The notes beneath the pieces are model-generated. The model saw only the letters and a list, made by a program, of their open reading frames with translations, was not told the DNA's origin and ran no database searches. From a virus, in IMG/VR virus record IMGVR_UViG_3300033145_003233, positions 186,001 to 250,000 of that record: 64,000 bases of DNA, one strand, 5' to 3'. Made by a program: the position numbers and the translations under genes. Each line of letters begins with the position of its first letter. Position 1 is the stretch's first letter. Below, in pieces: positions 1-64,000 of this stretch.

Positions 1-419
1 TGATTCTTATCTGAAAACCTTTCTAGATTCTCATATTGAGTAGTAAGAGTTTTAAGGTCTTCTGTGATCTGCCCTAACTCTCCATCCATTTCTTTTTTCG
101 CGGAAAGAAAAGTACTGACACTACTCATTTGTTGTTTCTCTTCAGTCCATCCTCTTACCCACCAATTAGAAGAATCTTGAGTTAAAGAACCACTACCATA
201 AGGATTATCTTTAAGTTGCTTACCATCCATAAAAGCTATCTTACCTTCTGCATAAGCCTCTGACATATTAATATTGTAGAGAATAAGCTCTTCTGTAGAA
301 GTTACTGTTTCAGATAGTTCTATTTCGGTGTTACAGTTACTACATTTTATACAACATTTACCATCTTCCCTAGACCCTATAAAAAGAGTATCATGGTAAC
401 ATTTATTACATTTTAGCAT
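1..419 (-). CDS. Zinc-ribbon protein with RMF-like domain (C-terminus beyond window)
   Basis: The frame opens at ATG 419, two bases after the upstream stop, and runs off the window edge without a stop. Residues 4-29 carry CxxC and CCxxCxxC cysteines typical of a zinc ribbon. Residues 54-95 hold the pattern A-x2-G-x2-A-x3-G ... NPY ... WW-x-x-GW, which resembles ribosome modulation factor, a small protein that dimerises 70S ribosomes. The tail looks helical and may be coiled coil. Role by inference: a phage protein acting on host ribosomes. The RMF match is by eye; the zinc ribbon is clearer. Confidence 0.65.
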   Translation of the reverse strand, partial: MLKCNKCYHDTLFIGSREDGKCCIKCSNCNTEIELSETVTSTEELILYNINMSEAYAEGKIAFMDGKQLKDNPYGSGSLTQDSSNWWVRGWTEEKQQMSSVSTFLSAKKEMDGELGQITEDLKTLTTQYENLERFSDKN

Positions 420-420
420 T

Positions 421-1107
421 TTATATCCCCTGCTTAATAACATCGTCACTAGTTATAATAGTACCAATAAACTTATTACTTACATATTTATTACGGTGCT
501 TGAGAAATTTAAACCGCTTATAATTTCTTATAGGAAAGGCCTTTGCGGTGTTAGAGTATGTAGATAATCTATAGAAGAAGATACCATTAGATATACCTCT
601 CTTAGATACCCTCTTCATATCTATAGCAGCACCTACCTGCATTAGTTTGTAGGCATAAGGATGTCTCTCTCCTAGCCTTTGAAAGAATATGAAATTCTCT
701 TGTATCCTACCAATGTGATCCTTACATTTTACAGCATGGTCTCTCTCTGATTTCCCCTTATATTTCTCCCAAGCATTGAAAAAACCTGGTCCCTTGGCTG
801 GGATGGCAGACATGATTGCTTCTATCTTTTTAAGAACATCAGATAAACTATGCCATTGATTGCCACCTAACAAGAATAGAGATTGTATTTGATAATAGTA
901 AATACCTTTTCTATAGGGGTTAAAAAATAACCTACCTGATTTTTTCCTAATTCTCTTATCTACTTTTCTAACATCTAATAACCAGCTTGTTCTAGTAGCT
1001 GTTTTCTCTTCCTCTGTCATGTGATATTTTCTTCTCAATACTAATTTTCCATTCTTACTGATGACTTGCTTCCCTGCTTCTTCCGGGTTGTAAATTATAT
1101 CGGACAT
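421..1107 (-). CDS. Basic protein of unknown function (228 aa)
   Basis: This is the first gene downstream of the strong regulated promoter at 1193-1221. The protein is rich in Lys and Arg and has no membrane segment, signal peptide or motif I recognise. The basic composition would fit nucleic-acid binding, but that is inference. It ends one base before the zinc-ribbon/RMF-like gene, so both are probably co-transcribed. Its location behind two operator-like inverted repeats suggests tightly controlled expression. Confidence 0.75.
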   Translation of the reverse strand: MSDIIYNPEEAGKQVISKNGKLVLRRKYHMTEEEKTATRTSWLLDVRKVDKRIRKKSGRLFFNPYRKGIYYYQIQSLFLLGGNQWHSLSDVLKKIEAIMSAIPAKGPGFFNAWEKYKGKSERDHAVKCKDHIGRIQENFIFFQRLGERHPYAYKLMQVGAAIDMKRVSKRGISNGIFFYRLSTYSNTAKAFPIRNYKRFKFLKHRNKYVSNKFIGTIITSDDVIKQGI

Positions 1108-1140
1108 ATTTATATTTCCTTTCTAAAGAACCTATTTTTG

Positions 1141-1180
1141 TAGTCTGGAAAGTTATTTGATAGTTTAATTTTCCAGACTA
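1141..1180. promoter_or_regulatory. 40-bp inverted repeat (operator candidate 1)
   Basis: The arms are TAGTCTGGAAA-type and TTTTCCAGACTA-type around an 8-base centre TTTGATAG. The site lies just downstream of the predicted start of the promoter at 1193-1221, where a repressor would block transcription or the RNA would form a hairpin. A second near-identical copy lies at 1233-1272, and single arms recur before other genes. Confidence 0.75.
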
Positions 1181-1192
1181 TCGATTTTCTAT

Positions 1193-1221
1193 ATCATACT
1201 ACTTTCTAACCAACTTGTCAA
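1193..1221 (-). promoter_or_regulatory. Consensus sigma70 promoter
   Basis: On the minus strand TTGACA (1221-1216) and TATGAT (1198-1193) are separated by 17 bases. The start is expected near 1186, giving a leader of about 80 bases before ATG 1107. Inverted repeats sit on both sides (1141-1180 and 1233-1272). Confidence 0.85.
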
Positions 1222-1232
1222 GCAAAAAACAG

Positions 1233-1272
1233 TTGTCTGGAAAGTTATTCGATAGTTTAATTTTCCAGACTA
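1233..1272. promoter_or_regulatory. 40-bp inverted repeat (operator candidate 2)
   Basis: This copy differs from 1141-1180 at three positions. It lies just upstream of the -35 element, the position expected of an activator site or a second operator for looping. Arms read GTCTGGAAA and TTTTCCAGAC. Confidence 0.75.
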
Positions 1273-1310
1273 TTAATTTTTAGATTTAAAATCTATTTTT
1301 ATTTCAAGAC

Positions 1311-1346
1311 AAAAAAGATCCAGTTTATCCATTTCTGTCGATAAAC
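1311..1346 (-). terminator. Possible intrinsic terminator
   Basis: GTTTATC (1346-1340) can pair with GATAAAC (1329-1323), followed six bases later by a run of six T on the minus strand. It falls downstream of the small membrane gene at 1359-1496 and would separate the long upstream operon from the regulated promoter. The stem is AT-rich, so strength is doubtful. Confidence 0.4.
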
Positions 1347-1358
1347 CATTTTTTCTTC

Positions 1359-1496
1359 CTATTCACTACTCTCTAGTTTTTTTAATCTTTCATTTAAATT
1401 TTCAACATTTTTTCTATTAGTTTGAATGTTACGATCTATTGTGTACAACAATACACCTATTACAACTATCAAAGCAATTCCATAAAATTCCAGCAT
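1359..1496 (-). CDS. Small single-pass membrane protein (45 aa)
   Basis: ATG 1496 opens a 45-residue frame starting MLEFYGIALIVVIGVLL. One hydrophobic helix spans residues 4-20, followed by a charged, probably coiled tail ending KKLESSE. A purine-rich stretch (AGGAGAAAG) precedes the start. It resembles the many small inner-membrane proteins in this region in layout, not in sequence. Function is unknown. Confidence 0.55.
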   Translation of the reverse strand: MLEFYGIALIVVIGVLLYTIDRNIQTNRKNVENLNERLKKLESSE

Positions 1497-1507
1497 TTTT
1501 CTTTCTC

Positions 1508-1645
1508 CTATTGATCTTTCAATTCTCTTATTTTCTTTTGTACATCTCTATGTAATTTTCTCATAAGGAAGAGATGACCACTTATAGCCAACACACATAT
1601 CCCAAAGAACACAACAACTAATATTATCTCATCCTTATTAATAAT
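1508..1645 (-). CDS. Small membrane protein with probable non-ATG start
   Basis: A frame with one strong transmembrane helix (EIILVVVFFGICVLA) and a basic tail ends at 1508. No ATG is available; an ATT at 1645 has AGAGG eight bases upstream and overlaps the end of the upstream gene by eight bases, as most genes here do. The organisation matches the next gene downstream. Start and even reality are uncertain. Confidence 0.4.
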   Translation of the reverse strand: MINKDEIILVVVFFGICVLAISGHLFLMRKLHRDVQKKIRELKDQ

Positions 1646-2117
1646 TAACCTCTTTGAAAGTTTCTACTTCTACTCTATCAAAACTATGATCTTGTCCTAC
1701 TATATCAAATCCCTTTGTTACTATAACTTCTGATTTTTCTTGTCCTTCTACCCCTATATCCGTAATCAACCTTTTTGGTATTAAGCATTTTATTATTTTT
1801 CTACTTGATGAAGTTAAACATAGCCATCGTGTTGCTCCCCCTCTATTCACATGTAAATGATAATAAGCTATATATGATGTCCATCCTCTTTTTGGAGTAT
1901 CGCACCATGTTATCTCTTTTTTGGAAGTATTACCTTCCCTAGGTTTTTGGAGTCTATTTTTTCTTTTATATGGTTTGCCATCATATATAGGTGGAGAGAA
2001 CTGTTTTCTTCCTCCTATAGTTGTTACCTCTACTGCTTTATAAGCAGTTATCATTTCTGGCTTATCTTTCAACCATTCTCTTTTTTGTTTTGCAGTATAT
2101 TTTCTACTAAGGCACAT
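1638..2117 (-). CDS. MCL-family protein, tandem copy 3
   Basis: Third of three tandem paralogues of about 150 residues. Shared features are an MCL start, a basic KYT-xxQK-xEWL segment, PEMITAYK near residue 25, PYKR-x-NRL, SYIAYYHL, an aromatic RW pair, IIKCLIPK and a C-terminal KGFDIV. A fourth, diverged member lies at 18775-19221. The fold and function are unknown; the conserved Cys2 and the IIKCLIPK strand are the most constant parts. The copies are separated by two bases, so they are translated from one message. Confidence 0.8.
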   Translation of the reverse strand: MCLSRKYTAKQKREWLKDKPEMITAYKAVEVTTIGGRKQFSPPIYDGKPYKRKNRLQKPREGNTSKKEITWCDTPKRGWTSYIAYYHLHVNRGGATRWLCLTSSSRKIIKCLIPKRLITDIGVEGQEKSEVIVTKGFDIVGQDHSFDRVEVETFKEVNY

Positions 2118-2119
2118 CT

Positions 2120-2566
2120 TTAATTCTCCTGAAAAACTTCATCTTCTCCTACTATCTCAAATCCTTTAGCTATTATAACTTTTGAATGATAGTATCCTTC
2201 TTCTCCTATCTCTGTAATAAGATTCTTTGGTATTAAACATTTTATTATTTTTCTATATGTTGGTAAACAACATGTCCATCGTTGTGCTGCTTCTTTATCT
2301 GCATATAAGTGATAATAAGCTATATATGAAGTTTCGTCTCTTCTTGGGTTCTTGTAACGTACTGATATATTTTTATCTTTATCTTTATTAGTATGAAGTC
2401 TATTTATTCTTTTGTATGGTTCATCACAAAATATAAGTGGATAGAATTTTATTTTTCCTTCTTCAGTTCTTACTGTCATTATTACTTTATAGGCAGTTAT
2501 CATCTCTGGTTTATCTTTCAACCATTCTTCTTTTTGTTTCTTCGTATATTTTACCCTTAAGCACAT
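2120..2566 (-). CDS. MCL-family protein, tandem copy 2
   Basis: Paralogue of the flanking genes, with MCL start, KPEMITAYK, PYKR-NRL, SYIAYYHL, RW, IIKCLIPK and KGFEIV blocks in the same order. Divergence is greatest in the central charged linker (residues 60-75). Lies two bases from each neighbour. No known domain is recognised. Confidence 0.8.
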   Translation of the reverse strand: MCLRVKYTKKQKEEWLKDKPEMITAYKVIMTVRTEEGKIKFYPLIFCDEPYKRINRLHTNKDKDKNISVRYKNPRRDETSYIAYYHLYADKEAAQRWTCCLPTYRKIIKCLIPKNLITEIGEEGYYHSKVIIAKGFEIVGEDEVFQEN

Positions 2567-2568
2567 CT

Positions 2569-3018
2569 TTAATTCTCCTGAAAATGCCTATCTTGTTCTA
2601 CTATGTCAAATCCTTTTGTTACTATAACCACTACATCATTTGCACCTTCTATCCCTATCTCTGTAACAAACCTCTTTGGTATTAAACATTTTATTATTGA
2701 TCTGCTCACGATAGAATGTCGTAACCATCGTTGTGCTGATTCTTTATCTACATATAAATGAAAATAAGCTATATATGAGGATCTGCTTTGGCATGTAGTA
2801 TCATAACATACGGGAGTTCTCTTATACCAATCATTCTTCTTATGTTTACGAAGTCTATTTTTTCTTTTATATGGTTTATAACCATATACGATTGGATAGA
2901 ATTTTACCTGTCCGTCTTTATTTTTCACATCTACTGCTTTATAGGCAGTTATCATTTCAGGTTGATTTTTCAACCATTCTTCTTTTCTTCTTTTCGTATA
3001 TCTTCTATTTAGGCACAT
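2569..3018 (-). CDS. MCL-family protein, tandem copy 1
   Basis: First copy in transcription order. It keeps all blocks of the family: MCL, QPEMITAYKAV, PYKRKNRL, SYIAYFHL, AQRW, IIKCLIPK and KGFDIV. It has an extra Cys pair in the linker. It follows a small membrane protein gene by two bases. Tandem amplification suggests diversifying selection or dosage; function is unknown. Confidence 0.8.
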   Translation of the reverse strand: MCLNRRYTKRRKEEWLKNQPEMITAYKAVDVKNKDGQVKFYPIVYGYKPYKRKNRLRKHKKNDWYKRTPVCYDTTCQSRSSYIAYFHLYVDKESAQRWLRHSIVSRSIIKCLIPKRFVTEIGIEGANDVVVIVTKGFDIVEQDRHFQEN

Positions 3019-3020
3019 CT

Positions 3021-3167
3021 CTATTGGTCCTCAACTATCTCTGAATTACCATTACTTCTAAATTTCTCAAGTGTCTCTTTTCCCTCTACAGATATAATAG
3101 AGCTAAGGACTATCATAACAAACATAGTAGCTAAGAATATTATAACTAATAATCTACGAAAGCTCAT
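3021..3167 (-). CDS. Small membrane protein (48 aa)
   Basis: ATG 3167 overlaps the TGA of the upstream gene (ATGA). The protein begins MSFRRLLVIIFLATMFVMIV, so one N-terminal helix, then an acidic tail ending EIVEDQ. The first four residues match those of the upstream protein (MSFR), possibly through shared start-region DNA. No homologue is recognised. Confidence 0.65.
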   Translation of the reverse strand: MSFRRLLVIIFLATMFVMIVLSSIISVEGKETLEKFRSNGNSEIVEDQ

Positions 3168-3463
3168 ACCATTGCTTCTTCCATCCTATTAACCTCTATA
3201 TCAAGTGCTTCTTCTTCTATTATTGATCCTGCAAACCAAGCATCAACATCTTCATATATAAATGGTTCAGCCAAATCTCTACCACCCACTCTTCCTAAGG
3301 CTTTGATTGTCCCATTCTTAAGTAGTCTAGCACTTTCGCTACAGCCTCTCCAATGGATTCTAACATGCTTCCTTGCTTGAAGATGTCTAAGAAGAAATTC
3401 TTTAACATCATTATCATCTTCATAGCTTTCTTCACCATTGATTGTAAATTTTCTAAAGCTCAT
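3164..3463 (-). CDS. Acidic hypothetical protein (99 aa)
   Basis: Soluble, with an acidic N-terminal third (EESYEDDNDVKE), a basic middle (RKHVRIHWRG) and an acidic C-terminus. No membrane helix or metal motif is present. It sits between the HlyD-like small protein and a membrane peptide in one transcript. I do not recognise it. Confidence 0.7.
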   Translation of the reverse strand: MSFRKFTINGEESYEDDNDVKEFLLRHLQARKHVRIHWRGCSESARLLKNGTIKALGRVGGRDLAEPFIYEDVDAWFAGSIIEEEALDIEVNRMEEAMV

Positions 3464-3498
3464 ATTGTCCTTTCACCCTATAAACCTTATCAAACAAA

Positions 3499-4062
3499 CT
3501 ACCCATCATTCTGATCTGCTATTTCATCAGCAATTATCTCAGCTTCGATAGTATCAAGTTCTTCCTCTATATAGATGGTCCTATCCTCATATTCTATTGT
3601 TTCCATAGTCATTAGTTTATTAGGTTCAGTAACATCATCAAAGACTACTCTTCCACCTACTGACATTTCCACCATCTCAGGGGGAGCTTTATCTGCCTCA
3701 TCTATAATAGGTGATAGCTTATCAGGGTCTAACACTTCACCTGTTCCAAGTGCTTCTTTAGGTCCCAAGTCTACATCTCCTATTTTCGGTGGAACAAGGA
3801 GAACTTTATCTCCCTCTTCTAACCCTTCTGTAATAACGACATAGGTATCATTATATGACCCTATTTGGACCTCTACCTCTTTAGTTCCTTTAGGTATTCC
3901 ATCCTTACCCAATAGTAGGATAGCTGCTGCCCCTCCAATAACAATAAGTATCACCAATGCTATTTGTCCAGCAGTTATTGGAGGTTCTGGTTCAATTGAT
4001 GACAGTCCTTGTTGTTCCATTCTCTCTTTATTAGCTTTTTCTTGATCTTCAATTAGTCCCAT
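3499..4062 (-). CDS. Membrane-anchored protein with HlyD/RND-adaptor-like beta segment
   Basis: Residues 29-50 form one transmembrane helix (AGQIALVILIVIGGAAAILL). The following stretch, VQIGSYNDTYVVITEGLEEG and then DKVLL, reads like the membrane-proximal beta domain of RND efflux adaptor proteins, where a G-x-x-GD-x-V turn is typical. The rest is very acidic and probably disordered. It is far shorter than a true adaptor (187 versus about 380 residues) and lacks the hairpin and lipoyl parts. The start ATG has AAGGA seven bases upstream. The adaptor resemblance may be convergent. Confidence 0.7.
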   Translation of the reverse strand: MGLIEDQEKANKERMEQQGLSSIEPEPPITAGQIALVILIVIGGAAAILLLGKDGIPKGTKEVEVQIGSYNDTYVVITEGLEEGDKVLLVPPKIGDVDLGPKEALGTGEVLDPDKLSPIIDEADKAPPEMVEMSVGGRVVFDDVTEPNKLMTMETIEYEDRTIYIEEELDTIEAEIIADEIADQNDG

Positions 4063-4095
4063 GATTTTTTCCTTTCCGAAATTTTGTTAATTCTG

Positions 4096-4305
4096 TTATA
4101 TTTTCTCAGTGCTTTCTTTTTGTTTTTGTTTTTCTTTATAGAGTTTATAGTCTGCATAGAAGTGTCGTATTACTAGGACAAGCCATATACCAATGAATAC
4201 CACAGCTACTATTGGTTGTCCATGTCCTACAGCACTTCCTACTATGAATCCTACAAGTAATGACATAAGCCATATATTAACCCATTTTGTTTGTTTTTCA
4301 GTCAT
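4096..4305 (-). CDS. Small two-helix membrane protein (69 aa)
   Basis: Two hydrophobic segments lie at about residues 9-26 and 31-47, followed by a Lys/Gln-rich cytoplasmic tail (KEKQKQKES). It overlaps the upstream gene by eight bases. It is one of five consecutive small membrane proteins between 4.1 and 5.4 kb. Function is unknown. Confidence 0.65.
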   Translation of the reverse strand: MTEKQTKWVNIWLMSLLVGFIVGSAVGHGQPIVAVVFIGIWLVLVIRHFYADYKLYKEKQKQKESTEKI

Positions 4306-4498
4306 ATGGTTTTGTTCCTTTTCTAATTTTTTTCTCTATCTTATGCAATCTATAGAACATATGTAATATTGGTGCTAGCAATGCTGCTATCACTAATACT
4401 ATTGATAAGACATGATTTGTCATTTGTATAGCTATCGCTACTATTATCATAGCTCCCAGTGAGATTAGTATAGTTATTATTTTATCTTTTAATGTCAT
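4298..4498 (-). CDS. Small two-helix membrane protein (66 aa)
   Basis: Two transmembrane segments (about residues 6-25 and 29-48) and a short basic tail with KKIRKG. The start directly follows the upstream stop (TAAATG). No family is recognised. Confidence 0.65.
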   Translation of the reverse strand: MTLKDKIITILISLGAMIIVAIAIQMTNHVLSIVLVIAALLAPILHMFYRLHKIEKKIRKGTKPYD

Positions 4499-4732
4499 TT
4501 AGGTGCTTCCTTTTTTCAGTGTTATCTTAATTTCTTTCTTTTCTTTATGGAAGAAACAAAAATAAATAGTCGCTGCGGCATAGATTATAAATATAGCTAT
4601 CATTGCTGGGAATGCTATATGTGCATATGTGCTATGTAGCACATAATCTATAACCTTGAACATCAAGCCTATACCTATTACTATCAGTCCCATTATAGTA
4701 AGGAATATTAAGATAGATTTAATTATCTGCAT
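4499..4732 (-). CDS. Small two-helix membrane protein (77 aa)
   Basis: Two hydrophobic segments at about residues 5-25 and 39-58, then a Lys-rich tail. It overlaps the upstream gene by 14 bases. Layout matches its neighbours, suggesting a set of small inner-membrane proteins made together. Confidence 0.65.
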   Translation of the reverse strand: MQIIKSILIFLTIMGLIVIGIGLMFKVIDYVLHSTYAHIAFPAMIAIFIIYAAATIYFCFFHKEKKEIKITLKKGST

Positions 4733-4913
4733 CTACAGGTTCTTCTATCATAAGCATAGTCTCTAGTGTTTCAATACGTTTATTAGCTGTTTCTAATGCT
4801 ACACTTTTCTTATAGATAATTATATTAGCAAAAAACAGTGCCAGAGACATACATATAAGAGATATTATCCATCCATTCTGCCCTATAAATATATTAGATA
4901 GTAGTTTTTTCAT
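4719..4913 (-). CDS. Small single-pass membrane protein (64 aa)
   Basis: I choose the ATG at 4913 (MKKLLSN), right at the stop of the upstream gene, over a longer frame that would overlap it heavily. One helix (residues 14-33) is followed by a predicted coiled segment KRIETLETMLM and an acidic end. Function is unknown. Confidence 0.6.
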   Translation of the reverse strand: MKKLLSNIFIGQNGWIISLICMSLALFFANIIIYKKSVALETANKRIETLETMLMIEEPVDADN

Positions 4914-5236
4914 TATTCTTTCTTTAGTAATGTAATATATTGCCAATGGGTGATATATTCTTTTTGTATTCCGTGACAGGACCATCCTTTGCTCATGTTA
5001 TAATTAGTAGTATCACCGGGTTCTATTTTTCTTTTTGTATAATCATAACGATAGCCCTCGACTACTATTTTCCCATCTGTAACACGGACCCACTTACTTT
5101 GCATATCTTTCCCTATTCTTGGTAGTCCTTTACTAACAGGTCTCCATCTAAGTTTATTAAGCTCTTTCTCCATCTCTTTTATAAAGATGGTAGCTTCTGT
5201 AAGCCTAGCTCTTAAATCAATAGGTCCAATGATCAT
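4913..5236 (-). CDS. DUF551-like protein
   Basis: I choose ATG 5236 (MIIGPIDLRA) because the frame upstream has no ribosome site. The C-terminal two thirds read W-x-P-V-S-x-x-LP ... V-x-VTDG ... GYR ... THWQYI, which is the pattern of DUF551, a small domain common in phages where a beta sheet ends in a W-x-P or HW-x-x-LP motif. The N-terminal 25 residues are helical. The biochemical role of DUF551 is unknown. Related patterns occur at 7772-8077 and 30372-30992. Confidence 0.65.
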   Translation of the reverse strand: MIIGPIDLRARLTEATIFIKEMEKELNKLRWRPVSKGLPRIGKDMQSKWVRVTDGKIVVEGYRYDYTKRKIEPGDTTNYNMSKGWSCHGIQKEYITHWQYITLLKKE

Positions 5237-5246
5237 TATATTTCCC

Positions 5247-5399
5247 TTACAGTTTTTTAACTTTTCCCCACATAATCGCGAGCACATATCCTACTATAAA
5301 TGGCATTATTGTTCCCGTTATTAGTGCTAGAGATAGTGCAATTATCGTCAGGCATAAAGATGCTGCTATTATTATTCTAATTTTGATATATCTCTCCAT
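5247..5399 (-). CDS. Small two-helix membrane protein (50 aa)
   Basis: ATG 5399 opens a frame MERYIKIRIIIAASLCLTII with a second hydrophobic segment MPFIVGYVLAIMWG and a basic end GKVKKL. It fills the gap between two other small genes. AAGGAAATA precedes the start. Function is unknown. Confidence 0.6.
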   Translation of the reverse strand: MERYIKIRIIIAASLCLTIIALSLALITGTIMPFIVGYVLAIMWGKVKKL

Positions 5400-5408
5400 A
5401 TTATTTCC

Positions 5409-5606
5409 TTAAGGATCTCTCAAATTACATTCTGCACACCATCTCTCATCTTCATCTCCATGGATGAGATTATGTGGGCATAATTTTTGTATTTCCATTA
5501 TTGCACTATAGGCTTTACACACTTCACTATATCCATGATTTTTTGCAATTAGTGCTTCTAGTTCTCTTCTAAATTTCTCTACTTTTTGTTTAATCGTTCT
5601 TGCCAC
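5409..5606 (-). CDS. Small coiled-coil/zinc-binding protein (65 aa)
   Basis: An N-terminal helix rich in Glu, Lys and Leu is followed by CPH ... WCAEC, a candidate C-H-C-C zinc site near the C-terminus. The same layout (helix, then CPH and C-x2-C) recurs at 11660-11851 and 30043-30369. Such proteins are frequent in phages without assigned function. Confidence 0.65.
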   Translation of the reverse strand: MARTIKQKVEKFRRELEALIAKNHGYSEVCKAYSAIMEIQKLCPHNLIHGDEDERWCAECNLRDP

Positions 5607-5772
5607 TTTTTTCTTCTCCCAGAATTTTTTGTATTCCTTTAATCATCACAACTATAGATACCACTGATATTAGTATTAGTGCTACGATTACGAAGATATC
5701 TATAATAGATGCTACCAGTAGTAATAGCCCCATGCCTAATATCATTGTTATTGGTTTTATTATATCAGTCAT
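5590..5772 (-). CDS. Small two-helix membrane protein (60 aa)
   Basis: Almost entirely hydrophobic from residue 8 to 45 with a charged tail GEEKSGKND. Overlaps the downstream start by 17 bases and the upstream gene by eight. No family recognised. Confidence 0.6.
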   Translation of the reverse strand: MTDIIKPITMILGMGLLLLVASIIDIFVIVALILISVVSIVVMIKGIQKILGEEKSGKND

Positions 5773-5989
5773 ATTTCTTTTCTTTGAAGCACTTCTTTCC
5801 TTCCATTAATAGTAGTAATAGAACTCCCAGAGGTCCGAGGAGTGACCATGCTCTAATAAAGCCTCTGTCGCTATCAGTTAATGGTCCTATATAAGTTAGG
5901 GCATTTAGTCCCATTTTTTCACAAATGAAATAACTTATTATATATCCCATTATGATTATTAACCATATCATTATCATTATTATTCCCAC
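5765..5989 (-). CDS. Small membrane protein, tandem paralogue B
   Basis: This and the next upstream gene (5980-6189) are clear duplicates: both have a first helix, then GLNALTYI or VLNALSYI, a central acidic loop, a second helix (LLGPLGVLLLLL) and a GKKCFKEKK tail. The duplication is recent enough to keep the tail identical. The conserved Cys in the tail could be a metal or modification site. Function is unknown. Confidence 0.7.
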   Translation of the reverse strand: MGIIMIMIWLIIIMGYIISYFICEKMGLNALTYIGPLTDSDRGFIRAWSLLGPLGVLLLLLMEGKKCFKEKKYD

Positions 5990-6189
5990 TTCTTTTCTTT
6001 AAAACATTTCTTTCCTCTTAGTGTCAATATTGTAAAAATTGCAAGAGGTCCAAACAATGCCCATTTTTTAGCAAAGTTCTTATTTTCTTCATCAATTGGG
6101 GCGATATAGCTTAGAGCATTTAGTACCATCTTCCTTGCTATGAAATTGCTTATTACATATCCCACTATGATGACTATTAACCATACCAT
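5980..6189 (-). CDS. Small membrane protein, tandem paralogue A
   Basis: Partner of the gene at 5765-5989, sharing the NALSYIAP motif, two helices and the GKKCFKEKK tail. The two overlap by ten bases. The first ATG has a weak ribosome site (AGGAGATAGATAAT). Function is unknown. Confidence 0.7.
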   Translation of the reverse strand: MVWLIVIIVGYVISNFIARKMVLNALSYIAPIDEENKNFAKKWALFGPLAIFTILTLRGKKCFKEKKWE

Positions 6190-6211
6190 TATTATCTATC
6201 TCCTAATTGGG

Positions 6212-6289
6212 TCAATGTTTTTTATCACATTGATTTCCTGCGAACCACACTGCTAACATCATCAATATAATAATAGTACTTCCTGCCAT
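6212..6289 (-). CDS. Possible 25-aa membrane peptide
   Basis: ATG 6289 opens MAGSTIIILMMLAVWFAG followed by a short polar end NQCDKKH. A single hydrophobic helix and a position at the head of a transcript make it plausible, but the length gives little statistical support. A 17-residue hydrophobic frame (6291-6344, MKILLYIVLILIVLKVV) lies just upstream with no ribosome site. Confidence 0.35.
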   Translation of the reverse strand: MAGSTIIILMMLAVWFAGNQCDKKH

Positions 6290-6344
6290 CTTATACTACC
6301 TTTAGAACAATCAATATTAGCACTATATAAAGTAAGATTTTCAT

Positions 6345-6490
6345 AATAAAAAATATATTTAAAAAATTTCGAGGAGTAAGGATGGATTCATTATCCCATT
6401 CTATCCCATTATCCCCATTTTTTCTACTTTAAGGTGGTACTATCAATAGTTATTCCCTATCTCTACCACTCTCTACCACTTCATTCCACT
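6345..6490. other. Leader region without recognised gene
   Basis: This AT-rich stretch between the promoter at 6514-6542 and the first small frames has short direct repeats: ATCCCATT twice near 6390-6412 and CTCTACCACT twice near 6460-6480 on the plus strand. I see no gene, terminator or riboswitch that I can name. It would be an untranslated leader of about 160-220 bases. Confidence 0.4.
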
Positions 6491-6542
6491 TAAATTGCCA
6501 TAGTCAAAAAGTGATTATACTATAAATTGCCATAGATGTCAA
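6491..6542 (-). promoter_or_regulatory. Perfect sigma70 promoter with 13-bp direct repeats
   Basis: Minus strand TTGACA (6542-6537), 17-base spacer and TATAAT (6519-6514), a full consensus promoter. The 13-mer CTATGGCAATTTA occurs twice, in the spacer (6535-6523) and just after the start (6503-6491), 32 bases or about three helical turns apart. This is a typical operator arrangement. It should drive the small-membrane-protein operon down to about 1.5 kb. Confidence 0.85.
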
Positions 6543-6543
6543 G

Positions 6544-6819
6544 CTATTTTTCCCTCTCATGAATCTTCTTTCTATTGGAATAAATTAGTATTAAGGTATT
6601 TACCGTTATCGAGAATAGCAATATTAGAACGACTACTCCTACTCCACATTTAACTATAGAAACGATAGCAAATAAGATTACTTCTATTAAGCATATAATA
6701 ACAGTTATAAATAGAAACATATCTATCCTTGCTTGCCATTGTTCTTTTTTACCTCGTTGTCCTTTTAGGTCTTGTTTGACATTATTATAGAGATTAGTTA
6801 TCATCGTTTTTAGTGTCAT
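6544..6819 (-). CDS. Two-helix membrane protein
   Basis: I prefer ATG 6819 (MTLKTM), six bases after GGAG, over ATGs a few codons upstream. A charged N-terminal helix is followed by two transmembrane segments (FLFITVIICLIEVILFAIV and VGVVVLILLFSITVNTLIL) and a basic tail. The gene ends two bases before the -35 box of the next unit. Function is unknown. Confidence 0.65.
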   Translation of the reverse strand: MTLKTMITNLYNNVKQDLKGQRGKKEQWQARIDMFLFITVIICLIEVILFAIVSIVKCGVGVVVLILLFSITVNTLILIYSNRKKIHEREK

Positions 6820-7114
6820 CATCTTCTCCGCATTTATCACATTTTGTTTGCATTTTTCTTCCTGAAAATTCTATTTTACATTCAGGGCAGGTTCTCCAGT
6901 ATTGTGATCCCTTGCCTTCATCTACAAGTTTATTGTATTTATCTTGTGCTTTTTTCACAGCTTCTATCCATTTGGGGTCTGGGTTTTCTTCTGATTCATT
7001 GATATAGTCTAACCATGTAGAGTATTTCATATAAGTATTAAAATGCGTAGGATCTTCAAAGAACTTTTGATAATTCTGATCATACACTGCTTTAGTTATC
7101 TGTTTCTGAGTCAA
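6794..7114 (-). CDS. Zinc-ribbon protein (about 100 aa)
   Basis: The C-terminal part has CPEC ... CDKC, a four-cysteine zinc ribbon, after a helical, aromatic-rich N-terminal part. The first codon at 7114 is TTG overlapping the upstream gene; a GTG at 7087 is an alternative. No known family beyond the ribbon. Confidence 0.65.
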   Translation of the reverse strand: MTQKQITKAVYDQNYQKFFEDPTHFNTYMKYSTWLDYINESEENPDPKWIEAVKKAQDKYNKLVDEGKGSQYWRTCPECKIEFSGRKMQTKCDKCGEDDDTKNDDN

Positions 7115-7556
7115 CTTTATCTCTTAATTTCTTAGCTGCTTCTATCATATGTTTATTACCCCCTACGAAATATGAGGGTAGACAATTTAATACTTTAGCT
7201 AATTCTGTAATAAATTTTTGATCATTAATTTGTACTAGACCTGCTCTCACTTTTTCTTCTATAGTATTAAGGTCTATACCGCATTTACAATCATATATCT
7301 GTTCTTCCCCGCATTTTTTACAGACTGGCCAGAACACTATCTCTCCCTCTTCGCTAATAGATGGGAAAGCAAATGGTGCTTCTTCTGGTCTTGGCACTTT
7401 CTCCATTATAATATCATCAGGTGTAGCTACATTCTTTCTGTGACATTTATGGCAATATTCTTCTGCTTTTCTTCCTTCCCATTTATAGTTACAGTGAGCG
7501 CAAGCATGGTTTACTTTTACTCTTAAATCAAATTTTGGTGTTTCGTTATTAATCAT
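7092..7556 (-). CDS. Double zinc-ribbon protein (154 aa)
   Basis: Two metal sites can be read: CAHC ... CHKC at residues 17-39 and CKKCG ... CKCG at residues 78-93. The C-terminal 50 residues are helical. It resembles phage proteins with rubredoxin-like knuckles used in nucleic-acid or protein binding. Function unknown. Confidence 0.7.
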   Translation of the reverse strand: MINNETPKFDLRVKVNHACAHCNYKWEGRKAEEYCHKCHRKNVATPDDIIMEKVPRPEEAPFAFPSISEEGEIVFWPVCKKCGEEQIYDCKCGIDLNTIEEKVRAGLVQINDQKFITELAKVLNCLPSYFVGGNKHMIEAAKKLRDKVDSETDN

Positions 7557-7755
7557 TTTTCAACCTGTATATTTTGTACCATTGAACTCCATTAACTGAT
7601 TGGAACCATTGTATTTCGACTCTTTGTAGCCATACCCATCTATGATCTTGTATTTGTATAGAATACCATGCGAACCACTCTTTGTATTTGCTTAGTAGCT
7701 CTTCTTTTTTTTCGCTATCTTCTTGCTTCTCTTCTATAGTTTTTCCGAATATCAT
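7549..7755 (-). CDS. Hypothetical protein, Trp-rich (68 aa)
   Basis: An acidic helical start (EEKQEDSEKKEELLSKYKEW) is followed by a beta-rich Trp/Gln segment with six Trp. Overlaps the downstream gene by eight bases. No domain recognised. Confidence 0.6.
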   Translation of the reverse strand: MIFGKTIEEKQEDSEKKEELLSKYKEWFAWYSIQIQDHRWVWLQRVEIQWFQSVNGVQWYKIYRLKND

Positions 7756-7771
7756 ATTATTTTCTTTTCAG

Positions 7772-8077
7772 CTATAGCTTGCTATACCTTATATTGTCTT
7801 CTCTTCTTAATTTAGCATTTCTCTTCTTATAGTAATTTGTTCTTTTTCTCCATCTATGTATTATATCCGTCTTTATTCTGTACCAAAGAGGGAGTTTAGG
7901 ATATTTGATATATGCCCATCTATACGGTTCGCTAACAGAATAACAAGTCCAAGGGGTTTCACCGTACCAACAGTTATACTTTTCCCACCAAATAATCACT
8001 GGATAAGGTCTAGGTGGAAATGCCGCTACTCCGTCTCTATTTTTTGGTTTCTTTTTTTGTGGATCATACCACTTCAT
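7772..8077 (-). CDS. DUF551-like protein
   Basis: Starts MKWYDPQKKKP and continues with a YPVIIWWE strand, a YSVSEP-RWAY segment and KYPKLPLWYR, the order expected of DUF551 (W-x-x-x-x-x-P at the start and a W-x-x-P-x-LP-type end). The C-terminal 30 residues are strongly basic. It overlaps the upstream membrane gene by ATGA. Activity unknown. Confidence 0.6.
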   Translation of the reverse strand: MKWYDPQKKKPKNRDGVAAFPPRPYPVIIWWEKYNCWYGETPWTCYSVSEPYRWAYIKYPKLPLWYRIKTDIIHRWRKRTNYYKKRNAKLRREDNIRYSKL

Positions 8078-8235
8078 GTTAGAAACCTAACAAGGCAAGC
8101 TACTACGCCTATTGTTCCTGATGCTAGCAACATTAATCCAAAGACGCATATCATACCTAGCAGTGCTATATATGCCACCTCTAACCATGTTAACTTTACC
8201 CTAAGTTGTTCTTCTAATATTTTTTTAATATTCAT
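8074..8235 (-). CDS. Small membrane protein (53 aa)
   Basis: I choose ATG 8235 (MNIKKILEEQ), which overlaps the upstream stop by four bases, over a longer frame. A basic amphipathic start precedes one long hydrophobic stretch (residues 18-47). Function unknown. Confidence 0.6.
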   Translation of the reverse strand: MNIKKILEEQLRVKLTWLEVAYIALLGMICVFGLMLLASGTIGVVACLVRFLT

Positions 8236-8447
8236 AATAAGAAATACAATCCAAAAGATACAACCCATATAAATATGATAACACACTTTATAACACCCCA
8301 GTTAGCTTCTGAACCACCACCTCCCCAAATCTGGGTCAAAGCAGACATAAAATCAGTACAGAGTCCACCGAAGAGAATTAGAAATGTTGCAACAAGACAC
8401 CATCCAATTATTGCCATTATTCCTGCAAAACTTGCTGCTACAATCAT
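8232..8447 (-). CDS. Small two-helix membrane protein (71 aa)
   Basis: Hydrophobic segments at residues 2-27 and 50-70 flank a short Gly-rich loop (QIWGGGGSEANWG). Overlaps the downstream gene by four bases. Resembles TrbC/pilin-like two-helix proteins only in layout. Confidence 0.6.
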   Translation of the reverse strand: MIVAASFAGIMAIIGWCLVATFLILFGGLCTDFMSALTQIWGGGGSEANWGVIKCVIIFIWVVSFGLYFLL

Positions 8448-8458
8448 ATTATTGTTCC

Positions 8459-8992
8459 TTACATATTTTCTATATCTTCTGCATCATTCAATCTCTGCCA
8501 AAACTCATATTCAAGTTTATGCATTGACCATTGAAAAGCTTGTATCAAACATGGTTTGGGAGCAGAGAATAAATCATCTTTCTTCATTTTTCTAATTGCT
8601 GCTATGGCATCCTTTTGAATTGCCTCGCCAACATATTTCCCTCTTATTTCTTCTATACACCCTTCTTTAATTTCCGCAAGTGTATGAATTTCTCCCTTGG
8701 GGTCTGGGTAATCAGAGAATGCCATTTGAGCATCTACTCTTTTCTTGACTATTTTTCCAGTCTCGTTAGTATAGACATTATAGGCTGTTCCTTCTTTTGG
8801 CACAAAGCCATATCTTTTTTTGCAGGTTTTTTGACTCTGACGACTTGATCCATGAGAGGTATATTCTAACGATGCTCCTGTACCAAAGCAGACGCATCCA
8901 TGGAATATCCTTATACCTTTTTCTACATTTTTCCATACTCTCACAGTTTCTATGTCACTATCTCTCGTTACAAATACGTCAAATTCTTTCAT
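8459..8992 (-). CDS. FDVY-TRD family protein, copy C
   Basis: One of four paralogues (others 9014-9568, 9571-10116, 14931-15494). Shared blocks are a start strand FDV-x-x-TRD, a VW ... GI-x-x-FHGC motif, YGF-x-P-x-x-GTAYNVYT, a V-x-x-x-VD-x-x-M-x-FSDYP block and a helical C-terminus ending in an aromatic W-x-x-x-E-x-x-FW segment. Conserved Cys in FHGC and another before YGF could bind metal. I do not recognise the fold. Repeated amplification implies selection, for example against host factors. Confidence 0.8.
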   Translation of the reverse strand: MKEFDVFVTRDSDIETVRVWKNVEKGIRIFHGCVCFGTGASLEYTSHGSSRQSQKTCKKRYGFVPKEGTAYNVYTNETGKIVKKRVDAQMAFSDYPDPKGEIHTLAEIKEGCIEEIRGKYVGEAIQKDAIAAIRKMKKDDLFSAPKPCLIQAFQWSMHKLEYEFWQRLNDAEDIENM

Positions 8993-9013
8993 CGTTATTT
9001 CCTTCCTTGTTTT

Positions 9014-9568
9014 TTATTCATTAAATGGTTTTAGATTTGGTGCTTTATTAATTGATTCCCAGAAATCAGTTCCTTCTTCTGTCCTCCACCATGCAAAGCC
9101 ATGTCTGATATTAGCTCCTCGTCCGTATTGAGACGGACATAGACTCCTTCTTGTAAGTTTTTCAATTCCATTGATTGCTTTCAATCTTTTTTTCTTAGAG
9201 AGTTTCTTAACTCCCAGTTCTCTTATACATGCTCTTTGAAGTACTTTCAGGGTAATTTTTCTACTCTCTGCCTGAGATGACGGATAATCAGAGAAGTCCA
9301 TTTCTGTATCTATCCTTTCTCTGATAACCTTACCTTCTTTGGTATAGACATTATAGGCAGTCCCGCGTTTGGGCTTAAATCCATATTTTGCCTTACAATC
9401 TTCAGTTGATATATTTCTACACCCCTGTTTATAAGCATATTGATGATATTTCGCATTGCCATATTCTATGCAGCCATGGAACTTACGAATTCCAACTGTT
9501 ACAGGCCATACTGCCACATTACCAAAAGAATAAGTATCTCTTGTTAAATATACATCAAATTCTCTCAT
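9014..9568 (-). CDS. FDVY-TRD family protein, copy B
   Basis: Same block order as its neighbours: FDVYLTRD, GIRKFHGC, YGFKPKRGTAYNVYT, RVDTEM-like DFSDYP, and a C-terminal FAWW segment. It is the most diverged of the tandem trio in the C-terminal helices. It is preceded by GGTAAATAACG before ATG, a moderate ribosome site. Confidence 0.8.
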   Translation of the reverse strand: MREFDVYLTRDTYSFGNVAVWPVTVGIRKFHGCIEYGNAKYHQYAYKQGCRNISTEDCKAKYGFKPKRGTAYNVYTKEGKVIRERIDTEMDFSDYPSSQAESRKITLKVLQRACIRELGVKKLSKKKRLKAINGIEKLTRRSLCPSQYGRGANIRHGFAWWRTEEGTDFWESINKAPNLKPFNE

Positions 9569-9570
9569 CG

Positions 9571-10116
9571 TTATTTACCTTTCTTATCCTTTGCGAAACT
9601 AATATCTTCCCAGAAATCACGTCCCAATTCATTAGAACTCCATCCAAAAGCACCCAATAAGTTAGGTGATGCAGAATGAAATAGATCCTCTTTCTTCAGT
9701 TTTTTGATAGCAGCTACTGCTTTTTCTCTTATTTTATCAGAGATATTTTTTCTATTTATTTCCTTTATACATCTCTCTTTAATTTCTGAAAATGTATAAC
9801 TTTTTCCATTTTTAGGGCCTGGGTAATCTGAGAATTCCATTTCTTGATCTACTCTTTCCTTGACTATTTTCCCAGTCTTAGTTGTATAGACATTATAAGC
9901 GGTTCCTCCTCTTGGCAAGAATCCGTATCTATCCCGGCAGATTTCTATAGAGATGTGTTTTACTCCTTTATCACTATAATCATCAGTGCGTCTTCCTGAT
10001 CCGAAATAAGTACATCCATGCCACTTTGTTATACCTGTTTCAATATCTTCCCATACGCCTACATCATCACAATGGGAATTTCTTGTTAAATATACATCAA
10101 ATTGTTTCTTCATCAT
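9571..10116 (-). CDS. FDVY-TRD family protein, copy A
   Basis: First of the tandem trio in transcription order. It is closest to the copy at 14931-15494; their start regions and the DNA upstream of them, including the last codons of the preceding genes, are nearly identical. Family blocks are intact. Function unknown. Confidence 0.8.
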   Translation of the reverse strand: MMKKQFDVYLTRNSHCDDVGVWEDIETGITKWHGCTYFGSGRRTDDYSDKGVKHISIEICRDRYGFLPRGGTAYNVYTTKTGKIVKERVDQEMEFSDYPGPKNGKSYTFSEIKERCIKEINRKNISDKIREKAVAAIKKLKKEDLFHSASPNLLGAFGWSSNELGRDFWEDISFAKDKKGK

Positions 10117-10453
10117 TATTTCCTTTAATCGTTTTTTCGACTATTTGTTTTCCTACCATATACTGAGCCTCTACTTCCATTGTTGGTCCTCCTCCGCAGC
10201 CCATATCTTGCCATACATCTTCAAGCATTTTTAGAACTTCTTTTCTTTTTTCTACAGGAAGAAGATTCATTAACTCTCTTGCTGTCATTTCTTTGTCTAC
10301 ATTATATAAGACAACGTATATTAACTTCCCATTATCTGATGTTATTTTAGTATCAACTACAATTACATTGGGATTATCTTTTAACCATTTCCCTACTTGG
10401 CTTGCCATCGATCCAGCACAAGAAATGAACTCATCGAATATTTTTACTTCCAT
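10097..10453 (-). CDS. Hypothetical protein (118 aa)
   Basis: Soluble alpha/beta protein with a CGGG turn at residues 86-89. Its last eight residues, GNNDEETI, are identical to those of the unrelated gene at 15475-16308, because the downstream paralogue and its ribosome site were duplicated with this DNA. No family recognised. Confidence 0.65.
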   Translation of the reverse strand: MEVKIFDEFISCAGSMASQVGKWLKDNPNVIVVDTKITSDNGKLIYVVLYNVDKEMTARELMNLLPVEKRKEVLKMLEDVWQDMGCGGGPTMEVEAQYMVGKQIVEKTIKGNNDEETI

Positions 10454-10466
10454 TATTATTCCTTCC

Positions 10467-11483
10467 TTATTTTACTGCTACAGCACTCTTAACTAATGGG
10501 CATTGAGGATTCCCATGTTTAAAATTTCCATATTTTGCGAAAGTTGCACTCTGACAATCTGTTCTGGAGCATTTGTCCCAATATCCACATCCTTCGCATT
10601 CTTCAGGCTTGGGCTTTTCTGCCTTTTCCCGAACTATTTTTAACAGGGGATGATTATACCATATGTCAGTCACTTTGTCAAGTGAAATATTCCCAAGTGA
10701 AATAGGATATGCCCCACATATCTTCACATCTCCATTAGGAGTGACGACAAGGTATCCTGTTGGCCCTTTCCCACAGTTACAGGGGCTAAGTTCCTCTGAG
10801 GATATAGTATCATCTACAAGGAACTCATAGCACAGGGGCAGGAGGTCTGTCCTGATCTCAGGATTATTCTTTTTGAATTGTATTAGAGTTTTAGCCATCA
10901 TAAGGACTTGGTGTGGTTCCATTTCGTATTCATTATCTATTTCTTCTACTTCTACTCTGTTGTAGGGTTTGATTTGGAACCATTCTATTCCTGCTTTAGG
11001 GACATTTTCTAAGACCATATCAAGACGTTTATTTAAGTAGCTTTCTCTTGTTACGGTATATTTGACCATTTGAGGAAATCCATATAGTTTCAACACCTCC
11101 ATAAGTTTTTTTATTTCTTCCCAATCGACAGGATCATAGATACTTATTCTGAATCTTGTCAGTCCTGCACTTTTAAAATCTGCTAATGTTCTATAATCTA
11201 TAAGTGTTCCATTAGTAAATATACAGGTTTCTTTTCCTTGGCTGTGGGCTAGTTCCACTATTTTAAGAGTCGTATTTATATATGGCAGGTATAGTGGTTC
11301 TCCTCCTGTAATGATAATTCTATCTACATTTTCCCTTACCATTTCTTCGTTCATCACTTTTTCAACATGGTCAAAATCAAGCATTGGAGATTTATCTTTT
11401 AGTTGTTGCAGGCAGAATCCGCATTTAAGATTGCAATCATAGCCTATTGCCAGTTTAAGTTGTTTTAGTATAGGAGCATCCAT
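10467..11483 (-). CDS. Radical SAM/SPASM enzyme
   Basis: The cluster motif C17-x3-C21-x2-C24 (YDCNLKCGFC) binds the radical SAM iron-sulfur cluster, GGEPL follows at residues 60-64, and the C-terminal 110 residues carry about nine cysteines in SPASM order (CNCG, KICGAY, CEGCGYWDKC, DC, C), which would bind one or two further clusters. Enzymes of this class modify peptides or proteins. It is 338 residues, a normal length. A second SPASM enzyme is encoded at 11853-12947, with two small genes between. Substrate is not known. Confidence 0.88.
   Translation of the reverse strand: MDAPILKQLKLAIGYDCNLKCGFCLQQLKDKSPMLDFDHVEKVMNEEMVRENVDRIIITGGEPLYLPYINTTLKIVELAHSQGKETCIFTNGTLIDYRTLADFKSAGLTRFRISIYDPVDWEEIKKLMEVLKLYGFPQMVKYTVTRESYLNKRLDMVLENVPKAGIEWFQIKPYNRVEVEEIDNEYEMEPHQVLMMAKTLIQFKKNNPEIRTDLLPLCYEFLVDDTISSEELSPCNCGKGPTGYLVVTPNGDVKICGAYPISLGNISLDKVTDIWYNHPLLKIVREKAEKPKPEECEGCGYWDKCSRTDCQSATFAKYGNFKHGNPQCPLVKSAVAVK
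10653..10681 (-). promoter_or_regulatory. Intragenic consensus promoter
   Basis: Inside the radical SAM gene the minus strand reads TTGACA (10681-10676), 17 bases, TATAAT (10658-10653). It would start transcription near 10646 toward the 10097-10453 gene and the FDVY-TRD trio. It could be chance in AT-rich coding DNA, but both hexamers are perfect. Confidence 0.5.
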
Positions 11484-11486
11484 ATT

Positions 11487-11678
11487 TTATCTTACCACAT
11501 CTTTCAGGCTAAAATTCTTTATTTTATATGGTCGTGAATTTTTACACTGTCCACATGTTACTTTCTTTTTATCTTTTGTCCAAAGTTTACCTTCAGGCCA
11601 GACTCCACAAGCGAGGTTTATCTGGTGAATCATTACTTTATAATGTATCTTTTTCTTCTTTATATTTTTTCTCCGCAA
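11487..11678 (-). CDS. Small Cys-rich protein (63 aa)
   Basis: A basic start and then IHYKV, LACG, WT-x-DK and VTC-x-QCKN, a pattern I know from small phage proteins with one Cys in a first strand and a CxxC later. The first codon is probably TTG at 11678, because the IHYKV strand belongs to this pattern; ATG 11633 is the alternative. Likely zinc binding. Overlaps the upstream gene by 19 bases. Confidence 0.6.
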   Translation of the reverse strand: MRRKNIKKKKIHYKVMIHQINLACGVWPEGKLWTKDKKKVTCGQCKNSRPYKIKNFSLKDVVR

Positions 11679-11851
11679 TCATTACACCACTCACTTTCAG
11701 CATCTTTGAGAGTTGAACCATGCCCCTTTTTCCCACACTCTTTTTGAAGAGCCTCGAGTTCCATATAAAAGCCGGTCCTAACCTGCTTCGCCTCCATATC
11801 GGCAATAACAATAGATCTTTCTATTCTTACTCTTCTTTCTTCTATAGTCAT
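11660..11851 (-). CDS. Small helix plus Cys protein (63 aa)
   Basis: N-terminal helix, then a cysteine (ECG) and WCNDCG near the end, similar in layout to 5409-5606 and 30043-30369. It starts one base after the stop of the upstream radical SAM gene. Probably zinc binding; function unknown. Confidence 0.65.
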   Translation of the reverse strand: MTIEERRVRIERSIVIADMEAKQVRTGFYMELEALQKECGKKGHGSTLKDAESEWCNDCGEKI

Positions 11852-11852
11852 T

Positions 11853-12947
11853 TTATCCTTCCACCTCCTGAGGTATTAAATTTGCCGATTCTAAATATTT
11901 TACAATATGATCAAACACAAAATAATACCCCTTACAGAAATCTTCTCTGTCTTTGTATTCTTCTATCCCTGCTGCATATGCCAGGAAGAAACAACCTCCC
12001 TTACATATAGAGTTATATTTACAGGTAGGGCAAACTTCTCCTGTGGACTTCCCCACTTTCGCCAAGAAGGTTTTTCGTTCCTCTGAATTTAGAATATCTT
12101 CCAGGTTATTAGTAGTTAAACTACCAAAGCAGGTCTTGGGATGAGCTAGGAACTTATTACATGATGGAAAGACCATACCTTCTGGGTTAATAGCAAATAT
12201 TTGATCTTGACAATGGAAACAGGGCCTATCTACATCTATCTGCTTAAGATGTTTCTGACAGGCATTCATTATATTATCTAATGGAGTTATTCTTTCGAGA
12301 CATTGTTCTCCTCTTTCTCCCATCCACAAGTCGAACAGTTCTATCAGGAATCTACCAAACTGACCTTTCTCCTGTATCATGAGATCTGTATTCTGTTCTC
12401 CATTCCCTTGTACCACAAAGCGAGATACTGAGAAGCTGGTTATATTCTGCTGTTGTAAGAATTGATAAATTTCTTTTGCTTGATGTATATTTCTATTAGT
12501 AACTACTGTATTAACATTTACTGCCATTCCTGCTTTTTGGAGTTTCTTAATTGTTTCCATAGTATCTCTGAAGTTATTCACCACTCTTAGAGAATCATGG
12601 TTTTGTGATGGCAGGTCAAGGCTTGTTCTTATTTGAAAATTATGATCTGCAAAGTATGTCATACGGTCTTCAGACATTAATGTAAGATTAGTTTGTATTA
12701 TATTAGTGAAGTTGATATTAGTTATTTTCTTTTGTGTTTTAACTATTGTTACGAAATATGACATAGACTGTAATAGAGGTTCTCCTCCTGTCCATGAGAT
12801 AGTTACATCTCCATCGCAGAATTCAGCTATTTGGTATAGAACTTTCTCTACTGTCTCATTTGACATATATTTAGGATCATCTGTTTTAGCATAGCAATAA
12901 TCACAATCCAGATTACAGTAATCAGTTGTCCTGATAGCGAAGTTCAT
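11853..12947 (-). CDS. Radical SAM/SPASM maturase, anSME-like
   Basis: C11-x3-C15-x2-C18 (DYCNLDCDYCYA) is the cluster motif; WTGGEPLL and an IIQTNLTL strand followed by a SLDLPSQNHDSLR segment match anaerobic sulfatase maturases and related peptide maturases. The C-terminus has the SPASM set (CFHC, SCNK, CPTCKYNSICKGGC, FC). The gene overlaps a 69-residue gene at 12944-13153 by ATGA, a typical enzyme-substrate arrangement in RiPP clusters. Substrate not known; the class is clear. Confidence 0.88.
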   Translation of the reverse strand: MNFAIRTTDYCNLDCDYCYAKTDDPKYMSNETVEKVLYQIAEFCDGDVTISWTGGEPLLQSMSYFVTIVKTQKKITNINFTNIIQTNLTLMSEDRMTYFADHNFQIRTSLDLPSQNHDSLRVVNNFRDTMETIKKLQKAGMAVNVNTVVTNRNIHQAKEIYQFLQQQNITSFSVSRFVVQGNGEQNTDLMIQEKGQFGRFLIELFDLWMGERGEQCLERITPLDNIMNACQKHLKQIDVDRPCFHCQDQIFAINPEGMVFPSCNKFLAHPKTCFGSLTTNNLEDILNSEERKTFLAKVGKSTGEVCPTCKYNSICKGGCFFLAYAAGIEEYKDREDFCKGYYFVFDHIVKYLESANLIPQEVEG

Positions 12948-13153
12948 GATTTCTCCTTTTCTATTTTATATCCTACAAGATCAAACACCACAGTATCTAT
13001 TCCACCATCTTCTATTGCTATACCGTAAAACCCTTCATCTTCAGCATCTATTTCCATATCTTTCAGTCTCAACATAACTTCTACGATGCCGCCTGTTAAA
13101 GTTACATTTCTTTGTATAATTTGTTTTACAGGTTGTCCTGCTGAAATGCTCAA
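12944..13153 (-). CDS. Small protein next to SPASM enzyme (69 aa)
   Basis: Starts MSISAGQPVKQIIQRN, continues with a beta-rich acidic middle (VEVMLRLKDMEIDAEDEG) and ends with KIEKEKS. Its coupling by a four-base overlap to the SPASM enzyme makes it a candidate substrate or partner, although it has no Cys, no leader-core boundary and looks folded. It may equally be an ordinary small phage protein. Confidence 0.65.
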   Translation of the reverse strand: MSISAGQPVKQIIQRNVTLTGGIVEVMLRLKDMEIDAEDEGFYGIAIEDGGIDTVVFDLVGYKIEKEKS

Positions 13154-13163
13154 TCAATTCTCC

Positions 13164-13370
13164 TTAATAGTGATGGATTTGTTCTGTTCCATCAGCATTT
13201 GTCTCTACAATATCTCCTGTTTTATCATGTATGGTATAACGATGGCCTCTACCTTCAGCACTAATTTTAGCACAGACATCTCCACACACTACTATTTTTC
13301 CGCAGCCTAGTCCTTTTTCATCGAAATCAAATTCTTCTTTACATACGGAGCATATTCTCATATCACTCAT
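13164..13370 (-). CDS. Small zinc-binding protein (68 aa)
   Basis: CSVC at residues 7-10 followed by C, C and C in the next 25 residues (GLGCGKIVVCGDVC) gives a compact zinc-finger-like site. A beta hairpin with HDKTGDIVETNADG follows. Overlaps its upstream neighbour by ATGA. Unknown function. Confidence 0.65.
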   Translation of the reverse strand: MSDMRICSVCKEEFDFDEKGLGCGKIVVCGDVCAKISAEGRGHRYTIHDKTGDIVETNADGTEQIHHY

Positions 13371-13711
13371 ATATTTTCTCCTTCTGCTTTTTTATTATAA
13401 GCATCTTGTTCTTCTTTTGTCATACATTCACAAAAATATTCATCTCCGAAGCCATTTCCTATGATACCTTCTCCATTACAATTCCTTAATTTACATACTC
13501 TTAGTCCTAGTATTTCCCTAGTCCCCCAGAATAAATCTTCATGGTCATAGAATAGTCCTAAATAATCTCTACCTTGATGTTCCTCAAGAAGCTTTATAGC
13601 AGTTTGGAGTTTTTCCTGATCGGCTTTCATCCTCTCATATGCTTTCTTTGGATTTTCTCGTATATTATTAACTGCTTCTAATATTGGATCTGATACTTCA
13701 TTAACTTTCAT
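13367..13711 (-). CDS. Helical protein with Cys cluster (114 aa)
   Basis: Helical through residue 75, then VCKLRNCNGEGIIG and FCEC, resembling a DnaJ-type C-x-x-x-x-CxGxG knuckle. Overlaps both neighbours by four bases. Unknown function. Confidence 0.65.
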   Translation of the reverse strand: MKVNEVSDPILEAVNNIRENPKKAYERMKADQEKLQTAIKLLEEHQGRDYLGLFYDHEDLFWGTREILGLRVCKLRNCNGEGIIGNGFGDEYFCECMTKEEQDAYNKKAEGENI

Positions 13712-13920
13712 CTGTCATGCCTTATTATAAAATCTAATCCTATACTTAGAGGTTTAAAGATACACCATAATAACAAGCATACTATAGCGATTATCACCAT
13801 CATCCACGAGAACAAGGCTCCTGCTGCTGCTATAACCCCTTCATCATGATCATCAAATAATGTTTTTCTTAATAGTATATAAGCTGCTAAATAACCTATT
13901 AGATATATAACTATTGGCAT
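13708..13920 (-). CDS. Small two-helix membrane protein (70 aa)
   Basis: Helices at about residues 2-18 and 29-53 with an acidic DDHDEG loop between them and a basic end. Overlaps neighbours by 4-10 bases. Unknown function. Confidence 0.6.
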   Translation of the reverse strand: MPIVIYLIGYLAAYILLRKTLFDDHDEGVIAAAGALFSWMMVIIAIVCLLLWCIFKPLSIGLDFIIRHDR

Positions 13921-14408
13921 TGTTTCTTCTCCTTTTCTTCTAGGTCATTACAATATGCTAATATTCTCATAATTCTAAAAGGCAGATCTCTATGTTCTAT
14001 TTTATCTGCTCCTATTTTTTCAAGTGTTTCTGGTTCTATAAGCATTTCAATATGGATTTCTATATCTTTCAGTTGTTGTTCCCATGGTCTTGGGTCTGTC
14101 CAATGACAATTACAGGGTTCTGAGTGTGTACATGGGTTCCCATCATCATCATGGACATTGAGTTGTTCCATATACATCTTAATGGCTTCTCGAGACTCTT
14201 CTAGTTCTTTTATTGCCTCTATTGTTTCGATAGCCCATTTCAGTTGTTCTTCCCATACTGGTATAGATATTCTTTTCATCCATCCTGTATAGTGGTCTCC
14301 ATCTTGCTCTTCGAATTTTTTATGTTGTTCTAAATCTCTTTTCAGACATTTTTCGATACGCTCCTTGTCTGAGATAAGGTATTTTTTTAGTTCTTCTAAA
14401 TCTATCAT
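13911..14408 (-). CDS. Helical protein (165 aa)
   Basis: Mostly charged helix (coiled coil likely in residues 1-70) with a central H-x-H/C cluster (HDDDGNPCTHSEPCNCHW) that could bind metal. No family recognised. Confidence 0.65.
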   Translation of the reverse strand: MIDLEELKKYLISDKERIEKCLKRDLEQHKKFEEQDGDHYTGWMKRISIPVWEEQLKWAIETIEAIKELEESREAIKMYMEQLNVHDDDGNPCTHSEPCNCHWTDPRPWEQQLKDIEIHIEMLIEPETLEKIGADKIEHRDLPFRIMRILAYCNDLEEKEKKQCQ

Positions 14409-14740
14409 ATTTTCCTCTTCTTCTTTATCTTTTTTCTCTTTGCCCTTATAGCATCTACTGTAGCTGATACTTTAGCTGATATTCGAGCTTCAGCGTTACA
14501 TGGGCCACAAATCACAGTGGTTGGTCCTTTTTCATCAGTAGTTGCCCATGTTCTTTTACAGACAGGGCATCTCATTTGTCTATATTCTATATAGATAGCA
14601 ACTTCCCCATCTGAACATATTCCTGAAATAGGCCTAGATGATTCTACCATATCACCTTCTATCTTGATAATCTCAAGTTCTAGGTCTCCCCATTGGTCTA
14701 TCTTTTCTTGTATTTTTTTTATTACTTCTGAAGCTTTCAT
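14405..14740 (-). CDS. Zinc-ribbon protein (111 aa)
   Basis: An N-terminal alpha/beta part resembling small phage proteins with a D-L-E-L strand pair is followed by CPVC ... CGPC, a zinc ribbon, and a Lys-rich C-terminal helix (KRKKIKKKRKI) that could bind nucleic acid. The N-terminal layout resembles 17510-17731. Confidence 0.65.
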   Translation of the reverse strand: MKASEVIKKIQEKIDQWGDLELEIIKIEGDMVESSRPISGICSDGEVAIYIEYRQMRCPVCKRTWATTDEKGPTTVICGPCNAEARISAKVSATVDAIRAKRKKIKKKRKI

Positions 14741-14928
14741 TATTCTACCTCTGTAAAACTTACGCTATTAAATGGTTCATCAAAACCTGTTAGATAATAT
14801 AGAGTATGCCATGTATGGGGTTCTATATCGTCTACTTCATAGGTCTCACCAATTGTAAGACATTTCCTGGGATCTGATCCTTGTCCCCAGTTTGCTTGTT
14901 CATCTTCACAACCATCAAATTTAACTTT
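14740..14928 (-). CDS. Small SH3-like phage protein (62 aa)
   Basis: I choose ATG 14928 (MKVKFDGCED). The pattern K-V-x-x-x-x-C, LTIGETYEV, a short loop and F-N-S-V-x-F matches a widespread small phage family with an SH3-like barrel, also present at 20136-20402 (LTVGKTYTI ... FNSTHF). Function unknown. Confidence 0.65.
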   Translation of the reverse strand, partial: KVKFDGCEDEQANWGQGSDPRKCLTIGETYEVDDIEPHTWHTLYYLTGFDEPFNSVSFTEVE

Positions 14929-14930
14929 CA

Positions 14931-15494
14931 TTATTCTTGATGCTCCTTTTTCCATTTTGCACAACTAATATTTGACCAGAATGAGCTTCTCAGATCGTGC
15001 TCCATCTCATGCTCTCCCCATGCAAAAGCAGATACAAGGCTAGGTGCTGGATGGTCGAATAAATCTTTCCATTTTAATGCCTTAATAGCATCCAGTGCTT
15101 CTCTCGTTCTTTGCGTAGAGATTCTCTTTCCGATTATCTCTTTTATACACCCTTCTTTAACTTCTCTGAGTGTATATTTTCTCCCATTCTTAGGGTCTGG
15201 ATAATCCGAGTATACCATTTCGGTATCAACTCTTTTACGGATTCTTCTTCCAGTCTTACTTGTATAAACATTATAGGCTGTTCCTTCTTCTGGATAAAAT
15301 CCATATCTTTCCAGACAGATCATGGCAGAGATCTCTACTCCTCCGCGAGAGCGAAAATTATCTATGTTTCGTCCTGACCCAAAGCAGGTACACCCATGCC
15401 ATTTTGTTATACCTGTTTCAATATCTTCCCATACTTTTACGTCATTGCTCTGGGTGTCTCTTGTTACGTATACATCAAATTGTTTCTTCATCAT
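14931..15494 (-). CDS. FDVY-TRD family protein, copy D
   Basis: Fourth member, about 4.8 kb upstream of the tandem trio. ATG 15494 (MMKKQFD) matches the start of the copy at 9571-10116. Blocks FDVYVTRD, GITKWHGC, YGFYPEEGTAYNVYT, FSDYP-like YSDYP and the final FW segment are intact. The duplicated DNA extends into the upstream gene's last codons. Confidence 0.8.
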   Translation of the reverse strand: MMKKQFDVYVTRDTQSNDVKVWEDIETGITKWHGCTCFGSGRNIDNFRSRGGVEISAMICLERYGFYPEEGTAYNVYTSKTGRRIRKRVDTEMVYSDYPDPKNGRKYTLREVKEGCIKEIIGKRISTQRTREALDAIKALKWKDLFDHPAPSLVSAFAWGEHEMEHDLRSSFWSNISCAKWKKEHQE

Positions 15495-16308
15495 TATTTC
15501 CTTTCTCATTTATAATTTTCCAGTATTTAGCATATTCAGCTATTTGTTCTTCCAGTTTAATTGGTTGATCATGCATTCGTCTATGGTAGCTTGTAAGGAT
15601 AATACCTGACATATCATCAGCATGGTGTACACCTTTAGCTTCGAACCATACTTTTAAAGGACCTACTTCCCATAGTCCCCATTCATTCCTTATCCACCTA
15701 CCCATACAATGATGCATTTCCACAGTAAATGTTTCTTCGTCTGTATTTTTTATTTCTTCTCTATCAATATCTTCCAAATGAGTATCCAGAGCTACTATTG
15801 CTTCTTCAAGAGTTGTTGGTATTTCTATCGCCAACTTTTCCGGTTCTGGTTGTTTATCCATTCTCAAAGCTTCTCTTGCTCTTTTAATACGCATGTAACC
15901 TATCGAAGCATTATATACGACTTGTTGTGGTGCTACTTCTATTCCTCCTCTAGGCACAGTAGCATCATCTATAGTGAGGTACATATCGAGGAGGTATCTT
16001 AATGCATTTCTTAGTATTTTTATTTCTTCTACTGCATCAAAATCATCTTTCCGATCATGTATTCCTCTATGATTAGAGCATAGCAGTCCTGGATATGTTC
16101 TTATATGATTTCCGCAATAGTGATATGTCGAGTTATGATTCTCACTTATTTCTATCATAAGCTTTCTAAGATTATCATTATCTACAGAGAGACTTTTATG
16201 TTCTTTAACCATTCGTGAGGCACAGTGAAGACAATATCCCTCTACGCTAACATATTGTCCTGTTTCCTCTTTGCATTTTTTACATTTTTTGCTTTTTGCT
16301 TCAGGCAT
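15475..16308 (-). CDS. Zinc ribbon plus DUF6794-like domain (277 aa)
   Basis: Residues 9-29 carry CKKC ... CLHC. The C-terminal 110 residues read TLEEAI-x-x-LD ... MHHCMGRWIRNEWGLWE ... WFEAKG-x-HHADDMS-x-II ... EEQIAEYAKYW, which I recognise as the DUF6794 pattern found in phages and bacteria. The biochemical role is unknown. The last codons overlap the FDVY-TRD copy D start region. Confidence 0.72.
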   Translation of the reverse strand: MPEAKSKKCKKCKEETGQYVSVEGYCLHCASRMVKEHKSLSVDNDNLRKLMIEISENHNSTYHYCGNHIRTYPGLLCSNHRGIHDRKDDFDAVEEIKILRNALRYLLDMYLTIDDATVPRGGIEVAPQQVVYNASIGYMRIKRAREALRMDKQPEPEKLAIEIPTTLEEAIVALDTHLEDIDREEIKNTDEETFTVEMHHCMGRWIRNEWGLWEVGPLKVWFEAKGVHHADDMSGIILTSYHRRMHDQPIKLEEQIAEYAKYWKIINEKGNNDEETI

Positions 16309-16519
16309 TTTTTTTAAATCCTCTTAGCCATGTTTTAAAATTTTCTTTTGTTTGGGTCCTATCGGGATCTCTGATATAACTCCATGCAAAACCTATTAAT
16401 ACTCCTATCCCTACTATTCCGCTATTTATCAGGAGAGATTCTCCCGCTAAATAACAAACAAACAATACTACCAGGATAGTTATTGCCGATATTAATACCA
16501 TTTTAGTTGGACGTCTCAT
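16301..16519 (-). CDS. Small two-helix membrane protein (72 aa)
   Basis: Helices at about residues 7-26 and 31-50 are followed by a basic tail. Its ATG overlaps the TGA of the next upstream small gene. Unknown function. Confidence 0.6.
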   Translation of the reverse strand: MRRPTKMVLISAITILVVLFVCYLAGESLLINSGIVGIGVLIGFAWSYIRDPDRTQTKENFKTWLRGFKKNA

Positions 16520-16641
16520 TTTATTCTTCTTTCTAACCTATTTATTCTTTCTCTTAGTCTCGCTATTATATAAACGCAGATAGGTATCTTCCCTTTTCTT
16601 ACTTGCATTGCCCACCACTGCCAGTATCGTTTATTAACCAC
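16516..16641 (-). CDS. Small basic protein, GTG start (41 aa)
   Basis: GTG 16641 has AGAGG eight bases upstream and overlaps the upstream stop. The product starts MVNKRYWQWWAMQVRKGKIP and ends with a basic helix RLRERINRLERRIK. Tight packing on both sides supports it. Function unknown. Confidence 0.5.
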   Translation of the reverse strand: MVNKRYWQWWAMQVRKGKIPICVYIIARLRERINRLERRIK

Positions 16642-16909
16642 CTACATCTACCTCTATCTTTTTAATTTCTTCCATATATTTTCTAACTGCTTTTAAAACG
16701 TCCTGATGAAATTCATTACAAGCATCTGGAAATAGTTTTAACTCACTCATTACAGAACCCAACTTCTCTGAGCCAATGCATGCTTTACCGCATACAAGTG
16801 AAACATTATTTGATTCTAACAATTTTTCACACTCGATAATCATTTCCAAGACTTTTAGTTTTCTCTCTGCTTCTGATTTTTCTAAATAGAATTCTGATAT
16901 TTTAGCCAT
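16634..16909 (-). CDS. Helical protein with two Cys (91 aa)
   Basis: Helical throughout with LVCGKACIG in the centre. Overlaps both neighbours by eight bases. No family recognised. Confidence 0.6.
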   Translation of the reverse strand: MAKISEFYLEKSEAERKLKVLEMIIECEKLLESNNVSLVCGKACIGSEKLGSVMSELKLFPDACNEFHQDVLKAVRKYMEEIKKIEVDVGG

Positions 16910-17063
16910 CGATTTTCTCCATTAAAGTTCTCACTTCATCTGGGTCTGGAGTCCCATCCATTTCCTCTGCAAGCTCTTCATCTAAATCATCTCCTCTGCA
17001 TAGGCACTCCATTATATACAGAGCATGAGTAATAAGAGTTTTTTCTCTGGGATTTAGATTCAT
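16902..17063 (-). CDS. Small acidic protein (53 aa)
   Basis: ATG 17063 opens MNLNPREKTLITHALYIMEC, followed by an acidic tail with DDLDEELAEEMDG. It fills an otherwise empty gap with overlaps at both ends, which supports it. Function unknown. Confidence 0.6.
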   Translation of the reverse strand: MNLNPREKTLITHALYIMECLCRGDDLDEELAEEMDGTPDPDEVRTLMEKIDG

Positions 17064-17494
17064 GTTTTTTTCTGTTTCTTCTTCTTAGTTTTAGCCTTAG
17101 CCTTAACTTTGGGTTCCTGTTCTCCTGCTTCGTGATATTCTCTACCCCAAGCATCTGGCCTTCCGTACCCGCTTGCCAGTACTTGATCTACTCTCCATCC
17201 ATTGAATGGAACTTTTTTTACAGTTTCAACGAAATCTGGTTTCTTCTTCGGCTTTTCATCGAATGAAGAATATTTACGAATAGGCATTATAATCACTTCG
17301 CATTCCCACATCTCAGAGAACATCTCATTTTCAGGTAGTACTAGTTTTCCTCCTTTGGGAGAAACTACTGCTCCTGCCATTAGCACAAGAGGCATACCAC
17401 CTATCTCTCCTCCTCTTGGAGACATGTAGAATTTTCCTATGCAGGTTACTGCTCCTTTTCTTCCTGAAATTTGTTCAGCATAATCATCTGTCAT
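17060..17494 (-). CDS. Hypothetical protein with Lys-rich tail (144 aa)
   Basis: Gly-rich, beta-rich body (GGEIGGMPLVLMAGAVVSPK) and a C-terminal tail made almost only of Lys, Ala and Thr (KVKAKAKTKKKK), histone-H1-like in composition. Nucleic-acid binding is inferred. A similar Ala/Lys tract occurs in 30372-30992. Confidence 0.65.
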   Translation of the reverse strand: MTDDYAEQISGRKGAVTCIGKFYMSPRGGEIGGMPLVLMAGAVVSPKGGKLVLPENEMFSEMWECEVIIMPIRKYSSFDEKPKKKPDFVETVKKVPFNGWRVDQVLASGYGRPDAWGREYHEAGEQEPKVKAKAKTKKKKQKKT

Positions 17495-17509
17495 TATAAC
17501 ATCTCCTTT

Positions 17510-17731
17510 TTAATCTTCTTCTCCTAGTAGATAAACGCAATTTCCTTCACTAGAAATATCTATAACGCTTATATGTGTACACATTCCTGTTTCACACCTA
17601 TATTCTGATTGCCCGCAACTGTTGCAGGATTCATCTCTTCCTATTTCCATATGTAATTTCACATCATCTCCATGTTTTTTTTGTATTTGCTGGAGAGTTT
17701 CTATCGCTTCTTTAATTGTAATCATTTTCAT
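17510..17731 (-). CDS. Small Cys-containing protein (73 aa)
   Basis: Begins with a helix (IKEAIETLQQIQKKHGDD) and a strand, a pattern typical of phage proteins with kyGDd near residue 20. A cluster C-x2-C ... C-x4-C follows (SCNSCG, CETGMC). Zinc binding likely; function unknown. Confidence 0.65.
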   Translation of the reverse strand: MKMITIKEAIETLQQIQKKHGDDVKLHMEIGRDESCNSCGQSEYRCETGMCTHISVIDISSEGNCVYLLGEED

Positions 17732-17733
17732 TT

Positions 17734-18264
17734 TTAACTTTCTATTTCTAAAGGTTCCAACGCTGCTATAGCGTTAATGTATTCTTCGTTATCTACAGTA
17801 GCTTGATTCACACTTTTTCTTACTTCCGTTAGATCTACTTTTATCCCTTGTTCTGCTAAAAACTCTGACAACTCTTTAATATTATCAGCTAATAGGTATA
17901 CTGTGCCATAGTGATGATAGAAAAAGACATCTGGAGTTATATACATTTTTACAGGACTAAAAAGTTTAAGGATAGGATCTTTTAATTTTTCCAGCCAATC
18001 TTTATAACTTTGAGTATGGATTGTTGTCCCTGCTACTATTTGATATCTATTATGTGATCCACCTGGGATATACTTCCATATCACATCAGCTAGGATTTTT
18101 CTACTTCTCAGCAATTTCATACAATACTGTTCTCTCATCTTCAATATCTGTTGCTTCTCATTGAGAAGAGCATTTACGTGCTCGGACAAGTCTTCCATCT
18201 CTTCTGTTGCTTCATTGATAGATTTTATTAGGTCTTCTTCTATTTTTTTATCCATTTTATTCAC
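17734..18264 (-). CDS. Hypothetical protein with coiled-coil start (176 aa)
   Basis: Residues 1-55 form a charged coiled coil; the rest is alpha/beta with many aromatic residues. Overlaps the upstream gene by eight bases. Not recognised. Confidence 0.65.
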   Translation of the reverse strand: MNKMDKKIEEDLIKSINEATEEMEDLSEHVNALLNEKQQILKMREQYCMKLLRSRKILADVIWKYIPGGSHNRYQIVAGTTIHTQSYKDWLEKLKDPILKLFSPVKMYITPDVFFYHHYGTVYLLADNIKELSEFLAEQGIKVDLTEVRKSVNQATVDNEEYINAIAALEPLEIES

Positions 18265-18769
18265 TCTCCATGGAATCTATCATAAAATCTTCGAAAGACT
18301 TATCAAATTCGAATCCCAGTTTCGTCATTAATTCCCATATCGCTTCTCTCTTCTGTAGAATCCCTGATTCCCATATCCCGTCCATCGCTTCACCGAATCC
18401 ATAATCATTAAGAGCATTTGAAGTATCATCCGAGTAGAAATCAGCACAGCATTTATTATTTACCCATGTATCTTTATCAGAAACAAATACATAAAACATA
18501 TTTGGATCATCAAAGCATGGTAATTTCCCTATTCCAAAGACAGAGTTGATCTGATAACATTTTGAAGCTTGTTCCAAATCGGGAGGAGAAATAGGAGAAA
18601 GATCAACTACATCATCTTTTTCTAATGCATACTTTAGTTGTTCGATTGTATGAATCTTATTGTCTCGTAATATTATACCTACCTGATTAACCGCATTGGC
18701 TTGTGTATATTTCAATTGTTCACTTAAGAAACCCGATATTTCTAATAATTGTTCTGATATTTTTTCCAT
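18257..18769 (-). CDS. Hypothetical protein (170 aa)
   Basis: Soluble, acidic, with an alpha-helical start and a D/N-rich middle (FYSDDTSNALNDYGFG). No motif recognised. Lies six bases from the diverged MCL-family gene. Confidence 0.65.
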   Translation of the reverse strand: MEKISEQLLEISGFLSEQLKYTQANAVNQVGIILRDNKIHTIEQLKYALEKDDVVDLSPISPPDLEQASKCYQINSVFGIGKLPCFDDPNMFYVFVSDKDTWVNNKCCADFYSDDTSNALNDYGFGEAMDGIWESGILQKREAIWELMTKLGFEFDKSFEDFMIDSMESE

Positions 18770-18774
18770 GTTTT

Positions 18775-19221
18775 TTATCCTACAATAGAGGTTTTATCTT
18801 CTGGGTCTGGCATCCACATTTTTTTAGTCACAATACACATATATCCGTCCTGATCTCCTATAGCTCTGATATATTTTTTAGGTATTTGAACCTTCACTAC
18901 CACGAACCTTGTAGTAGGATATGGGAACATCATATTTTTATATCTTGATGCCCCATATTTAGTTTTAAAGCAATGATAATAAGGAAGATATCTGAAGTCA
19001 GCTTTGCCAAAACGATAACGAAAAACTCTCATTCTTTTTCTTGTTGGGGCCTCGTTCCATCCTGTCTCAAAAGCTCCAATTTGTAGAATAGGAGCATAGT
19101 ATACTCCCTGGCCTGGAACAACATTCTTTACCCTCACTAACTTATAAGCTGTAAAAGTATCAGGAAGCTTTTCCTTCGCTTTTCTTTCTTCTTTCATTGA
19201 TAATTTTGTATCTATGCACAT
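18775..19221 (-). CDS. Diverged MCL-family protein
   Basis: Shares with the tandem trio at 1638-3018 the MCI/MCL start, a basic segment, FTAYKLV, a P-x-x-x-x-G region, YHCF, an aromatic segment with Arg, VVKVQIPKKYI-x-x-IG and IVTKK. Conservation of order over 148 residues makes common descent likely. It lies about 16 kb upstream of the others, so the family spread by dispersed as well as tandem duplication. Confidence 0.72.
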   Translation of the reverse strand: MCIDTKLSMKEERKAKEKLPDTFTAYKLVRVKNVVPGQGVYYAPILQIGAFETGWNEAPTRKRMRVFRYRFGKADFRYLPYYHCFKTKYGASRYKNMMFPYPTTRFVVVKVQIPKKYIRAIGDQDGYMCIVTKKMWMPDPEDKTSIVG

Positions 19222-19226
19222 ATTAT

Positions 19227-19487
19227 TTATTTTCTACAAAAAGTAGTAACTATTTGTTTCCTTTTATTATCATAAACTACCCTATAAGTCTTTTCTTCGA
19301 ACTCAACGTCCCACACACCTACTCTTAATGATTGCTTTCTTACCAAAGTTGCTTTCTGATTTTGAATAAGAGCAACAAATTGTGCATTCTTATGCTTTCC
19401 AAAATTTATGCCTTGACGTTCTAGAAACCTATTTCTAACATGAATCGCCTGACAACGTTTCTTACTCTTCTTTGCCTTTTTTCTCAA
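19227..19487 (-). CDS. Small basic protein, possibly DUF4258/RelE-like
   Basis: The order H-x-x-x-R-FLER-QG-I, a strand with KQSLRVGVWDV and a final VVYD-x-x-x-K-x-IVTTF is like small RNase-type toxins and DUF4258 proteins, in which a helix with H/R precedes a four-stranded sheet. No antitoxin is adjacent. Directly precedes, in sequence order, the tRNA-like RNA. The family assignment is tentative. Confidence 0.55.
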   Translation of the reverse strand: MRKKAKKSKKRCQAIHVRNRFLERQGINFGKHKNAQFVALIQNQKATLVRKQSLRVGVWDVEFEEKTYRVVYDNKRKQIVTTFCRK

Positions 19488-19523
19488 TAACTTTCTAACT
19501 ACTTTACTCCTACTTTAATCTAA

Positions 19524-19669
19524 TCGGCGCGGGTGGATTCGAACACACCGTCCTTCTAGTTGTTCCACACAGGCTTAACTAGTATTTCCTTGTCTCTCTT
19601 GATGCCCAAGTTGCAACTTAGGCGAGAGTGACTGTGTGGCTAACTGCTCTACCGCTGAGCTACGCGCCG
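19524..19669 (-). ncRNA. tRNA-like RNA with large structured insert and pseudoknot
   Basis: The ends form a perfect 7-bp acceptor stem (CGGCGCG with CGCGCCG), then T-A, a canonical D arm (GCTC-AGCGGTA-GAGC) and, near the 3' end, a T arm with loop TTCGAAT and G53-C61, but with one extra T in the 5' strand of the stem. Where a tRNA has about 25 bases, there are 95. These contain CCACACAG (19639-19632), a two-part hairpin (CTCTC/GAGAG enclosing GCCTAAG/CTTGGGC with a TTGCAA loop), and a CTAGTT/AACTAG hairpin (19582-19556). The loop of that hairpin contains CTGTGTGG, which is complementary to CCACACAG, so a pseudoknot can form. No CCA is encoded. It is not a normal tRNA; function unknown. Confidence 0.75.
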
Positions 19670-19683
19670 TCTTAACTTTTTAA

Positions 19684-20136
19684 TTACTGATAATTTTCAT
19701 CTTGAATAATTCTATATCTATGAAAATATTCTAATGGTCTTAGCATATGATCTTCTCTATCCCAGAAGCCCCAATTTCTTCTTTTGGGCCAAAATAATAA
19801 CAACGTCCAAGCTCCTGCTTTTGGTATATCTAAATAATGTCTATCTTCTGCTTTAGCTCTCCATACTTCCCATGCTTTAACTTCTATCTCTTTTTTCCCA
19901 TCAGGGCTATCCTTATCAGGCACTACATTTTTATATCCACCTTTTAATATACAAGAGATAAGGTCAGAACCATGATCGTGAAAAAATCTTCTGTCATCTG
20001 ATTTCAACCAATGATGCAATCTAATAGAGAAACCAAAGAATAAGAATGTCCATCTATAGAGGTAAGGGCATTCAGGTTTACCTAATGCCTCTCTCCATCT
20101 TATTTGGAATTTCTTAAATTTTCTATAAGGTTTCAT
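19684..20136 (-). CDS. Cupin-like protein (150 aa)
   Basis: RFFHDHG supplies an H-x-H pair; LISCILKGGY, EVKAWEVWRAKAEDRHYLDIP and AWTLLLFWPKRRNWGFWD follow in the order of a cupin barrel as seen in a phage-encoded cupin family. A divalent metal may be bound by the HDH and later His. No substrate can be named. The gene overlaps the next by one base. Confidence 0.65.
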   Translation of the reverse strand: MKPYRKFKKFQIRWREALGKPECPYLYRWTFLFFGFSIRLHHWLKSDDRRFFHDHGSDLISCILKGGYKNVVPDKDSPDGKKEIEVKAWEVWRAKAEDRHYLDIPKAGAWTLLLFWPKRRNWGFWDREDHMLRPLEYFHRYRIIQDENYQ

Positions 20137-20402
20137 TATTTCGTCATTCTAAAATGAGTGCTATTAAATGGTATATTTGGAAATTCTTGTAAAAACATTT
20201 TTGTATGGCTTGAATGGCTTTCCACTCTTTCTATTGTATATGTTTTACCTACTGTCAGGTATAATTCTATAGCAGCACATCCTCCATAATTATTATCAAA
20301 GTTGCTTATACACCTTACCTTATCGTTAGGCTTAGCATTCTCTGCTCTTTTTCCTTTATTAACTGCTTTATCCATCAGTTGCCTTATGATATTCTTCATC
20401 AT
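20136..20402 (-). CDS. Small SH3-like phage protein (88 aa)
   Basis: DKVRCI, then LTVGKTYTI, V-E-S and FNSTHF match the small phage family also present at 14740-14928. The first 25 residues are a basic extension. Function unknown. Confidence 0.65.
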   Translation of the reverse strand: MMKNIIRQLMDKAVNKGKRAENAKPNDKVRCISNFDNNYGGCAAIELYLTVGKTYTIERVESHSSHTKMFLQEFPNIPFNSTHFRMTK

Positions 20403-20893
20403 CTTTTCCTCTTAAACTTTGGGCATACACTACTATATAATGGTGTTGTCCCATATCTCTCTGATTTCTTATTTACACAAGTTCTAGTAAACATAGAGTC
20501 TTTTCTCGGATTCTCTTCCCAGGAAATACAATCTCGACATTCTCGTTCTAATTTTCTTGTTTTTTTCTTAGCGGGATTCTTGTCGGAATAAGGAACATAG
20601 ACTTCAAAATCTTCAAAATCTTCTTCTATTTGTACGATAGGTGTATGAGATCCATGGTCACAACGAGGGTTATTTTCAAATATAGATTGATGGACTGCTG
20701 GATTTCTCATTAATAGATATATTTCTTCATGATCTACTATAAGTTGTCCATCTATTGGATCTCCTCTCCACGCAAGAATAGCTTTCGCTCCATACTCATC
20801 AGTGGCTTCTTTTTGCCTTCTTAGTATGTCTAGGGCCAGCTCTTTGGCTTTATTCCATCTACGTTGGTAATTATTTAATGTCTTCGTTTTCAA
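20399..20893 (-). CDS. Cys-cluster protein (164 aa)
   Basis: The C-terminus has CRDCISWEE ... TRTCVN ... SSVCPKF, a spacing seen in small phage zinc proteins. The N-terminal part is helical and basic. Overlaps neighbours by ATGA. Unknown function. Confidence 0.65.
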   Translation of the reverse strand: MKTKTLNNYQRRWNKAKELALDILRRQKEATDEYGAKAILAWRGDPIDGQLIVDHEEIYLLMRNPAVHQSIFENNPRCDHGSHTPIVQIEEDFEDFEVYVPYSDKNPAKKKTRKLERECRDCISWEENPRKDSMFTRTCVNKKSERYGTTPLYSSVCPKFKRKR

Positions 20894-21108
20894 TCTTCTT
20901 TTCTTTCCCGCATTTTTAAAGTATAGTAGGAAGTTTTTATAAACATAATAAGACTGATTCCCATTACCCCACCAAGAACAAATTGCAATATCATAATGTC
21001 CATAGGTGATGGAGCAAAAAGGAATGCTATGCCACCTATCAAAAGCAACCTAAAGACAAGTGTTTCTGCATCTACTCTTACTCCTGTTTCTTTCTTTTCT
21101 TCAGGCAT
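20890..21108 (-). CDS. Small two-helix membrane protein (72 aa)
   Basis: ATG 21108 (MPEEKKETG) has GGAA seven bases upstream; an ATG four codons earlier overlaps the upstream gene. Two hydrophobic segments lie in residues 20-60, then a basic tail. Unknown function. Confidence 0.6.
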   Translation of the reverse strand: MPEEKKETGVRVDAETLVFRLLLIGGIAFLFAPSPMDIMILQFVLGGVMGISLIMFIKTSYYTLKMRERKED

Positions 21109-21110
21109 AT

Positions 21111-21272
21111 TTATTTCCATTCTTTAAAGAACAAAAGATAGACAACTACAGCAATACCAAAAATAACCAGTGTGACTTTAGAGGTTGCTATAGCCCACGC
21201 TGCTTGAAATATACATGAGCAGATCATGGCAATCAGAAACAATATAAGCAGTATTACAACTATTAGTTTCAT
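21111..21272 (-). CDS. Small two-helix membrane protein (53 aa)
   Basis: ATG 21272 opens MKLIVVILLILFLIAMICSC with a second helix VTLVIFGIAVVVYLLFF and a basic end. AGGAAGGTTTATA lies just before the start. It fills the gap between two genes. Unknown function. Confidence 0.6.
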   Translation of the reverse strand: MKLIVVILLILFLIAMICSCIFQAAWAIATSKVTLVIFGIAVVVYLLFFKEWK

Positions 21273-21283
21273 TATAAACCTTC

Positions 21284-21487
21284 CTATTCCTGGCTCGCCA
21301 TTTCCTTATAGACATATATTCCCGCTAGTGCTACTATTCCTCCCACAACAGCACCTATCATGAGACCTGAAGTGAATATAGCGTTCAGCGTATTGAAAGC
21401 TATAAAGAATAAAGATATAGCTGCCAGAACGAGAACAAAGATAACCATTGGATCGTCTAAAAATTTGTCCCAAAATTTGTCCCACAT
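21284..21487 (-). CDS. Small two-helix membrane protein (67 aa)
   Basis: Helices at about residues 14-32 and 38-58. It starts one base after the stop of the Clp-N-like gene. Unknown function. Confidence 0.6.
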   Translation of the reverse strand: MWDKFWDKFLDDPMVIFVLVLAAISLFFIAFNTLNAIFTSGLMIGAVVGGIVALAGIYVYKEMASQE

Positions 21488-21488
21488 T

Positions 21489-22208
21489 TTAACTTCCTTT
21501 CACTAATGAACTATTACAAGGGTCATATTTCGAACAGAGAACAGCAGTTTTGCAATATAAGCTGTCCAACAGTTCCCATTTATTTCTGAATAAAGTTCCT
21601 TCTGGAATATGCACTCTCATAAGACCATGGTACACCACACAGAGAGTCAAGTTTGTGCATCTTTTACAAGATCTTTGTAGATAGGTTCCTTTTTGAGCCA
21701 ATTGCTTTATAGAGGCTTTAGTGGTGTCGCTCACTGTAACACCAAGAATCTTCATTACTTCTCCCTTAACTCCTGCTAGGGTTAATCCTTGCCCAGAGAG
21801 ATGGTAATAAGCTTCACTCTCAGCTCCTTCTTTTGTTTTTTGAGAATGCAGAAGTCCTAATAAAATGTGTTCTGATCCCACGTAATTATGACTTAAAGAT
21901 CTGGCTTCTTCTATAGCATATTCTATAACTTTTTTGCTAGTCTCTGTTTGGGGTAATTTTTCTCCCACTGAAGAAGATGATTCGCCTTCTTTATCTTCTA
22001 ATATGGCATGAACCAAAACTAGTAGTTGGTCTCTGGTTATTTTCAACTCTTCACTATGATTTAAAGCGGTATGTCCCACTCCGCTGCCTTCTTTGAGTAG
22101 ACCATAAAGCACATGTATAGTGCCTATATAATCACTATTAAATGTATGAGCAGCCTCGTTAGCCAACTTCATTACTTTTCTTGCTCTATCAGTAAATCTT
22201 TCAAACAT
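21489..22208 (-). CDS. Clp N-domain protein without ATPase, Cys-rich tail
   Basis: Residues 1-70 (MFERFTDRARKVMKLANEAA and following, with a GTIHVLYGLL segment) and 85-155 (ETSKKVIEYAIEEARSLSHN, GSEHILLGLL) are the two half-repeats of the ClpC/ClpA N domain, which binds adaptors and substrates. Neither AAA module is present; instead a 70-residue tail with six cysteines follows (SCKRC ... C ... C). A free N domain could compete with host ClpC for adaptors or bring a substrate. The family match is strong; the decoy role is inference. Confidence 0.85.
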   Translation of the reverse strand: MFERFTDRARKVMKLANEAAHTFNSDYIGTIHVLYGLLKEGSGVGHTALNHSEELKITRDQLLVLVHAILEDKEGESSSSVGEKLPQTETSKKVIEYAIEEARSLSHNYVGSEHILLGLLHSQKTKEGAESEAYYHLSGQGLTLAGVKGEVMKILGVTVSDTTKASIKQLAQKGTYLQRSCKRCTNLTLCVVYHGLMRVHIPEGTLFRNKWELLDSLYCKTAVLCSKYDPCNSSLVKGS

Positions 22209-22262
22209 AATTTCCCCTTGTTTAAAGGTTAAATCTAAAGGTTATCCTTTTAGAAATTTCAT

Positions 22263-22409
22263 TTAGGGCCTCAATGTCTCATCTTTTATCCAAACTATTT
22301 TTTTGGGCGTTCTTCTTTGTATTTTAAAACAGCAATGCCTACATTGTTTGCCATCAAATTCGAAAGCTGTAGAGCAAAGTGGGCATATTTTATCATTTGT
22401 TTTTTCCAT
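22263..22409 (-). CDS. Small zinc-ribbon protein (48 aa)
   Basis: ATG 22409 opens a frame with CPLC at residues 9-12 and CRHCC at 23-27, a compact zinc ribbon, and a basic tail KIQRRTPKK. It overlaps the upstream stop by 17 bases. Function unknown. Confidence 0.55.
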   Translation of the reverse strand: MEKTNDKICPLCSTAFEFDGKQCRHCCFKIQRRTPKKIVWIKDETLRP

Positions 22410-22617
22410 TTTCTAACTTCTCCAATTTCTCTAATATCGAATTAATATCTACCTGCATTTTAGTTAGCATCTCTGTTTTCTGAGAAGCCTGTCTGTGTCT
22501 TTGAATATCTAGTAGGACTCTACTTTCTTTTTTACCCCAGAAATATTCCAGAGCATAATGGACATATTCAGAGGCAAGATGAACTATTACTAATATAGAT
22601 AAAACACAGTCCCACAT
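22393..22617 (-). CDS. Small membrane/coiled-coil protein (74 aa)
   Basis: A hydrophobic N-terminal segment is followed by a basic linker and a C-terminal coiled coil (VDINSILEKLEKLENG). Similar layouts occur in holin-associated or anchoring proteins, but no family is recognised. Confidence 0.55.
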   Translation of the reverse strand: MWDCVLSILVIVHLASEYVHYALEYFWGKKESRVLLDIQRHRQASQKTEMLTKMQVDINSILEKLEKLENGKNK

Positions 22618-22619
22618 AT

Positions 22620-22802
22620 TTAATCTTCCTCAAGTCCAAGTCCTGGTATCTTCTTTTTTGTATAATCAGGGTCCCCTTTCATAAGATGTGATGGACAATC
22701 ATTGCAAAGGCACTTTGCCCCGCATAACTCACATGGGCCATGCGAAAGAGCTAGAGTTTTAACATAACCATTTTTTTCGGCACAGGGGTCACAATAAAAC
22801 AT
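22620..22802 (-). CDS. Small zinc-finger protein (60 aa)
   Basis: CDPC ... CELC ... CLCNDC gives six to seven cysteines in 35 residues, resembling small phage proteins of the type FCDPCAE ... GPCE-x-C. Likely zinc binding. It overlaps the start of the upstream gene stop by one base. Confidence 0.65.
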   Translation of the reverse strand: MFYCDPCAEKNGYVKTLALSHGPCELCGAKCLCNDCPSHLMKGDPDYTKKKIPGLGLEED

Positions 22803-22981
22803 TATTGCTCCTTACTCTCACTTTTTATTATAGCGGCTACAATTCTTCCTGTAGCTTCCAGAACTGCCTTACTCACATCTATTCTATCTTTAGGCATCAT
22901 AGATATTGTCTTGCTAGCGACAGAATCATAACATGCATCAAAAACAGTTCTTATATCAGTTGTTATTTGTTCTCTTATCAT
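22802..22981 (-). CDS. Small helical protein (59 aa)
   Basis: ATG 22981 overlaps the TGA of the upstream gene (ATGA). The protein starts MIREQITTDIRTVFDACYDS and is helical throughout. No family recognised. Confidence 0.6.
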   Translation of the reverse strand: MIREQITTDIRTVFDACYDSVASKTISMMPKDRIDVSKAVLEATGRIVAAIIKSESKEQ

Positions 22982-23121
22982 TTTTTCTTTCTTTTGAATA
23001 TATTCTTTTCATGCTTCAATTTCCTTGTCCACCATCTAAGATAGCGACCTGAGGGAACAACTTCAATTTGTTCTATTTTTTCTTTTTTTTCTTTCTCATC
23101 ATTCTCCCGTACATACCACAT
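22978..23121 (-). CDS. Small basic protein (47 aa)
   Basis: ATG 23121 starts inside the end of the upstream gene. Product MWYVRENDEKEKKEKIEQIE, then a basic WWTRKLKHEK segment and a KRKKK end. Junction ATGA with the next gene supports it. Function unknown. Confidence 0.5.
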   Translation of the reverse strand: MWYVRENDEKEKKEKIEQIEVVPSGRYLRWWTRKLKHEKNIFKRKKK

Positions 23122-23560
23122 TATCGGCCATATAATTTAGAACTGCTCTGATTTTTTCTTTACCTATAGTTTCATCATCGCACATTATCTGATCATCCTT
23201 CATATAGAACGTAAGCTCTCCATATCCATACTGATCTATAACCCACCCTATTTTTGCGCACTCACCATAGAAATGGACATGTTGCACATTTATCTCTTTT
23301 GATTCTCTCATCCTCATCTCACGCAAATCTTCTATATCCACATAAACGAATTTTTGTCCGCATAGAATGCACATATCTTCTGCTGTTATCTCAAGAGTTT
23401 CTTGATCTCTACGTACTAGCAGAACCCCTATTTTACAGACAGGGCATTCAGAACGAAACAGAGATTCAGTATGAGCAAGTCTCTTTAGTTCTGCATGTTT
23501 CACTTCCACAGCAGGTTCGTTTATATTGACACCAGAGAATTTTTTAGCTTCTTCGTCCAT
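23099..23560 (-). CDS. Zinc-ribbon protein (153 aa)
   Basis: CPVCKIGVLLVRRD ... MCILCGQKF is a four-Cys ribbon at about residues 39-72. The C-terminal half is alpha/beta and ends in VVCTGE. Unknown function. Confidence 0.65.
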   Translation of the reverse strand: MDEEAKKFSGVNINEPAVEVKHAELKRLAHTESLFRSECPVCKIGVLLVRRDQETLEITAEDMCILCGQKFVYVDIEDLREMRMRESKEINVQHVHFYGECAKIGWVIDQYGYGELTFYMKDDQIMCDDETIGKEKIRAVLNYMADNVVCTGE

Positions 23561-23604
23561 TACTGACTCCTTCTAACTATCAGTCGAAAGTCCATCCTTT
23601 TTCT

Positions 23605-23871
23605 TCAATTAGCCCAGCCTTTTTCGTCAACCAGTTCTAGGAGGGCAATAATCAATCCTACGATTGCTGCTATCCAGCCGCCTATAAAGATGATACCAGC
23701 GAACCATCCCAGTAGTCCTGTGAGTAATCCAAATGAAGAGGATGATACAAGTGCCCCTTTAAAGACAGCGGCTACTCCCGCTGAGATCATGGAGATTAAC
23801 CATAGTCTGAAAAACCTGTTCATTTTTTGGGGTTCTTCTGTTTCTGTAGTTTGTGTTTCTTCCTTTGCCAT
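23605..23871 (-). CDS. Membrane protein, two to three helices (88 aa)
   Basis: Polar N-terminus (EETQTTETEEPQK), then hydrophobic stretches at about 24-42, 46-58 and 60-76. No family recognised. It lies between pseudopilin genes and zinc-ribbon genes. Confidence 0.6.
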   Translation of the reverse strand: MAKEETQTTETEEPQKMNRFFRLWLISMISAGVAAVFKGALVSSSSFGLLTGLLGWFAGIIFIGGWIAAIVGLIIALLELVDEKGWAN

Positions 23872-23892
23872 TTTGTTTCTTCCTTTCTAAAT

Positions 23893-24333
23893 TTAGTGTA
23901 CAAAAATTTCTACTTCTTGATCTGCTCTCATTTCTGAGCCATCTCTTTTCGTTACCTGTGTAATAATAGTCATCTTAGATAGTCCTGTTTCTTGTGGTGT
24001 CCATTGAAGAAAAGAAACAAGCCCTTCGTCTTTTATATGTTCTACTTCCATCGTCATTCCTTCGGGACGATTAAAAACAGAGATAGTAGGTTTAGAACCA
24101 TTTGAGATAAAGGCCGGAGATAGAGGAATCTTATAAGTAATCCCTACTTGCAAATTTAGATTCCCATTTTCTATTTTAACTACTTGAGTATTGGCTGAGG
24201 TCTCGAGTGTCTCTTTGTCTTCTTTTATCTTATCTCTCACCAATTTAGCGGCTGGGACAAGCAAGCCTATAAGAATGGCTACGCATCCCATTACCGTCAA
24301 AAGTTCTACTATTGTAAAGCCTTTTCTCTTCAT
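23893..24333 (-). CDS. Pseudopilin-like protein with Ig-like domain, copy B
   Basis: From ATG 24333 it starts MKRKGFTIVELLTVMGCVAI: a prepilin peptidase site G-F with Glu at mature position 5 and a hydrophobic helix, the class III signal of type II secretion pseudopilins and type IV pilins. The remaining 100 residues look like a single Ig-like domain ending in FVH, with LQWTPQETGLSKM. This start sequence style is common in Planctomycetota, Lentisphaerae and Verrucomicrobia. Sister of 24341-24769. Confidence 0.8.
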   Translation of the reverse strand: MKRKGFTIVELLTVMGCVAILIGLLVPAAKLVRDKIKEDKETLETSANTQVVKIENGNLNLQVGITYKIPLSPAFISNGSKPTISVFNRPEGMTMEVEHIKDEGLVSFLQWTPQETGLSKMTIITQVTKRDGSEMRADQEVEIFVH

Positions 24334-24340
24334 AGTTTTC

Positions 24341-24769
24341 CTAATGCACAAAAACTTCTACTATCCGTTCTTCTTTCATCTCTGAACCGTCTCTTTTCGT
24401 TGACTGTGTAACAACAATCATTTTAGATAGTCCTGTTTCCTGTGGTGTCCAATACAGATAAGAAAAGACAGATCCTCCATCTCCCTCTTCCACACCTATA
24501 GATATTCCTGCTGGTGGATCTTTGATGGACATGGTAGGAGCAGAACCATCTGAGACAAAAGATGGAGATAAAAGAATCTTGTAAGTAATCCCTACTTTCA
24601 GATTCAGATTTCCATTTTCTATCTGTGCTACTTGGGCATTATCTTGTATCTCAGCCTCTTCTACTGCCTGCCGGATTTTGTTACAGGCAGGAGCTAATAT
24701 CGCTGCCAGCATAGCCACTATAGCTATCAGTACCATCAACTCAATTAATGTAAAACCTTTCTTCTTCAT
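24341..24769 (-). CDS. Pseudopilin-like protein with Ig-like domain, copy A
   Basis: From ATG 24769 it starts MKKKGFTLIELMVLIAIVAM, again a prepilin cleavage site and Glu5. The C-terminal domain is about 60% identical to copy B by eye, sharing NGNLNL, VGITYKI, LSPSF, YWTPQETGLSKM and VEVFVH. The WTP motif also occurs in the Ig-like repeats of the phosphatase at 61215-62864. A virion or surface display role is possible. Confidence 0.8.
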   Translation of the reverse strand: MKKKGFTLIELMVLIAIVAMLAAILAPACNKIRQAVEEAEIQDNAQVAQIENGNLNLKVGITYKILLSPSFVSDGSAPTMSIKDPPAGISIGVEEGDGGSVFSYLYWTPQETGLSKMIVVTQSTKRDGSEMKEERIVEVFVH

Positions 24770-24782
24770 AACTTGTCCCTTT

Positions 24783-25805
24783 CTAATTTTCTTTCCAAGC
24801 AAAAAACTTTCCTGATTTCCATGGTTCTAATCTTCCTACCCGACATTTAAAACCACAACTTTCTAACACATCCGTTATAACCTCTGGACGATGATTCTCT
24901 AGCCTCGTATGATATTCTCCTGCTATTTTTCTAACAGAAGTAGAAAGAAAATCTTTGTCCCAATTTTCAAATATCTCATATTCAGAACCTTCTGCATTAA
25001 TTTTTACGTAATCGAGATGATCTATGTTTTGTTCTTCTAAAAATTCATTAATATTAATAACCGATATCTCTTCTGTTCCAAGAGGTTCGAAATCAGAATG
25101 CGAAAAGAATGTAGCGCAACAGGATGCCCAGTAAACATTCATTGGTTTCTTTTCTGTAGTATCTCCTATAGCGCAATTAAACGGCACTATAGCTCTACCA
25201 TAAGAACTATCTATTCCTATATTTTTCAACAGATAATGATAAGTAGAGGGAACTGCTTCAACAGCATAAATTTTAGATGCCTCACGCAAAGATGCTAGAA
25301 GACTGAAAAAGCCATAGTGTGCCCCTATATCTAAACAGACATCTCCCTTTTCGATTGGGCAGGGATCTCCTGTGTAAGAATTATCGAATAGAACTAGTTC
25401 ATAAGTAAGCCAAGCTGGATCATCTGGAGCAGTATATAATTCATGAGTTATTATTTCATATTCTTTTTGTTTAGGACCATTATGTTCTTTATATATTACT
25501 TCGTTATTTTGATCTTCAATTTTTACTACTATATTATTAAGGTATCTGATATATATACGTATCTCTTGAAAACCTGATTTGTCAAATTCTATTGCTTGTT
25601 TAATAAGAAGAATGTTTGTGGTCTCATCTCTTAGACAAATATGGCACATATCTTTATCATCAGAGGATGCAAGAAAATAGAACATAGGAGTTACATCTTC
25701 TCTTAAAAAAGGAAAACATAAAAAAACTACTTTTGTGGTAGTTCCATTCTCCAAATTTTCTTGGATAGACTTAGTACTTCCATTAATTTTCTTACAACTT
25801 ATCAT
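24783..25805 (-). CDS. FkbM-family methyltransferase
   Basis: Residues 153-170 (KGDVCLDIGAHYGFFSLL) are the SAM-binding motif I of FkbM methyltransferases; YAVEAVP, DYVKINAEGSEYEI and EYH follow in family order. The N-terminal 140 residues are an extra beta-rich domain of unknown role. Such enzymes O-methylate sugars or lipids. Position beside the pseudopilins suggests modification of a surface glycan, which is inference. Confidence 0.85.
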   Translation of the reverse strand: MISCKKINGSTKSIQENLENGTTTKVVFLCFPFLREDVTPMFYFLASSDDKDMCHICLRDETTNILLIKQAIEFDKSGFQEIRIYIRYLNNIVVKIEDQNNEVIYKEHNGPKQKEYEIITHELYTAPDDPAWLTYELVLFDNSYTGDPCPIEKGDVCLDIGAHYGFFSLLASLREASKIYAVEAVPSTYHYLLKNIGIDSSYGRAIVPFNCAIGDTTEKKPMNVYWASCCATFFSHSDFEPLGTEEISVININEFLEEQNIDHLDYVKINAEGSEYEIFENWDKDFLSTSVRKIAGEYHTRLENHRPEVITDVLESCGFKCRVGRLEPWKSGKFFAWKEN

Positions 25806-26053
25806 CTAACGATTTCTACTGCCTTTCCCATCTTCAAATTATAGCATTTCAACATATTATCCAACACATAAAAACATTTATCTGCATCTTCTCTTGACCA
25901 CCCATAATGGCACTCAAGAATTACCTTTACAAAATCAGTATGAAACTGATAAGTAGATTCTTCAAACCTTGCATCTTTATACACATGATATAGATGTAAA
26001 GCTAGGCTTTTCCAATCATTATCAAGTACTGTTTTCAACAGTTTCCTTTTCAT
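25802..26053 (-). CDS. Hypothetical helical protein (83 aa)
   Basis: ATG 26053 (MKRKLLKTV) has AGAGG six bases upstream and is preferred over a TTG six codons earlier. Helical, with several aromatic and His residues. Overlaps the FkbM gene by ATGA. Not recognised. Confidence 0.6.
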   Translation of the reverse strand: MKRKLLKTVLDNDWKSLALHLYHVYKDARFEESTYQFHTDFVKVILECHYGWSREDADKCFYVLDNMLKCYNLKMGKAVEIVR

Positions 26054-26092
26054 CAACTTCCTCTTCCACAACCATGTTACTATCTATTTTAG

Positions 26093-26314
26093 CTATTGAA
26101 TATCTAAAAGTCCACCGGCAAGTTTCGCTAAAGCAGCTAAAGCTGCCACTCCAAGACCTCCTGCGAATATAGATAGGATGATACTAAGCAACACCATAGA
26201 TGGATATATCATCCCGACAACAGCCGCTAAACTCAAAGACAAAAATCCGAACAAAATGGTATACACTACCATTCTTTGTGTCTCAGTTAATCTCGATAGT
26301 ATTTCTTCAGCCAT
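26093..26314 (-). CDS. Small two-helix membrane protein (73 aa)
   Basis: Hydrophobic segments at about 15-34 and 37-60 with Gly/Ala-rich second helix (GGLGVAALAALAKLAGGL). Resembles tail or holin-like helix hairpins in layout only. Confidence 0.6.
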   Translation of the reverse strand: MAEEILSRLTETQRMVVYTILFGFLSLSLAAVVGMIYPSMVLLSIILSIFAGGLGVAALAALAKLAGGLLDIQ

Positions 26315-26331
26315 TTCTTGTCCCTTTCAAA

Positions 26332-26517
26332 TTATTCGTCAAATTTTGATCGTTCATCAAACGCATTACAAACCATAATATGAGCATTAGCCAAAAGTTG
26401 TTTTCTCGTTATGTTGCAAGCATGCCCTTCACAATTAGTTGAGGCTTTACGTTCTATTTCTGCCTCATCCATAGCAGTCTCTATGTCTTTCAAAATCTTT
26501 TTAACTATAACTTTCAT
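26332..26517 (-). CDS. Small hypothetical protein (61 aa)
   Basis: Helical with one Cys pair (NCEGHACN). No family recognised. Lies in the same run as its neighbours. Confidence 0.55.
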   Translation of the reverse strand: MKVIVKKILKDIETAMDEAEIERKASTNCEGHACNITRKQLLANAHIMVCNAFDERSKFDE

Positions 26518-26520
26518 AGT

Positions 26521-26799
26521 CTATATTCCGTCATCATCGCTGTCTTGATCTTTCCACTCATCGCCTTCATTCAAATCCTTATTCATGTTGTCTACCATTT
26601 TGCCCATTCCTGGGAGAATTTGCTTATAGAGTTTTGTTAAATCTTGAGTTCCTTCCATTTGTTTTCTCTGAATCTCCGATGCTCTATCCATAGCATCTGC
26701 TATCAATTTGCCAGCTACAGCAAGACCAACAGCTATATTTCTCCCATCGCCTTCTCGAGTGTTTGTTTTGGTTGTTTCAATTACTTCCTTCATCGTCAT
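26521..26799 (-). CDS. Small hypothetical protein (92 aa)
   Basis: I choose ATG 26799 (MTMKEVIETT), since the longer frame overlaps the upstream gene. Helical with an acidic C-terminus (DEWKDQDSDDDG). No motif recognised. Confidence 0.6.
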   Translation of the reverse strand: MTMKEVIETTKTNTREGDGRNIAVGLAVAGKLIADAMDRASEIQRKQMEGTQDLTKLYKQILPGMGKMVDNMNKDLNEGDEWKDQDSDDDGI

Positions 26800-26800
26800 C

Positions 26801-27682
26801 TTAGTTTTCCTTCTCAAAAAATTCTTTATCATTAACAGGTTCACCGACCTTTTGACTTTCTTTTCTCAACTTCTCTGCTGCCTTCGCTCTTCTTTTCTTT
26901 TGTTTGCTACTCAGATTAATTTTATTCCAGAAATCATCACTCTCAGCTTCTTTTTTCAATTCATCATCTTCTATTTGAGGGAGAAGTCTTTCATAGGCTT
27001 CTCTTCTTGTTTCCTTAGTTAGCTGATGCAAATAATCGATCCAAGCTCCATCTCTAAAAAGCATCTCTTGTCGAATTTTGCCCTGTGAAAAACCAAAAGT
27101 ACAAAAATCATAAGGTTTTAAAACAGAGTGATAAACCAATGTTTTTTCATCATCCTCAGAAGGCCATAAGCCAGTATTAAGCCATACCTTAATATAAATT
27201 GTTTCACCATCACTAGCTAAGAAATAAGGCAGACTTCTATGGCTAGGCCTCAGCCCCCAACTTCTCTCATATGGATTTATTAGATTATCTGCTCTAGGAA
27301 TATATTTATCTTCTCTATAATTAGATTCTATTATAATCTTATCATCCGAATAAGTCATTGTATAATCTCTATAATCCTTCCATCCATCTTCCCCAATCTT
27401 ATGGACCTGCTCAACCACACTTACCATAGCAAAAGCATCTAATTCAATATTAGTATATTTAGAATTAATATTAGCTGCCAGTCCCATTCCTTTTCCCATA
27501 CAAAAGACAATTGCCGCCATGATTCCCAACACTATAAGTAGGTCTCTTACTTTAACCGCTTGATTAATCGGCTCTGGCTTTACCTCTACTGCCTGTTCTT
27601 CCTGCTCTACCTGTACCTCTGCTACCTGTTCTTCCTGCTCTACCTGCTCTACCTGTTTTTCCTGTTCTTTCTTTTCATCCAT
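26801..27682 (-). CDS. Membrane-anchored protein with EQ-rich repeat, paralogue 1
   Basis: Residues 8-40 are a Glu/Gln/Val repeat (QVEQEEQ units), residues 47-68 a transmembrane helix, and the rest a soluble domain. It shares with 27685-28434 the order N-IELDA-x-x-M, D-KIIIES, YIP ... NP-ER, I-x-IK-W and a C-terminal NDKEFF-type end. The soluble part is probably outside the cytoplasm. Function unknown. Confidence 0.7.
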   Translation of the reverse strand: MDEKKEQEKQVEQVEQEEQVAEVQVEQEEQAVEVKPEPINQAVKVRDLLIVLGIMAAIVFCMGKGMGLAANINSKYTNIELDAFAMVSVVEQVHKIGEDGWKDYRDYTMTYSDDKIIIESNYREDKYIPRADNLINPYERSWGLRPSHRSLPYFLASDGETIYIKVWLNTGLWPSEDDEKTLVYHSVLKPYDFCTFGFSQGKIRQEMLFRDGAWIDYLHQLTKETRREAYERLLPQIEDDELKKEAESDDFWNKINLSSKQKKRRAKAAEKLRKESQKVGEPVNDKEFFEKEN

Positions 27683-27684
27683 TT

Positions 27685-28434
27685 TTAAATCTCCCCTTTA
27701 AACAAATCTTTATCATTAATAGGTCGTAAAATTTTAATACGATCTTCTTTACTTTCTTGTTGAGCTTGTTCTTCCAGCTCTTTTTGTTCTTTCTCAGCCT
27801 CCATCTTAATCAAGCGTTTTTCATACTCTTTCATATTTTCCTCTGCCCATGCGTCTATCTGAGGTTGTGCTTTTTTAAGAGTTTCTGTTCTTTTATCATC
27901 GGCTATCTTATGTAAATACTTTATCCAATGACCCTTATTAATAGTCAGTTGTGTTCTAAACTGATCTTGCCCTCTTGGAGTAGACCATACAGTTGCCTTC
28001 TTGTCTGTAATAGAGCCATGGACCATTCTTGTTCCAAACATAATCGTATCATTAGGATCTGGTTTAATCCATATTGCAATAGTAACAGGTCCATCATCCG
28101 GCAAGAATCTACAAGTCCTTTGAAAAGGATCAGTGTAGGGATATTCATTAGGGAGATATTGACCTCCGTGATGACTTGAAGCTATTATGATCTTATCATT
28201 TTCATAGCGATATATCCAAGGCTCATCTGCATCTCTATCAAAATATTCTGTTGCATCAGCATCGCACATTACCATAGCATCTAATTCTATTTGAGTGAAC
28301 GTAGAAGGATACTCTGTCCACCATCCATAAAATCCCACAAATAGAAGTCCAACTAGTAGGATAATAACACACGCCCATGCAATCTTTCTTGTTATCCAAT
28401 CGAGAAAGTCATATTTATTTTCTTGATCTGCCAC
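27685..28434 (-). CDS. Membrane-anchored protein, paralogue 2 (GTG start)
   Basis: Start is GTG with GGAG eight bases upstream. One helix (residues 15-36) precedes a domain homologous to 26801-27682 (QIELDAMVM, DKIIIASS, YLPNEYP, RPINDKDLF). The C-terminal third is a charged coiled coil. Function unknown. Confidence 0.7.
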   Translation of the reverse strand: MADQENKYDFLDWITRKIAWACVIILLVGLLFVGFYGWWTEYPSTFTQIELDAMVMCDADATEYFDRDADEPWIYRYENDKIIIASSHHGGQYLPNEYPYTDPFQRTCRFLPDDGPVTIAIWIKPDPNDTIMFGTRMVHGSITDKKATVWSTPRGQDQFRTQLTINKGHWIKYLHKIADDKRTETLKKAQPQIDAWAEENMKEYEKRLIKMEAEKEQKELEEQAQQESKEDRIKILRPINDKDLFKGEI

Positions 28435-28435
28435 T

Positions 28436-28600
28436 TTAAATTACTCCCAGAATAAGGTCACAGAACCAAAGAACAACACATAGAACAACACCAGCTAAAA
28501 CAAGTTTGGTGCATCTTCTAGTAACTATAGATTGATATCTTGCTTTAGCCGCAAAATACTGTGCCATAGTCTCAAAATCTTTTTCTTTAGGTCTCTTCAC
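28436..28600 (-). CDS. Small membrane protein, GTG start (54 aa)
   Basis: GTG 28600 overlaps the TGA of the upstream gene (GTGA). A basic N-terminal half with MAQYFAAKARYQSI precedes one helix (LVLAGVVLCVVLWFCDLILG). Function unknown. Confidence 0.6.
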   Translation of the reverse strand: MKRPKEKDFETMAQYFAAKARYQSIVTRRCTKLVLAGVVLCVVLWFCDLILGVI

Positions 28601-28773
28601 TTTAAAATATTCCCATTTGTTAATTGTAAAATAATATCATCATCTATAGATAACTGACTAAGCAGTTCTTTTTCTGTCTCTGTTAAAGAATTTAGCCCTT
28701 TTTTAAGCAAAGCAATATATAACTCCTTCTTACTCTTTCTAAGAGTTATTATCTCTTGTATTCTGACGGTCAT
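28597..28773 (-). CDS. Small helical protein (58 aa)
   Basis: ATG 28773 opens MTVRIQEIITLRKSKKELYI, helical and Leu-rich throughout. It is flanked by tight junctions on both sides. Layout is compatible with a small HTH or antitoxin-like protein, but no motif proves it. Confidence 0.6.
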   Translation of the reverse strand: MTVRIQEIITLRKSKKELYIALLKKGLNSLTETEKELLSQLSIDDDIILQLTNGNILK

Positions 28774-29139
28774 TTACAATATTCTCAAACATTGCACTTT
28801 TATATGCTCAACAAGATCTTTATCTAAAAATTTATACCATCCCCTGCCTACCCTTGTTAAGATACCCTTCTTAACTAATCTTGTTAAAATAGCTGAGAGA
28901 TGAGAATGTTGTTTTATCCTCACTTTATCAACCACATCTTTAAGTTCGAAACCCCAGCTCTTTCCTTCCAGCTCTCCTACCAATCTAACTGTTACTGCTC
29001 GTTCTTGAACGGACAACTGTTGTTCAAGAAGAAGCCTATAAACTGGTCTTAGTTTTTCTCTTCGTTCATTCTTTGCAGCAAGCTCGTCAAGTAAGTCAAG
29101 TTGACCTAAAATCCAATCGCCTCTTTCTTTAGTAATCAT
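28774..29139 (-). CDS. Winged-helix DNA-binding protein (121 aa)
   Basis: From ATG 29139 (MITKERGDW). The C-terminal 70 residues read LKDVVDKV-x-x-x-x-x-HLSAILTRLVKKGILTRVGRGWYKF, a clear winged-helix with recognition helix and beta wing. The N-terminal part is helical. It is a candidate regulator of local promoters, which is inference. Confidence 0.72.
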   Translation of the reverse strand: MITKERGDWILGQLDLLDELAAKNERREKLRPVYRLLLEQQLSVQERAVTVRLVGELEGKSWGFELKDVVDKVRIKQHSHLSAILTRLVKKGILTRVGRGWYKFLDKDLVEHIKVQCLRIL

Positions 29140-29150
29140 TTTCCTACTCC

Positions 29151-29348
29151 TTACCACCAGTGCATTAAGGCTGCTATTGCCGCCCAAGCTATAACCAACC
29201 GTGCTAATGCATTAATATATTTCATTCCAGTATCTCCCGGAACAGAGGGAGAATTTAAAAAAGCTGCTATCATAAGAGCTATAAGAAAAGTAAGAAGTAA
29301 TATAATCACTACACAACAAAACATAGCTATTATGGAGAATACAGGCAT
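29151..29348 (-). CDS. Small two-helix membrane protein (65 aa)
   Basis: Hydrophobic at about residues 3-30 and 47-62, with a short loop between (NSPSVPGDTGMK). Start overlaps the upstream stop by one base. Unknown function. Confidence 0.6.
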   Translation of the reverse strand: MPVFSIIAMFCCVVIILLLTFLIALMIAAFLNSPSVPGDTGMKYINALARLVIAWAAIAALMHWW

Positions 29349-30043
29349 TAGTTATCTCCCTCAGCCTGTGTTCTTACAAGTTCTTCCATATCATATATCC
29401 CTTTCAATTCTTTCCAGTATGGAGGATATATTTTTTCTGCCCTTCCCGGTTTAATTTTAAGATAATGATGTAAACCACAAGTGCAAATACGAATAGTGGA
29501 ATAGATATAACAATCCCCATCATGGACAATTGCCCCTTCTGGATGAGCCATAACTTTTCTCTTATACCTTTTGTAGATATGAGGATAACGTTTCTCTAAA
29601 TCTTCTTGATCCTCATCCTTTATATTCTCTATACATTCATCAATATCTCTTTTGACAATCCCTTCCGTTACACCTTTAGGTGGTTCAAACTCTTCTACAA
29701 CAATAGTAGATTCTTCTTTTCTCTTCTTTTCCCAGTATTTTATGATACCGCCTTTAACCGCAACAATTGCTGCGGCATTCATATATTTTTCAACAGAACC
29801 AGCTTCTTCTAAATCATACATATAGGCAAAGACTACATACATAATCGTTGCTACATCTGTTAGATTTTTAGGACAACAAAAACTTAATCTCAATGTAATC
29901 TCTCTTATATCAGAATCATATTCTCCTATAGGAGTACCTAATCTCATAAAACCTATAGGGTCTAAATCCAGGATTACTTCTCTGACGATATCTTCATAAT
30001 CATCAATAGCCTGTTGCTCAAGTTTAGTTAAAGGTTCTCTCAT
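29348..30043 (-). CDS. Hypothetical protein (231 aa)
   Basis: N-terminal helical, middle acidic linker (VVEEFEPPK), C-terminal part with CTCGLHHYLKIKPG, a possible metal knuckle. No family recognised. Overlaps both neighbours by one base. Confidence 0.65.
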   Translation of the reverse strand: MREPLTKLEQQAIDDYEDIVREVILDLDPIGFMRLGTPIGEYDSDIREITLRLSFCCPKNLTDVATIMYVVFAYMYDLEEAGSVEKYMNAAAIVAVKGGIIKYWEKKRKEESTIVVEEFEPPKGVTEGIVKRDIDECIENIKDEDQEDLEKRYPHIYKRYKRKVMAHPEGAIVHDGDCYIYSTIRICTCGLHHYLKIKPGRAEKIYPPYWKELKGIYDMEELVRTQAEGDN

Positions 30044-30369
30044 TAGAACTCCGGCGTTTTCTCTATCTTATTTTTAGTCTGAGTAGTGTATTCTACTTTT
30101 CCGCATTTTTCACAAACACGCTTCCACCGATGTTCCGTTTTAGCAGGAACATGCAGAGGCAATTGTCTATCTACTCCCATCGTTCCAGGGGCATCTCCTG
30201 GGGAATAAAATCCTTTATGATGGATATGGTCAGGCGTAATTTCTCCCCACTCATGTGGACATGTTCGGTCAATCTCTGCCAACTGCCTTTGTGCCTCTTT
30301 AAAAGCAGTATCGGATTCAGTCTTGACCCTTATTAATCTTAATCTCTTTTGTAAAAGTGTTTCTTCCAT
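30043..30369 (-). CDS. Helix plus zinc-site protein (108 aa)
   Basis: ATG 30369 has GGAG five bases upstream. Helical start (ETLLQKRLRLIRVK), then TCPHEWGE, HHKG and VCEKCGKVEYT. The CPH ... C-x2-C order matches 5409-5606 and 11660-11851 but is larger. Such zinc proteins are common in phages. Confidence 0.65.
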   Translation of the reverse strand: MEETLLQKRLRLIRVKTESDTAFKEAQRQLAEIDRTCPHEWGEITPDHIHHKGFYSPGDAPGTMGVDRQLPLHVPAKTEHRWKRVCEKCGKVEYTTQTKNKIEKTPEF

Positions 30370-30371
30370 AA

Positions 30372-30992
30372 TTACTCCGGTATCAGACACCATTCTTTAA
30401 CCTCTTTTAATGCCCGCCCGCCTCGTGGAGACGTTCTATCAGTCTCAAGTTTCCATTCTTCCTTTTCTGTTACATAGCCAGTGGTGATAATCAATTTGCT
30501 GTCAAATCGGCCGAGTGGAATTCTGATAAGAACTGTTTTATCCACAGGTGGTTTCTCTATAGATGCCATCTTCCATTGAAGTATTGACTTCGGAGGGGCC
30601 ACAATTTTAGGTTTCGCTTTGGCTCTAGCCTTAACCTTAGCTTTAGCTTTCTTCCTTGTATATTTCCATTTATAATAAGTATCTCCATCGTGGTCTGCTT
30701 TATATAAGATACCATGATCTCCGATGCTAGGCCATTTTTCATCTATATTATTATCTTTCCATATCCATTCAAAATCCTTACCATCGAAATAATATGCACA
30801 ACCAATCTTGCCATTCTGATTAATGAGAGGATCTACATCTACAATAGTACCAGATATATGCTCTTCCCATTCAAACTTGTGTTCTCTCCTCTTACCATAG
30901 GCTGTGGATACTTCCAAATGGGCAGCAACAGAAAGACACCCTAAAATTAAAATAATTGTTATAACATTTTTCATGGTTGAAATCACATTCAT
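30372..30992 (-). CDS. Exported protein with DUF551-like C-terminus (206 aa)
   Basis: ATG 30992 has AGGAG seven bases upstream. Residues 1-25 form a signal peptide or anchor (MKNVITIILILGCLSVAAHL). A beta-rich part with WKDNNIDEKWPSIGDHGI follows, then an Ala/Lys tract (KKAKAKVKARAKAKPK) and a C-terminal DUF551-like end (EKPPVDKTVLI ... TGYV ... EWCLIPE). The mix of export signal and basic linker is odd. Function unknown. Confidence 0.62.
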   Translation of the reverse strand: MNVISTMKNVITIILILGCLSVAAHLEVSTAYGKRREHKFEWEEHISGTIVDVDPLINQNGKIGCAYYFDGKDFEWIWKDNNIDEKWPSIGDHGILYKADHDGDTYYKWKYTRKKAKAKVKARAKAKPKIVAPPKSILQWKMASIEKPPVDKTVLIRIPLGRFDSKLIITTGYVTEKEEWKLETDRTSPRGGRALKEVKEWCLIPE

Positions 30993-31002
30993 TTTATGTC
31001 TC

Positions 31003-31293
31003 CTAATCATCTTCATCATCATATACGGCCCATTGCCTTATATGTTTCGAACTTAATTCCTCAAATAAATCTACATCTCCTATATAGATTCCTGTCCATA
31101 TCATTATGATACCTGGGAGTAATCCCATTTCACAAAGCACTGCACGAAGAATTCCCCATACAACCTTAGAATTATCTACCCCCCAGCTCTCTACAGCTTG
31201 CATAATCCCACCATAGAGCATAACGCACCCGCCCAGCCATATGGCAAAAATAATTCCACCGATAATTAAACCCAAACCTATAAGAATTTTCAT
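31003..31293 (-). CDS. Two-helix membrane protein (96 aa)
   Basis: Helices at about residues 2-22 and 49-70, and a strongly acidic end (YDDEDD). First gene after the promoter/box at 31333-31374, so it heads the long transcript toward 6.5 kb. Unknown function. Confidence 0.65.
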   Translation of the reverse strand: MKILIGLGLIIGGIIFAIWLGGCVMLYGGIMQAVESWGVDNSKVVWGILRAVLCEMGLLPGIIMIWTGIYIGDVDLFEELSSKHIRQWAVYDDEDD

Positions 31294-31332
31294 ATTATAT
31301 TCCCTTTCTAATATATGGTTAAAATTTTTTAC

Positions 31333-31374
31333 TTGTCTGGAAAATTATTATAACCACTTTCTACAAAATTGCAA
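31333..31374 (-). promoter_or_regulatory. Promoter with TTTTCCAGACAA box
   Basis: Minus strand TTGCAA (31374-31369), 16 bases, TATAAT (31352-31347). The recurring box ATAATTTTCCAGACAA (31348-31333) overlaps the -10 and start site, and a second TATATT lies 15 bases after the box. The box may be an operator here or replace a -35. ATG 31293 follows 40 bases later. Confidence 0.7.
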
Positions 31375-31395
31375 GTCTATTTATATTTATTTGTA

Positions 31396-31434
31396 ACTCC
31401 TTTATTAACAGATAGTTATAAATAAGGAGTATCA
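31396..31434 (-). terminator. AT-rich hairpin after sigma-like gene
   Basis: ACTCCTTATT (minus strand) can pair with AATAAAGGAGT across a 15-20-base loop, directly after the stop at 31438. There is no good T run, so it may be a weak terminator or 3' end stabiliser. Confidence 0.4.
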
Positions 31435-31437
31435 CTT

Positions 31438-32013
31438 TCACTTTCCAACCAGCTCTGTCATATTTTCATATTCCCACCATACCAGCAAAGAACTTTCTTG
31501 ACATTTCTGAATGCCTCTCTTGATAGTAGTACAAGTAGTGCATTCTTTTATACCCAATATTTCTCCAGTTTCTTTAAGACTTCTTTCTTCGAAATAATAA
31601 TGAAAAATTGCTTTCAACTGTCTTTTAGTGGGTTCTTGAAGTAACAACTTCCAGAGTAATTCATTGTTCTCTAATCTTAGCAAGCCGGGATCTTCCCATG
31701 GGTTTTTCCTCTCAAGATAACTATCTTCGTGTCCATCATCAACTCCTCCACTAACGTCCACATTAGTTAAAAGCTTGGGTCTTTTTCTTCTCACTTTTTT
31801 AATGGAAATATCTCTTGTTTGGGACTTGATATAACTCAACATATCAAACTTTGCTCTATTAACTACTATGGGTGGATCAGGATGATAAAAATCCCCGCAT
31901 GTTAACCATGCTTCATTAACGAGTTCATTAGGTTCAAAACGGCCGCCCCAATTCTTCGCAATTTTATGCGCCACTCTGGTGATAGGTTCTAAAAGTTCTT
32001 CAAATCTTGCCAT
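31438..32013 (-). CDS. Sigma70-family (ECF-like) sigma factor
   Basis: Residues 27-35 (NELVNEAWL) and the following helix resemble sigma region 2, which melts the -10 element; residues 144-170 (SLKETGEILGIKECTTCTTI) form a region 4 helix-turn-helix preceded by the KRQLKAIFHYYF block. Length (191 residues) is normal for an ECF sigma. It has its own consensus promoter (32047-32075). It could direct host polymerase to phage promoters, for example those with the recurring box. Family call is good, role is inference. Confidence 0.75.
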   Translation of the reverse strand: MARFEELLEPITRVAHKIAKNWGGRFEPNELVNEAWLTCGDFYHPDPPIVVNRAKFDMLSYIKSQTRDISIKKVRRKRPKLLTNVDVSGGVDDGHEDSYLERKNPWEDPGLLRLENNELLWKLLLQEPTKRQLKAIFHYYFEERSLKETGEILGIKECTTCTTIKRGIQKCQESSLLVWWEYENMTELVGK

Positions 32014-32046
32014 GTAATCTTTCTACTTTAACATTTCAACTTTGGC

Positions 32047-32075
32047 ATTATACCATAATCTACTTTTGTTTGCAA
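32047..32075 (-). promoter_or_regulatory. Sigma70-type promoter of sigma-like gene
   Basis: Minus strand TTGCAA (32075-32070), 17 bases, TATAAT (32052-32047). Start expected near 32040, 27 bases before ATG 32013, leaving room for a ribosome site (AGAAAG). Upstream is a T-rich tract. Confidence 0.75.
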
Positions 32076-32100
32076 CAAAAAAATATAAAAAAATATAAGT

Positions 32101-32469
32101 TTATTTGGCATTTTCTTTTGCCCATTTTACTGCTTCTCTGATAGCACGCCTAACCATTCTTGTTTGCTCTTTCTGTGGGACAGTCTCAATGCTAAATAGT
32201 TTACAAGCCAGCATCTCAACTATTGGATGGTTAGGCTCTACAACCAGATCTCCGAGTCTATCTCTCTGTTTTTTCTCTCTCACTATCTCCTTACAAAATT
32301 GCTGTGCCCATTTTGCTGCCACCTTAACTGTATTTTCTACCATTTTCATCTTCTCTTTTGGCGGCACAATCTCAATACCGAATAGTTCCGTTCCCAAAAG
32401 TTCAGCTAATGGATGATCAGGTTGAACAGCAGAAGCATTAAGCTTCTTTGTAAGTTCGTCTCTATCCAT
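32101..32469 (-). CDS. Protein of two tandem 50-residue repeats (122 aa)
   Basis: Residues 14-56 and 75-117 are repeats: QPDHPLAELLGTELFGIE, PPKEKMKMV, VAAKWAQQ match EPNHPIVEMLACKLFSIE, PQKEQTRMV, EAVKWAKE. Each is probably a helical hairpin. No known family. It follows the sigma promoter upstream, so belongs to the preceding unit. Confidence 0.7.
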   Translation of the reverse strand: MDRDELTKKLNASAVQPDHPLAELLGTELFGIEIVPPKEKMKMVENTVKVAAKWAQQFCKEIVREKKQRDRLGDLVVEPNHPIVEMLACKLFSIETVPQKEQTRMVRRAIREAVKWAKENAK

Positions 32470-32480
32470 TTATTCTCTCT

Positions 32481-32777
32481 TTACAAAATTGGGAAATCAA
32501 AAACAGCGGAGGTAGCCTTAAGTTCAGCACCCCAACAACCACAACCAGCCAATTGCCCGCCACATTTAGGGCATCTCTCACAATCACAACCAAAATGATG
32601 AAGTTGGCCAGGCATTGCATTACAGTCGTGGCAAAAATAACCCCTATTAGGTTCTTTGCTAAAATCAACTCTAATCCTTTCAATGCCCATTTCCGATGAT
32701 GAGTTTTGTAAGTATCGGAGCGTACATCCATTTCCCTGTTTCATTTCTCTTTTGCAATCATTACAATCAACCGACAT
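32481..32777 (-). CDS. Multi-cysteine zinc-ribbon protein (98 aa)
   Basis: CNDCKREM near the start and then YFCHDCNAMPGQLHHFGCDC, ERCPKCGGQL, GCGCW, a known zinc-ribbon style protein found in bacteria and phages with the HH-x-GCD-x-E-x-CP-x-CGGQL signature. At least two zinc sites. Function not established. Confidence 0.75.
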   Translation of the reverse strand: MSVDCNDCKREMKQGNGCTLRYLQNSSSEMGIERIRVDFSKEPNRGYFCHDCNAMPGQLHHFGCDCERCPKCGGQLAGCGCWGAELKATSAVFDFPIL

Positions 32778-32794
32778 AATTCTCCTTCTCGATT

Positions 32795-34120
32795 TTAAAT
32801 TTCATCCTCTATCTGTCTCAATATTTGTTCGGCAATAGCTTTAAGAGCATTATAGCCACCACCACCCTTTGAAATTTTGGCTTGGTTTTCCCAGAGCCGG
32901 GGTTGGGTAAGAGTTTTACTCTTCTTAAGAGAGTTATAAACATTCTCGATATTCCAGTCTATATCCCTATTGAAGAATTTGCTATACATGCGACCTAAAA
33001 GATATGACATACCAGCGATACCCAGAGAACGATGCATGATGTAATTGTCAGGATTTCTCCATATCTTAGGGCAAGCCCTTTTTAATGCTGACCAAAAAAC
33101 TGTCGTGATACGACTCAAATCATCTGCCTTCACTCCCTGAATAGTCCCTTCGCTCCAATACTCAGCTTGCATCCACTTAACAAGAGGTTTCATTCCAGTT
33201 ATAAAACTTGAAGAGCGAGAGCTTATTTTTTTACCCTTTGGAGTATCAGGCAATTCAACCAGATTATGCCATGGGCTAATCCGATCATCACACATTGCGG
33301 TAACTGCTCCAGCAATAACAGCTTTTGTCACATCATCCCACGTCTGATTAGGACCAATGACAAGATGTTTGTTGTTATTAAAATCGACAATAGCGCTATG
33401 AGCAGTTGATACTCTTGTCTGTTTTCTATTGTGATTTAAAAAGAGACCCTCTTCCTCTGCATAAGAAAGTTGAGAGACACAGAAAGGAACAGTTAAATTG
33501 CTATAATTGATACCTCCGTCTGTAGCCATACTTGCCAAATGATAATGCAACAAAGCGATATAACCGAAACGCCGTGTTTGACCATCATAAGTCCAAAGAG
33601 TGCAATCAGCTGGAATCCTCAATATGCCCACCACCGAAGAAAGTTTACGTTTGGGAGCATCTGCCATCATATCCTTAAGGGGGATAAAAGTAACCTTCTT
33701 ATCCCGGTCATTGACCATCAGTTCTCCGAAACAGATATTCGACTCACCCTGCATAAACGTTCCAAATGCTCTACCGTTCTTCTCAGTGTTATTCCGTTGA
33801 TATCCCGGTTCTCCATCTTGATGATGATTATAATTAGGAACCTGTACGATAGAAGCTAACTGAGCCACAGTTAACTCTCCCGAATAATAGTAAATACCTT
33901 TCTGACATTTCATAACTACCGGGATTTCGAAATAAGATTGTTTGTCATTCTTATACTCATCCGGAACAATAGAAACATTGTCAGATTTAGCTATCCTAGC
34001 CATGGCTCCTTTCTGAGAAGATGTATGCATACTAGCTGATGTTTTTTGAGCTTGTGTTCTCCTTTTCTTTCCCTTCCTCTTCCTTGCTCTAGCTTCTTGT
34101 TTTTCTTTCGATCTTGACAT
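32795..34120 (-). CDS. DGQHR/DndB-like domain protein (441 aa)
   Basis: ATG 34120 follows GGAAG eight bases upstream. A very basic N-terminus (RKRKGKKRR) precedes a domain with KGIYYYSGELTVAQLASIV, a DGQTRRFGYI motif near residues 179-187, and FLNHNRKQTRVS. These are the hallmarks of DGQHR-domain proteins, which include DndB, the regulator of DNA phosphorothioation, and ParB/Srx-like nucleases. Activity could be nucleotide hydrolysis or DNA nicking. The motif has T in place of H. Confidence 0.72.
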   Translation of the reverse strand: MSRSKEKQEARARKRKGKKRRTQAQKTSASMHTSSQKGAMARIAKSDNVSIVPDEYKNDKQSYFEIPVVMKCQKGIYYYSGELTVAQLASIVQVPNYNHHQDGEPGYQRNNTEKNGRAFGTFMQGESNICFGELMVNDRDKKVTFIPLKDMMADAPKRKLSSVVGILRIPADCTLWTYDGQTRRFGYIALLHYHLASMATDGGINYSNLTVPFCVSQLSYAEEEGLFLNHNRKQTRVSTAHSAIVDFNNNKHLVIGPNQTWDDVTKAVIAGAVTAMCDDRISPWHNLVELPDTPKGKKISSRSSSFITGMKPLVKWMQAEYWSEGTIQGVKADDLSRITTVFWSALKRACPKIWRNPDNYIMHRSLGIAGMSYLLGRMYSKFFNRDIDWNIENVYNSLKKSKTLTQPRLWENQAKISKGGGGYNALKAIAEQILRQIEDEI

Positions 34121-34181
34121 CTTAGGACTTCCTTTCAACTTAATAATCTAATCAACATCAAAACTTCACATCTCTCACTAT

Positions 34182-34210
34182 TATATACGCTCGAACTGAT
34201 GACTTGTCAA
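34182..34210 (-). promoter_or_regulatory. Sigma70 promoter of DGQHR gene
   Basis: Minus strand TTGACA (34210-34205), 17 bases, TATATA (34187-34182), the hexamer overlapping a TATAAT two bases on. Start near 34175 gives about 55 bases of leader. The -35 abuts the stop of the upstream gene (34212). Confidence 0.8.
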
Positions 34211-34211
34211 G

Positions 34212-34526
34212 CTATTTTTTATTTTGTTCTTCTTTTTCTCTTAAAGTTCTAATACTATCTTTCACCAATGTCACTCCCTCATCTATCTTCAATTTCTTTT
34301 TAACTTTTGTGACTTTCTCTCCCAATCCGAATAAATGTATATTTTTAACGAACCACTCTATCCCCCATTTACAGAACATTCCCAATACCACTACTATAAG
34401 AGCTATCAAGAGGGGGAAAAAAAGAAAAAGAAGAAAACCAAAAAGCAGTGTTGTAACAAGGCATATGACTCCTGCGACTACAACAACCAACAAAGCTTTT
34501 TTCTTCTTTTTATTCAGCATTTTCAT
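34212..34526 (-). CDS. Membrane protein with coiled-coil tail (104 aa)
   Basis: Basic start (KMLNKKKKK), a long hydrophobic region (residues 11-50, one hairpin or two helices), then a charged amphipathic C-terminal helix. Overlaps the upstream gene by 17 bases. Unknown function. Confidence 0.65.
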   Translation of the reverse strand: MKMLNKKKKKALLVVVVAGVICLVTTLLFGFLLFLFFPLLIALIVVVLGMFCKWGIEWFVKNIHLFGLGEKVTKVKKKLKIDEGVTLVKDSIRTLREKEEQNKK

Positions 34527-34929
34527 AATCTATTATTTCAAATCTTTCTGTATCATCTTTCATTTCTTTTCTTAACCCAATCGCACCGCCACAGGCACAT
34601 ACAACGGTATAAAGAAGTTTAATTTCTATTTTCTGTTCCCAGTTATTATTAGATAGCTCTATAACTTTTGCATTACCCATTATTTCATAAGAATTATTCC
34701 CTATTAAAAGAATCGCCCTATGTTCGCTATCCCTTTTCAAAAGTAGCTTACGTTTCATATCATCCATTGCTATTCTAAAATACAGCCAATAGACAACTTT
34801 ATCATCTATCATATGAATAGTAACACTAGCAACCTTATCTATATGTATCTCAAAAGCTGGATCTGTGCAAAATTTTATATAATTATTTTTTCCATTTGGC
34901 ACAAAAAATTTATAATCTATTTTTTTCAT
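34510..34929 (-). CDS. Hypothetical beta-rich protein (139 aa), probable leaderless mRNA
   Basis: A beta-rich protein with one Cys pair (VVCACGGA). The promoter at 34937-34965 has its -10 only seven bases before this ATG, so the message should begin at or next to the start codon. No family recognised. Confidence 0.7.
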   Translation of the reverse strand: MKKIDYKFFVPNGKNNYIKFCTDPAFEIHIDKVASVTIHMIDDKVVYWLYFRIAMDDMKRKLLLKRDSEHRAILLIGNNSYEIMGNAKVIELSNNNWEQKIEIKLLYTVVCACGGAIGLRKEMKDDTERFEIIDYENAE

Positions 34930-34936
34930 TCAAAAG

Positions 34937-34965
34937 ATTATAACAATCTTTCACTTTCTTGTCAA
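34937..34965 (-). promoter_or_regulatory. Perfect sigma70 promoter for a leaderless gene
   Basis: Minus strand TTGACA (34965-34960), 17 bases, TATAAT (34942-34937), both perfect. ATG 34929 lies seven bases after the -10. The -35 overlaps the last codons of the gene at 34962-35234. Confidence 0.88.
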
Positions 34966-35234
34966 GTCTTTTTTTTCATATGTCGAACTAAACCATTATA
35001 TTTAGCAAGAAACTGATGTATTGTCGATAATTTCCATCCACATTTTCTAAAGAGAAAATTACTAATTGATCGTAACATAGATTGATGAGGTCTAGAGGTA
35101 ACTTTACTTACTGGAATTTGTGGATTTTGTTTTATCATAAAATAAAGAGCATTTGCCATGTGTTCTGGGCTATGAGAGGGAGCAACATGGGCCACCATCC
35201 TCATCATTTCATCTTTAAAAGTAGTATATTTCAT
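34962..35234 (-). CDS. Hypothetical basic protein (90 aa)
   Basis: Helical and His/Met-rich, with a basic C-terminus (VRHMKKK). It follows the box/terminator region at 35282-35338. Layout is compatible with a small HTH protein but no motif is certain. Confidence 0.6.
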   Translation of the reverse strand: MKYTTFKDEMMRMVAHVAPSHSPEHMANALYFMIKQNPQIPVSKVTSRPHQSMLRSISNFLFRKCGWKLSTIHQFLAKYNGLVRHMKKKT

Positions 35235-35281
35235 TTTTCTCTCTTTAACGAGGTTTTCATACTACTCCATGCAAAAATTAT

Positions 35282-35297
35282 TTGTCTGGAAAATTAA
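35282..35297 (-). promoter_or_regulatory. TTAATTTTCCAGACAA box (copy 35.28 kb)
   Basis: Minus-strand TTAATTTTCCAGACAA, followed by AT and, 18 bases after CCAGACAAAT, a TATGAA -10-like hexamer; ATG 35234 is 48 bases downstream of the box. It directly follows the T run of the terminator at 35299-35338. Confidence 0.65.
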
Positions 35298-35298
35298 C

Positions 35299-35338
35299 AA
35301 AAAAAGGCATAAGCCCCTTAGACGCAGGAAGTTATGCC
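35299..35338 (-). terminator. Intrinsic terminator
   Basis: Minus strand GGCATAA (35338-35332) pairs with TTATGCC (35312-35306), with inner TTCC/GGGG pairs, and is followed by seven T. On the plus strand an AAAAAGGC ... GCCTTTTT pairing spans a larger region, so it may work both ways. Confidence 0.8.
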
Positions 35339-35405
35339 AATTGAGATAGTCTCGCCTTTTTAATTTTCGGTTTTGAAGACTCACTCAACAAGCTACGTCT
35401 CAGAA
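35299..35405 (-). ncRNA. Candidate small noncoding RNA
   Basis: A stretch of about 105 bases without a protein frame lies between one TTTTCCAGACAA box (35413-35429) and a strong terminator. Minus-strand hairpins are GAGAC/GTCTT near the 5' end, GAGA-CTA-TCTC near 35343-35353 and the GGCATAA terminator stem. Expression is inferred; no family recognised. Confidence 0.5.
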
Positions 35406-35412
35406 AAAACAT

Positions 35413-35429
35413 TTGTCTGGAAAATTAAT
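35413..35429 (-). promoter_or_regulatory. TTAATTTTCCAGACAA box (copy 35.41 kb)
   Basis: Extended identity AATTAATTTTCCAGACAAAT followed by GTTTTTTC, also seen at 37189 and 41307. It overlaps the stop of the methylase gene and would drive the candidate RNA. No obvious -10 at the usual distance. Confidence 0.6.
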
Positions 35430-36511
35430 TATTCCACAATTTCTGCAATTGAATTTACTTCTCTTTGGAACTTAGCATAATCGTCCCCGCCAAGAGCTTC
35501 CCTAGTATAAGAGATGTATTTAGAACTTATATCTATTCCCACATATTTTCTATGATAATGTTTGCAAACATGACCTGTCGTTCCTGTTCCATTGAAAGGA
35601 TCGAGAACTAAACACTCTTGAGCTAGGCCGTCCAAGCAATCACAGCCGGACTCCCATTCTAAGATATTACTTTTCTTTCTTACCCATGGAGTTTTACATT
35701 GAGAGCAACATCCCCCTGAAGAAGTTCCAGCCATAAGACATGGTTTAATTAAATCTATAGGATATATAGCAAAATGTTTTATCTTACTATTAGCAGTAGC
35801 TACTTCCCAAATATCTCTCTTATTACGTTTTATATGATCTGATAATTTTTCATCATCAGAAAGACCTTCCTTTAAATCATCTATTATTTTTCTCATCTTC
35901 TCATATGTCTTATCCTGAGATTTTCCACTAATAGCATAATTATCATCTTGATAATCTTTTCTTTTTTTTACTCTATTCTTAGAATATGCTCGTCTAATAG
36001 AGATTTCTTTCTGAGGTTCTTTAATGGCTTCATAATCGTAGAAGTACTTTTTATTTTTCGAGAAAAGAAACAAATGCTCATACGATTTTGAAGGTCTATT
36101 TTTAACGCTCTCAGGCATAGGATTCGTTTTCTGCCATATGACATCACAACGCAAATACCATCCAGCATCCCTCATAGCAAATGCCACCATCCACGGAATA
36201 CCTAGTAAATCTTGTGGTTTAAGAGAAGATCCCTTAATAGCTTTCTTACAATAACCATCTCCTATATTGAGCCAGAAGGTTCCATCTTTCCTTAATGTTC
36301 TCCTAACCTCTTCTGAGATTGCTACCAGATTTGCGACATATTCTTCAGGAGTTTCCTCTTGTCCCAACTGCTCCTTTTCTCCGTAATCTCTCTGGTCCCA
36401 ATAGGGAGGACTAGTAATAGCACAGTGGAAAGTATTATCATCGAAGTCCCTTAAGGATGTTAAAGTATCCCCTACTATTAGCTTGAATTTAAAAATCTGT
36501 TCATCACTCAT
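35429..36511 (-). CDS. DNA methyltransferase, N4/N6 type (DNA_methylase family)
   Basis: TSPPYW at residues 33-38 is catalytic motif IV and LDPFNGTGTTGH near residue 305 is SAM motif I, so the order is IV then I (beta class, as in N4-cytosine or N6-adenine enzymes). A Cys set CCSQCKTPW ... GCDCLDG lies between and may bind zinc. No restriction enzyme is adjacent, so it probably protects phage DNA or is regulatory. The promoter at 36520-36548 starts transcription within three bases of ATG. Confidence 0.88.
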   Translation of the reverse strand: MSDEQIFKFKLIVGDTLTSLRDFDDNTFHCAITSPPYWDQRDYGEKEQLGQEETPEEYVANLVAISEEVRRTLRKDGTFWLNIGDGYCKKAIKGSSLKPQDLLGIPWMVAFAMRDAGWYLRCDVIWQKTNPMPESVKNRPSKSYEHLFLFSKNKKYFYDYEAIKEPQKEISIRRAYSKNRVKKRKDYQDDNYAISGKSQDKTYEKMRKIIDDLKEGLSDDEKLSDHIKRNKRDIWEVATANSKIKHFAIYPIDLIKPCLMAGTSSGGCCSQCKTPWVRKKSNILEWESGCDCLDGLAQECLVLDPFNGTGTTGHVCKHYHRKYVGIDISSKYISYTREALGGDDYAKFQREVNSIAEIVE

Positions 36512-36519
36512 ACAAGCTT

Positions 36520-36548
36520 AGTATATGAAAAATGTTATCACTTTTCAA
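36520..36548 (-). promoter_or_regulatory. Sigma70 promoter of DNA methylase, near-leaderless
   Basis: Minus strand TTGAAA (36548-36543), 17 bases, TATACT (36525-36520). The start codon 36511-36509 lies eight bases after the -10, so the RNA would have no room for a ribosome site. Confidence 0.8.
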
Positions 36549-36549
36549 G

Positions 36550-36578
36550 AAAAAAATGCCCCCTAAAAAGAGGGCATT
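36550..36578 (-). terminator. Strong intrinsic terminator
   Basis: Minus strand ATGCCCTC, loop TTTTTA, GGGGGCAT, then seven T. It ends the unit of 36622-37125 and sits right before the methylase promoter. Confidence 0.9.
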
Positions 36579-36621
36579 CCGGGTGGGTGATGAAACGCAC
36601 CATAACACGCAGCACTTGGAA

Positions 36622-37125
36622 TTATTTAAAATCAGCTTCTAACATCTGACTTTCTTTTGTACGAAGGACACACTCTACGAATACTACAGTCATGCAATAA
36701 GATAGAAGAGACACATCGTTATCAGTTATTTTTTGCTTCTTTTCCGCAGTCATTTTTAAAAGCAAAGCTACAAGATCCTCAATATAAATAGCAATATGCC
36801 CCCATATAATCTTGCGCATACTCTCTATATAAGAGATACAAGCTTCCGTATCTTGTAAATTAGGACAAGGTTCTGAAATTTCTTTTATCATTAATTCTAC
36901 AAAATCTTCATCTCTGTAATTGTGTGGAGGATATTTGCTATATTTCTTTGGCTCTAACCTCATCTCGCTCAATACTAACCTGAGACAATCATAGAATAGA
37001 AGATCAATACCATCTGACAATTTCTGTTCGGACAAAAAATCTTTCATAGGGGAAAGCTTCCCCTTCATTATTTCCCACGTCTCATCAATAAATGTGATGA
37101 CTTTTATTTTATCCTTATCGCTCAA
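36622..37125 (-). CDS. Hypothetical helical protein, paralogue of next gene
   Basis: 167 residues, helical. It shares with 37201-37713 the order LLFYDCLRLVLSEM/AFFQCLTLVLTEI, an aromatic K-Y/F segment, RKIIWGH/RECVWGS, and a C-terminal LLSYCMTVVFVEC/LLFQCVSLIIVQL helix. No known family. Preceded by a TTTTCCAGACAA box. Confidence 0.7.
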   Translation of the reverse strand: MSDKDKIKVITFIDETWEIMKGKLSPMKDFLSEQKLSDGIDLLFYDCLRLVLSEMRLEPKKYSKYPPHNYRDEDFVELMIKEISEPCPNLQDTEACISYIESMRKIIWGHIAIYIEDLVALLLKMTAEKKQKITDNDVSLLSYCMTVVFVECVLRTKESQMLEADFK

Positions 37126-37188
37126 ATTCTAATCCTCAATAAAAATTGTCCATACAAGCCCTTCACCTATACCACTAACAAAAAACAT

Positions 37189-37205
37189 TTGTCTGGAAAA
37201 TTAAT
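37189..37205 (-). promoter_or_regulatory. TTAATTTTCCAGACAA box (copy 37.19 kb)
   Basis: Identical to the 35.41 and 41.31 kb copies over more than 20 bases including AAATGTTTTTT. A TATAGG hexamer follows 15 bases after CCAGACAAAT. ATG 37125 lies about 64 bases downstream. The box overlaps the stop of 37201-37713. Confidence 0.65.
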
Positions 37206-37713
37206 TATCTTCTAAAATTTCTATCTCTTTCTCTTTTATCTCAAGTTGCACAATAATCAAAGAGACACACTGAAAAAGTAATGCCATATCTTCTGTATCG
37301 TTCATATGGGGGAATTTTCTAACTAGCTGAATAAGTTTATCCTTATGGGGAACCATACTTCCCCATACACACTCTCTCAGCTTCTCAAGAGTTTTTAATT
37401 TATCTTCTTGACTATTATCTTCTTCTACAAACTTCCAAAGAGAGGCCTCCTCGATAATCCTTAAGAAAGCTCCTTCTGGGCTTTTATCAAAAAGCAACTT
37501 TCCAATCTTTCCATCGGAGCATACAAAATCTTTTTCATATAAAGATATCTCAGTTAACACTAACGTCAGGCATTGAAAAAAAGCAAGAAAATCATGTTGC
37601 GTTATTCTTCTTTCTCCTGAAGCTAGGGTATTGAGTTCTTCTTTACGCAGTCTCATTTCGACCCAGCAACCATCTCTAATGGCTTCTTGTGCTAATCTAT
37701 TAGTATCTTCCAA
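37201..37713 (-). CDS. Hypothetical helical protein, paralogue of 36622-37125
   Basis: 170 residues with the same block order as the downstream gene. It has a Phe/Cys-rich hydrophobic helix at about residues 43-60 and 138-155. Starts immediately after the Xre gene stop. Unknown function. Confidence 0.7.
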   Translation of the reverse strand: MEDTNRLAQEAIRDGCWVEMRLRKEELNTLASGERRITQHDFLAFFQCLTLVLTEISLYEKDFVCSDGKIGKLLFDKSPEGAFLRIIEEASLWKFVEEDNSQEDKLKTLEKLRECVWGSMVPHKDKLIQLVRKFPHMNDTEDMALLFQCVSLIIVQLEIKEKEIEILEDN

Positions 37714-38118
37714 TTAACTATCACCATCTTCTCTGAAATTGTATTCATCTGCTTTTTTATTATGTTCTACTGCTCGTTGATTTAACCATTCTGCCAGCTC
37801 TTTACGTTTTTCAACGGACAACGGAACGCCCTCTGCATTATGTATAAGCACTGATGGAAGAACATTCTCCGGCATCTTCTGCATCACAAATGGCTCTTCA
37901 ATTAATCTTCTTAATTGCAATTGCATCATAGCATCTGAGTCTAATCCCAGAGCATAAACTATTGCCCAAAACCATTCCATATCATCTGAGGGAGGGGCAT
38001 AGCCCTGTTCTATATCAGATAATTCGGAAGGTGGCATCTTTATGGTATCTGCAAATTTTCTTAAGCCCATCCCTGCCTTATGTAATCGCAAATCTTTTAA
38101 CAGTTGACCAAAAAACAT
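37714..38118 (-). CDS. Xre-family HTH regulator (134 aa)
   Basis: Residues 1-65 read FGQLLKDLRLHKAGMGLRKF, ADTIKMPPSELSDIEQG, the Xre/Cro helix-turn-helix with characteristic S-x-L-S-x-IEQG. The C-terminal part is helical and acidic, probably for dimerisation. Candidate repressor for the inverted-repeat operators or box sites in this window; this link is inference. Starts one base after the phosphoesterase stop. Confidence 0.82.
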   Translation of the reverse strand: MFFGQLLKDLRLHKAGMGLRKFADTIKMPPSELSDIEQGYAPPSDDMEWFWAIVYALGLDSDAMMQLQLRRLIEEPFVMQKMPENVLPSVLIHNAEGVPLSVEKRKELAEWLNQRAVEHNKKADEYNFREDGDS

Positions 38119-38119
38119 T

Positions 38120-38773
38120 TTATATCTCCAAAACTATTGGTTCTTTGTTCATCCTATATTGCTCATCTACCAAAGAACAATTAACAAACTTAATACCTTC
38201 ATGTTCTTCGACTCCATACCCATCATGATTATGTCCGAAAATAGCTATTTTAGGTTTTATCTTAAGTATCCTTTTTAACAAGGACACAGAACCTATCTGT
38301 CTAGAGCGACCATTATATTTAACTGTGTCCATAATACCATAAGGAGGACTATGACATACTAAAATATCAGTATCGTCTGGGATATTTTCCCAATGAAGTT
38401 TTATTCTGTCAGAATTTTTATTGAATGCCCAATTATTAAAAGGCAACTGCCAAGGAGTCCCATAAATCTTCTGCCCCATTAACTCAATGCTCTCATCTTC
38501 AAGATAATGAAAATTAGCATTCATTTTAGGAACTCTCTTTTTATCCGTCTCCCATATCCAGTCATGATTACCAGCAACAACCACACACTCCTTAACAGGT
38601 TGATCTACAAGCCAATACCGAAAATCTACACTTAACCATTCAGCTTGTTGCTCTATGGATAAATAAGCCTCATGATAAGCAGGGCACAGATCCCCTGCCA
38701 CCAAAAGCAAGTCTGCCTCTGGTACAGGGAATTTTAAATTACCATGCATATCTGCAATACACGCTATCTTCAT
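38120..38773 (-). CDS. Calcineurin-like metallophosphoesterase (217 aa)
   Basis: All motifs are present: D-x-H (IADMHGN), GDLC, GNHDW, CHSPPYG and GHNHDG. They bind two metals and hydrolyse phosphoesters. Small phage members include 2',3'-cyclic phosphodiesterases and lambda-type protein phosphatase. Lying upstream of a T4 Rnl1-like ligase by 0.8 kb, it could provide end healing for RNA repair, but this is inference. Overlaps 38773-39027 by one base. Confidence 0.85.
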   Translation of the reverse strand: MKIACIADMHGNLKFPVPEADLLLVAGDLCPAYHEAYLSIEQQAEWLSVDFRYWLVDQPVKECVVVAGNHDWIWETDKKRVPKMNANFHYLEDESIELMGQKIYGTPWQLPFNNWAFNKNSDRIKLHWENIPDDTDILVCHSPPYGIMDTVKYNGRSRQIGSVSLLKRILKIKPKIAIFGHNHDGYGVEEHEGIKFVNCSLVDEQYRMNKEPIVLEI

Positions 38774-39027
38774 TATTTTTTCGCAGGTTGTATCGTAAGA
38801 TCAACCATCCCTACAAAATATTTTTGTTTTTTACTAAGCACTTTTTGAAGGGCATCATCCACAGTTTTAGACAATTTATCAAAAACTGGATAAACCCTTC
38901 TAGAAGGAGAATCATATTCGAACATAACAAAGCGTGCTCCTCTCCTTCTTCCTTCCAGAGTCCACTTCTCTCTTTGTTTCTGCCTAACAGGTTCAAACAA
39001 ATCTGAAAAAAATTCAAAAAATCCCAT
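38773..39027 (-). CDS. Small basic protein (84 aa)
   Basis: Starts MGFFEFFSDLFEPVRQKQRE with GGAG upstream. Basic middle, then VDLTIQPAKK. No motif recognised. Co-transcribed with the phosphoesterase. Confidence 0.65.
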   Translation of the reverse strand: MGFFEFFSDLFEPVRQKQREKWTLEGRRRGARFVMFEYDSPSRRVYPVFDKLSKTVDDALQKVLSKKQKYFVGMVDLTIQPAKK

Positions 39028-39036
39028 CTTTGTCTC

Positions 39037-39474
39037 CTAATTTAATTGCAGTTTATGTTCTTTCATCCATTCTTTGGACCCAGCTATTTCTTCTGGTTGT
39101 AACCATTTAGCTTCTTCGGTTAAAAACCTATCATTTTTATGACTAATAATAAATCTAGCCGCGTCTTTCAGATTACCAGCATAAATTACAGAACCTTGTT
39201 TAAACTTAGAGCGATTATAACGTTTATCCGTTTCTATAATATCTTCGCTCATCTCTGTTTTAACTACTAGCCAGTGTCCTGATCTTCTCTTTTCATAAGG
39301 GAAATAACGAGTCTTTCCCCAAGGTATTCCATATAGCCCATACCGAATGTCTATATCTTTTGTGAACTTTTCTGCTTCTATATATCCATCAAGGGGATAT
39401 TTATTACCCCCTACATCCATCCATTCTTCATCAACATATACCAGCATAAAAACATAAAAACCTTTTACTTTCAT
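39037..39474 (-). CDS. Hypothetical protein (145 aa)
   Basis: Start chosen at ATG 39474 (MKVKGFYVFM), because ATGs at 39537 and 39516 fall at or upstream of the promoter (-10 at 39515-39520). Beta-rich, many aromatic residues, ends KEWMKEHKLQLN. First gene of a unit running to about 36.6 kb. Not recognised. Confidence 0.65.
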   Translation of the reverse strand: MKVKGFYVFMLVYVDEEWMDVGGNKYPLDGYIEAEKFTKDIDIRYGLYGIPWGKTRYFPYEKRRSGHWLVVKTEMSEDIIETDKRYNRSKFKQGSVIYAGNLKDAARFIISHKNDRFLTEEAKWLQPEEIAGSKEWMKEHKLQLN

Positions 39475-39514
39475 AATCCGTACCTGCCACAACAAGTTGC
39501 CATTACTAAATAGC

Positions 39515-39543
39515 ATTATATACGAATTATCTTTCACTTACAA
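39515..39543 (-). promoter_or_regulatory. Sigma70 promoter
   Basis: Minus strand TTGTAA (39543-39538), 17 bases, TATAAT (39520-39515). Start near 39508 gives a 34-base leader to ATG 39474. Directly follows the RNA ligase terminator. Confidence 0.75.
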
Positions 39544-39546
39544 GAG

Positions 39547-39587
39547 AAAAAAGTGTGCAAAATAGATAATTATTCTGCACACTTTTC
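39547..39587 (-). terminator. Terminator of RNA ligase unit
   Basis: Minus strand AAGTGTGCA pairs with TGCACACTT over nine bases with a 16-base AT loop, then T6. It lies 11 bases after the ligase stop. Confidence 0.85.
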
Positions 39588-39597
39588 AGGTCAATTC

Positions 39598-40812
39598 TTA
39601 CAAATCATCAGCAAATCTAGTAGCCGCAGATGATGGTAAATATCCTAGTAAAACATTTGCCTTTGGTCTGAAAGCAGTAAACATTTTCCTACGAGAAAGT
39701 GAACTAAAATCATCAAGTGCTGCATGAAACTTATTTTTCCTCATTAAGAAAATATATTTTATTGACTCATTAAACTTCCTTTTACCAAAAGGTTGAGGAC
39801 GTTGAGCTAGATAAAGTCCTAACTCTTTATCAGACATATGTTCAGTAAGGTCATACATATCCTCTACCTCAGAAACAAATGACTCCAACTTTTGAGAAAG
39901 AATCCAAACGATAGTATCGAAGTCTTTTTCTAGTTCCTCAGGAAGTTCCTTTTTCACTTCGTCCAAATCGTCACCATTCAATAATAAATCCCAGATAGCT
40001 AATGGAGTTACCTTTGAAATCAGTTTATGGATACGAACATACTCTGCACCTTTTACCTTTATACGAACACCGCTCTCAAAACGGATAACATATCCTTCTT
40101 CATTTTGAGTTAGAGTCTCAGCCTTTTCCACAATAGATGTCATGTCGTCAAAATCATGCTTAGGCACAAATGCTACTCTTAACTTCTTGCTTGCCTCTAC
40201 TTGAAGATCTTCATAAGAGTACTCTACACCTTGAGGATCAAAAATAGCCAACAACACTAACCCTGAGAAATTGTAATTTACAACTATTTTATTCTCTGGA
40301 TAAATTATCTCGAACAGATAAGTGTTCTTTTTCCAAGCTGACCGAAGGACAACATGATTGCTGATTATCCATTCCTCAGCCCACTTAGCTTGTTCAGATG
40401 TAAAAGAGCCACACGTAGCAACTCTCCATGCTCCCTCGTAGTAGAACATGATTCCAAGAGAACCATCCATTTTTTCAGTAACAGTGAATTCTGATTCTAT
40501 AATAGATGCAGAACCTGATTCTATTTCACCGAAATTAAAAAACTTCATGAAAGGAGAAGCAACTACCACCTTATTTTTAAGGTCCAGAATTAGACCTCTT
40601 GACATTAGAGTAAAGACATTCCAGTTTCTTCCAGCAACACAGTCAATAGAATACTTGAACAAAGCCAAATGTGGAAAATCTGGATGGTAATTAACATTGA
40701 TATTTCCTCTGTTAATTTCCTCGAACAGTCCATCAACAAGGGCTTGAAACTCCATTACTCTAGATGGATGTTTCTTTCCATGTTTTAATAATATTTCCAT
40801 TACGTCATTCAT
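39598..40812 (-). CDS. T4 Rnl1-like RNA ligase (404 aa)
   Basis: EKMDGSLG at residues 113-120 contains the nucleotidyl lysine (K114) of motif I; MSRGLIL and KFFNFGE precede it as in T4 RnlA, EGYVIRF is motif IV and KVKGAEYV motif V. Length is close to T4 Rnl1 (374). The enzyme adenylates itself and seals single-stranded RNA breaks, in T4 those made in tRNA by host anticodon nucleases. It lies alone between two terminators. No polynucleotide kinase/phosphatase is visible nearby. Confidence 0.92.
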   Translation of the reverse strand: MNDVMEILLKHGKKHPSRVMEFQALVDGLFEEINRGNINVNYHPDFPHLALFKYSIDCVAGRNWNVFTLMSRGLILDLKNKVVVASPFMKFFNFGEIESGSASIIESEFTVTEKMDGSLGIMFYYEGAWRVATCGSFTSEQAKWAEEWIISNHVVLRSAWKKNTYLFEIIYPENKIVVNYNFSGLVLLAIFDPQGVEYSYEDLQVEASKKLRVAFVPKHDFDDMTSIVEKAETLTQNEEGYVIRFESGVRIKVKGAEYVRIHKLISKVTPLAIWDLLLNGDDLDEVKKELPEELEKDFDTIVWILSQKLESFVSEVEDMYDLTEHMSDKELGLYLAQRPQPFGKRKFNESIKYIFLMRKNKFHAALDDFSSLSRRKMFTAFRPKANVLLGYLPSSAATRFADDL

Positions 40813-40836
40813 AATAACACCTTAGAAAATACCAAT

Positions 40837-40866
40837 AAAAAAAGATGCGGTTAAAAAGCCGCATCT
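40837..40866 (-). terminator. Intrinsic terminator
   Basis: Minus strand GATGCGG, loop CTTTTTA, CCGCATC, then seven T. It ends the 40906-41235 unit and insulates the RNA ligase. Confidence 0.9.
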
Positions 40867-40905
40867 CTATCCTCTACTCCAGTGGGTTATAGGTTATAGC
40901 TTTTT

Positions 40906-41235
40906 CTATCTCGGGCTTCGACAGATATAGCGACATTTCTCTTTATAAACTTTCCAGAAAGACGTTCTATCCTTCCTGTTAAATTCACCCTTAACGAGAG
41001 CACGCTTAAAAGCGATTTTCCTGCCTATTACATCATTAGGCTGATCCTTGCAATGCTGCTTAGCTGTTCCCAACCCAACTGCATCAGTCACACGTCTGTT
41101 ATTATCTGGATCTAATGCATAAATGTTACAACTTATAATCGACACTTTTTTGCCATTTTCTCCAGGCCTCGCAGAAGCACAAAGCGAACGGCAGAAAGAA
41201 ACCGCATACGTCTTATTTCCAACATTGACCTTCAT
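40906..41235 (-). CDS. Phage hypothetical protein (109 aa)
   Basis: Contains VGLGTAKQHCKDQPNDVIGR followed by AFKRALVKGEFNRKDR and FWKVY, a pattern I associate with a small conserved phage family of unknown function. Several Cys. Under control of the box promoter at 41281-41323. Confidence 0.65.
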   Translation of the reverse strand: MKVNVGNKTYAVSFCRSLCASARPGENGKKVSIISCNIYALDPDNNRRVTDAVGLGTAKQHCKDQPNDVIGRKIAFKRALVKGEFNRKDRTSFWKVYKEKCRYICRSPR

Positions 41236-41280
41236 CTTACACTCCTTAAATTATTCTACATCATTATCAATTATTAACCA

Positions 41281-41323
41281 ATTATACTATGGCTGAGAAA
41301 AAACATTTGTCTGGAAAATTAAT
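41281..41323 (-). promoter_or_regulatory. Box promoter: TTAATTTTCCAGACAA plus TATAAT
   Basis: The box (41323-41307) ends in CCAGACAAAT, then 18 bases, then TATAAT (41286-41281). There is no TTGACA, so the box seems to take the place of the -35. ATG 41235 is about 45 bases after the -10. Confidence 0.72.
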
Positions 41324-41372
41324 TATTCCCAAAATACTACACCAACAAATCTACATTTATACTCTAAAAATC

Positions 41373-41963
41373 CTACCCTGCTACTTTAACAATATCGGTA
41401 TTATACTTGTCAAATAGAATTAAGGCTTCTTTATAATTTTCATAATAAGCCATTTCTTGAGGAGTATGACCGTTATTGTCTCTTTGGTCTCTGTATTCTT
41501 TTACTTTGATAAATCTCTTAACCAAACGGAGATTTCTCATTGCTATAGCTTCGTGGAGAGGAGTCCTGCCATATCGAGTAGAGAGTTTTTCTTTTCTTGC
41601 TTCTACTTCTTCTGGGGTATCAGGCTCTACAATACCTTTGTCTATTAGTTCTTGCTGTTTACGTTGAAGCCTTTCTTCAACCTCTATGAGGTACTGATTT
41701 CTCTTTCTCCCTTTGATCTCCGGATGTTGCTCATAATTCTTTTGATGGTGTAACGAAAGAATCTCTTTTATTTTTACAGATGGTTCTTTACTGCTGAAAA
41801 TTATATCCGCTTCCTGCTCTAACAAACTTCCATCATCCTCGTATTCTACTTCATCAAATATCCCCGCTCCCTCCAAATCTTCCATAATTTTATTAAGGTG
41901 TTCTCTTTTTATGTCGTTCCTTAATAAGATATGTAGCATCCTATTTTTTTCCCGTACAGACAT
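41373..41963 (-). CDS. Ankyrin-repeat protein (196 aa)
   Basis: Residues 130-190 hold two ankyrin repeats: YGRTPLHEAIAMRNLRLVKR and then DNNGHTPQEMAYYENYKEAL. The N-terminal 120 residues are charged and helical. Ankyrin repeats bind proteins, so a host target is plausible. Preceded by AATAGGAG, a good ribosome site. Confidence 0.8.
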   Translation of the reverse strand: MSVREKNRMLHILLRNDIKREHLNKIMEDLEGAGIFDEVEYEDDGSLLEQEADIIFSSKEPSVKIKEILSLHHQKNYEQHPEIKGRKRNQYLIEVEERLQRKQQELIDKGIVEPDTPEEVEARKEKLSTRYGRTPLHEAIAMRNLRLVKRFIKVKEYRDQRDNNGHTPQEMAYYENYKEALILFDKYNTDIVKVAG

Positions 41964-42021
41964 ACCAATTCTCCTATTAATAGGTCATTTATTAAATTCT
42001 TCAAAGAACCGTTATAACAAG

Positions 42022-42055
42022 ATAAGGGTAATGGGAATAATCCCATCACCCTTAT
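42022..42055. terminator. Long hairpin after TROVE gene
   Basis: AAGGGT-GA-TGGGA pairs with TCCCA-TT-ACCCTT with a two-base internal loop and a small apical loop. There is no strong T run on the minus strand. It may be a terminator or 3' end protecting stem. Confidence 0.6.
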
Positions 42056-42068
42056 TGAAAATATTAAC

Positions 42069-43823
42069 TTACAATTTTCCCGCAGCGAACTCAGAAAGAA
42101 TACGAGGCACATTAGAATCTAGCCCTGCTATGTCCATCATTCCTGCATCACTAGGATCAGCAATAGTGAACTTATTTGCTGCAAAAGCCATAACAACAAG
42201 TTTCGCATTCTTGTTAAACTTCTTTCTGTATCTCTTCAATGCCTCAAACGGATGCGCATATCCAGTATTTGTCTCATTATCTGTTAAAACAACAAACACA
42301 TCGACATCCATTTCGTTATCCATGGCATATTGCATAGGCAAAGAACAATCCGTACTACTAAACGGAAGATTAGAAGTCCTTCTGATAACAGTATCAAGAC
42401 TATCTTTCGCTGTGATATTCAACGGAACGAAAGTACGTGAGAAACCCATCATCGCATAATTCTTTTCCGTCCTAGCAATAGTCATAGCCACAACTGATGC
42501 TGCTTCACGAGGAACTATTCCGCTTGGATGATCAAAAGAACCCCAACCACTAGAAGCCATTGAAGCACTAACATCAATTCCTAACAAGAATTTCTTTCCT
42601 GTTGGTTCAACATAGTTGAACGCCTTATAAAAAGCCTCTTCCAAAGCATCTTTAATAGCAGACACAGGACTCCATGAAGTTCTCATACCACTACCCTTGC
42701 TATAAGTCTTAAGGGCCAACATAATCGTCATTGGATGGAGACGACTCTTCTTCAATGCTTCCTCATTTGTAATCTTACCAATAGCCAATGAAGTCTCATC
42801 ACTCAATGACTTCAAAAGTCCTGAAGAAGTCATTTGACCCAAGTTACGAATTAAAGCACCTATAGGCATCTTAGGAAGCAATGCTTTTTGTACCTTTTTT
42901 TCATTCCTGAATTGAGGAGGAATAGACTCTCTTGTTAGACCATAAGCTGTAACCAACTTCACCACTTCATTAATGTCAGTTGAGTTCATACTTTGCTCAT
43001 GTGCCCAAATATACTTCAGAGTTCCATCTTTCAATGCCTCTAGTTCAGAAACTAAAAGACCAGGACTTTCTTGAGTTTTTCCAGAAGCCTCAGAATCTTT
43101 TGCTCTCTTTACAAGAACCTCTTCGCTTGTTACTCCATGTGTCGCATAATGGAAAATAGTAGCATGCTCATCAGAAGGAGTAGTCAATGCCCTACCATTT
43201 CTAGCAGGCTTTCCATCAGCAGTAGGGCGAGAGATTCTGCACATACGAAGCAGATCCCCATGAGTCAACCTTTGCCCACCAACTGAACGACCAGGGTACT
43301 TGCAAATTTGATATGCTAATTTAACAGCATCTTTTTCAGTGTACCATCTTCCCATTGCTCTAAGCATACCCTTAGCCTTATGCCCTTCTTTCAATGAAAG
43401 AACAGCAAGCACCCACTCAAAAAGAGCAGTTGAAAAACGAGCAACCTTAGGCATCATCTTATTAGCGTATGCTCTTGTCTTGTCGTCTCCGTGAACACTG
43501 CAAACTGCCAATGCAAAAATAGCAGGAGCATTCTTAACAGCACGACCTTCATCGCTAATTTGAACGATAGTATCTACCGTACGCTTACTATCTAATTTCA
43601 GACAACGCAAAATGACATCATAGTTTTCCATAGTCAGTTCGCGAGCTGAAGCATAATAAGTGCCATTCTCATTCCCTATAATTAAGAAACGATTTAGCCT
43701 CGTCCAGTCATCAGCCGTAAACACAAAACCACCTGAACGGTTTTCGACTTGCGTACTCTTAGCTCTTTTTCTTTGGTTAGTTTGAGGGTTTGCTACAATA
43801 TTAGCATAATTTTTCTCAGCCAT
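42069..43823 (-). CDS. rsr: Ro60/TROVE-vWA RNA-binding protein (584 aa)
   Basis: The N-terminal 390 residues match the TROVE ring of helices (DDWTRLNRFLIIGNENGTYY, CLKLDSKRTVDTIVQISDEG, HLKL-type and EEVLVKR segments), which binds Y RNAs and misfolded RNA. The C-terminal vWA-like domain has an intact MIDAS: D-x-S-x-S (DVSASMAS), a Thr in SSTDCS and Asp in LTDNETN. Bacterial homologues (Rsr) work with Y RNAs in rRNA and tRNA processing. It has its own consensus promoter at 43888-43915. A phage-encoded copy is unusual but the family is clear. Confidence 0.92.
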   Translation of the reverse strand: MAEKNYANIVANPQTNQRKRAKSTQVENRSGGFVFTADDWTRLNRFLIIGNENGTYYASARELTMENYDVILRCLKLDSKRTVDTIVQISDEGRAVKNAPAIFALAVCSVHGDDKTRAYANKMMPKVARFSTALFEWVLAVLSLKEGHKAKGMLRAMGRWYTEKDAVKLAYQICKYPGRSVGGQRLTHGDLLRMCRISRPTADGKPARNGRALTTPSDEHATIFHYATHGVTSEEVLVKRAKDSEASGKTQESPGLLVSELEALKDGTLKYIWAHEQSMNSTDINEVVKLVTAYGLTRESIPPQFRNEKKVQKALLPKMPIGALIRNLGQMTSSGLLKSLSDETSLAIGKITNEEALKKSRLHPMTIMLALKTYSKGSGMRTSWSPVSAIKDALEEAFYKAFNYVEPTGKKFLLGIDVSASMASSGWGSFDHPSGIVPREAASVVAMTIARTEKNYAMMGFSRTFVPLNITAKDSLDTVIRRTSNLPFSSTDCSLPMQYAMDNEMDVDVFVVLTDNETNTGYAHPFEALKRYRKKFNKNAKLVVMAFAANKFTIADPSDAGMMDIAGLDSNVPRILSEFAAGKL

Positions 43824-43887
43824 TTCTTTCTCCTTTTTCTTATCAACCTAATTTAATTTTAGATATATCGATATCAACACATTAGCA

Positions 43888-43915
43888 ATTATACAATTTT
43901 CTACTTTTTTGTCAA
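43888..43915 (-). promoter_or_regulatory. Sigma70 promoter of TROVE gene
   Basis: Minus strand TTGACA (43915-43910), 16 bases, TATAAT (43893-43888), both perfect. Start near 43881, about 58 bases before ATG 43823, with AGGAGAAAG as ribosome site. Confidence 0.87.
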
Positions 43916-44069
43916 GTAGAAAGTTCATTTTATTTTGAAAAAACTTAAAAAATCCTCTATTTTCTTCATAATTTTTTATAACCCCCTATCAAATAAGGAG
44001 TTAAGAAATCAACTTTTTTTACACTATTTTCATATATCGGCTAAAAAACTTTAAAACTTTAATCTTTTT
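43916..44069. other. AT-rich region between TROVE promoter and AAA gene
   Basis: I see a weak hairpin (AACTCC/GGGGGTT, minus strand near 43985-44010) that may end the AAA unit, and a 14-codon frame of no clear meaning. No Y-RNA-like or tRNA-like fold is seen here. Confidence 0.35.
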
Positions 44070-45719
44070 TTACTCTCTTTTTCCAAATCCGAAAGCAGAA
44101 CTAGTTTCTCCAACTCCGAATTTCTCCATAGTTTCTATGATCTCATCGGCCCATTTAATATCAATTCTTTTGACTTTTCTTCGACTACTGATATGCTTAA
44201 GATTCAAGCTATTAATAAATTCCTGAGCCTCAGCCCCTGTCCATCCATCAGTTTTAGAAACAATATGATCCAATGTCTTTTTATTTGTTTTCCATTGTTT
44301 TAATCTGTCTTTAAACATCCTTTGCCTAAGTTCTTCACAAAGAGCAGGCACTTCCACTACTCTATCAAAACGACCTGGCCTGTTCTTCAAGGCACTCTCA
44401 ATAATTCTTAATCTATTAGTCGTCCCTATGGTAACAGAATTTTTAATAGAATTCACTCCATCAAGAATATTCATCAATGCACCGAGAGAAATCACATCTC
44501 CACCCTTCTCTCTATCTTGACTAAACAAGTCTAAATCCTCTAAGATTATGATACAAGGAGACAAGAAATCTGCTAGCTTATATAAGGCCTTAATAGAAGT
44601 TATAGCTTTATAATTATTCTCTGCTAATATCTCAGGAGTAATCCATATAACAGTATAATCAGGAACTAGATTACAAATGATATTACCTATAGTGGTCTTA
44701 CCAGTCCCTGCTCTCCCGTGTAAAATTATTCCTCTTTTAGTTATTCCGCAAGCATTGTATTTTTTAACATTTTTAACAAAACCAAAAATCTCTAAATCAA
44801 AGAGATCTTTAATACTCTCTGGATAATAATAATTGTCCCATGTATATGAATCTTTGATCTCTACCTCTGAGAAAGATGCTGATATCATATTAACATCTTT
44901 TAATTTTGCTCCTCTTAGACAATTATGTTTTTTAGCAAACTCTTGCAAATCATTAATAATATTTTTTGAGCAACCCGTATCAGTACTAAAACATGTTATA
45001 GAAGCTCCTCCTCGTTCCCCATCAAAATACAAGAAAAAAGCTACATTTTCTTGTTTCTTCCCCTTCACCTTTTCAAAATATAAAAATCCCGTAGTGGTAA
45101 ATGTGGTTTCTTTACCTTTAACACTCCATGGATTCTTTTCTGGAGGAATAGAATTACCATGATCATCAAAATTCAATTCTCCTGCAAAGCTAAAACCCTC
45201 TTCCTCCATAAATTTAACCATACACTCCATTAAAATCAAAGTGATAAGAGGATGTGCTTGATAGGGATGATTTTTAATATCATTAACACTTGTAACTCCT
45301 AGAAATCTACAAAGAATTCTATAATCAATAGAACGAATAAAATCTATTTTAATCTGATCTGCAAATTTAACCGCTACTAACTCTTTATATCTTTGTTCTG
45401 CTATATCCTCTGCTATAGATTGAAGAGGACGTGGAACACCTCCACTTATAGTCGCTGTTTGAGTCTCAAACATGCGATCATCGCACGGAACAGGCATACA
45501 TTCATCACCATCATCATCAAAATTTAACTCTTCAATTACTTGTTTTACTATTTCTGTTGAAGTTGAAGCACGATGTACCGGGCTTTTTACAATAGATTGA
45601 TCTTTAATCATACGAGTATTACCTTCCATTAATATAAGTTTTTCATAATCTTCCTCCCGGATATCAAAAAATCTACACCAGAATGCTTTTAATTCTCTTT
45701 GTACCTTATTTCTTTTCAC
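44070..45719 (-). CDS. AAA ATPase, BCS1/FtsH-like (549 aa)
   Basis: Walker A GRAGTGKTT (residues 335-343), Walker B CIIILEDLDLF (389-399), sensor 1 GTTNRL and the Arg-finger region NRPGRFDRV define an AAA ATPase of the BCS1 or 26S type. The N-terminal 320 residues are unfamiliar and contain two acidic FDDDG/FDDHG repeats. The start is a GTG. It lies between the TROVE gene and a queuosine-salvage-like gene. Unfoldase or complex-assembly role is likely. Confidence 0.88.
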   Translation of the reverse strand: MKRNKVQRELKAFWCRFFDIREEDYEKLILMEGNTRMIKDQSIVKSPVHRASTSTEIVKQVIEELNFDDDGDECMPVPCDDRMFETQTATISGGVPRPLQSIAEDIAEQRYKELVAVKFADQIKIDFIRSIDYRILCRFLGVTSVNDIKNHPYQAHPLITLILMECMVKFMEEEGFSFAGELNFDDHGNSIPPEKNPWSVKGKETTFTTTGFLYFEKVKGKKQENVAFFLYFDGERGGASITCFSTDTGCSKNIINDLQEFAKKHNCLRGAKLKDVNMISASFSEVEIKDSYTWDNYYYPESIKDLFDLEIFGFVKNVKKYNACGITKRGIILHGRAGTGKTTIGNIICNLVPDYTVIWITPEILAENNYKAITSIKALYKLADFLSPCIIILEDLDLFSQDREKGGDVISLGALMNILDGVNSIKNSVTIGTTNRLRIIESALKNRPGRFDRVVEVPALCEELRQRMFKDRLKQWKTNKKTLDHIVSKTDGWTGAEAQEFINSLNLKHISSRRKVKRIDIKWADEIIETMEKFGVGETSSAFGFGKRE

Positions 45720-45737
45720 TTTTCAACTATAAAAATT

Positions 45738-46721
45738 TTAATAATCACTAGTAGCGGTTAAGTGAAAAGCTCCTTCACAATCTTTCCTTCTTAACCACAA
45801 GTAAGTATCTACATCACACATACTACAACCTGCTAATTCAGCTATTTCCTTACAAACCATAATAGAAGTCGCTCTTATCTCACATTCTTCCAATGACCCG
45901 CGAGGAATCAATTCGTTATTAGATATTTTTGCTTGGAGAAGAGGAGAGTAATAGAGACAACCCAAGTGGGATAGCATTTTCGGTATTTGGTAATCAGCGG
46001 GGACAGGGACTTTTTCTATTTCATCTTTAAACCATTGAACTCTTCTATATAGCATCATAACTAATAGAAATATCCTTTTAAGAAACATATCTTCTCCATA
46101 ACCAGGATAGGTTGTAATAATAAGTTGGATAAATTTTTCTACGCCTATTTTCCCCGACTTTATTTTATCCACTACTGTTTCCGAAGTTTCTTCTATTCTC
46201 CAAGAATGTCTAAGAGATTTATAACCATAGCAACCCATTCCCGCTGCTATTTCTCGAAGATGTCTAATTCTATCAGTTAAATTGGGGAATCTATACAAAG
46301 TCAACTTGCTTACAAAATTACCAATTACATCTTGGCAAAGATTAGGAAGACGATCATGCCCAAATATTTCGGATCTTTCTTCTGCAAAAGCTTGATCCAG
46401 CAATTCATACATCAATGTTGCCCCAGCATTATTGGGCCTACAATCATGAACACCATACCAATATTGATAGTTAATAGAGCCAGCTATCAACTCATAAAGA
46501 AACAACTCTTGATCTAAGCGATTCTCCTTGGGGGGAGTTTCTCTATCAGAAGAAATAAGACACTTTGGATATCCAAGCCAAAAATCCTTACCGTCCTTTA
46601 ATCCTTCTTTAATTAAAGCTGCTGTTTCTGTTATCCCTTTACAAGTCATCCAAACATGAGAAGGATTCTTTGTAAATTTCTCAGAAAGTTCCATTACTCC
46701 ACTAATTAATTTATTCTTCAT
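45738..46721 (-). CDS. Queuosine-salvage (DUF2419/QNG1)-like protein (327 aa)
   Basis: ATG 46721 follows GGAGAAAGGTG. The middle NYQYWYGVHDCRPNNAGATL and the C-terminus (ADYQIPKMLSHLGCLYYSPL, GSLEECEIRATSIMVCKEIA, CDVDTYLWLRR, HLTATSDY) follow the order of DUF2419: DYRVPQ-x-L, GS-x-E-x-EIRA, D-x-LW, H-x-T-x-x-Y. Those enzymes hydrolyse queuosine 5'-phosphate to free queuine for tRNA. Related viral glycosylase-like families act on modified bases, so the substrate is uncertain. Confidence 0.62.
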   Translation of the reverse strand: MKNKLISGVMELSEKFTKNPSHVWMTCKGITETAALIKEGLKDGKDFWLGYPKCLISSDRETPPKENRLDQELFLYELIAGSINYQYWYGVHDCRPNNAGATLMYELLDQAFAEERSEIFGHDRLPNLCQDVIGNFVSKLTLYRFPNLTDRIRHLREIAAGMGCYGYKSLRHSWRIEETSETVVDKIKSGKIGVEKFIQLIITTYPGYGEDMFLKRIFLLVMMLYRRVQWFKDEIEKVPVPADYQIPKMLSHLGCLYYSPLLQAKISNNELIPRGSLEECEIRATSIMVCKEIAELAGCSMCDVDTYLWLRRKDCEGAFHLTATSDY

Positions 46722-47079
46722 CACCTTTCTCCTTAATTTTTATTCCGCATTCTTTACATTGATCCCATAAAAGGCTCATCCCAAAAGCCATTTCAGGAGA
46801 GGGAATTAATTCCACCACTTCTTGTTTCCCTGTTTTTTGATTTATTTTTACCCTTGCAATAATAACAGAATCATCACTATTACTATCGAAATCTCCCCAC
46901 CCAAGATAACTACAATACCCATCTGCTTGTTTAGGCCAGTCTTCTCTTACGCTCCAATAAGGACAAGGACGATATTCTTCATCATTAGGTGCTCTACTCC
47001 CAAAATAACAATATTGCCCAGACGGTATCTTAGGATAAGCTTTAAGAAACTTTATAAATTTACGTAGTTGTTTTAGCAG
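46711..47079 (-). CDS. Hypothetical protein with non-ATG start (about 122 aa)
   Basis: An open frame of more than 120 codons without any early ATG fills the gap between its neighbours. A CTG at 47079 has AGGA about eight bases upstream and overlaps the end of the upstream gene by 20 bases. The product has PSGQYCYFG, YRPCPYWS, SYLGWGDFD and a CKECG end. The coding character is good; the start codon is uncertain. Confidence 0.6.
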   Translation of the reverse strand: MLKQLRKFIKFLKAYPKIPSGQYCYFGSRAPNDEEYRPCPYWSVREDWPKQADGYCSYLGWGDFDSNSDDSVIIARVKINQKTGKQEVVELIPSPEMAFGMSLLWDQCKECGIKIKEKGDEE

Positions 47080-47722
47080 TCTCTTCTTCCTTTATTTGTT
47101 TCATGGCCATCTTAAGACCTATAAGATGGGAATTACATCTTATATCTATTTTCTCTCCTACGCTACCGGCCCACTCATAATAATAATTTCCAAGAATCTT
47201 ATTACCATGCTGTCTACACCAAACCAACCATTCTTCCTTATGGCATACGGCATATTCACCACTCTCATCTTGAAATTCTTCCCATTTCTTATCAGCATAA
47301 TCTTCTATACATCTACAAGTATCTGTTTCGGGTGGGCACGTACACTTAAAACAATCATCTGCACTAGCAGCTTCTGAAAGATGTTCTTTCACATATTGAA
47401 GAGCTTCATCCGGATCCCACATCGTATAACCTCTACCATGTTCAGAAGCTTCGCACTTCGAAGCGAAATAATCAAGACTGAATTTACTAGAAATCGATCT
47501 TAAAGAAATCTCTCCTGACCACCTATAAACTGCCGAACCCAAATCTCCTGTAACAAAAAGGGTATTATATATTCGGGCATAAGCTACTTTATATACTCCT
47601 GTTCCAGGTTTGGCCCAGACTAACATTTCCATAGAAGGCCCATTATCCGAATAGGAAAAATATTGTGCCTCATGATCTTTAAACCACCCCTCAATTTGTT
47701 TGTTCTCTTCTTCTCTTTTCAT
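47060..47722 (-). CDS. Conserved phage hypothetical protein (220 aa)
   Basis: From ATG 47722 (MKREEENKQ). The order VTGDLGSAVYRWS, LDYFASKCEASEHGR, YTMWDPDEA is known to me from many prophage proteins of unknown function. It also has a Cys-rich insert (CFKCTCPPETDTCRC). The conserved KCEAS suggests a metal or catalytic Cys. Confidence 0.72.
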   Translation of the reverse strand: MKREEENKQIEGWFKDHEAQYFSYSDNGPSMEMLVWAKPGTGVYKVAYARIYNTLFVTGDLGSAVYRWSGEISLRSISSKFSLDYFASKCEASEHGRGYTMWDPDEALQYVKEHLSEAASADDCFKCTCPPETDTCRCIEDYADKKWEEFQDESGEYAVCHKEEWLVWCRQHGNKILGNYYYEWAGSVGEKIDIRCNSHLIGLKMAMKQIKEEETAKTTT

Positions 47723-47759
47723 TTTTCTTCCTTTCTGCTGTTTTTCTACTATTGATTTT

Positions 47760-47957
47760 CTACCCATATGTATCTACTAAAGCATTCAAAGAAGGAAGGC
47801 AGGTTGGGCAAATATCCCAATAACTACCATTCGGTACTTTCATATATTTCCAAGAATTATCTTTGGCAAATTTTCTTACTTCTCTAATGCTTTCTCCTGC
47901 CTCCTTATACTCTCTAGTGCAGTTAGTACAATATAAATAGTAAAGAGCATGCACCAT
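47760..47957 (-). CDS. Small zinc-ribbon protein (65 aa)
   Basis: CTNC at residues 10-13 and CPTC near residue 50 form a zinc ribbon. Aromatic-rich start (MVHALYYLYC). Overlaps the next frame slightly. Unknown function. Confidence 0.62.
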   Translation of the reverse strand: MVHALYYLYCTNCTREYKEAGESIREVRKFAKDNSWKYMKVPNGSYWDICPTCLPSLNALVDTYG

Positions 47958-47958
47958 T

Positions 47959-48255
47959 TTAAGCTATAATCTCTTTAGTAGGAGTAACTATCCCACTTCC
48001 AAATTTACTACTATACTCGTTGATCATCTCGGCTGTTGGTTTAACCTTAGCCATGATAAAATTATTTTTAATAGATACTTTCTTATCATTAGAATAAGGA
48101 AGCCATACCATAAGAGCCATGCCTATGCCATGTTCTTCTGCGGGGAACAAAACAATCTTGGCAGGATTTTCAACGATGATATCATCTTTTGACCCGTACT
48201 CTATCTCTCCAATAATATCTTCTCCACTTGTTAATTTTAAAATTTTAATACTCAT
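47959..48255 (-). CDS. Sm-like-fold phage protein (98 aa)
   Basis: ILKLTSGEDIIGEIEYGSKD, VENPAKIVL, MVWLPYS, KNNFIMAKVKP and a helical tail EYSSKFGSG follow the pattern of a small phage family with an Sm/LSm-like barrel found in cyanophages and others. Function is unknown; RNA binding is a possibility given the fold. The fold assignment is from memory of the pattern. Confidence 0.65.
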   Translation of the reverse strand: MSIKILKLTSGEDIIGEIEYGSKDDIIVENPAKIVLFPAEEHGIGMALMVWLPYSNDKKVSIKNNFIMAKVKPTAEMINEYSSKFGSGIVTPTKEIIA

Positions 48256-48307
48256 TAGTACCCTTTCTATTTATTTCCAAATACAATATTTTCCTGTTGT
48301 GAGCATC

Positions 48308-49252
48308 TTACAAAAGATAATAAGCCGAAGATTTTAGATCTTCTATCTTATTCCCACCAATGTAGGAAATAGCACTTTGCAAATCCTCTTTTAATTCTCC
48401 CATTAACCTCTCCATATTCCCCCTAAATTTAATCAAAATTTTCTTTCCCTCTATATTGTTGTATTCTTGTTTGTTATATTTAGAAGCACTACCATAATAT
48501 TCCTTGTACATATTATCTTCTATTTCAATTATATTCCCAGCGGATTGCTCATATCCTGCGAATAAAGATCCAGCCATAACCATATCTGCACCGCAAGCAA
48601 GGGCTTTTGCTATATCCCCATGTTCAACCACCCCTCCATCAGCTATAATAATAACTTTCTCTCTAGCCCTTACACAATCTAATATTGTACTGACCATTGG
48701 ACGATGCACACCTGTTTTATTCTTTGTAATACAAACGCTTCCTCCAGCAATCCCGCATTTAATAGCATCTACACCCCACCCCTCAATCTCTTTCACAGCA
48801 TCTCCTGTAGCCACATTACCAATAATTAAGAAAGTTTCCGGAAAGTTGTCTTTAATAAAAGTTGTCATCTGTCTAGCTTCATCTGACCACGCATTGGCAA
48901 CATCTATAGTAATATAATCAGGTATTTGGTTGTCTTTTAATAGCCCTTCTAATTGATTTTTAGATCCCCAACTAATACCTACACTTACAGAAGTTAAATA
49001 TTCATGCTGTTTCATAGTAGTTATAAAAAATCCATAATTTACATCGAAACGATGCATTGTATAAAACCAGTTGTGTTTAGCAAAAAATTGACAAGTTTTC
49101 ATATCTACAACGCTCTTCATATTAGCAGGATATATAGGCATATTAAAAATATGCTTACCAAGTTGAACAGAAGTATCTATATGACCACGACTACTCACGA
49201 TGCATTTCTTGGGTATTAATGATATATCAGAATAACTTAATTGTTTTTCCAT
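48308..49252 (-). CDS. GMP reductase / IMP dehydrogenase family enzyme
   Basis: A (beta/alpha)8 barrel with D-x-x-L-IP (SDISLIPKKC), MKSV, DVANAW, KCGIAGGSVC (catalytic C174 with ITKNKTGV loop), IADGGVVEHGDIAKALACGA and MAGSLFAGYEQS. GMP reductase makes IMP from GMP; the length (314) and lack of CBS domains favour it over IMP dehydrogenase. A phage copy could reroute guanine nucleotides. It shares an overlap of 16 bases with the HNH gene. Confidence 0.88.
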   Translation of the reverse strand: MEKQLSYSDISLIPKKCIVSSRGHIDTSVQLGKHIFNMPIYPANMKSVVDMKTCQFFAKHNWFYTMHRFDVNYGFFITTMKQHEYLTSVSVGISWGSKNQLEGLLKDNQIPDYITIDVANAWSDEARQMTTFIKDNFPETFLIIGNVATGDAVKEIEGWGVDAIKCGIAGGSVCITKNKTGVHRPMVSTILDCVRAREKVIIIADGGVVEHGDIAKALACGADMVMAGSLFAGYEQSAGNIIEIEDNMYKEYYGSASKYNKQEYNNIEGKKILIKFRGNMERLMGELKEDLQSAISYIGGNKIEDLKSSAYYLL

Positions 49253-49920
49253 GCTATTTTCTTACAAAGTTTAATAAAATATTCTTGTTCGAATTTCTGC
49301 TTCATATAATTAACATCCTTATGGACCCATTGAACATTACCATTTATATACCCCCTTGTATTATCTATCCTATCTAAAGAAGCCGTTGCCCGATGGCGAT
49401 TCGTGAGGGCGAGTTCTATCGATAAACCGGATAAAGCACATTTTTTATTCTGGCTTACAAATAAATTCCAGGCATATTTTATAGAGATTTTAAATTTATG
49501 AGATCTTTTAATAGCCCCCCGTTTTATCCCTCCCCACCACTTACCTGTTATCTCCTTATATCCTTTCCAATTTTTATAATTATTTCTATTAACTCTAATC
49601 CAACATCCACAGGATTTGGTATTACCGCTTTTTAATTCATGTGTAGAAAGAATTGTTTCATTGCCACAGGCACACTGGCACTCCCACATTCTTTGACCCT
49701 TATACTTGCCCTTAATTCCATCAAATCTTTTTATAACTATAAGCCTAGTAAAAGTCTGGCCTGCTAATGAATAATTTCTTTTAATTTTATATTTTTCTAA
49801 GTAATTTCTAACCGTACTTTTATGACATCCAATTTCTTTAGCGATCGAATTCATTGTTCTGTTATTTTTGATATATTCCCGTTTTAAATAAGATTGACTA
49901 ATATCATATTTAATCCCCAT
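49237..49920 (-). CDS. HNH endonuclease with HTH and zinc knuckle (227 aa)
   Basis: Residues 5-42 are a helix-turn-helix (TMNSIAKEIGCHKSTVRNYL). A zinc-like block follows (WECQCACGNETILSTHELKS, CGCW), and the C-terminus is an HNH core (CALSGLSI, ASLDRIDN, GYINGNVQWVHKDVN). This architecture is typical of free-standing homing endonucleases of phages. Its 3' end overlaps the GMP reductase start, so it is well integrated or an old insertion. Confidence 0.88.
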   Translation of the reverse strand: MGIKYDISQSYLKREYIKNNRTMNSIAKEIGCHKSTVRNYLEKYKIKRNYSLAGQTFTRLIVIKRFDGIKGKYKGQRMWECQCACGNETILSTHELKSGNTKSCGCWIRVNRNNYKNWKGYKEITGKWWGGIKRGAIKRSHKFKISIKYAWNLFVSQNKKCALSGLSIELALTNRHRATASLDRIDNTRGYINGNVQWVHKDVNYMKQKFEQEYFIKLCKKIAWKNN

Positions 49921-49993
49921 TTTGATCTCCCCATATAAACAATTCGTATATATATAGTTCTATCAAACCTGCTTTAATCCTTTTTCTACATTC

Positions 49994-50218
49994 TTACGCC
50001 TTCACATCAATATGAGTGATTTCTTCCTTCTTCTCTATCTTCTCTATTAATTTTAATTCATGGATACTCTTCACAAGAAAATATTCCACCTCTCTCAAAG
50101 ATTGTCTTACAGTTGCCATATCTTCATGTCCCTCTAAAGCCTTTCTAATGGCTGTTGTGCTCTCTTTTTTATTCCCCAACTGTTGTAGTAAACTGTACTT
50201 TTGATTATCAGTTATCAT
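49994..50218 (-). CDS. Small helical protein (74 aa)
   Basis: Helical and Leu/Glu-rich, coiled coil likely in residues 40-65. ATGA junction with the phosphoribosyltransferase. No family recognised. Confidence 0.62.
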   Translation of the reverse strand: MITDNQKYSLLQQLGNKKESTTAIRKALEGHEDMATVRQSLREVEYFLVKSIHELKLIEKIEKKEEITHIDVKA

Positions 50219-51075
50219 TCATACACTTCCCCGGTCCACACCATATACTCCCTTTCATCGACAGGGAGCTTAAAACTATAAAATAATTCTTTTAAACATT
50301 TTTCACATATATCAAAGAGATAGGCAGTACAATCAGAAAGAATGGGAGAATGATAAAAGCCTTTTGCCTGAGCACCTATAAGACCATAAAAACTTTCTGG
50401 TCCCTCATGCTCTATTGCCATAGAACATGATTCTCCGCACATATTGCACAAACATGTTTTATGTATTTCATGTGGTATTTTCTCCGCTATCTCATCGTCC
50501 CATTTAGACACTTTAGTTTTTAAAGTTGCTATATATGGCAAATCTCTTAATTCTCCATCTAGGTCTAAACCACCCCCAACTAAGAAATCTTTAGTTGTAA
50601 CCTTATGACCTACAAATAGTGGCTGCATCTTATAAGCATGCTCTATCTCCCTCTCTAGCATCACACAATATTCTATAGTTAATGGAGATAACTGTTCAAC
50701 AATGCCATGAAGTATATATAAGGTTTTACCCGTATCATAAATATCATCGATAATTAGAACATGCTTACCTGCAATTGTCTTTTTTATATAATCTGACAAT
50801 TCTACATCAACCACTCCAGTAGATTTTGTTCCTTCATAACTACTAGCTTTAACATGGTGAGTACTAGAATTAGCATGAAACTTTGGTGGTAATTTAATTT
50901 CTACATCTCTTGCGAAACGGATAGCTCCTTCTCTTATCACAAGAATCACCACTTGATCTCCCCCACCCTTCACATTTGGATAATGAGCAACTATTTCATT
51001 TGCAATAGTGGATGAGATTCTTGTTAGGTCATTACTATGAAGTATAACATCTTTAATAACATTTAGTCTTTGCAT
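50215..51075 (-). CDS. Phosphoribosyltransferase with C-terminal zinc region (286 aa)
   Basis: VLIIDDIYDTGKTLYIL (residues 106-122) is the PRPP-binding loop of type I phosphoribosyltransferases, with VVILVIREGAIRFA as the first strand loop as in hypoxanthine/xanthine enzymes. The extra 95 residues have CLCNMCGESC and CEKC motifs. Substrate may be a purine or deazapurine base. Together with the GMP reductase it suggests purine recycling. Confidence 0.85.
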   Translation of the reverse strand: MQRLNVIKDVILHSNDLTRISSTIANEIVAHYPNVKGGGDQVVILVIREGAIRFARDVEIKLPPKFHANSSTHHVKASSYEGTKSTGVVDVELSDYIKKTIAGKHVLIIDDIYDTGKTLYILHGIVEQLSPLTIEYCVMLEREIEHAYKMQPLFVGHKVTTKDFLVGGGLDLDGELRDLPYIATLKTKVSKWDDEIAEKIPHEIHKTCLCNMCGESCSMAIEHEGPESFYGLIGAQAKGFYHSPILSDCTAYLFDICEKCLKELFYSFKLPVDEREYMVWTGEVYE

Positions 51076-51076
51076 T

Positions 51077-51811
51077 TTACCCCCAATAAGTATAAATCAT
51101 AGGTCTTAGTTCTTGGATTGTCTTATAAAAATCTTTAAAAATATCTAGCCAATAAATATGTAATACAATTGAACCGGCAATTACAGGACGATAATATGTT
51201 TTATAATAATCCAATTTATCTCCTGATAATAAGGGTGGAGTCTTTTCTGTCCATATTCCTATTGCCATGTTATACTCCCCTCCATTCATGTAATCAGGAT
51301 ACCCTTCTTTTCCATATTTTGGACTACCTGGAATATGAATTATTCCCTGATAAGGCCATATACCACATCTATGAGTCAAATCCTTAACGCTATCCTGAGA
51401 TTCATCGCATTCATAATAGTCCATGATATCATCATACCTACCCCAGTCCTGATGAGTTAAATGACGAAACATCATAACATTGGACATCCCATATTCTCCA
51501 CGAACAACAGGTCTTATAAATTTGGACTTATCTATTTTCCCATCTTCTATCTTTCCAAAAATAAAAGTCATGTCCAATGAGCTAGAAGATCTACCTTCTT
51601 CTCTCCCATCAACCTTATCAACTATATTTTTACATTCTTCTTTATTATTTTGAACCCAGTTTATAAAACCTTCAAAGTCTCCCTCCTTCTTGTAAAAAAT
51701 ACTTGGCTTAAATGCTTCCACATTTAACCTATGGTCAATAGGAATATCCTTCTCATCACACTTAATATCTGTTAATCCCCATCCTATTACTTTATGAATT
51801 CTTGTTCCCAC
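51077..51811 (-). CDS. Hypothetical phage protein (244 aa)
   Basis: Starts MGTRIHKVIGWGLTDIK and has many aromatic residues and a DYYECDESQD segment. I do not recognise a fold. One base from the PRTase gene. Confidence 0.68.
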   Translation of the reverse strand: MGTRIHKVIGWGLTDIKCDEKDIPIDHRLNVEAFKPSIFYKKEGDFEGFINWVQNNKEECKNIVDKVDGREEGRSSSSLDMTFIFGKIEDGKIDKSKFIRPVVRGEYGMSNVMMFRHLTHQDWGRYDDIMDYYECDESQDSVKDLTHRCGIWPYQGIIHIPGSPKYGKEGYPDYMNGGEYNMAIGIWTEKTPPLLSGDKLDYYKTYYRPVIAGSIVLHIYWLDIFKDFYKTIQELRPMIYTYWG

Positions 51812-51815
51812 TTAA

Positions 51816-52811
51816 CTACTCCTTACTTTCTTTTTGGGGTTCAGGATGATCTCTCATCTCTTCAAAAGCCCACCTTATTTGATGAAAGGCAGATTCTACC
51901 CATGGATAAAGACCTATATAAGAATCACCGCGACCAAATTCTTCCCACTTAGCTATAAATCCCCCGTCCCTACTATCTTGATATGTTGTTTTAAAATTAG
52001 TTTTTTTATACCACCTCAAATCTGGTCTGTGTGGGCCGTATTTTTGCCCCGGCAAATTATCACTGAAATTTTCGACTAACCATCGTGCATGCAAAATTGC
52101 CATTCTCTTCCCTCTCTTTTTAAACTCCCTTTCTTCTTGTTTGTCCCATTTGTCTTCTGGCTTTAGGTATCTATCCCAATATCGATAAATATACCAGTTA
52201 GGAGGAGTTTTTTCTAACCCCGGAGTTACATAGAATTTCTTTACCACTATATAGTTAAGACTTTGTGATTCCAGAGCAAAGACATGAAGATTCTGTACTA
52301 ACTCAGGGTAATTTTTGCAAACTACCTTTTTGGAGGGAAGATAAAAGATATGATTATCCATATCATTATATTCATATTGATTATTCTCGGTATATTTATA
52401 TTCTACCAATTTTTGATAAATAAAATCCATGTCCTCAAAATTCTCTTCAAATTCCTCTGCCACAAAGTTTTCACAAACCCACTCTAAATAAAGTTGCCCT
52501 ATCCATCTATCTTTCTCTCCAAAATCAAAGTACTTAAGAGCTTTTGCTATGATCTTAGGAGCACTTATGCTACTCCCACCACTCTCCTCTTGTGCTTCTG
52601 GATAATATCTTTTGCACCATCTTAAAAGAGCTTTCGTGGCTTTTGCTTCATGTATCCTTTCTCTCTCCAAATAATCCATTCCCATTATCTTTTCTATTTC
52701 TGTTTTTTGCTTTTTAGTTAGCTTTTTCTTTTTAGGGACTTTCTTTTTCCCTTTCCTCCATGCCACCATCTTATTCTTTGCTTTCTTTACTTTCTTTTTT
52801 TTCTTTGTCAT
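51816..52811 (-). CDS. Hypothetical protein with Lys-rich start (331 aa)
   Basis: ATG 52811 has AGGTG six bases upstream. Residues 1-40 are nearly all Lys, Ala and Arg (TKKKKKVKKAKNK), the rest acidic and aromatic. The basic start suggests nucleic-acid binding. No family recognised. Confidence 0.68.
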   Translation of the reverse strand: MTKKKKKVKKAKNKMVAWRKGKKKVPKKKKLTKKQKTEIEKIMGMDYLERERIHEAKATKALLRWCKRYYPEAQEESGGSSISAPKIIAKALKYFDFGEKDRWIGQLYLEWVCENFVAEEFEENFEDMDFIYQKLVEYKYTENNQYEYNDMDNHIFYLPSKKVVCKNYPELVQNLHVFALESQSLNYIVVKKFYVTPGLEKTPPNWYIYRYWDRYLKPEDKWDKQEEREFKKRGKRMAILHARWLVENFSDNLPGQKYGPHRPDLRWYKKTNFKTTYQDSRDGGFIAKWEEFGRGDSYIGLYPWVESAFHQIRWAFEEMRDHPEPQKESKE

Positions 52812-52820
52812 ATTATTCAC

Positions 52821-54128
52821 CTAATTATCTAATGATTTTCTAAAAATATTACTCCATGCCTTCCGAGACAAATAATCATAAAATCCTGACAAGGGAAGCC
52901 TTACCAGAATAAATAGAAAATATCTCAGTATGGGAAATTCAACAACCAACATAGCTAAAGCATACAATCTACCTATTAATTTGTAATCAGAGGTATAGGG
53001 ATAATTGATTTTAAACCTATTAAAAGTAGAACTTAATATAGAAGATTTAACATTGTCATCAAAAAATGCCGCTCCTGGGTATGGCTGAAAAACAGTAAAT
53101 TTACCAACATCAGGTTTTAATTTAAGAATCATATCAATAGTTTCTAGTGATTCTTTGTACGTCTCAGAAGGAGATCCGAACATAGCATATGTATGAAACT
53201 TAATCCCACACTTTTTAACTAACTCTATTTTCTTATAAATAAAATCATTCGTTAAGTTCTTACCTAATATCGAATTACGTATATGCTCATTACCACTTTC
53301 TACACCTATCCCTATTTGATAACATCCAGTTTCTACTAATTTTGCTAACAACTCCTCCGTGATAATTTCAAATCTAAGATGACACCAATATGGCAAATCT
53401 ACTTCTTCTGAATATCTATCCAAGAATTCTGAAGTCCACTTTTTGTTGGCCCCAAATGTTTCATCAAAAAATTCTATCCTTTTAGCATTCCCTTTGTAGG
53501 TATTTATTTCTTCAAAAATATCATCCATGTCCCTGAGTCTATAATATTTATTATTAAAAAGACTGTTTATTCCCTTGTTTGTACAAAAATTACAATTGTA
53601 GGGACATCCTCTAGCACAAGATATATATAAAGAATCTTCTAAAACAGTTTTATAATTATTATAAATTCTTCTGGAAGGGATTGGTATCTCATTACTTGGC
53701 AATAATTCTCCCAACTCATTCCTTTGCCCTTTTGTCCATAAAGATGGAATATTAAATGTGGATATATTTTCATCAATATTATTTAATAAAGTTAAAAGGG
53801 GTTTCTCTCCTTCTCCCATACAAATCATATCAATATTCTCATCAAAAACAATGTCAGGGTACGATGTGGGATGAGGCCCACCTACAACAGTCACAATCTT
53901 ATTATTTATACCTTTAACTTTTTTAACCATGTCCAAAAGCCAGCAATGATTAAGTGTAAGAGAATAAATCCCTATTACATGAGGATCAAAAGACTGAATC
54001 TTATAAGGCAACTTCCCATGACCGTCCATAAAAACATCACATTCATGTTTATCTTCGATATAAGAAGTCAATGTCATAATACTCAACCATCTTATACTAT
54101 CATTCTGAAGGAATAGAATCCTTGCCAT
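52821..54128 (-). CDS. B12-binding-domain radical SAM protein (435 aa)
   Basis: The N-terminal 130 residues read like a cobalamin-binding Rossmann domain (FDPHVIGIYSLTLNH, VVGGPHPTSYP, DMICMGEGE) and residues near 171-180 hold CPYNCNFC, the radical SAM cluster motif. RIEFFDETFG, IGVESG and FGSPSET follow as in BchE-type enzymes. The C-terminus has a hydrophobic segment that may bind membrane. Substrate unknown; such enzymes methylate or rearrange lipids, tetrapyrroles or peptides. Confidence 0.88.
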   Translation of the reverse strand: MARILFLQNDSIRWLSIMTLTSYIEDKHECDVFMDGHGKLPYKIQSFDPHVIGIYSLTLNHCWLLDMVKKVKGINNKIVTVVGGPHPTSYPDIVFDENIDMICMGEGEKPLLTLLNNIDENISTFNIPSLWTKGQRNELGELLPSNEIPIPSRRIYNNYKTVLEDSLYISCARGCPYNCNFCTNKGINSLFNNKYYRLRDMDDIFEEINTYKGNAKRIEFFDETFGANKKWTSEFLDRYSEEVDLPYWCHLRFEIITEELLAKLVETGCYQIGIGVESGNEHIRNSILGKNLTNDFIYKKIELVKKCGIKFHTYAMFGSPSETYKESLETIDMILKLKPDVGKFTVFQPYPGAAFFDDNVKSSILSSTFNRFKINYPYTSDYKLIGRLYALAMLVVEFPILRYFLFILVRLPLSGFYDYLSRKAWSNIFRKSLDN

Positions 54129-54573
54129 TTTTATTATCCTTCTCCCCCGTAACGCTCTTAGTCCTCTCCTCCAGAGTTTCCCATACTTCTAATGCAGCTT
54201 TTAAATAAGTTCCTACATAACCCACATAGCTTTGCACAAACTGTTTTAACGTTCTTCTTCTACCTTGCTCCATCCCTAGTTGGACTGCTAATCCTATTAT
54301 TTCTTCATAAACATCTCTTCCTTGATCTTCTTTAGAATAAGTCAGATGCCAAGCATCTAAAGTTTCGCTAGGATGTATATTAGCACATCTCTCAGTTTTT
54401 CCCCTATCTAAACCTTCCCATTCAATCCCTTCTTCATAAACCTTATCTCCCTTTTCCATAGCAGTTCTCAAAGCTTTTAGAAGAGGATCTGTAACATCAT
54501 TAAACATAACTGGCTCTCCATCTGAGGGCCATGGCTTATTGTTTCCTTCTTTAAAAGGCTCTTTTGTATTCAT
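54100..54573 (-). CDS. Hypothetical protein (157 aa)
   Basis: ATG 54573 (MNTKEPFKEG) overlaps the upstream stop by ATGA and is preferred over a longer frame. Helical, with DAWHLTYSKEDQG and a polar tail. Overlaps the radical SAM gene by 29 bases. Unknown function. Confidence 0.65.
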   Translation of the reverse strand: MNTKEPFKEGNNKPWPSDGEPVMFNDVTDPLLKALRTAMEKGDKVYEEGIEWEGLDRGKTERCANIHPSETLDAWHLTYSKEDQGRDVYEEIIGLAVQLGMEQGRRRTLKQFVQSYVGYVGTYLKAALEVWETLEERTKSVTGEKDNKNGKDSIPSE

Positions 54574-54785
54574 TCTGAAAATCCCCTTGCCTGAGAGTAG
54601 AGAGGGGCCAGTAGAGCCATGCCATCTATTAACCCAGACATGTACCCTCTTATATAATCCTCTCCCCCGCATTTTTCTGGATTGTTTTTTAAATTTTTCT
54701 CTGCTGCTTTATATTTCTTTTCTAATCGCTCATAATCCCTTTTCCGTTCTTCTGTTCTTTTATCTATTGCAGAATTTTCACTCAT
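54570..54785 (-). CDS. Small helical protein (71 aa)
   Basis: Charged coiled coil in residues 1-35, then a Gly-rich helix (YIRGYMSGLIDGMALLAPLY). ATGA junctions at both ends. Unknown function. Confidence 0.62.
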   Translation of the reverse strand: MSENSAIDKRTEERKRDYERLEKKYKAAEKNLKNNPEKCGGEDYIRGYMSGLIDGMALLAPLYSQARGFSE

Positions 54786-55117
54786 TTAATCTCCCCTTCC
54801 ATATCTAACATATCAAAGCGATTAGACTGAGACTCATCAGAAGATACTTCAACAACCTCTCCTTGCTCTGGCTCCTGTGATCCCCCAAATACAACATCAG
54901 TCACTTCTACCTTAAAAATTTTCATAATAGATGAAACGATTCTTAGACACAATAACATAGAAGCGAACACAGGCCAGAAAGCAATCAATAACATACCATT
55001 ATCATCAACTGAGAAAACTTGATTAGTAACCCTATAATAAAGAGCTACCACAATAATCCCCAATAGGAAATATAACACAGCCCCCGCTGCTAAAATCAAT
55101 TCTAGCCCCATCCCCAT
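54782..55117 (-). CDS. Two-helix membrane protein with acidic tail (111 aa)
   Basis: Helices at about residues 3-27 and 44-66; the tail is acidic (EPEQGEVVEVSSDE). Unknown function. Confidence 0.65.
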   Translation of the reverse strand: MGMGLELILAAGAVLYFLLGIIVVALYYRVTNQVFSVDDNGMLLIAFWPVFASMLLCLRIVSSIMKIFKVEVTDVVFGGSQEPEQGEVVEVSSDESQSNRFDMLDMEGEIK

Positions 55118-55133
55118 ATCCTCTTAAATCTAA

Positions 55134-55331
55134 CTATCCAAATGGACAGTCGCAATGATCATCTACTGTGCCACAATCTGGACAAATTTTCTTACTTTCT
55201 AACATCCTAAGATATTTCTCACTATCTCTCTTGTAAGCTGTTCTATCTTTACGTAGATTTATTATCTCTCCGTCTCGTACTTTGAGAATCTTAATTAAAT
55301 CTTCTTTAGTTCTACCTATATCATATTCCAT
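55134..55331 (-). CDS. Small coiled-coil zinc protein (65 aa)
   Basis: Charged helix (residues 5-45) then CPDCGTVDDHCDCPFG, a short zinc-binding end. Starts right after the RNA ligase stop. Unknown function. Confidence 0.65.
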   Translation of the reverse strand: MEYDIGRTKEDLIKILKVRDGEIINLRKDRTAYKRDSEKYLRMLESKKICPDCGTVDDHCDCPFG

Positions 55332-55332
55332 A

Positions 55333-56430
55333 TTATTCGTCAGAGAAGTCTACTACTTCCCCCTTCGCCTCTTTTTTATTCTTCATAAGAAGATAATCTT
55401 CATTAAGCATTTTTAGAATAGCCCTACCGCAAGACCATTCTTCTCTTTCTTTTAGAGAGCAAATAACTATACCTTCTCTAATATGGTCAGCACCATTTCT
55501 TTTAGCGAGAAAAGAAGGGCCTGTAGAAAGGCCTTTCATCAAATTCATATTAAATGACCCCTCGATAATAAGAGGAACCATAGGGACAGAAAAAGCCTTA
55601 CATAGATTATTAAATAGTTCCCAATCAACATACTTACCATCTATCTTCAATGAAAATGCCACAAAGTTAAGAGAATTAGGTTTTCCATAATGCATAGATT
55701 TATGTCCACCTCTTACTCTTCCATACACTTCTCCGTATAGAGTAGCACTTTTCTTGCAGCCATAACGAGGATCATTACCTAAAGCCGAAAGAAGATATTT
55801 AACTGACTCAAGAGTAAAGGGATACCAGTAGCTATTAGAAAGCATTTCTTCATCTGTAGGCATTTTTCTCTTAACCCTATGAGAACCACCTTTCCACTCT
55901 AGTTCTCCTTCCTCAGATTTGAAGAAGCCTATCCTACAATTAGTCCCATCTATTTTTTCTGTAACACAAACTTCCTCTCCCTTTTCAAAAATATCAGGGA
56001 AATTTCTGATATTCTCTATGTCTGTATATTTAGTAAACAGAGGGTCATCGGGAGCAGCATCTCCAGCCATAGCTCTTAGAGGTGGTTCGTATTTAGTAAT
56101 TCCATAATGTTCAGCTACATCTGTCCCTACTTCCCAATTTTCTTCGTTATTTATAATCAGTCCGTAAGACATCGCCCCACGAAGTCTGGCACACCTAACG
56201 CGATTGTGAAGTTTACCTCCGAGATAGTTACCCACTCCAAGTCTCTCTACAAGTTCGAGAGGAAGCACAGCATCAACAGGGATATAAACAACAATATCTC
56301 CTACTTTATAATCTCCCTTGCCAACTATGCACTCCCATCCCTTGACAACGGCAATTTCTAGCCTGTCAGCATTCTCGTGCGAGAGAACTTCTTTTATATC
56401 ACAAACTTCTACTATTAAACTACTGCTCAT
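55333..56430 (-). CDS. RNA ligase, DRB0094/Rnl5-like (365 aa)
   Basis: ATG 56430 has AGGA six bases upstream. The N-terminal 110 residues (VEVCDIKEVLSHENADRLEI, WECIVGKGDYKVGDIVVYIP) match the OB-like module of the Deinococcus RNA ligase clade; VTEKIDGTNCRIGF holds the nucleotidyl lysine (about K159), and LYGEVYG and EGIVI correspond to later motifs. Enzymes of this clade seal nicks in duplex RNA. It is a second, distinct ligase besides 39598-40812. Confidence 0.88.
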   Translation of the reverse strand: MSSSLIVEVCDIKEVLSHENADRLEIAVVKGWECIVGKGDYKVGDIVVYIPVDAVLPLELVERLGVGNYLGGKLHNRVRCARLRGAMSYGLIINNEENWEVGTDVAEHYGITKYEPPLRAMAGDAAPDDPLFTKYTDIENIRNFPDIFEKGEEVCVTEKIDGTNCRIGFFKSEEGELEWKGGSHRVKRKMPTDEEMLSNSYWYPFTLESVKYLLSALGNDPRYGCKKSATLYGEVYGRVRGGHKSMHYGKPNSLNFVAFSLKIDGKYVDWELFNNLCKAFSVPMVPLIIEGSFNMNLMKGLSTGPSFLAKRNGADHIREGIVICSLKEREEWSCGRAILKMLNEDYLLMKNKKEAKGEVVDFSDE

Positions 56431-57193
56431 CCTTCTTCCTTTCTTCATCCTTCAATCTTTTTTTTGCTTCATCAACTGTTTCAGAGATATCTTCCCATTG
56501 AGCATCTCTATCATCTGGAGAGCCACAAAAACTAATCTCTGAGAGTATAGCTCCAAAAACCTCAAAAACAGTAAATCTATTTTTACCTTCTACTACTGGC
56601 TCTTCATTCCCACATGTGTTCTCGGGTCTAATTATAAAATCTTCATTTAATTTAAGAGGCAAATGTTTCATTCTATACAAAGGAGTAAACTCTATTGCAA
56701 AACTAGTATAGGGCATATCAGGATCGAATGGTTCTTCTTCACTCGGTTCGTGTTTGCCCCATCCATGTACACCAACAGCAATACTTACCTCATTAACATC
56801 ATCATCTTTAGGTTCGGTTAATTTCTTACCGAACATCGGGTCTTTATCATTTTTATGTTTTTCATAATAAAGAGCATAATCAAATTGATCGATATCCCAG
56901 CTACAAAAGATATAGTCTAAATCTTCTTCACTATCTGGAGGACAATCTTTTTTAATTTCTTCCAAAAATGGTTCTAACGGAAATCTTCCAAGATGAGAAC
57001 TAAAAATAATTTCCATTATTTCCTCTTCCTCTTCTATTATAGAGAAAAAGTCCAGCAAGGTAAAATCTTCATCTATTTCTACAACATCGCTAAGATGAGA
57101 AATTATACTCTCTACCTTCTCATGAACATAATTTTTATGCCCAGGAATATAGTTATTTGTATAAAATATTCCACTTTTCGTCAAAGTTATCAT
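56420..57193 (-). CDS. Acidic hypothetical protein (257 aa)
   Basis: Rich in Asp and Glu with blocks EEEEEIMEI, PPDSEEDLD and EPSEEEPFDPD. Aromatic residues between. No family recognised. It is preceded by a TTTTCCAGACAA box 26 bases upstream, so it heads a unit with the RNA ligase. Confidence 0.68.
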   Translation of the reverse strand: MITLTKSGIFYTNNYIPGHKNYVHEKVESIISHLSDVVEIDEDFTLLDFFSIIEEEEEIMEIIFSSHLGRFPLEPFLEEIKKDCPPDSEEDLDYIFCSWDIDQFDYALYYEKHKNDKDPMFGKKLTEPKDDDVNEVSIAVGVHGWGKHEPSEEEPFDPDMPYTSFAIEFTPLYRMKHLPLKLNEDFIIRPENTCGNEEPVVEGKNRFTVFEVFGAILSEISFCGSPDDRDAQWEDISETVDEAKKRLKDEERKKDEQ

Positions 57194-57214
57194 ATATTCT
57201 ATTTCTACTATTTT

Positions 57215-58198
57215 CTACTTGTCTGGAAAATTAATTAGTCTTTCCCTAGTCGCCTTACAATACTCAGGATTCAAATCTATACCTAAATACTGCCTATTTA
57301 ATGACTTAGCGGCAAGACACACTTGCCCACTTCCACAGAATGGGTCTAAAATTATATTATTTTCTGCTGAGAGTAATAATATCAGTTCTCTTATCACTTT
57401 CAAAGGAAAAACAGCCGGATGATCAATATTTTTAGTATTAGCTACAGAAGTCTCTATTGCATCTCTTTTTATCTTATTCCCATGCATCTTGATTATAGTA
57501 TAGCCTTGCAACTCTATTTGGCTGTTACGCCCACCAGATTGGCCACCAAAGGCTTTTTTATGGATTCCCCTTATCTTCATACGGAAATCTGTTATTTCGC
57601 CCCTATGAAGCTCTGAGAGGGCTTCTGCAATACCCGCCCTTGCCCTATACTTCTCAATATCTGTTAAATCAGATGTGGCTATTAATTCTAAATATCCAGC
57701 TCCCTTTTTAGGACTTATTTTCTTAGGAAGTGTATTCTCCCTTACAAGAAAAGCATCTCTATTATAATAATAATCATCACTTTTAACGAAGTGAAAAAAT
57801 GGTTCTGTGGAACTTACTAATCTTCTTTTGTATTGACGAGGAGTAGGATTAGATTTTACCCATGTGATATCATTTATGAGTTTCATCTCTTCCATGAACT
57901 CTTTAACTGTTAGAGCAAAACGATAAGGAATAAGTTGTAAATCTCCATCAATATATTTATCACCGATATTAAAAATGATATTACCAGTAGGCTTACAAAC
58001 CCTCGCACAATTACTAAAAATTACAAATAAGTTATGTAAGTAATCAGAAATGTATTTTTCAGTACCTATCTCTTCATCTACATTAGGGATATATTTTCTT
58101 TGTCCAAAATATGGTGGAGAAGTAATAATTAAATCAACACTATCAGAATCTATTTTCATTAACTCTGTATAAGCATCTCCACATCTAATTTCATTCAT
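57215..58198 (-). CDS. DNA methyltransferase, N4/N6 type (second copy)
   Basis: From ATG 58198 (MNEIRCGDAY), joined to the upstream stop as TAATG. DLIITSPPYFGQRKY (residues 23-37) is motif IV and LDPFCGSGQVCLAA is motif I with GIDLNPEY as motif II. It is only distantly related to 35429-36511, with no zinc insert. No partner restriction gene is visible. Stop overlaps a box element. Confidence 0.88.
   Translation of the reverse strand: MNEIRCGDAYTELMKIDSDSVDLIITSPPYFGQRKYIPNVDEEIGTEKYISDYLHNLFVIFSNCARVCKPTGNIIFNIGDKYIDGDLQLIPYRFALTVKEFMEEMKLINDITWVKSNPTPRQYKRRLVSSTEPFFHFVKSDDYYYNRDAFLVRENTLPKKISPKKGAGYLELIATSDLTDIEKYRARAGIAEALSELHRGEITDFRMKIRGIHKKAFGGQSGGRNSQIELQGYTIIKMHGNKIKRDAIETSVANTKNIDHPAVFPLKVIRELILLLSAENNIILDPFCGSGQVCLAAKSLNRQYLGIDLNPEYCKATRERLINFPDK
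57219..57235 (-). promoter_or_regulatory. TTAATTTTCCAGACAA box (copy 57.22 kb)
   Basis: Minus-strand box followed by GTAGAAAATAG and then TATATGAT 20 bases after CCAGACAAGT. ATG 57193 is 26 bases downstream. Overlaps the end of the methylase gene. Confidence 0.65.
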
Positions 58199-58434
58199 TA
58201 CAATATTTTTCCTGTAGCCTGACATTTTCCGCAAGACTCCTTATGTTTAATTGTGTCTCCCCATATATCATGCTCCCATTTCCGAATTCCAGTCCCATCA
58301 CATTGGTCACATTCTTTAACCATTCTTATAGCTTCATTAAGACGTTCTCTTACTTTCCAGATATTATTTTGTGCTGCAAATCTTTTAGAACTATTTAACA
58401 AGCTTATAATTTTTTTCCCTTTTTCTTTTGTCAT
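58198..58434 (-). CDS. DnaJ-type zinc-finger protein (78 aa)
   Basis: CDQCDGTGIRKW ... CGKCQATGKIL is the CxxCxGxG double motif of the DnaJ cysteine-rich domain without J domain. The N-terminal 40 residues are helical. Such fragments are frequent in phages and bind zinc. Confidence 0.72.
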   Translation of the reverse strand: MTKEKGKKIISLLNSSKRFAAQNNIWKVRERLNEAIRMVKECDQCDGTGIRKWEHDIWGDTIKHKESCGKCQATGKIL

Positions 58435-58446
58435 CTCTTCCCCTCT

Positions 58447-58854
58447 CTAAAAATCCATATTCTTAAAACGCTCATCATAATGTCTTAATTTTTTAATCGC
58501 TAGAATAAAATCTTTTCTTTCTTTTTCAAGAGTTTGTATCGCTCCTTCTTGATTCTTTACTCTCTTCTTTAATTCTTCATTCTCACTCTCTACTCTATGG
58601 AACGCTTCTCTATAACCGTCTTTCTCCCTTTCTTCATCCTCGAAATAATATTTCCAAGAATTAACCTCTTCTTCTAACTTCTCTACTTCGTCTCTATGTT
58701 TCTGAAATACACCATCAGAACAATCCATAGCCTCATCCCAACTAAGATTGTAGCGATGTGCAAAATCTGTAAAACAACTTATAGAGCAAAATCCATGATA
58801 GTTATTAATAGAAAATTTATTACAATTTCTGCAAAGTATAGTTAAATCATTCAT
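58447..58854 (-). CDS. Zinc finger plus coiled coil (135 aa)
   Basis: CRNC ... FCSISCF at residues 8-30 is a small zinc finger of the MYM/TRASH-like kind, and residues 55-125 form a long coiled coil (ENEELKKRVKNQEGAIQTLE). A scaffold or adaptor role is possible. Confidence 0.7.
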   Translation of the reverse strand: MNDLTILCRNCNKFSINNYHGFCSISCFTDFAHRYNLSWDEAMDCSDGVFQKHRDEVEKLEEEVNSWKYYFEDEEREKDGYREAFHRVESENEELKKRVKNQEGAIQTLEKERKDFILAIKKLRHYDERFKNMDF

Positions 58855-58859
58855 CTATT

Positions 58860-59369
58860 TTAAAAGGGACAATCATCTTCGGCTTCTTTGGCTTCTGCCT
58901 CGTAGGGATTATAATTAGAGTCCCAATCTCCATCATCTTCTTTTTCATCCAGACCTGCTATCCCAGAAGGAATTGGTTTATCTATAGCGTCTACAGGATT
59001 TAAATCTATATTACCAAAACGGTCATCAGCATTTCTAAATAAAGTTAAAAGAGACTCTTCTTTCTTGCTATAATGGAATTTAAGATACTTATCATCATCG
59101 CTCACAGAAACTTTCCAGTCAGAATATCGGTCTTTTATAAGAGCTACTAAGGCATCTTGATAATGTTCTGGAAAATATTGATCACCAATAGCAGTGGTAT
59201 CTGTAGTTCCTATAATGATATCTCCTATAGAGATACGAGCTATTCCCTGTTCTCTCAATTGTTCAAAGTTCAGAACTAGCAATTCATCTATATTTTTTTC
59301 ATATTTCTTAAATAGGTTATAAGTCCGTTTAACATATTCTTCTTCTGCTTGTTTTTTATTATATGCCAT
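58860..59369 (-). CDS. Hypothetical protein with SSB-like acidic tip (169 aa)
   Basis: N-terminal helical and alpha/beta region, then a disordered acidic tail ending EAEDDCPF. The end resembles the acidic D-D-x-PF tip of single-stranded-DNA-binding proteins that recruits repair enzymes. No OB fold is obvious in the first 110 residues. The tail may compete for SSB partners; this is inference. Confidence 0.65.
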   Translation of the reverse strand: MAYNKKQAEEEYVKRTYNLFKKYEKNIDELLVLNFEQLREQGIARISIGDIIIGTTDTTAIGDQYFPEHYQDALVALIKDRYSDWKVSVSDDDKYLKFHYSKKEESLLTLFRNADDRFGNIDLNPVDAIDKPIPSGIAGLDEKEDDGDWDSNYNPYEAEAKEAEDDCPF

Positions 59370-59371
59370 AG

Positions 59372-59564
59372 TTATAAATCCAAAATTTCAAATCTACTTT
59401 CTATAGGATCACATATCCCTAATCTTGGTGTTGCTATAGAGAAATAATAAGCATCCTGACACTCTACGCTGCAAAATTGGCGGGCCACAGCACCGACATT
59501 ATCATAAATGCTAATTTGAGTAGCGGTTCATGTCGCAATATGCACAATCACCTATAAGAAACAT
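59372..59564 (-). pseudogene. Frameshifted small zinc-finger gene
   Basis: ATG 59564 opens MFLIGDCAYCDMNRYSN and hits TAG. Skipping one base at AAT-TAG-C puts the ribosome in a frame that continues SIYDNVGAVARQFCSVECQD and ends at 59372. Together they give CAYC ... CSVEC, the same zinc-finger style as 58447-58854. Either a one-base insertion killed the gene or a +1 programmed shift is used. Confidence 0.5.
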
Positions 59565-60019
59565 TATATATCTAACAATTCATATCTAAAGATAGATTTA
59601 GCATGTTTCTCTACCATCTCATTGATATTTTTCACTTCTTCTCTTATCTCTTTTTTAATATCTCTAACTTGTGTTTTAAGAGCAAGGATAGCTAGTTTTA
59701 AGGATTCTTTCTCTTTTTTTAATTCTTCGAGAGTTGACATAATTTTTTGTGATTCCGTTTTTATATGTTGTTCCAATTCTCTATTCAGCCATTTCTTTAT
59801 TTCTTTCTCTACTTTTTTAGAGGGGAAACGATCCTTCATGCCATAACAGTTAGCATCTGTAGATGAGACAGCGGGTACAGCGGGAACAGTTGTCCAATCA
59901 TTTATATTAGAAGTAGAAGTAGATGCTGAAATTTTTGGATTATAGTTAGATATCAGATCTTCTAAGGTCTTCTCTTTATACATGTTATATTTACCGTGAT
60001 AACTTGGCATCTTTGGCAT
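59564..60019 (-). CDS. Coiled-coil protein (151 aa)
   Basis: Residues 1-70 are polar, with Ser/Thr-rich KISASTSTSN; residues 75-140 form a long coiled coil (STLEELKKEKESLKLAILAL). ATG 60019 follows the upstream stop by two bases. Unknown function. Confidence 0.65.
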   Translation of the reverse strand: MPKMPSYHGKYNMYKEKTLEDLISNYNPKISASTSTSNINDWTTVPAVPAVSSTDANCYGMKDRFPSKKVEKEIKKWLNRELEQHIKTESQKIMSTLEELKKEKESLKLAILALKTQVRDIKKEIREEVKNINEMVEKHAKSIFRYELLDI

Positions 60020-60021
60020 CT

Positions 60022-60438
60022 TTACAAATCTATTATGTCAAAACGATCATAATATTCTGACAACTCTTTATTCTTTTCTTCTAACTCTGATATTCTTATC
60101 ATCATATCTGCTCTAGTTATTTTATTTTTCTTAATTTTGGCTCTGAGATCTTTTATTTGTTTCTTGGATTTTGTCAAGGCATGTTGCAGCCCCTTCTTCT
60201 TCTCAGAAACCAACTTCAACTCTGCAATAAGATCTGCCTTGGTTTTATTAGTTGTTTTAGTTTTTCTCTTTTTCTTGGATGCAATTATCTTCTTAAGCTT
60301 CTTTGTCAAGGCCTTAGTTTCTTTTTGATCATCATGACCATACGAAGTTGCTCCATCTCCTATGTTCTTATAATACCCATCAACATATGCTGCTAGCTTC
60401 TCGATCTCCCCAAACATATTTTTATCAGTTTCGCTCAT
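60022..60438 (-). CDS. Coiled-coil protein with basic segment (138 aa)
   Basis: ATG 60438 (MSETDKNMFG) overlaps the upstream stop by ATGA and is preferred over an earlier ATG. A Lys/Thr-rich stretch (ASKKKRKTKTTNKTK) lies before a coiled coil with KGLQHALTKSKKQIKDLRAK. It shares the C-terminal YELLDI/FDIIDL style with 59564-60019. Unknown function. Confidence 0.65.
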   Translation of the reverse strand: MSETDKNMFGEIEKLAAYVDGYYKNIGDGATSYGHDDQKETKALTKKLKKIIASKKKRKTKTTNKTKADLIAELKLVSEKKKGLQHALTKSKKQIKDLRAKIKKNKITRADMMIRISELEEKNKELSEYYDRFDIIDL

Positions 60439-60704
60439 CTTGATAATCTGTACCAGCTCTTCTTGCCACTTGTTGTTGAAGTAATCTGCCATCTCCCATC
60501 CGACATTTCCCTCTTCGCCCATTCTTGCATTCTTTCATTATCACTTGTAAGCCACTCTTCAAACACACAGAGTGATTGAACTACTGGATTATCATAATAA
60601 CTATCTAACAGCAGCCCCGATTCTTCTATCTCCCATCTCTTCATTATTATCCATTTCGAAATATAACCGCCTGTTATATAACTTATCGTCATGGATAATA
60701 ACAT
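60435..60704 (-). CDS. Hypothetical protein (89 aa)
   Basis: Trp-rich with a beta-rich end (GRWQITSTTSGKKSWYRLSR). The start is uncertain: ATG 60704 has no clear ribosome site and ATG 60644 is an alternative. Not recognised. Confidence 0.58.
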   Translation of the reverse strand: MLLSMTISYITGGYISKWIIMKRWEIEESGLLLDSYYDNPVVQSLCVFEEWLTSDNERMQEWAKREMSDGRWQITSTTSGKKSWYRLSR

Positions 60705-60716
60705 TTAAGAAATAAT

Positions 60717-61211
60717 TCATACTTCGCCCTTCTCTTCCCAGAATTTATCTCTTATTATATTTAAGATAACCTCTTCTTTTCCAAACTGCCTATCTTTATC
60801 AACTATACCTCCCCATCCATTAGCAAATACTTCTTGTGTATATTCAAGAAAACTAAAACCATATTTCTCCACTAATTTTTCTGCTATTTCTTCAAAGATA
60901 TCAGAGAAAGTAGAATACCATCTGTAACCACAAATATCTATATAATCTTCTACACTAGTATGTCCTGCAAATACCCCATTTTCGTCACAAGATTTTTTAA
61001 ACCAATCTCTCATCCACTCCAAATCTTTTTCCCTTATTTCTCCTTCTTCATAATCGAGAACATCCTTATCCTTTTCCCGGAGAAGGACGTCCATCACAGC
61101 ATCTATAACTACTTGATTAAATGTTTTTTTGGTAAAATAATTAGGATGAGATAATTCTATAGTGTCGCTCTCTTCTTCGCTCGTATGACCTATTCTATAT
61201 AAATATGACAT
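60717..61211 (-). CDS. Hypothetical acidic protein (164 aa)
   Basis: Helical, acidic, with many aromatic residues (YRWYSTFSDIFEEIAEKL). Three bases from the phosphatase stop. Not recognised. Confidence 0.65.
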   Translation of the reverse strand: MSYLYRIGHTSEEESDTIELSHPNYFTKKTFNQVVIDAVMDVLLREKDKDVLDYEEGEIREKDLEWMRDWFKKSCDENGVFAGHTSVEDYIDICGYRWYSTFSDIFEEIAEKLVEKYGFSFLEYTQEVFANGWGGIVDKDRQFGKEEVILNIIRDKFWEEKGEV

Positions 61212-61214
61212 ATT

Positions 61215-62864
61215 TTATATCCCCACATCAATACACTCTAATAATGACCAACTTCCACCATTGTTATTCCACACTTTAAGACTAGCAACGGAACCATCAA
61301 CCTCTACAGAAACAAACGTATGAAAATTATCCCCTCCGCTTTCATTCCCTGCATTTCCTGCATCTATTTGCCATACTTGACCATCTCCTCCGCTCCACAT
61401 ATCACCTGTGACCCTAGAAGTATTATCCCAAGAATTATTTACTTGATAGCGGCTATAAGCATGAGTATGCCCGCAGAAAAAAGCAACTACATTATTGTCT
61501 TCCATTAATTGCCAAAGAATATTTCTATCACTAGGATAAGCATTTAAAGAATCCGTCAAATGTCTATTGTGAGGAAAGACAGGAGCATGAGCTATTACGA
61601 ATTTAGGAGACTGAGGATACAAGTCAAATACCCCATCCAACCACTGCACCAATTGAGGGGTAGCACGTCCACTATATCCATTTACTGTAAGCCCTCGATA
61701 ATCAGCATTAGCATTAGTAGTCCCGTCCCAGTATATATTAAGAACCACAAATAGAAATCCCTTATGTTCGAAATAATACATTGTCTCTTCACAACCAACA
61801 GGGCCAGCAAACGCATAATCTGATATCGCTTCTCTACTACTAGACCCATTAGCATTATTCCATTCTGCCCTCAACCACGGCACATCATTAACACTACTGA
61901 TCTCATGATTCCCTATAGCAGGAATCCATCTATAATTGCTCCCAAATTTACTATTGATTATATTCCTGATATCAGAAACAGTTTCTCCAGAGGAGTTCCC
62001 ACACATATCTCCAGCTATAATATGAAAATCTCCTTTTCCTGCATTGACTTTAATAGCATCGCATACACTTCTGAATTGGGAATAGCTATTTCTCATATCT
62101 GCTGTAACTATAAAATGCCAAGGTAGAAAATTAGGTTCTGTCTCAGATGATTTAGATTTAACTGGTTCGGGAATATGAGCCAACCAATGTTGAGAGAACA
62201 TGGTGAAATCTACTATATCTACCGAACCATCTTTATTAAAATCATAAGGCATATCTTCATATCCAAGAGGATGGACCGTAATTTTTATATTACTTATATC
62301 CTGCTTCGATGGACCTATTGCAGGATTATCTGTTGCAGTTAATACCATCTCATGAAGACCCACTTGCTCCATTGTGGGGTTCCATATAAATAGTTTAGGG
62401 TCATATTGAGAACCTTCAAAAGTAGCTCCTGAAGGAAGATCACTTGTTGTTAATTCAACATTATCTCCATCTGGATCTGTAGCAGTAAATAAATATTCAA
62501 ATTCAGTTTTGACAGGAATTGCAAATTGAGTATTAGAAACAATTATCCCTACAGTTTTAAAAATAGCGGCTGAAGTAAAAGTTATTCTATAATGGCCGGC
62601 CTGAACATCCGTAGGAGTCCATTGAAATAAGGTTCCATCAAATACGCTTCCTTCCGGCAGGTTCCTTGCATAGACAAGAGAATTACTATCTGAGACAATA
62701 GTAATAGACAAAGATTCTCCCTCATCTACTTTTTTAAAATCTACTATCTCTTGAGATCCCCCCTCTACATCAGAAATAGAGATTGCAGAATAAGAGATAG
62801 AAGAGAAGGCGAGAATTATTAATGCCAAAAATATTTTACTGTTTCTACAAATTGTTTCCACCAT
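61215..62864 (-). CDS. Secreted phosphatase with Ig-like repeats and dockerin-like motif (549 aa)
   Basis: Residues 1-30 are a signal peptide (IFLALIILAFSSISYSA). Two Ig-like (He_PIG type) domains follow, each with an F-x-WTPT/WNPT motif. A calcium-loop segment DFNKDGSVDIVDFTMFSQHW near residue 215 resembles dockerin halves common in Planctomycetota. The remaining 300 residues are a calcineurin-like phosphoesterase (TADMR, GDMCG, GNHE, AHAPVFPH, GHTHAYS). The first D-x-H is degenerate (ADM). The gene overlaps its upstream neighbour by 46 bases. Confidence 0.85.
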   Translation of the reverse strand: MVETICRNSKIFLALIILAFSSISYSAISISDVEGGSQEIVDFKKVDEGESLSITIVSDSNSLVYARNLPEGSVFDGTLFQWTPTDVQAGHYRITFTSAAIFKTVGIIVSNTQFAIPVKTEFEYLFTATDPDGDNVELTTSDLPSGATFEGSQYDPKLFIWNPTMEQVGLHEMVLTATDNPAIGPSKQDISNIKITVHPLGYEDMPYDFNKDGSVDIVDFTMFSQHWLAHIPEPVKSKSSETEPNFLPWHFIVTADMRNSYSQFRSVCDAIKVNAGKGDFHIIAGDMCGNSSGETVSDIRNIINSKFGSNYRWIPAIGNHEISSVNDVPWLRAEWNNANGSSSREAISDYAFAGPVGCEETMYYFEHKGFLFVVLNIYWDGTTNANADYRGLTVNGYSGRATPQLVQWLDGVFDLYPQSPKFVIAHAPVFPHNRHLTDSLNAYPSDRNILWQLMEDNNVVAFFCGHTHAYSRYQVNNSWDNTSRVTGDMWSGGDGQVWQIDAGNAGNESGGDNFHTFVSVEVDGSVASLKVWNNNGGSWSLLECIDVGI

Positions 62865-63052
62865 TCTTTTAGTTCCTTTTTTTTCTTTTTTGAAAATGAA
62901 CCATCAGGGACCACTTTAGTTGGAAGTAATCCAGCATTCCTCAGTTCTATTATGGCCTGTCTCGAGGAAAGAGTTTCAATAGTCCCGCTGACATCTTCCC
63001 CATCTTCATTAAGAGCTTCGTAATAATATCTCACATAATACCTCAGGCACAT
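62819..63052 (-). CDS. GspF/PilC N-domain-like protein (77 aa)
   Basis: YYYEALNEDGEDVSGTIETL, SSRQAIIELRNAGLLPTKV has the order of the cytoplasmic N-domain segment of GspF/PilC (Y-A-x-x-x-G-x-x-x-G-x-I-x-A-x-x-x-x-A-x-x-x-L-x-x-x-G-x-x-P). A Lys-rich helix and a Trp/aromatic end follow. It is a fragment-like size; full GspF has about 400 residues. It may modulate host pilus or secretion assembly. Confidence 0.65.
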   Translation of the reverse strand: MCLRYYVRYYYEALNEDGEDVSGTIETLSSRQAIIELRNAGLLPTKVVPDGSFSKKKKKELKEWWKQFVETVKYFWH

Positions 63053-63318
63053 GATAATTCTTTTTCTACATTTTTTAATGTCTTCTGAAGATCTTTAATT
63101 TCTTTTTTTAATTCTTTTTTTCTTGCTCTTAATCTAAATTTATGTTGTATTTCTTTAGTCTCTAATCTAAATAAAACACTTTCTAAATTATATACATATC
63201 TAGAACGACAGGAATAATATGCTAATTGATAACCTGATTTATTCTCTGCCCCATCAACAATACACTCCCACTCAGAATGACCCTTCCATAATATATATAG
63301 AACGATATATTCTCTCAT
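63043..63318 (-). CDS. Hypothetical coiled-coil protein (91 aa)
   Basis: A beta-rich first half with two Cys and a basic coiled-coil second half (KKELKKEIKDLQKTLKNVEK). Overlaps neighbours by four and ten bases. Not recognised. Confidence 0.65.
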   Translation of the reverse strand: MREYIVLYILWKGHSEWECIVDGAENKSGYQLAYYSCRSRYVYNLESVLFRLETKEIQHKFRLRARKKELKKEIKDLQKTLKNVEKELSCA

Positions 63319-63509
63319 GTCAGAGATATTGGCCAGGAATCTCCCGCATTATTATCCCACCTAGCGTATTGATATATAATTCCTTTTACCGTAGAATGGG
63401 TCTTAGGGAAATGGGCTATAAATAAACCATCATTAGATTTGATTTTATAAGATCTTTTTAGATCTGGTAGCTTTATTTCTAATTGTGTAGTATATGTATA
63501 GTTTCTCAT
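63315..63509 (-). CDS. Small beta-rich protein (64 aa), near-leaderless
   Basis: Starts MRNYTYTTQLEIKLPDLKRS and has WDNNAGDSWPISLT at the end. The promoter at 63519-63546 places transcription within three to five bases of the ATG, cutting off most of the upstream GGGGGG. Function unknown. Confidence 0.65.
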   Translation of the reverse strand: MRNYTYTTQLEIKLPDLKRSYKIKSNDGLFIAHFPKTHSTVKGIIYQYARWDNNAGDSWPISLT

Positions 63510-63518
63510 ATCCCCCCT

Positions 63519-63546
63519 ATTATATCACATAATTTTCACTTTTCAA
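63519..63546 (-). promoter_or_regulatory. Sigma70 promoter
   Basis: Minus strand TTGAAA (63546-63541), 16 bases, TATAAT (63524-63519). It starts right after the channel-like gene stop and should drive the 63.5-57.2 kb unit. ATG 63509 lies nine bases after the -10. Confidence 0.78.
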
Positions 63547-63551
63547 GTATA

Positions 63552-64000
63552 TTAAAACCACTTTTTGTAGATATTAGCATAAGTCCCATTCTCATAAAGA
63601 GTTAGAATAATCTTATCTATAGGACGTTTTAATTCACTTCCCTTAGATAGAACAAATCCATAGTATTGTTCATCAAACATACCGCCCGCCATAACAACCT
63701 TATCGGGATTGTCTTTTACATAGTTTAAGAGGATAGGATAGTCATAGACAACAGCATCTCCTCTTTCAAGCAGCAGATTATCACAGGCACTACTAATACT
63801 ATCAACTGTTTTAACTTTTGCTCCTAATTCTTTCACATATCCAACACTTGTTGTCCCTTTTTGAGTTAAGACAATTTTGCCTTTTAAATCGTCAGGGCTT
63901 TGAATATCTCCAGCTATCTTTTCCGTTGTATAATCAGCAGACAAAAGAGCAGTAAAATTACAAAAAGCCATAATCCCGCAAAAGATAAGTGCTATTGTTA
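63552..64000 (-). CDS. Ionotropic-glutamate-receptor-like channel, C-terminal half (partial)
   Basis: The frame is open to the window edge, so the real start lies beyond 64000. Residues next to the edge are a hydrophobic helix (IALIFCGIMAFCNFTALLSA), in the place of the last pore helix; NFTALLSADYTTEKI resembles the SYTANL-type gate. It continues as the second lobe of an SBP_bac_3 ligand-binding domain: IQSPDDLKGKIVLTQKGTTS, GDAVVYDYPILLNY and GFVLSKGSELKRPIDKIILT, ending YKKWF. A plain periplasmic binding protein would not have a helix there, so a GluR0-type channel fits best. Half of the gene is unseen. Confidence 0.75.
   Translation of the reverse strand, partial: TIALIFCGIMAFCNFTALLSADYTTEKIAGDIQSPDDLKGKIVLTQKGTTSVGYVKELGAKVKTVDSISSACDNLLLERGDAVVYDYPILLNYVKDNPDKVVMAGGMFDEQYYGFVLSKGSELKRPIDKIILTLYENGTYANIYKKWF

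Follow-up and report, generated by a model that had tools for sequence, protein, structure and literature searches.

Does the reading frame that runs off the edge of the DNA analysed here encode a glutamate-receptor-type channel, does it belong to a phage, and what would a phage gain from it? The window, i.e., the whole stretch of 64,000 nucleotides that was analysed, covers positions 186,001-250,000 of a 547,943-base virus record (G000). At its edge, the first-pass annotation saw a pore-type helix joined directly to the second lobe of an amino-acid-binding domain, as in GluR0 channels, within a phage-like region. Glutamate-receptor-type channels occur in animals, plants and some bacteria, and to our knowledge their role in bacteria is barely known.

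The frame was completed past position 64000 in the adjoining stretch of the record (L006), where 637 further bases of the gene were found (Table 1). This outer part encodes a signal peptide, the first binding lobe (S1), the first membrane helix (M1), the pore helix and the TVGYGD filter, and the window part supplies the entire second lobe of the SBP_bac_3 domain together with M2, starting at about residue 213. The resulting order is signal peptide, binding lobe 1, M1 (about 150-168), pore loop, M2 (about 212-230) and binding lobe 2 (S2), which ends at residue 361 with no further transmembrane helix after it. The pore loop contains TCSTVGYGDYTP, with the filter T-C-S-T-V-G-Y-G-D at residues 194-202 and TVGYGD at 197-202. 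Four Pfam matches, all above the curated cut-offs, were obtained for this protein, namely SBP_bac_3 (7.8e-23), Ion_trans_2 (4.1e-14), Lig_chan (3.4e-8) and Lig_chan-Glu_bd (5.1e-7). SBP_bac_3 covers residues 34-361 with the pore inserted within it, so that S1 and S2 are the two parts of one type-3 solute-binding domain. For the three closest phage copies, dN/dS is 0.13-0.16 at a dS of 1.0-1.7, where synonymous change is near saturation. A chance reading frame was rejected because of the four domains above cut-off and the low dN/dS, and an ordinary anchored binding protein because M1, the pore loop, M2 and a potassium filter are all present. The GluR0-like join suspected at the window edge thus proved to be part of a full S1-M1-P-M2-S2 plan, and the outcome that would have spoken against it, a lone anchor helix with no pore loop, is excluded by the completed sequence.

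Table 1. Positions of the channel gene and of other features mentioned in the text
Feature	Position	Strand	Remarks
GluR0-type channel gene, 3' part	window 63552..64000	(-)	M2 and second ligand-binding lobe (S2); open reading frame to window edge
Full channel gene	L006:3553-4638 = record 249552-250637 = window-scale 63552 to 64637	(-)	361 aa
Promoter-like motif TTGAAAAGTGAAAA...TATAAT	window 63519..63546	(-)	directly past channel gene; consensus match
Metallophosphoesterase	window 61215-62864	(-)	signal sequence, Ig-like repeat, weak dockerin-like stretch
LAGLIDADG-type endonuclease gene	L006:7787-8590	(+)	opposite strand, directly upstream of cassette
p228-like/NMT1-like fusion	L293:8988-10595	(+)	adjoining channel
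Voltage-gated-type channel	L279:10318-11133	(+)	Ion_trans 2.3e-22, TVGYGD filter, six-helix make-up by eye
Voltage-gated-type channel	L281:5030-5761	(+)	Ion_trans 1.6e-27; directly upstream of p228

An AlphaFold2 model of the channel, run with 43 natural sequences (mean pLDDT 90.4, pTM 0.75), places three membrane helices (136-169, 180-197 and 208-239) within a two-lobed domain. In agreement with the earlier proposal, its binding domain matches the glutamate-bound GluR0 core of Nostoc (2pyy; Z 30.9, 208 aligned residues, 1.1 A, 39% identity) as well as that of Synechocystis GluR0 (1ii5; Z 28.3). It should be noted that glutamine-binding proteins match this domain equally well or better (Z 31.4), and arginine- and lysine-binding proteins about as well as the GluR0 cores. 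R108, T262, T263 and D299 of the channel align with R, S, T and D of 2pyy, and these arginine, Ser/Thr and acidic positions are what we take to be the ligand contacts of the GluR0 family. Among the nine distinct viral channels described below, R108, T103, T262 and D299 are kept in all nine and T263 in eight; the filter reads TVGYGD in eight and TVGLGD in one. The channel of L293 accounts for this filter variant and has an alanine at the T263 place. By analogy, the ligand would be an amino acid, glutamate or glutamine-like. The best structural match among viral proteins (BFVD) was E3T502 of Cafeteria roenbergensis virus, a giant virus with a eukaryotic host; the alignment has 371 columns and a TM of 0.63 over the query. 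The likeness of this protein, annotated as an ABC amino-acid transporter, to the phage channel is structural, and it may be another viral glutamate-receptor-like protein.

On all features open to testing, the gene is a real, conserved phage gene of the GluR0 kind. Its product is very likely a channel subunit that faces the periplasm, is gated by an amino acid and selects potassium; its identity as a channel is well supported, and its ligand, gating and purpose we infer. Since the TVGYGD filter predicts potassium selectivity, opening would shift the host membrane potential towards the equilibrium of potassium. The initial suggestion of a ligand-gated-type channel stands, and that of a simple depolarisation of the host needs amending.

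The record comes from a genuine huge phage. Its stretch from 10 to 50 kb contains the gene of the large terminase subunit (phrog_2, 2.6e-25) along with genes for a portal (1.8e-43), a head-protease-like protein and a ribonucleotide reductase, which bears out the impression of a phage-like region. A single strand carries 114 of the 119 predicted ORFs (at least 60 aa) of the window, with an ORF coverage of 92%. No tRNA or Rfam matches were found in the window, and the Pfam models Terminase_6N and sheath had no match in the record; nor did the Gp23 model, which was silent in the control too and is hence uninformative. Methylase, NUDIX and sigma-like genes flanking the channel are conserved in one or both sister records. 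The promoter-like motif that lies directly past the channel gene recurs at record positions 6669, 7754, 278839 and 305127, with no match in 100 shuffles, and probably serves the next gene. A close form of the motif, shorter by one base (TTGAAAGTGAAA...TATAAT), lies ahead of p228, with which the cassette described below begins, in G000 and in L147. Variants of the motif are also seen before other genes of the phage record. Among the neighbouring genes, the metallophosphoesterase listed in Table 1 is unusual for a phage and gives the impression that the host may be of the planctomycete kind. Other Pfam matches in the window comprise Ro60/TROVE, queuosine salvage, IMP dehydrogenase, RNA ligases, radical SAM proteins and two N-terminal methylation (pilin-type) motifs, and a LAGLIDADG-type endonuclease gene lies just outside the cassette.

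Relatives of the channel were found in further viral records. A DNA motif scan of viral_contigs revealed five glutamate-receptor-like frames among the 120 TVGYGDxxP-bearing frames listed. A profile scan confirmed 50 relatives, seven of them full-length and 43 confined to the pore or to a part of it, and a second profile scan found seven, two of which were new. Single-protein scans of viral_contigs with the G000 channel (P0001) and with A3 gave no relative. In the phages collection, tblastn returned 17 records, none covering more than 80% of the query; these matches are single binding-protein lobes, and two of the 17 records, though classed as phage, bear Salmonella genome names. In total, ten viral records including G000 have a GluR0-type channel (547,943; 297,710; 350,866; 395,473; 40,036; 119,108; 210,938; 264,037; 186,298 and 204,149 bases). 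They represent nine distinct channels, because the 119- and 211-kb records have identical channel sequences. Six viral channels are 68, 65, 39, 31, 31 and 29% identical to that of G000. Of the ten records, nine were searched for a terminase gene (all but the one of 186 kb) and six have one (G000, G002, G003, G004, G005 and L293), in L293 only 739 bases from the channel. No terminase (phrog_2) was found in the channel records G001, G006 and G007, nor in G010 and G012; a search for the G000 terminase itself had no match in five of seven relatives, and one for its portal family none in five of eight. Records that lack terminase or portal matches may be fragments. The 395-kb record (G002) has an exact 127-base repeat at both ends, suggesting that its genome is probably complete.

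In a tree of 55 channel rows, which was built before L292 and L293 were found and does not contain them, the eight viral rows fall within one 12-row clade together with four bacterial rows, namely three from Bryobacterales and L194, the neighbour genes of which look bacterial by eye. The viral rows form two phage groups (starred in the tree), so that the tree does not establish a single origin, and the labels need two changes, compared with a mean of 7.6 after shuffling; the exact placing is uncertain, since several viral rows have an unusual letter make-up. Among the plasmid relatives from alphaproteobacteria and Salmonella (L010-L015), the receptor plan is kept and the TVGYGD filter is lost.

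The gene directly upstream of the G000 channel, past the window edge, encodes PspA/IM30 (Pfam PF04012, 5.4e-17), and the channel is the last gene in a cassette of the order p228, p265, p150, PspA, channel. The same order surrounds the channel in L146, L147, L149 and L150, with p265 sometimes in a shorter form and with one or two extra genes separating PspA from the channel in L149 and L150. It is also present in L292 and, intact across the record ends, in the 395-kb record, where a DUF350 gene (7.4e-50) stands in front. A PspA gene was detected beside the channel in eight of the ten viral records by HMMs, which were built from members of the same set and test the presence of the partners, not an independent ancestry. 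The four partner-gene HMMs had no match in any of 80 bacterial and seven plasmid loci, within those flanks (4 kb on each side of the bacterial genes where the contig allowed); 41 of the 80 bacterial matches extend over at least 200 residues. A Fisher test (7/9 viral versus 0/47, P 1.6e-7) ignores kinship and the difference between bacterial flanks of 4 kb and viral ones of 8 kb, so that the counts alone are usable. PspA was found nowhere in the 264 kb of G003 by HMM, where the channel and p228 are present, nor by HMM or Pfam in L293, which means that PspA is not obligatory beside the channel.

The other members of the cassette are less familiar. By eye, p228 has a signal peptide, a Ser/Arg-rich stretch and a C-terminal membrane helix; neither it nor p265 of G000 matched any Pfam family. 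The G000 p150 had no Pfam match at E 0.01, and its identity to the p150 proteins of L149 and L150 is just 18-20%; the L149 copy matches CesT_Tir_1 (2.2e-13), as does another member of the set (3.9e-15). No match to E. coli YjfI, YjfK or YjfM emerged when profiles were compared (p150 against YjfI, p265 against YjfK), and none between the G000 p265 and the DUF2491 protein of L293; a model of p265 (pLDDT 65) had no PDB match with E below 0.1. DUF2491 occurs in L293 only among the channel records (2.1e-16), and DUF350 in G002 only among the eight channel records searched, thus not in G000. In L293, the gene adjoining the channel joins a p228-like N-terminal stretch to an NMT1-like solute-binding domain, so that this cassette has another binding domain besides that of the ligand-gated channel. 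The channel probably belongs to a PspA functional unit.

A scan with p228 identified eight viral loci, five of them from records not previously found. In one of these, L279 (408,349 bases), DUF350, p228, p265, p150, PspA, small genes and a voltage-gated-type channel follow one another in this sequence; a second channel of this type was found in L281 (179,178 bases) (Table 1). In L283 and L284, p228 and p265 are accompanied by a PspA-like gene slightly under the Pfam cut-off, and in L285 p228 is accompanied by a PspA match of comparable weakness; no channel was found in the flanking stretches examined of these three loci. Terminase genes are present in the L279, L281 and L284 records and were not found in those of L283 and L285 (26 and 62 kb). 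The channel slot is thus exchangeable between a ligand-gated and a voltage-gated type. That one cassette combines a potassium-type pore with two different gating modules argues for control of ion flow as the shared function, and points to control of the membrane potential as the common job.

The nearest known systems each resemble the phage locus in part. With GluR0 of Synechocystis and NpGluR0 of Nostoc punctiforme the channel shares the S1-M1-P-M2-S2 plan, the potassium filter, the binding-core fold and the ligand residues, but it differs in being encoded by huge phages, in separate phage clades and in a PspA operon. Synechocystis GluR0 is reported to conduct potassium, to have its two ends on the outer side and to influence how the cell responds to a KCl upshock (PMC13099474), and a survey of 100 prokaryotic sequences placed the potassium-filter group in bacteria only (PMC2950845). 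Bacterial CesT/Tir-PspA operons (yjfIJKLM type) likewise join PspA and a potassium channel, and they have a CesT/Tir-like gene, to which p150 is a candidate counterpart in some phage versions; as described in PMC11237479, they include polyamine genes and a channel that senses an intracellular ligand, whereas the ligand domain of the phage channel is predicted to lie outside the membrane. A reading of genes neighbouring the phage channels and cassettes brought no polyamine gene to notice. Some phage versions come closer to this type through DUF350 (G002, L279) or DUF2491 (L293); since DUF350 is lacking in G000, we call its cassette akin to these operons and not a member. Kcv of the chloroviruses (PMC12332018) is also a virus-encoded potassium channel pore; it is a bare pore of algal viruses, in contrast to the phage channel with its fused ligand-binding domain. 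A laboratory fusion of the viral Kcv pore with the GluA1 binding domain is reported to work (PMC6385376); it sets a ligand-binding domain on a viral-type potassium pore, and the phage protein would be its natural counterpart. A pspA-like gene beside terD is noted in a gut huge-phage preprint (PMC12363816), and PspA-like genes in huge phages are accordingly not new on their own.

The explanation that we favour, with a probability of about 0.6, is a phage envelope-stress cassette whose gated potassium channel is exchangeable and would hold the host membrane potential. It builds on the architecture, the conservation, the phage context, the operon and the slot exchange as observed. Its further steps, from assembly, ligand and conduction to an interaction with PspA and the purpose, are put forward conditionally. 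By analogy with GluR0, four subunits would form the channel, an amino acid would close the lobes and pull M2 open, and potassium would flow through the open channel towards its equilibrium potential. PspA and the CesT/Tir-like partner might scaffold a damaged inner membrane, and periplasmic amino acids from the leaking envelope or from lysing neighbours might open the channel, which would reset the membrane potential towards the potassium equilibrium. In this way, the cassette would guard the envelope through a long infection. Protection of the membrane potential as the purpose is a suggestion to which we give slightly less than even odds.

Other readings accommodate part of these data. The same working channel might be a sensor of neighbours, in which glutamate released by lysis changes the potential and sets the timing of lysis or blocks superinfection, with PspA as a mere co-transcribed neighbour. 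Its binding domain would face the periplasm by analogy with GluR0, the amino-acid contacts are kept, and a topology with both ends outside was reported for GluR0 (PMC13099474). This reading is nevertheless unlikely, as PspA stands beside the channel across two clades of the channel tree, in the proportion given above, and the voltage-gated-type channels in the same slot elsewhere need no ligand. Phages are known to end infection with membrane proteins, and the late opening of a channel might collapse ion gradients and aid lysis as a means of host take-over or killing. We consider this somewhat less probable still, since a potassium filter, a signal peptide and a ligand domain are unlike the make-up of a holin and the operon includes a membrane-protecting protein, PspA.

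Loss of conduction would leave a receptor or solute-binding protein with the channel fold kept. Such loss does occur in the family, given the plasmid relatives without TVGYGD, but the filter is intact in the G000 channel and seven other distinct viral channels and dN/dS is low, which makes this improbable here. The least credible reading is that bacterial DNA was misplaced in a virus record. The closest non-viral relatives in the tree are bacterial, and three of the ten records had no terminase match; against this stand the terminase, portal and head genes of G000, the coding of nearly all window ORFs on one strand, the conserved methylase, NUDIX and sigma-like neighbours, the phage-wide promoter motif and the proximity of channel and terminase in L293. 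Host contamination was rejected on these grounds.

The envelope-stress cassette with its exchangeable channel can be extended, tentatively and with less confidence than its protective role, to a dedicated membrane-potential cassette of huge phages, in which a gated potassium channel of either type joins a PspA scaffold, responds to amino acids or to voltage at the infected envelope and sets the timing of protection, phage exclusion or lysis. In the open PMC literature (titles and starts of abstracts; subscription papers are outside this scope), we found no phage glutamate-receptor channel and no phage PspA-channel cassette, and the phage setting, the PspA operon and the exchangeable channel are what is new relative to the literature searched. 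A recurrent phage channel tied to PspA provides a testable link between infection, the host membrane potential and the envelope-stress response. If the explanation is true, huge phages may be able to read and steer the electrical state of their host cell during infection.
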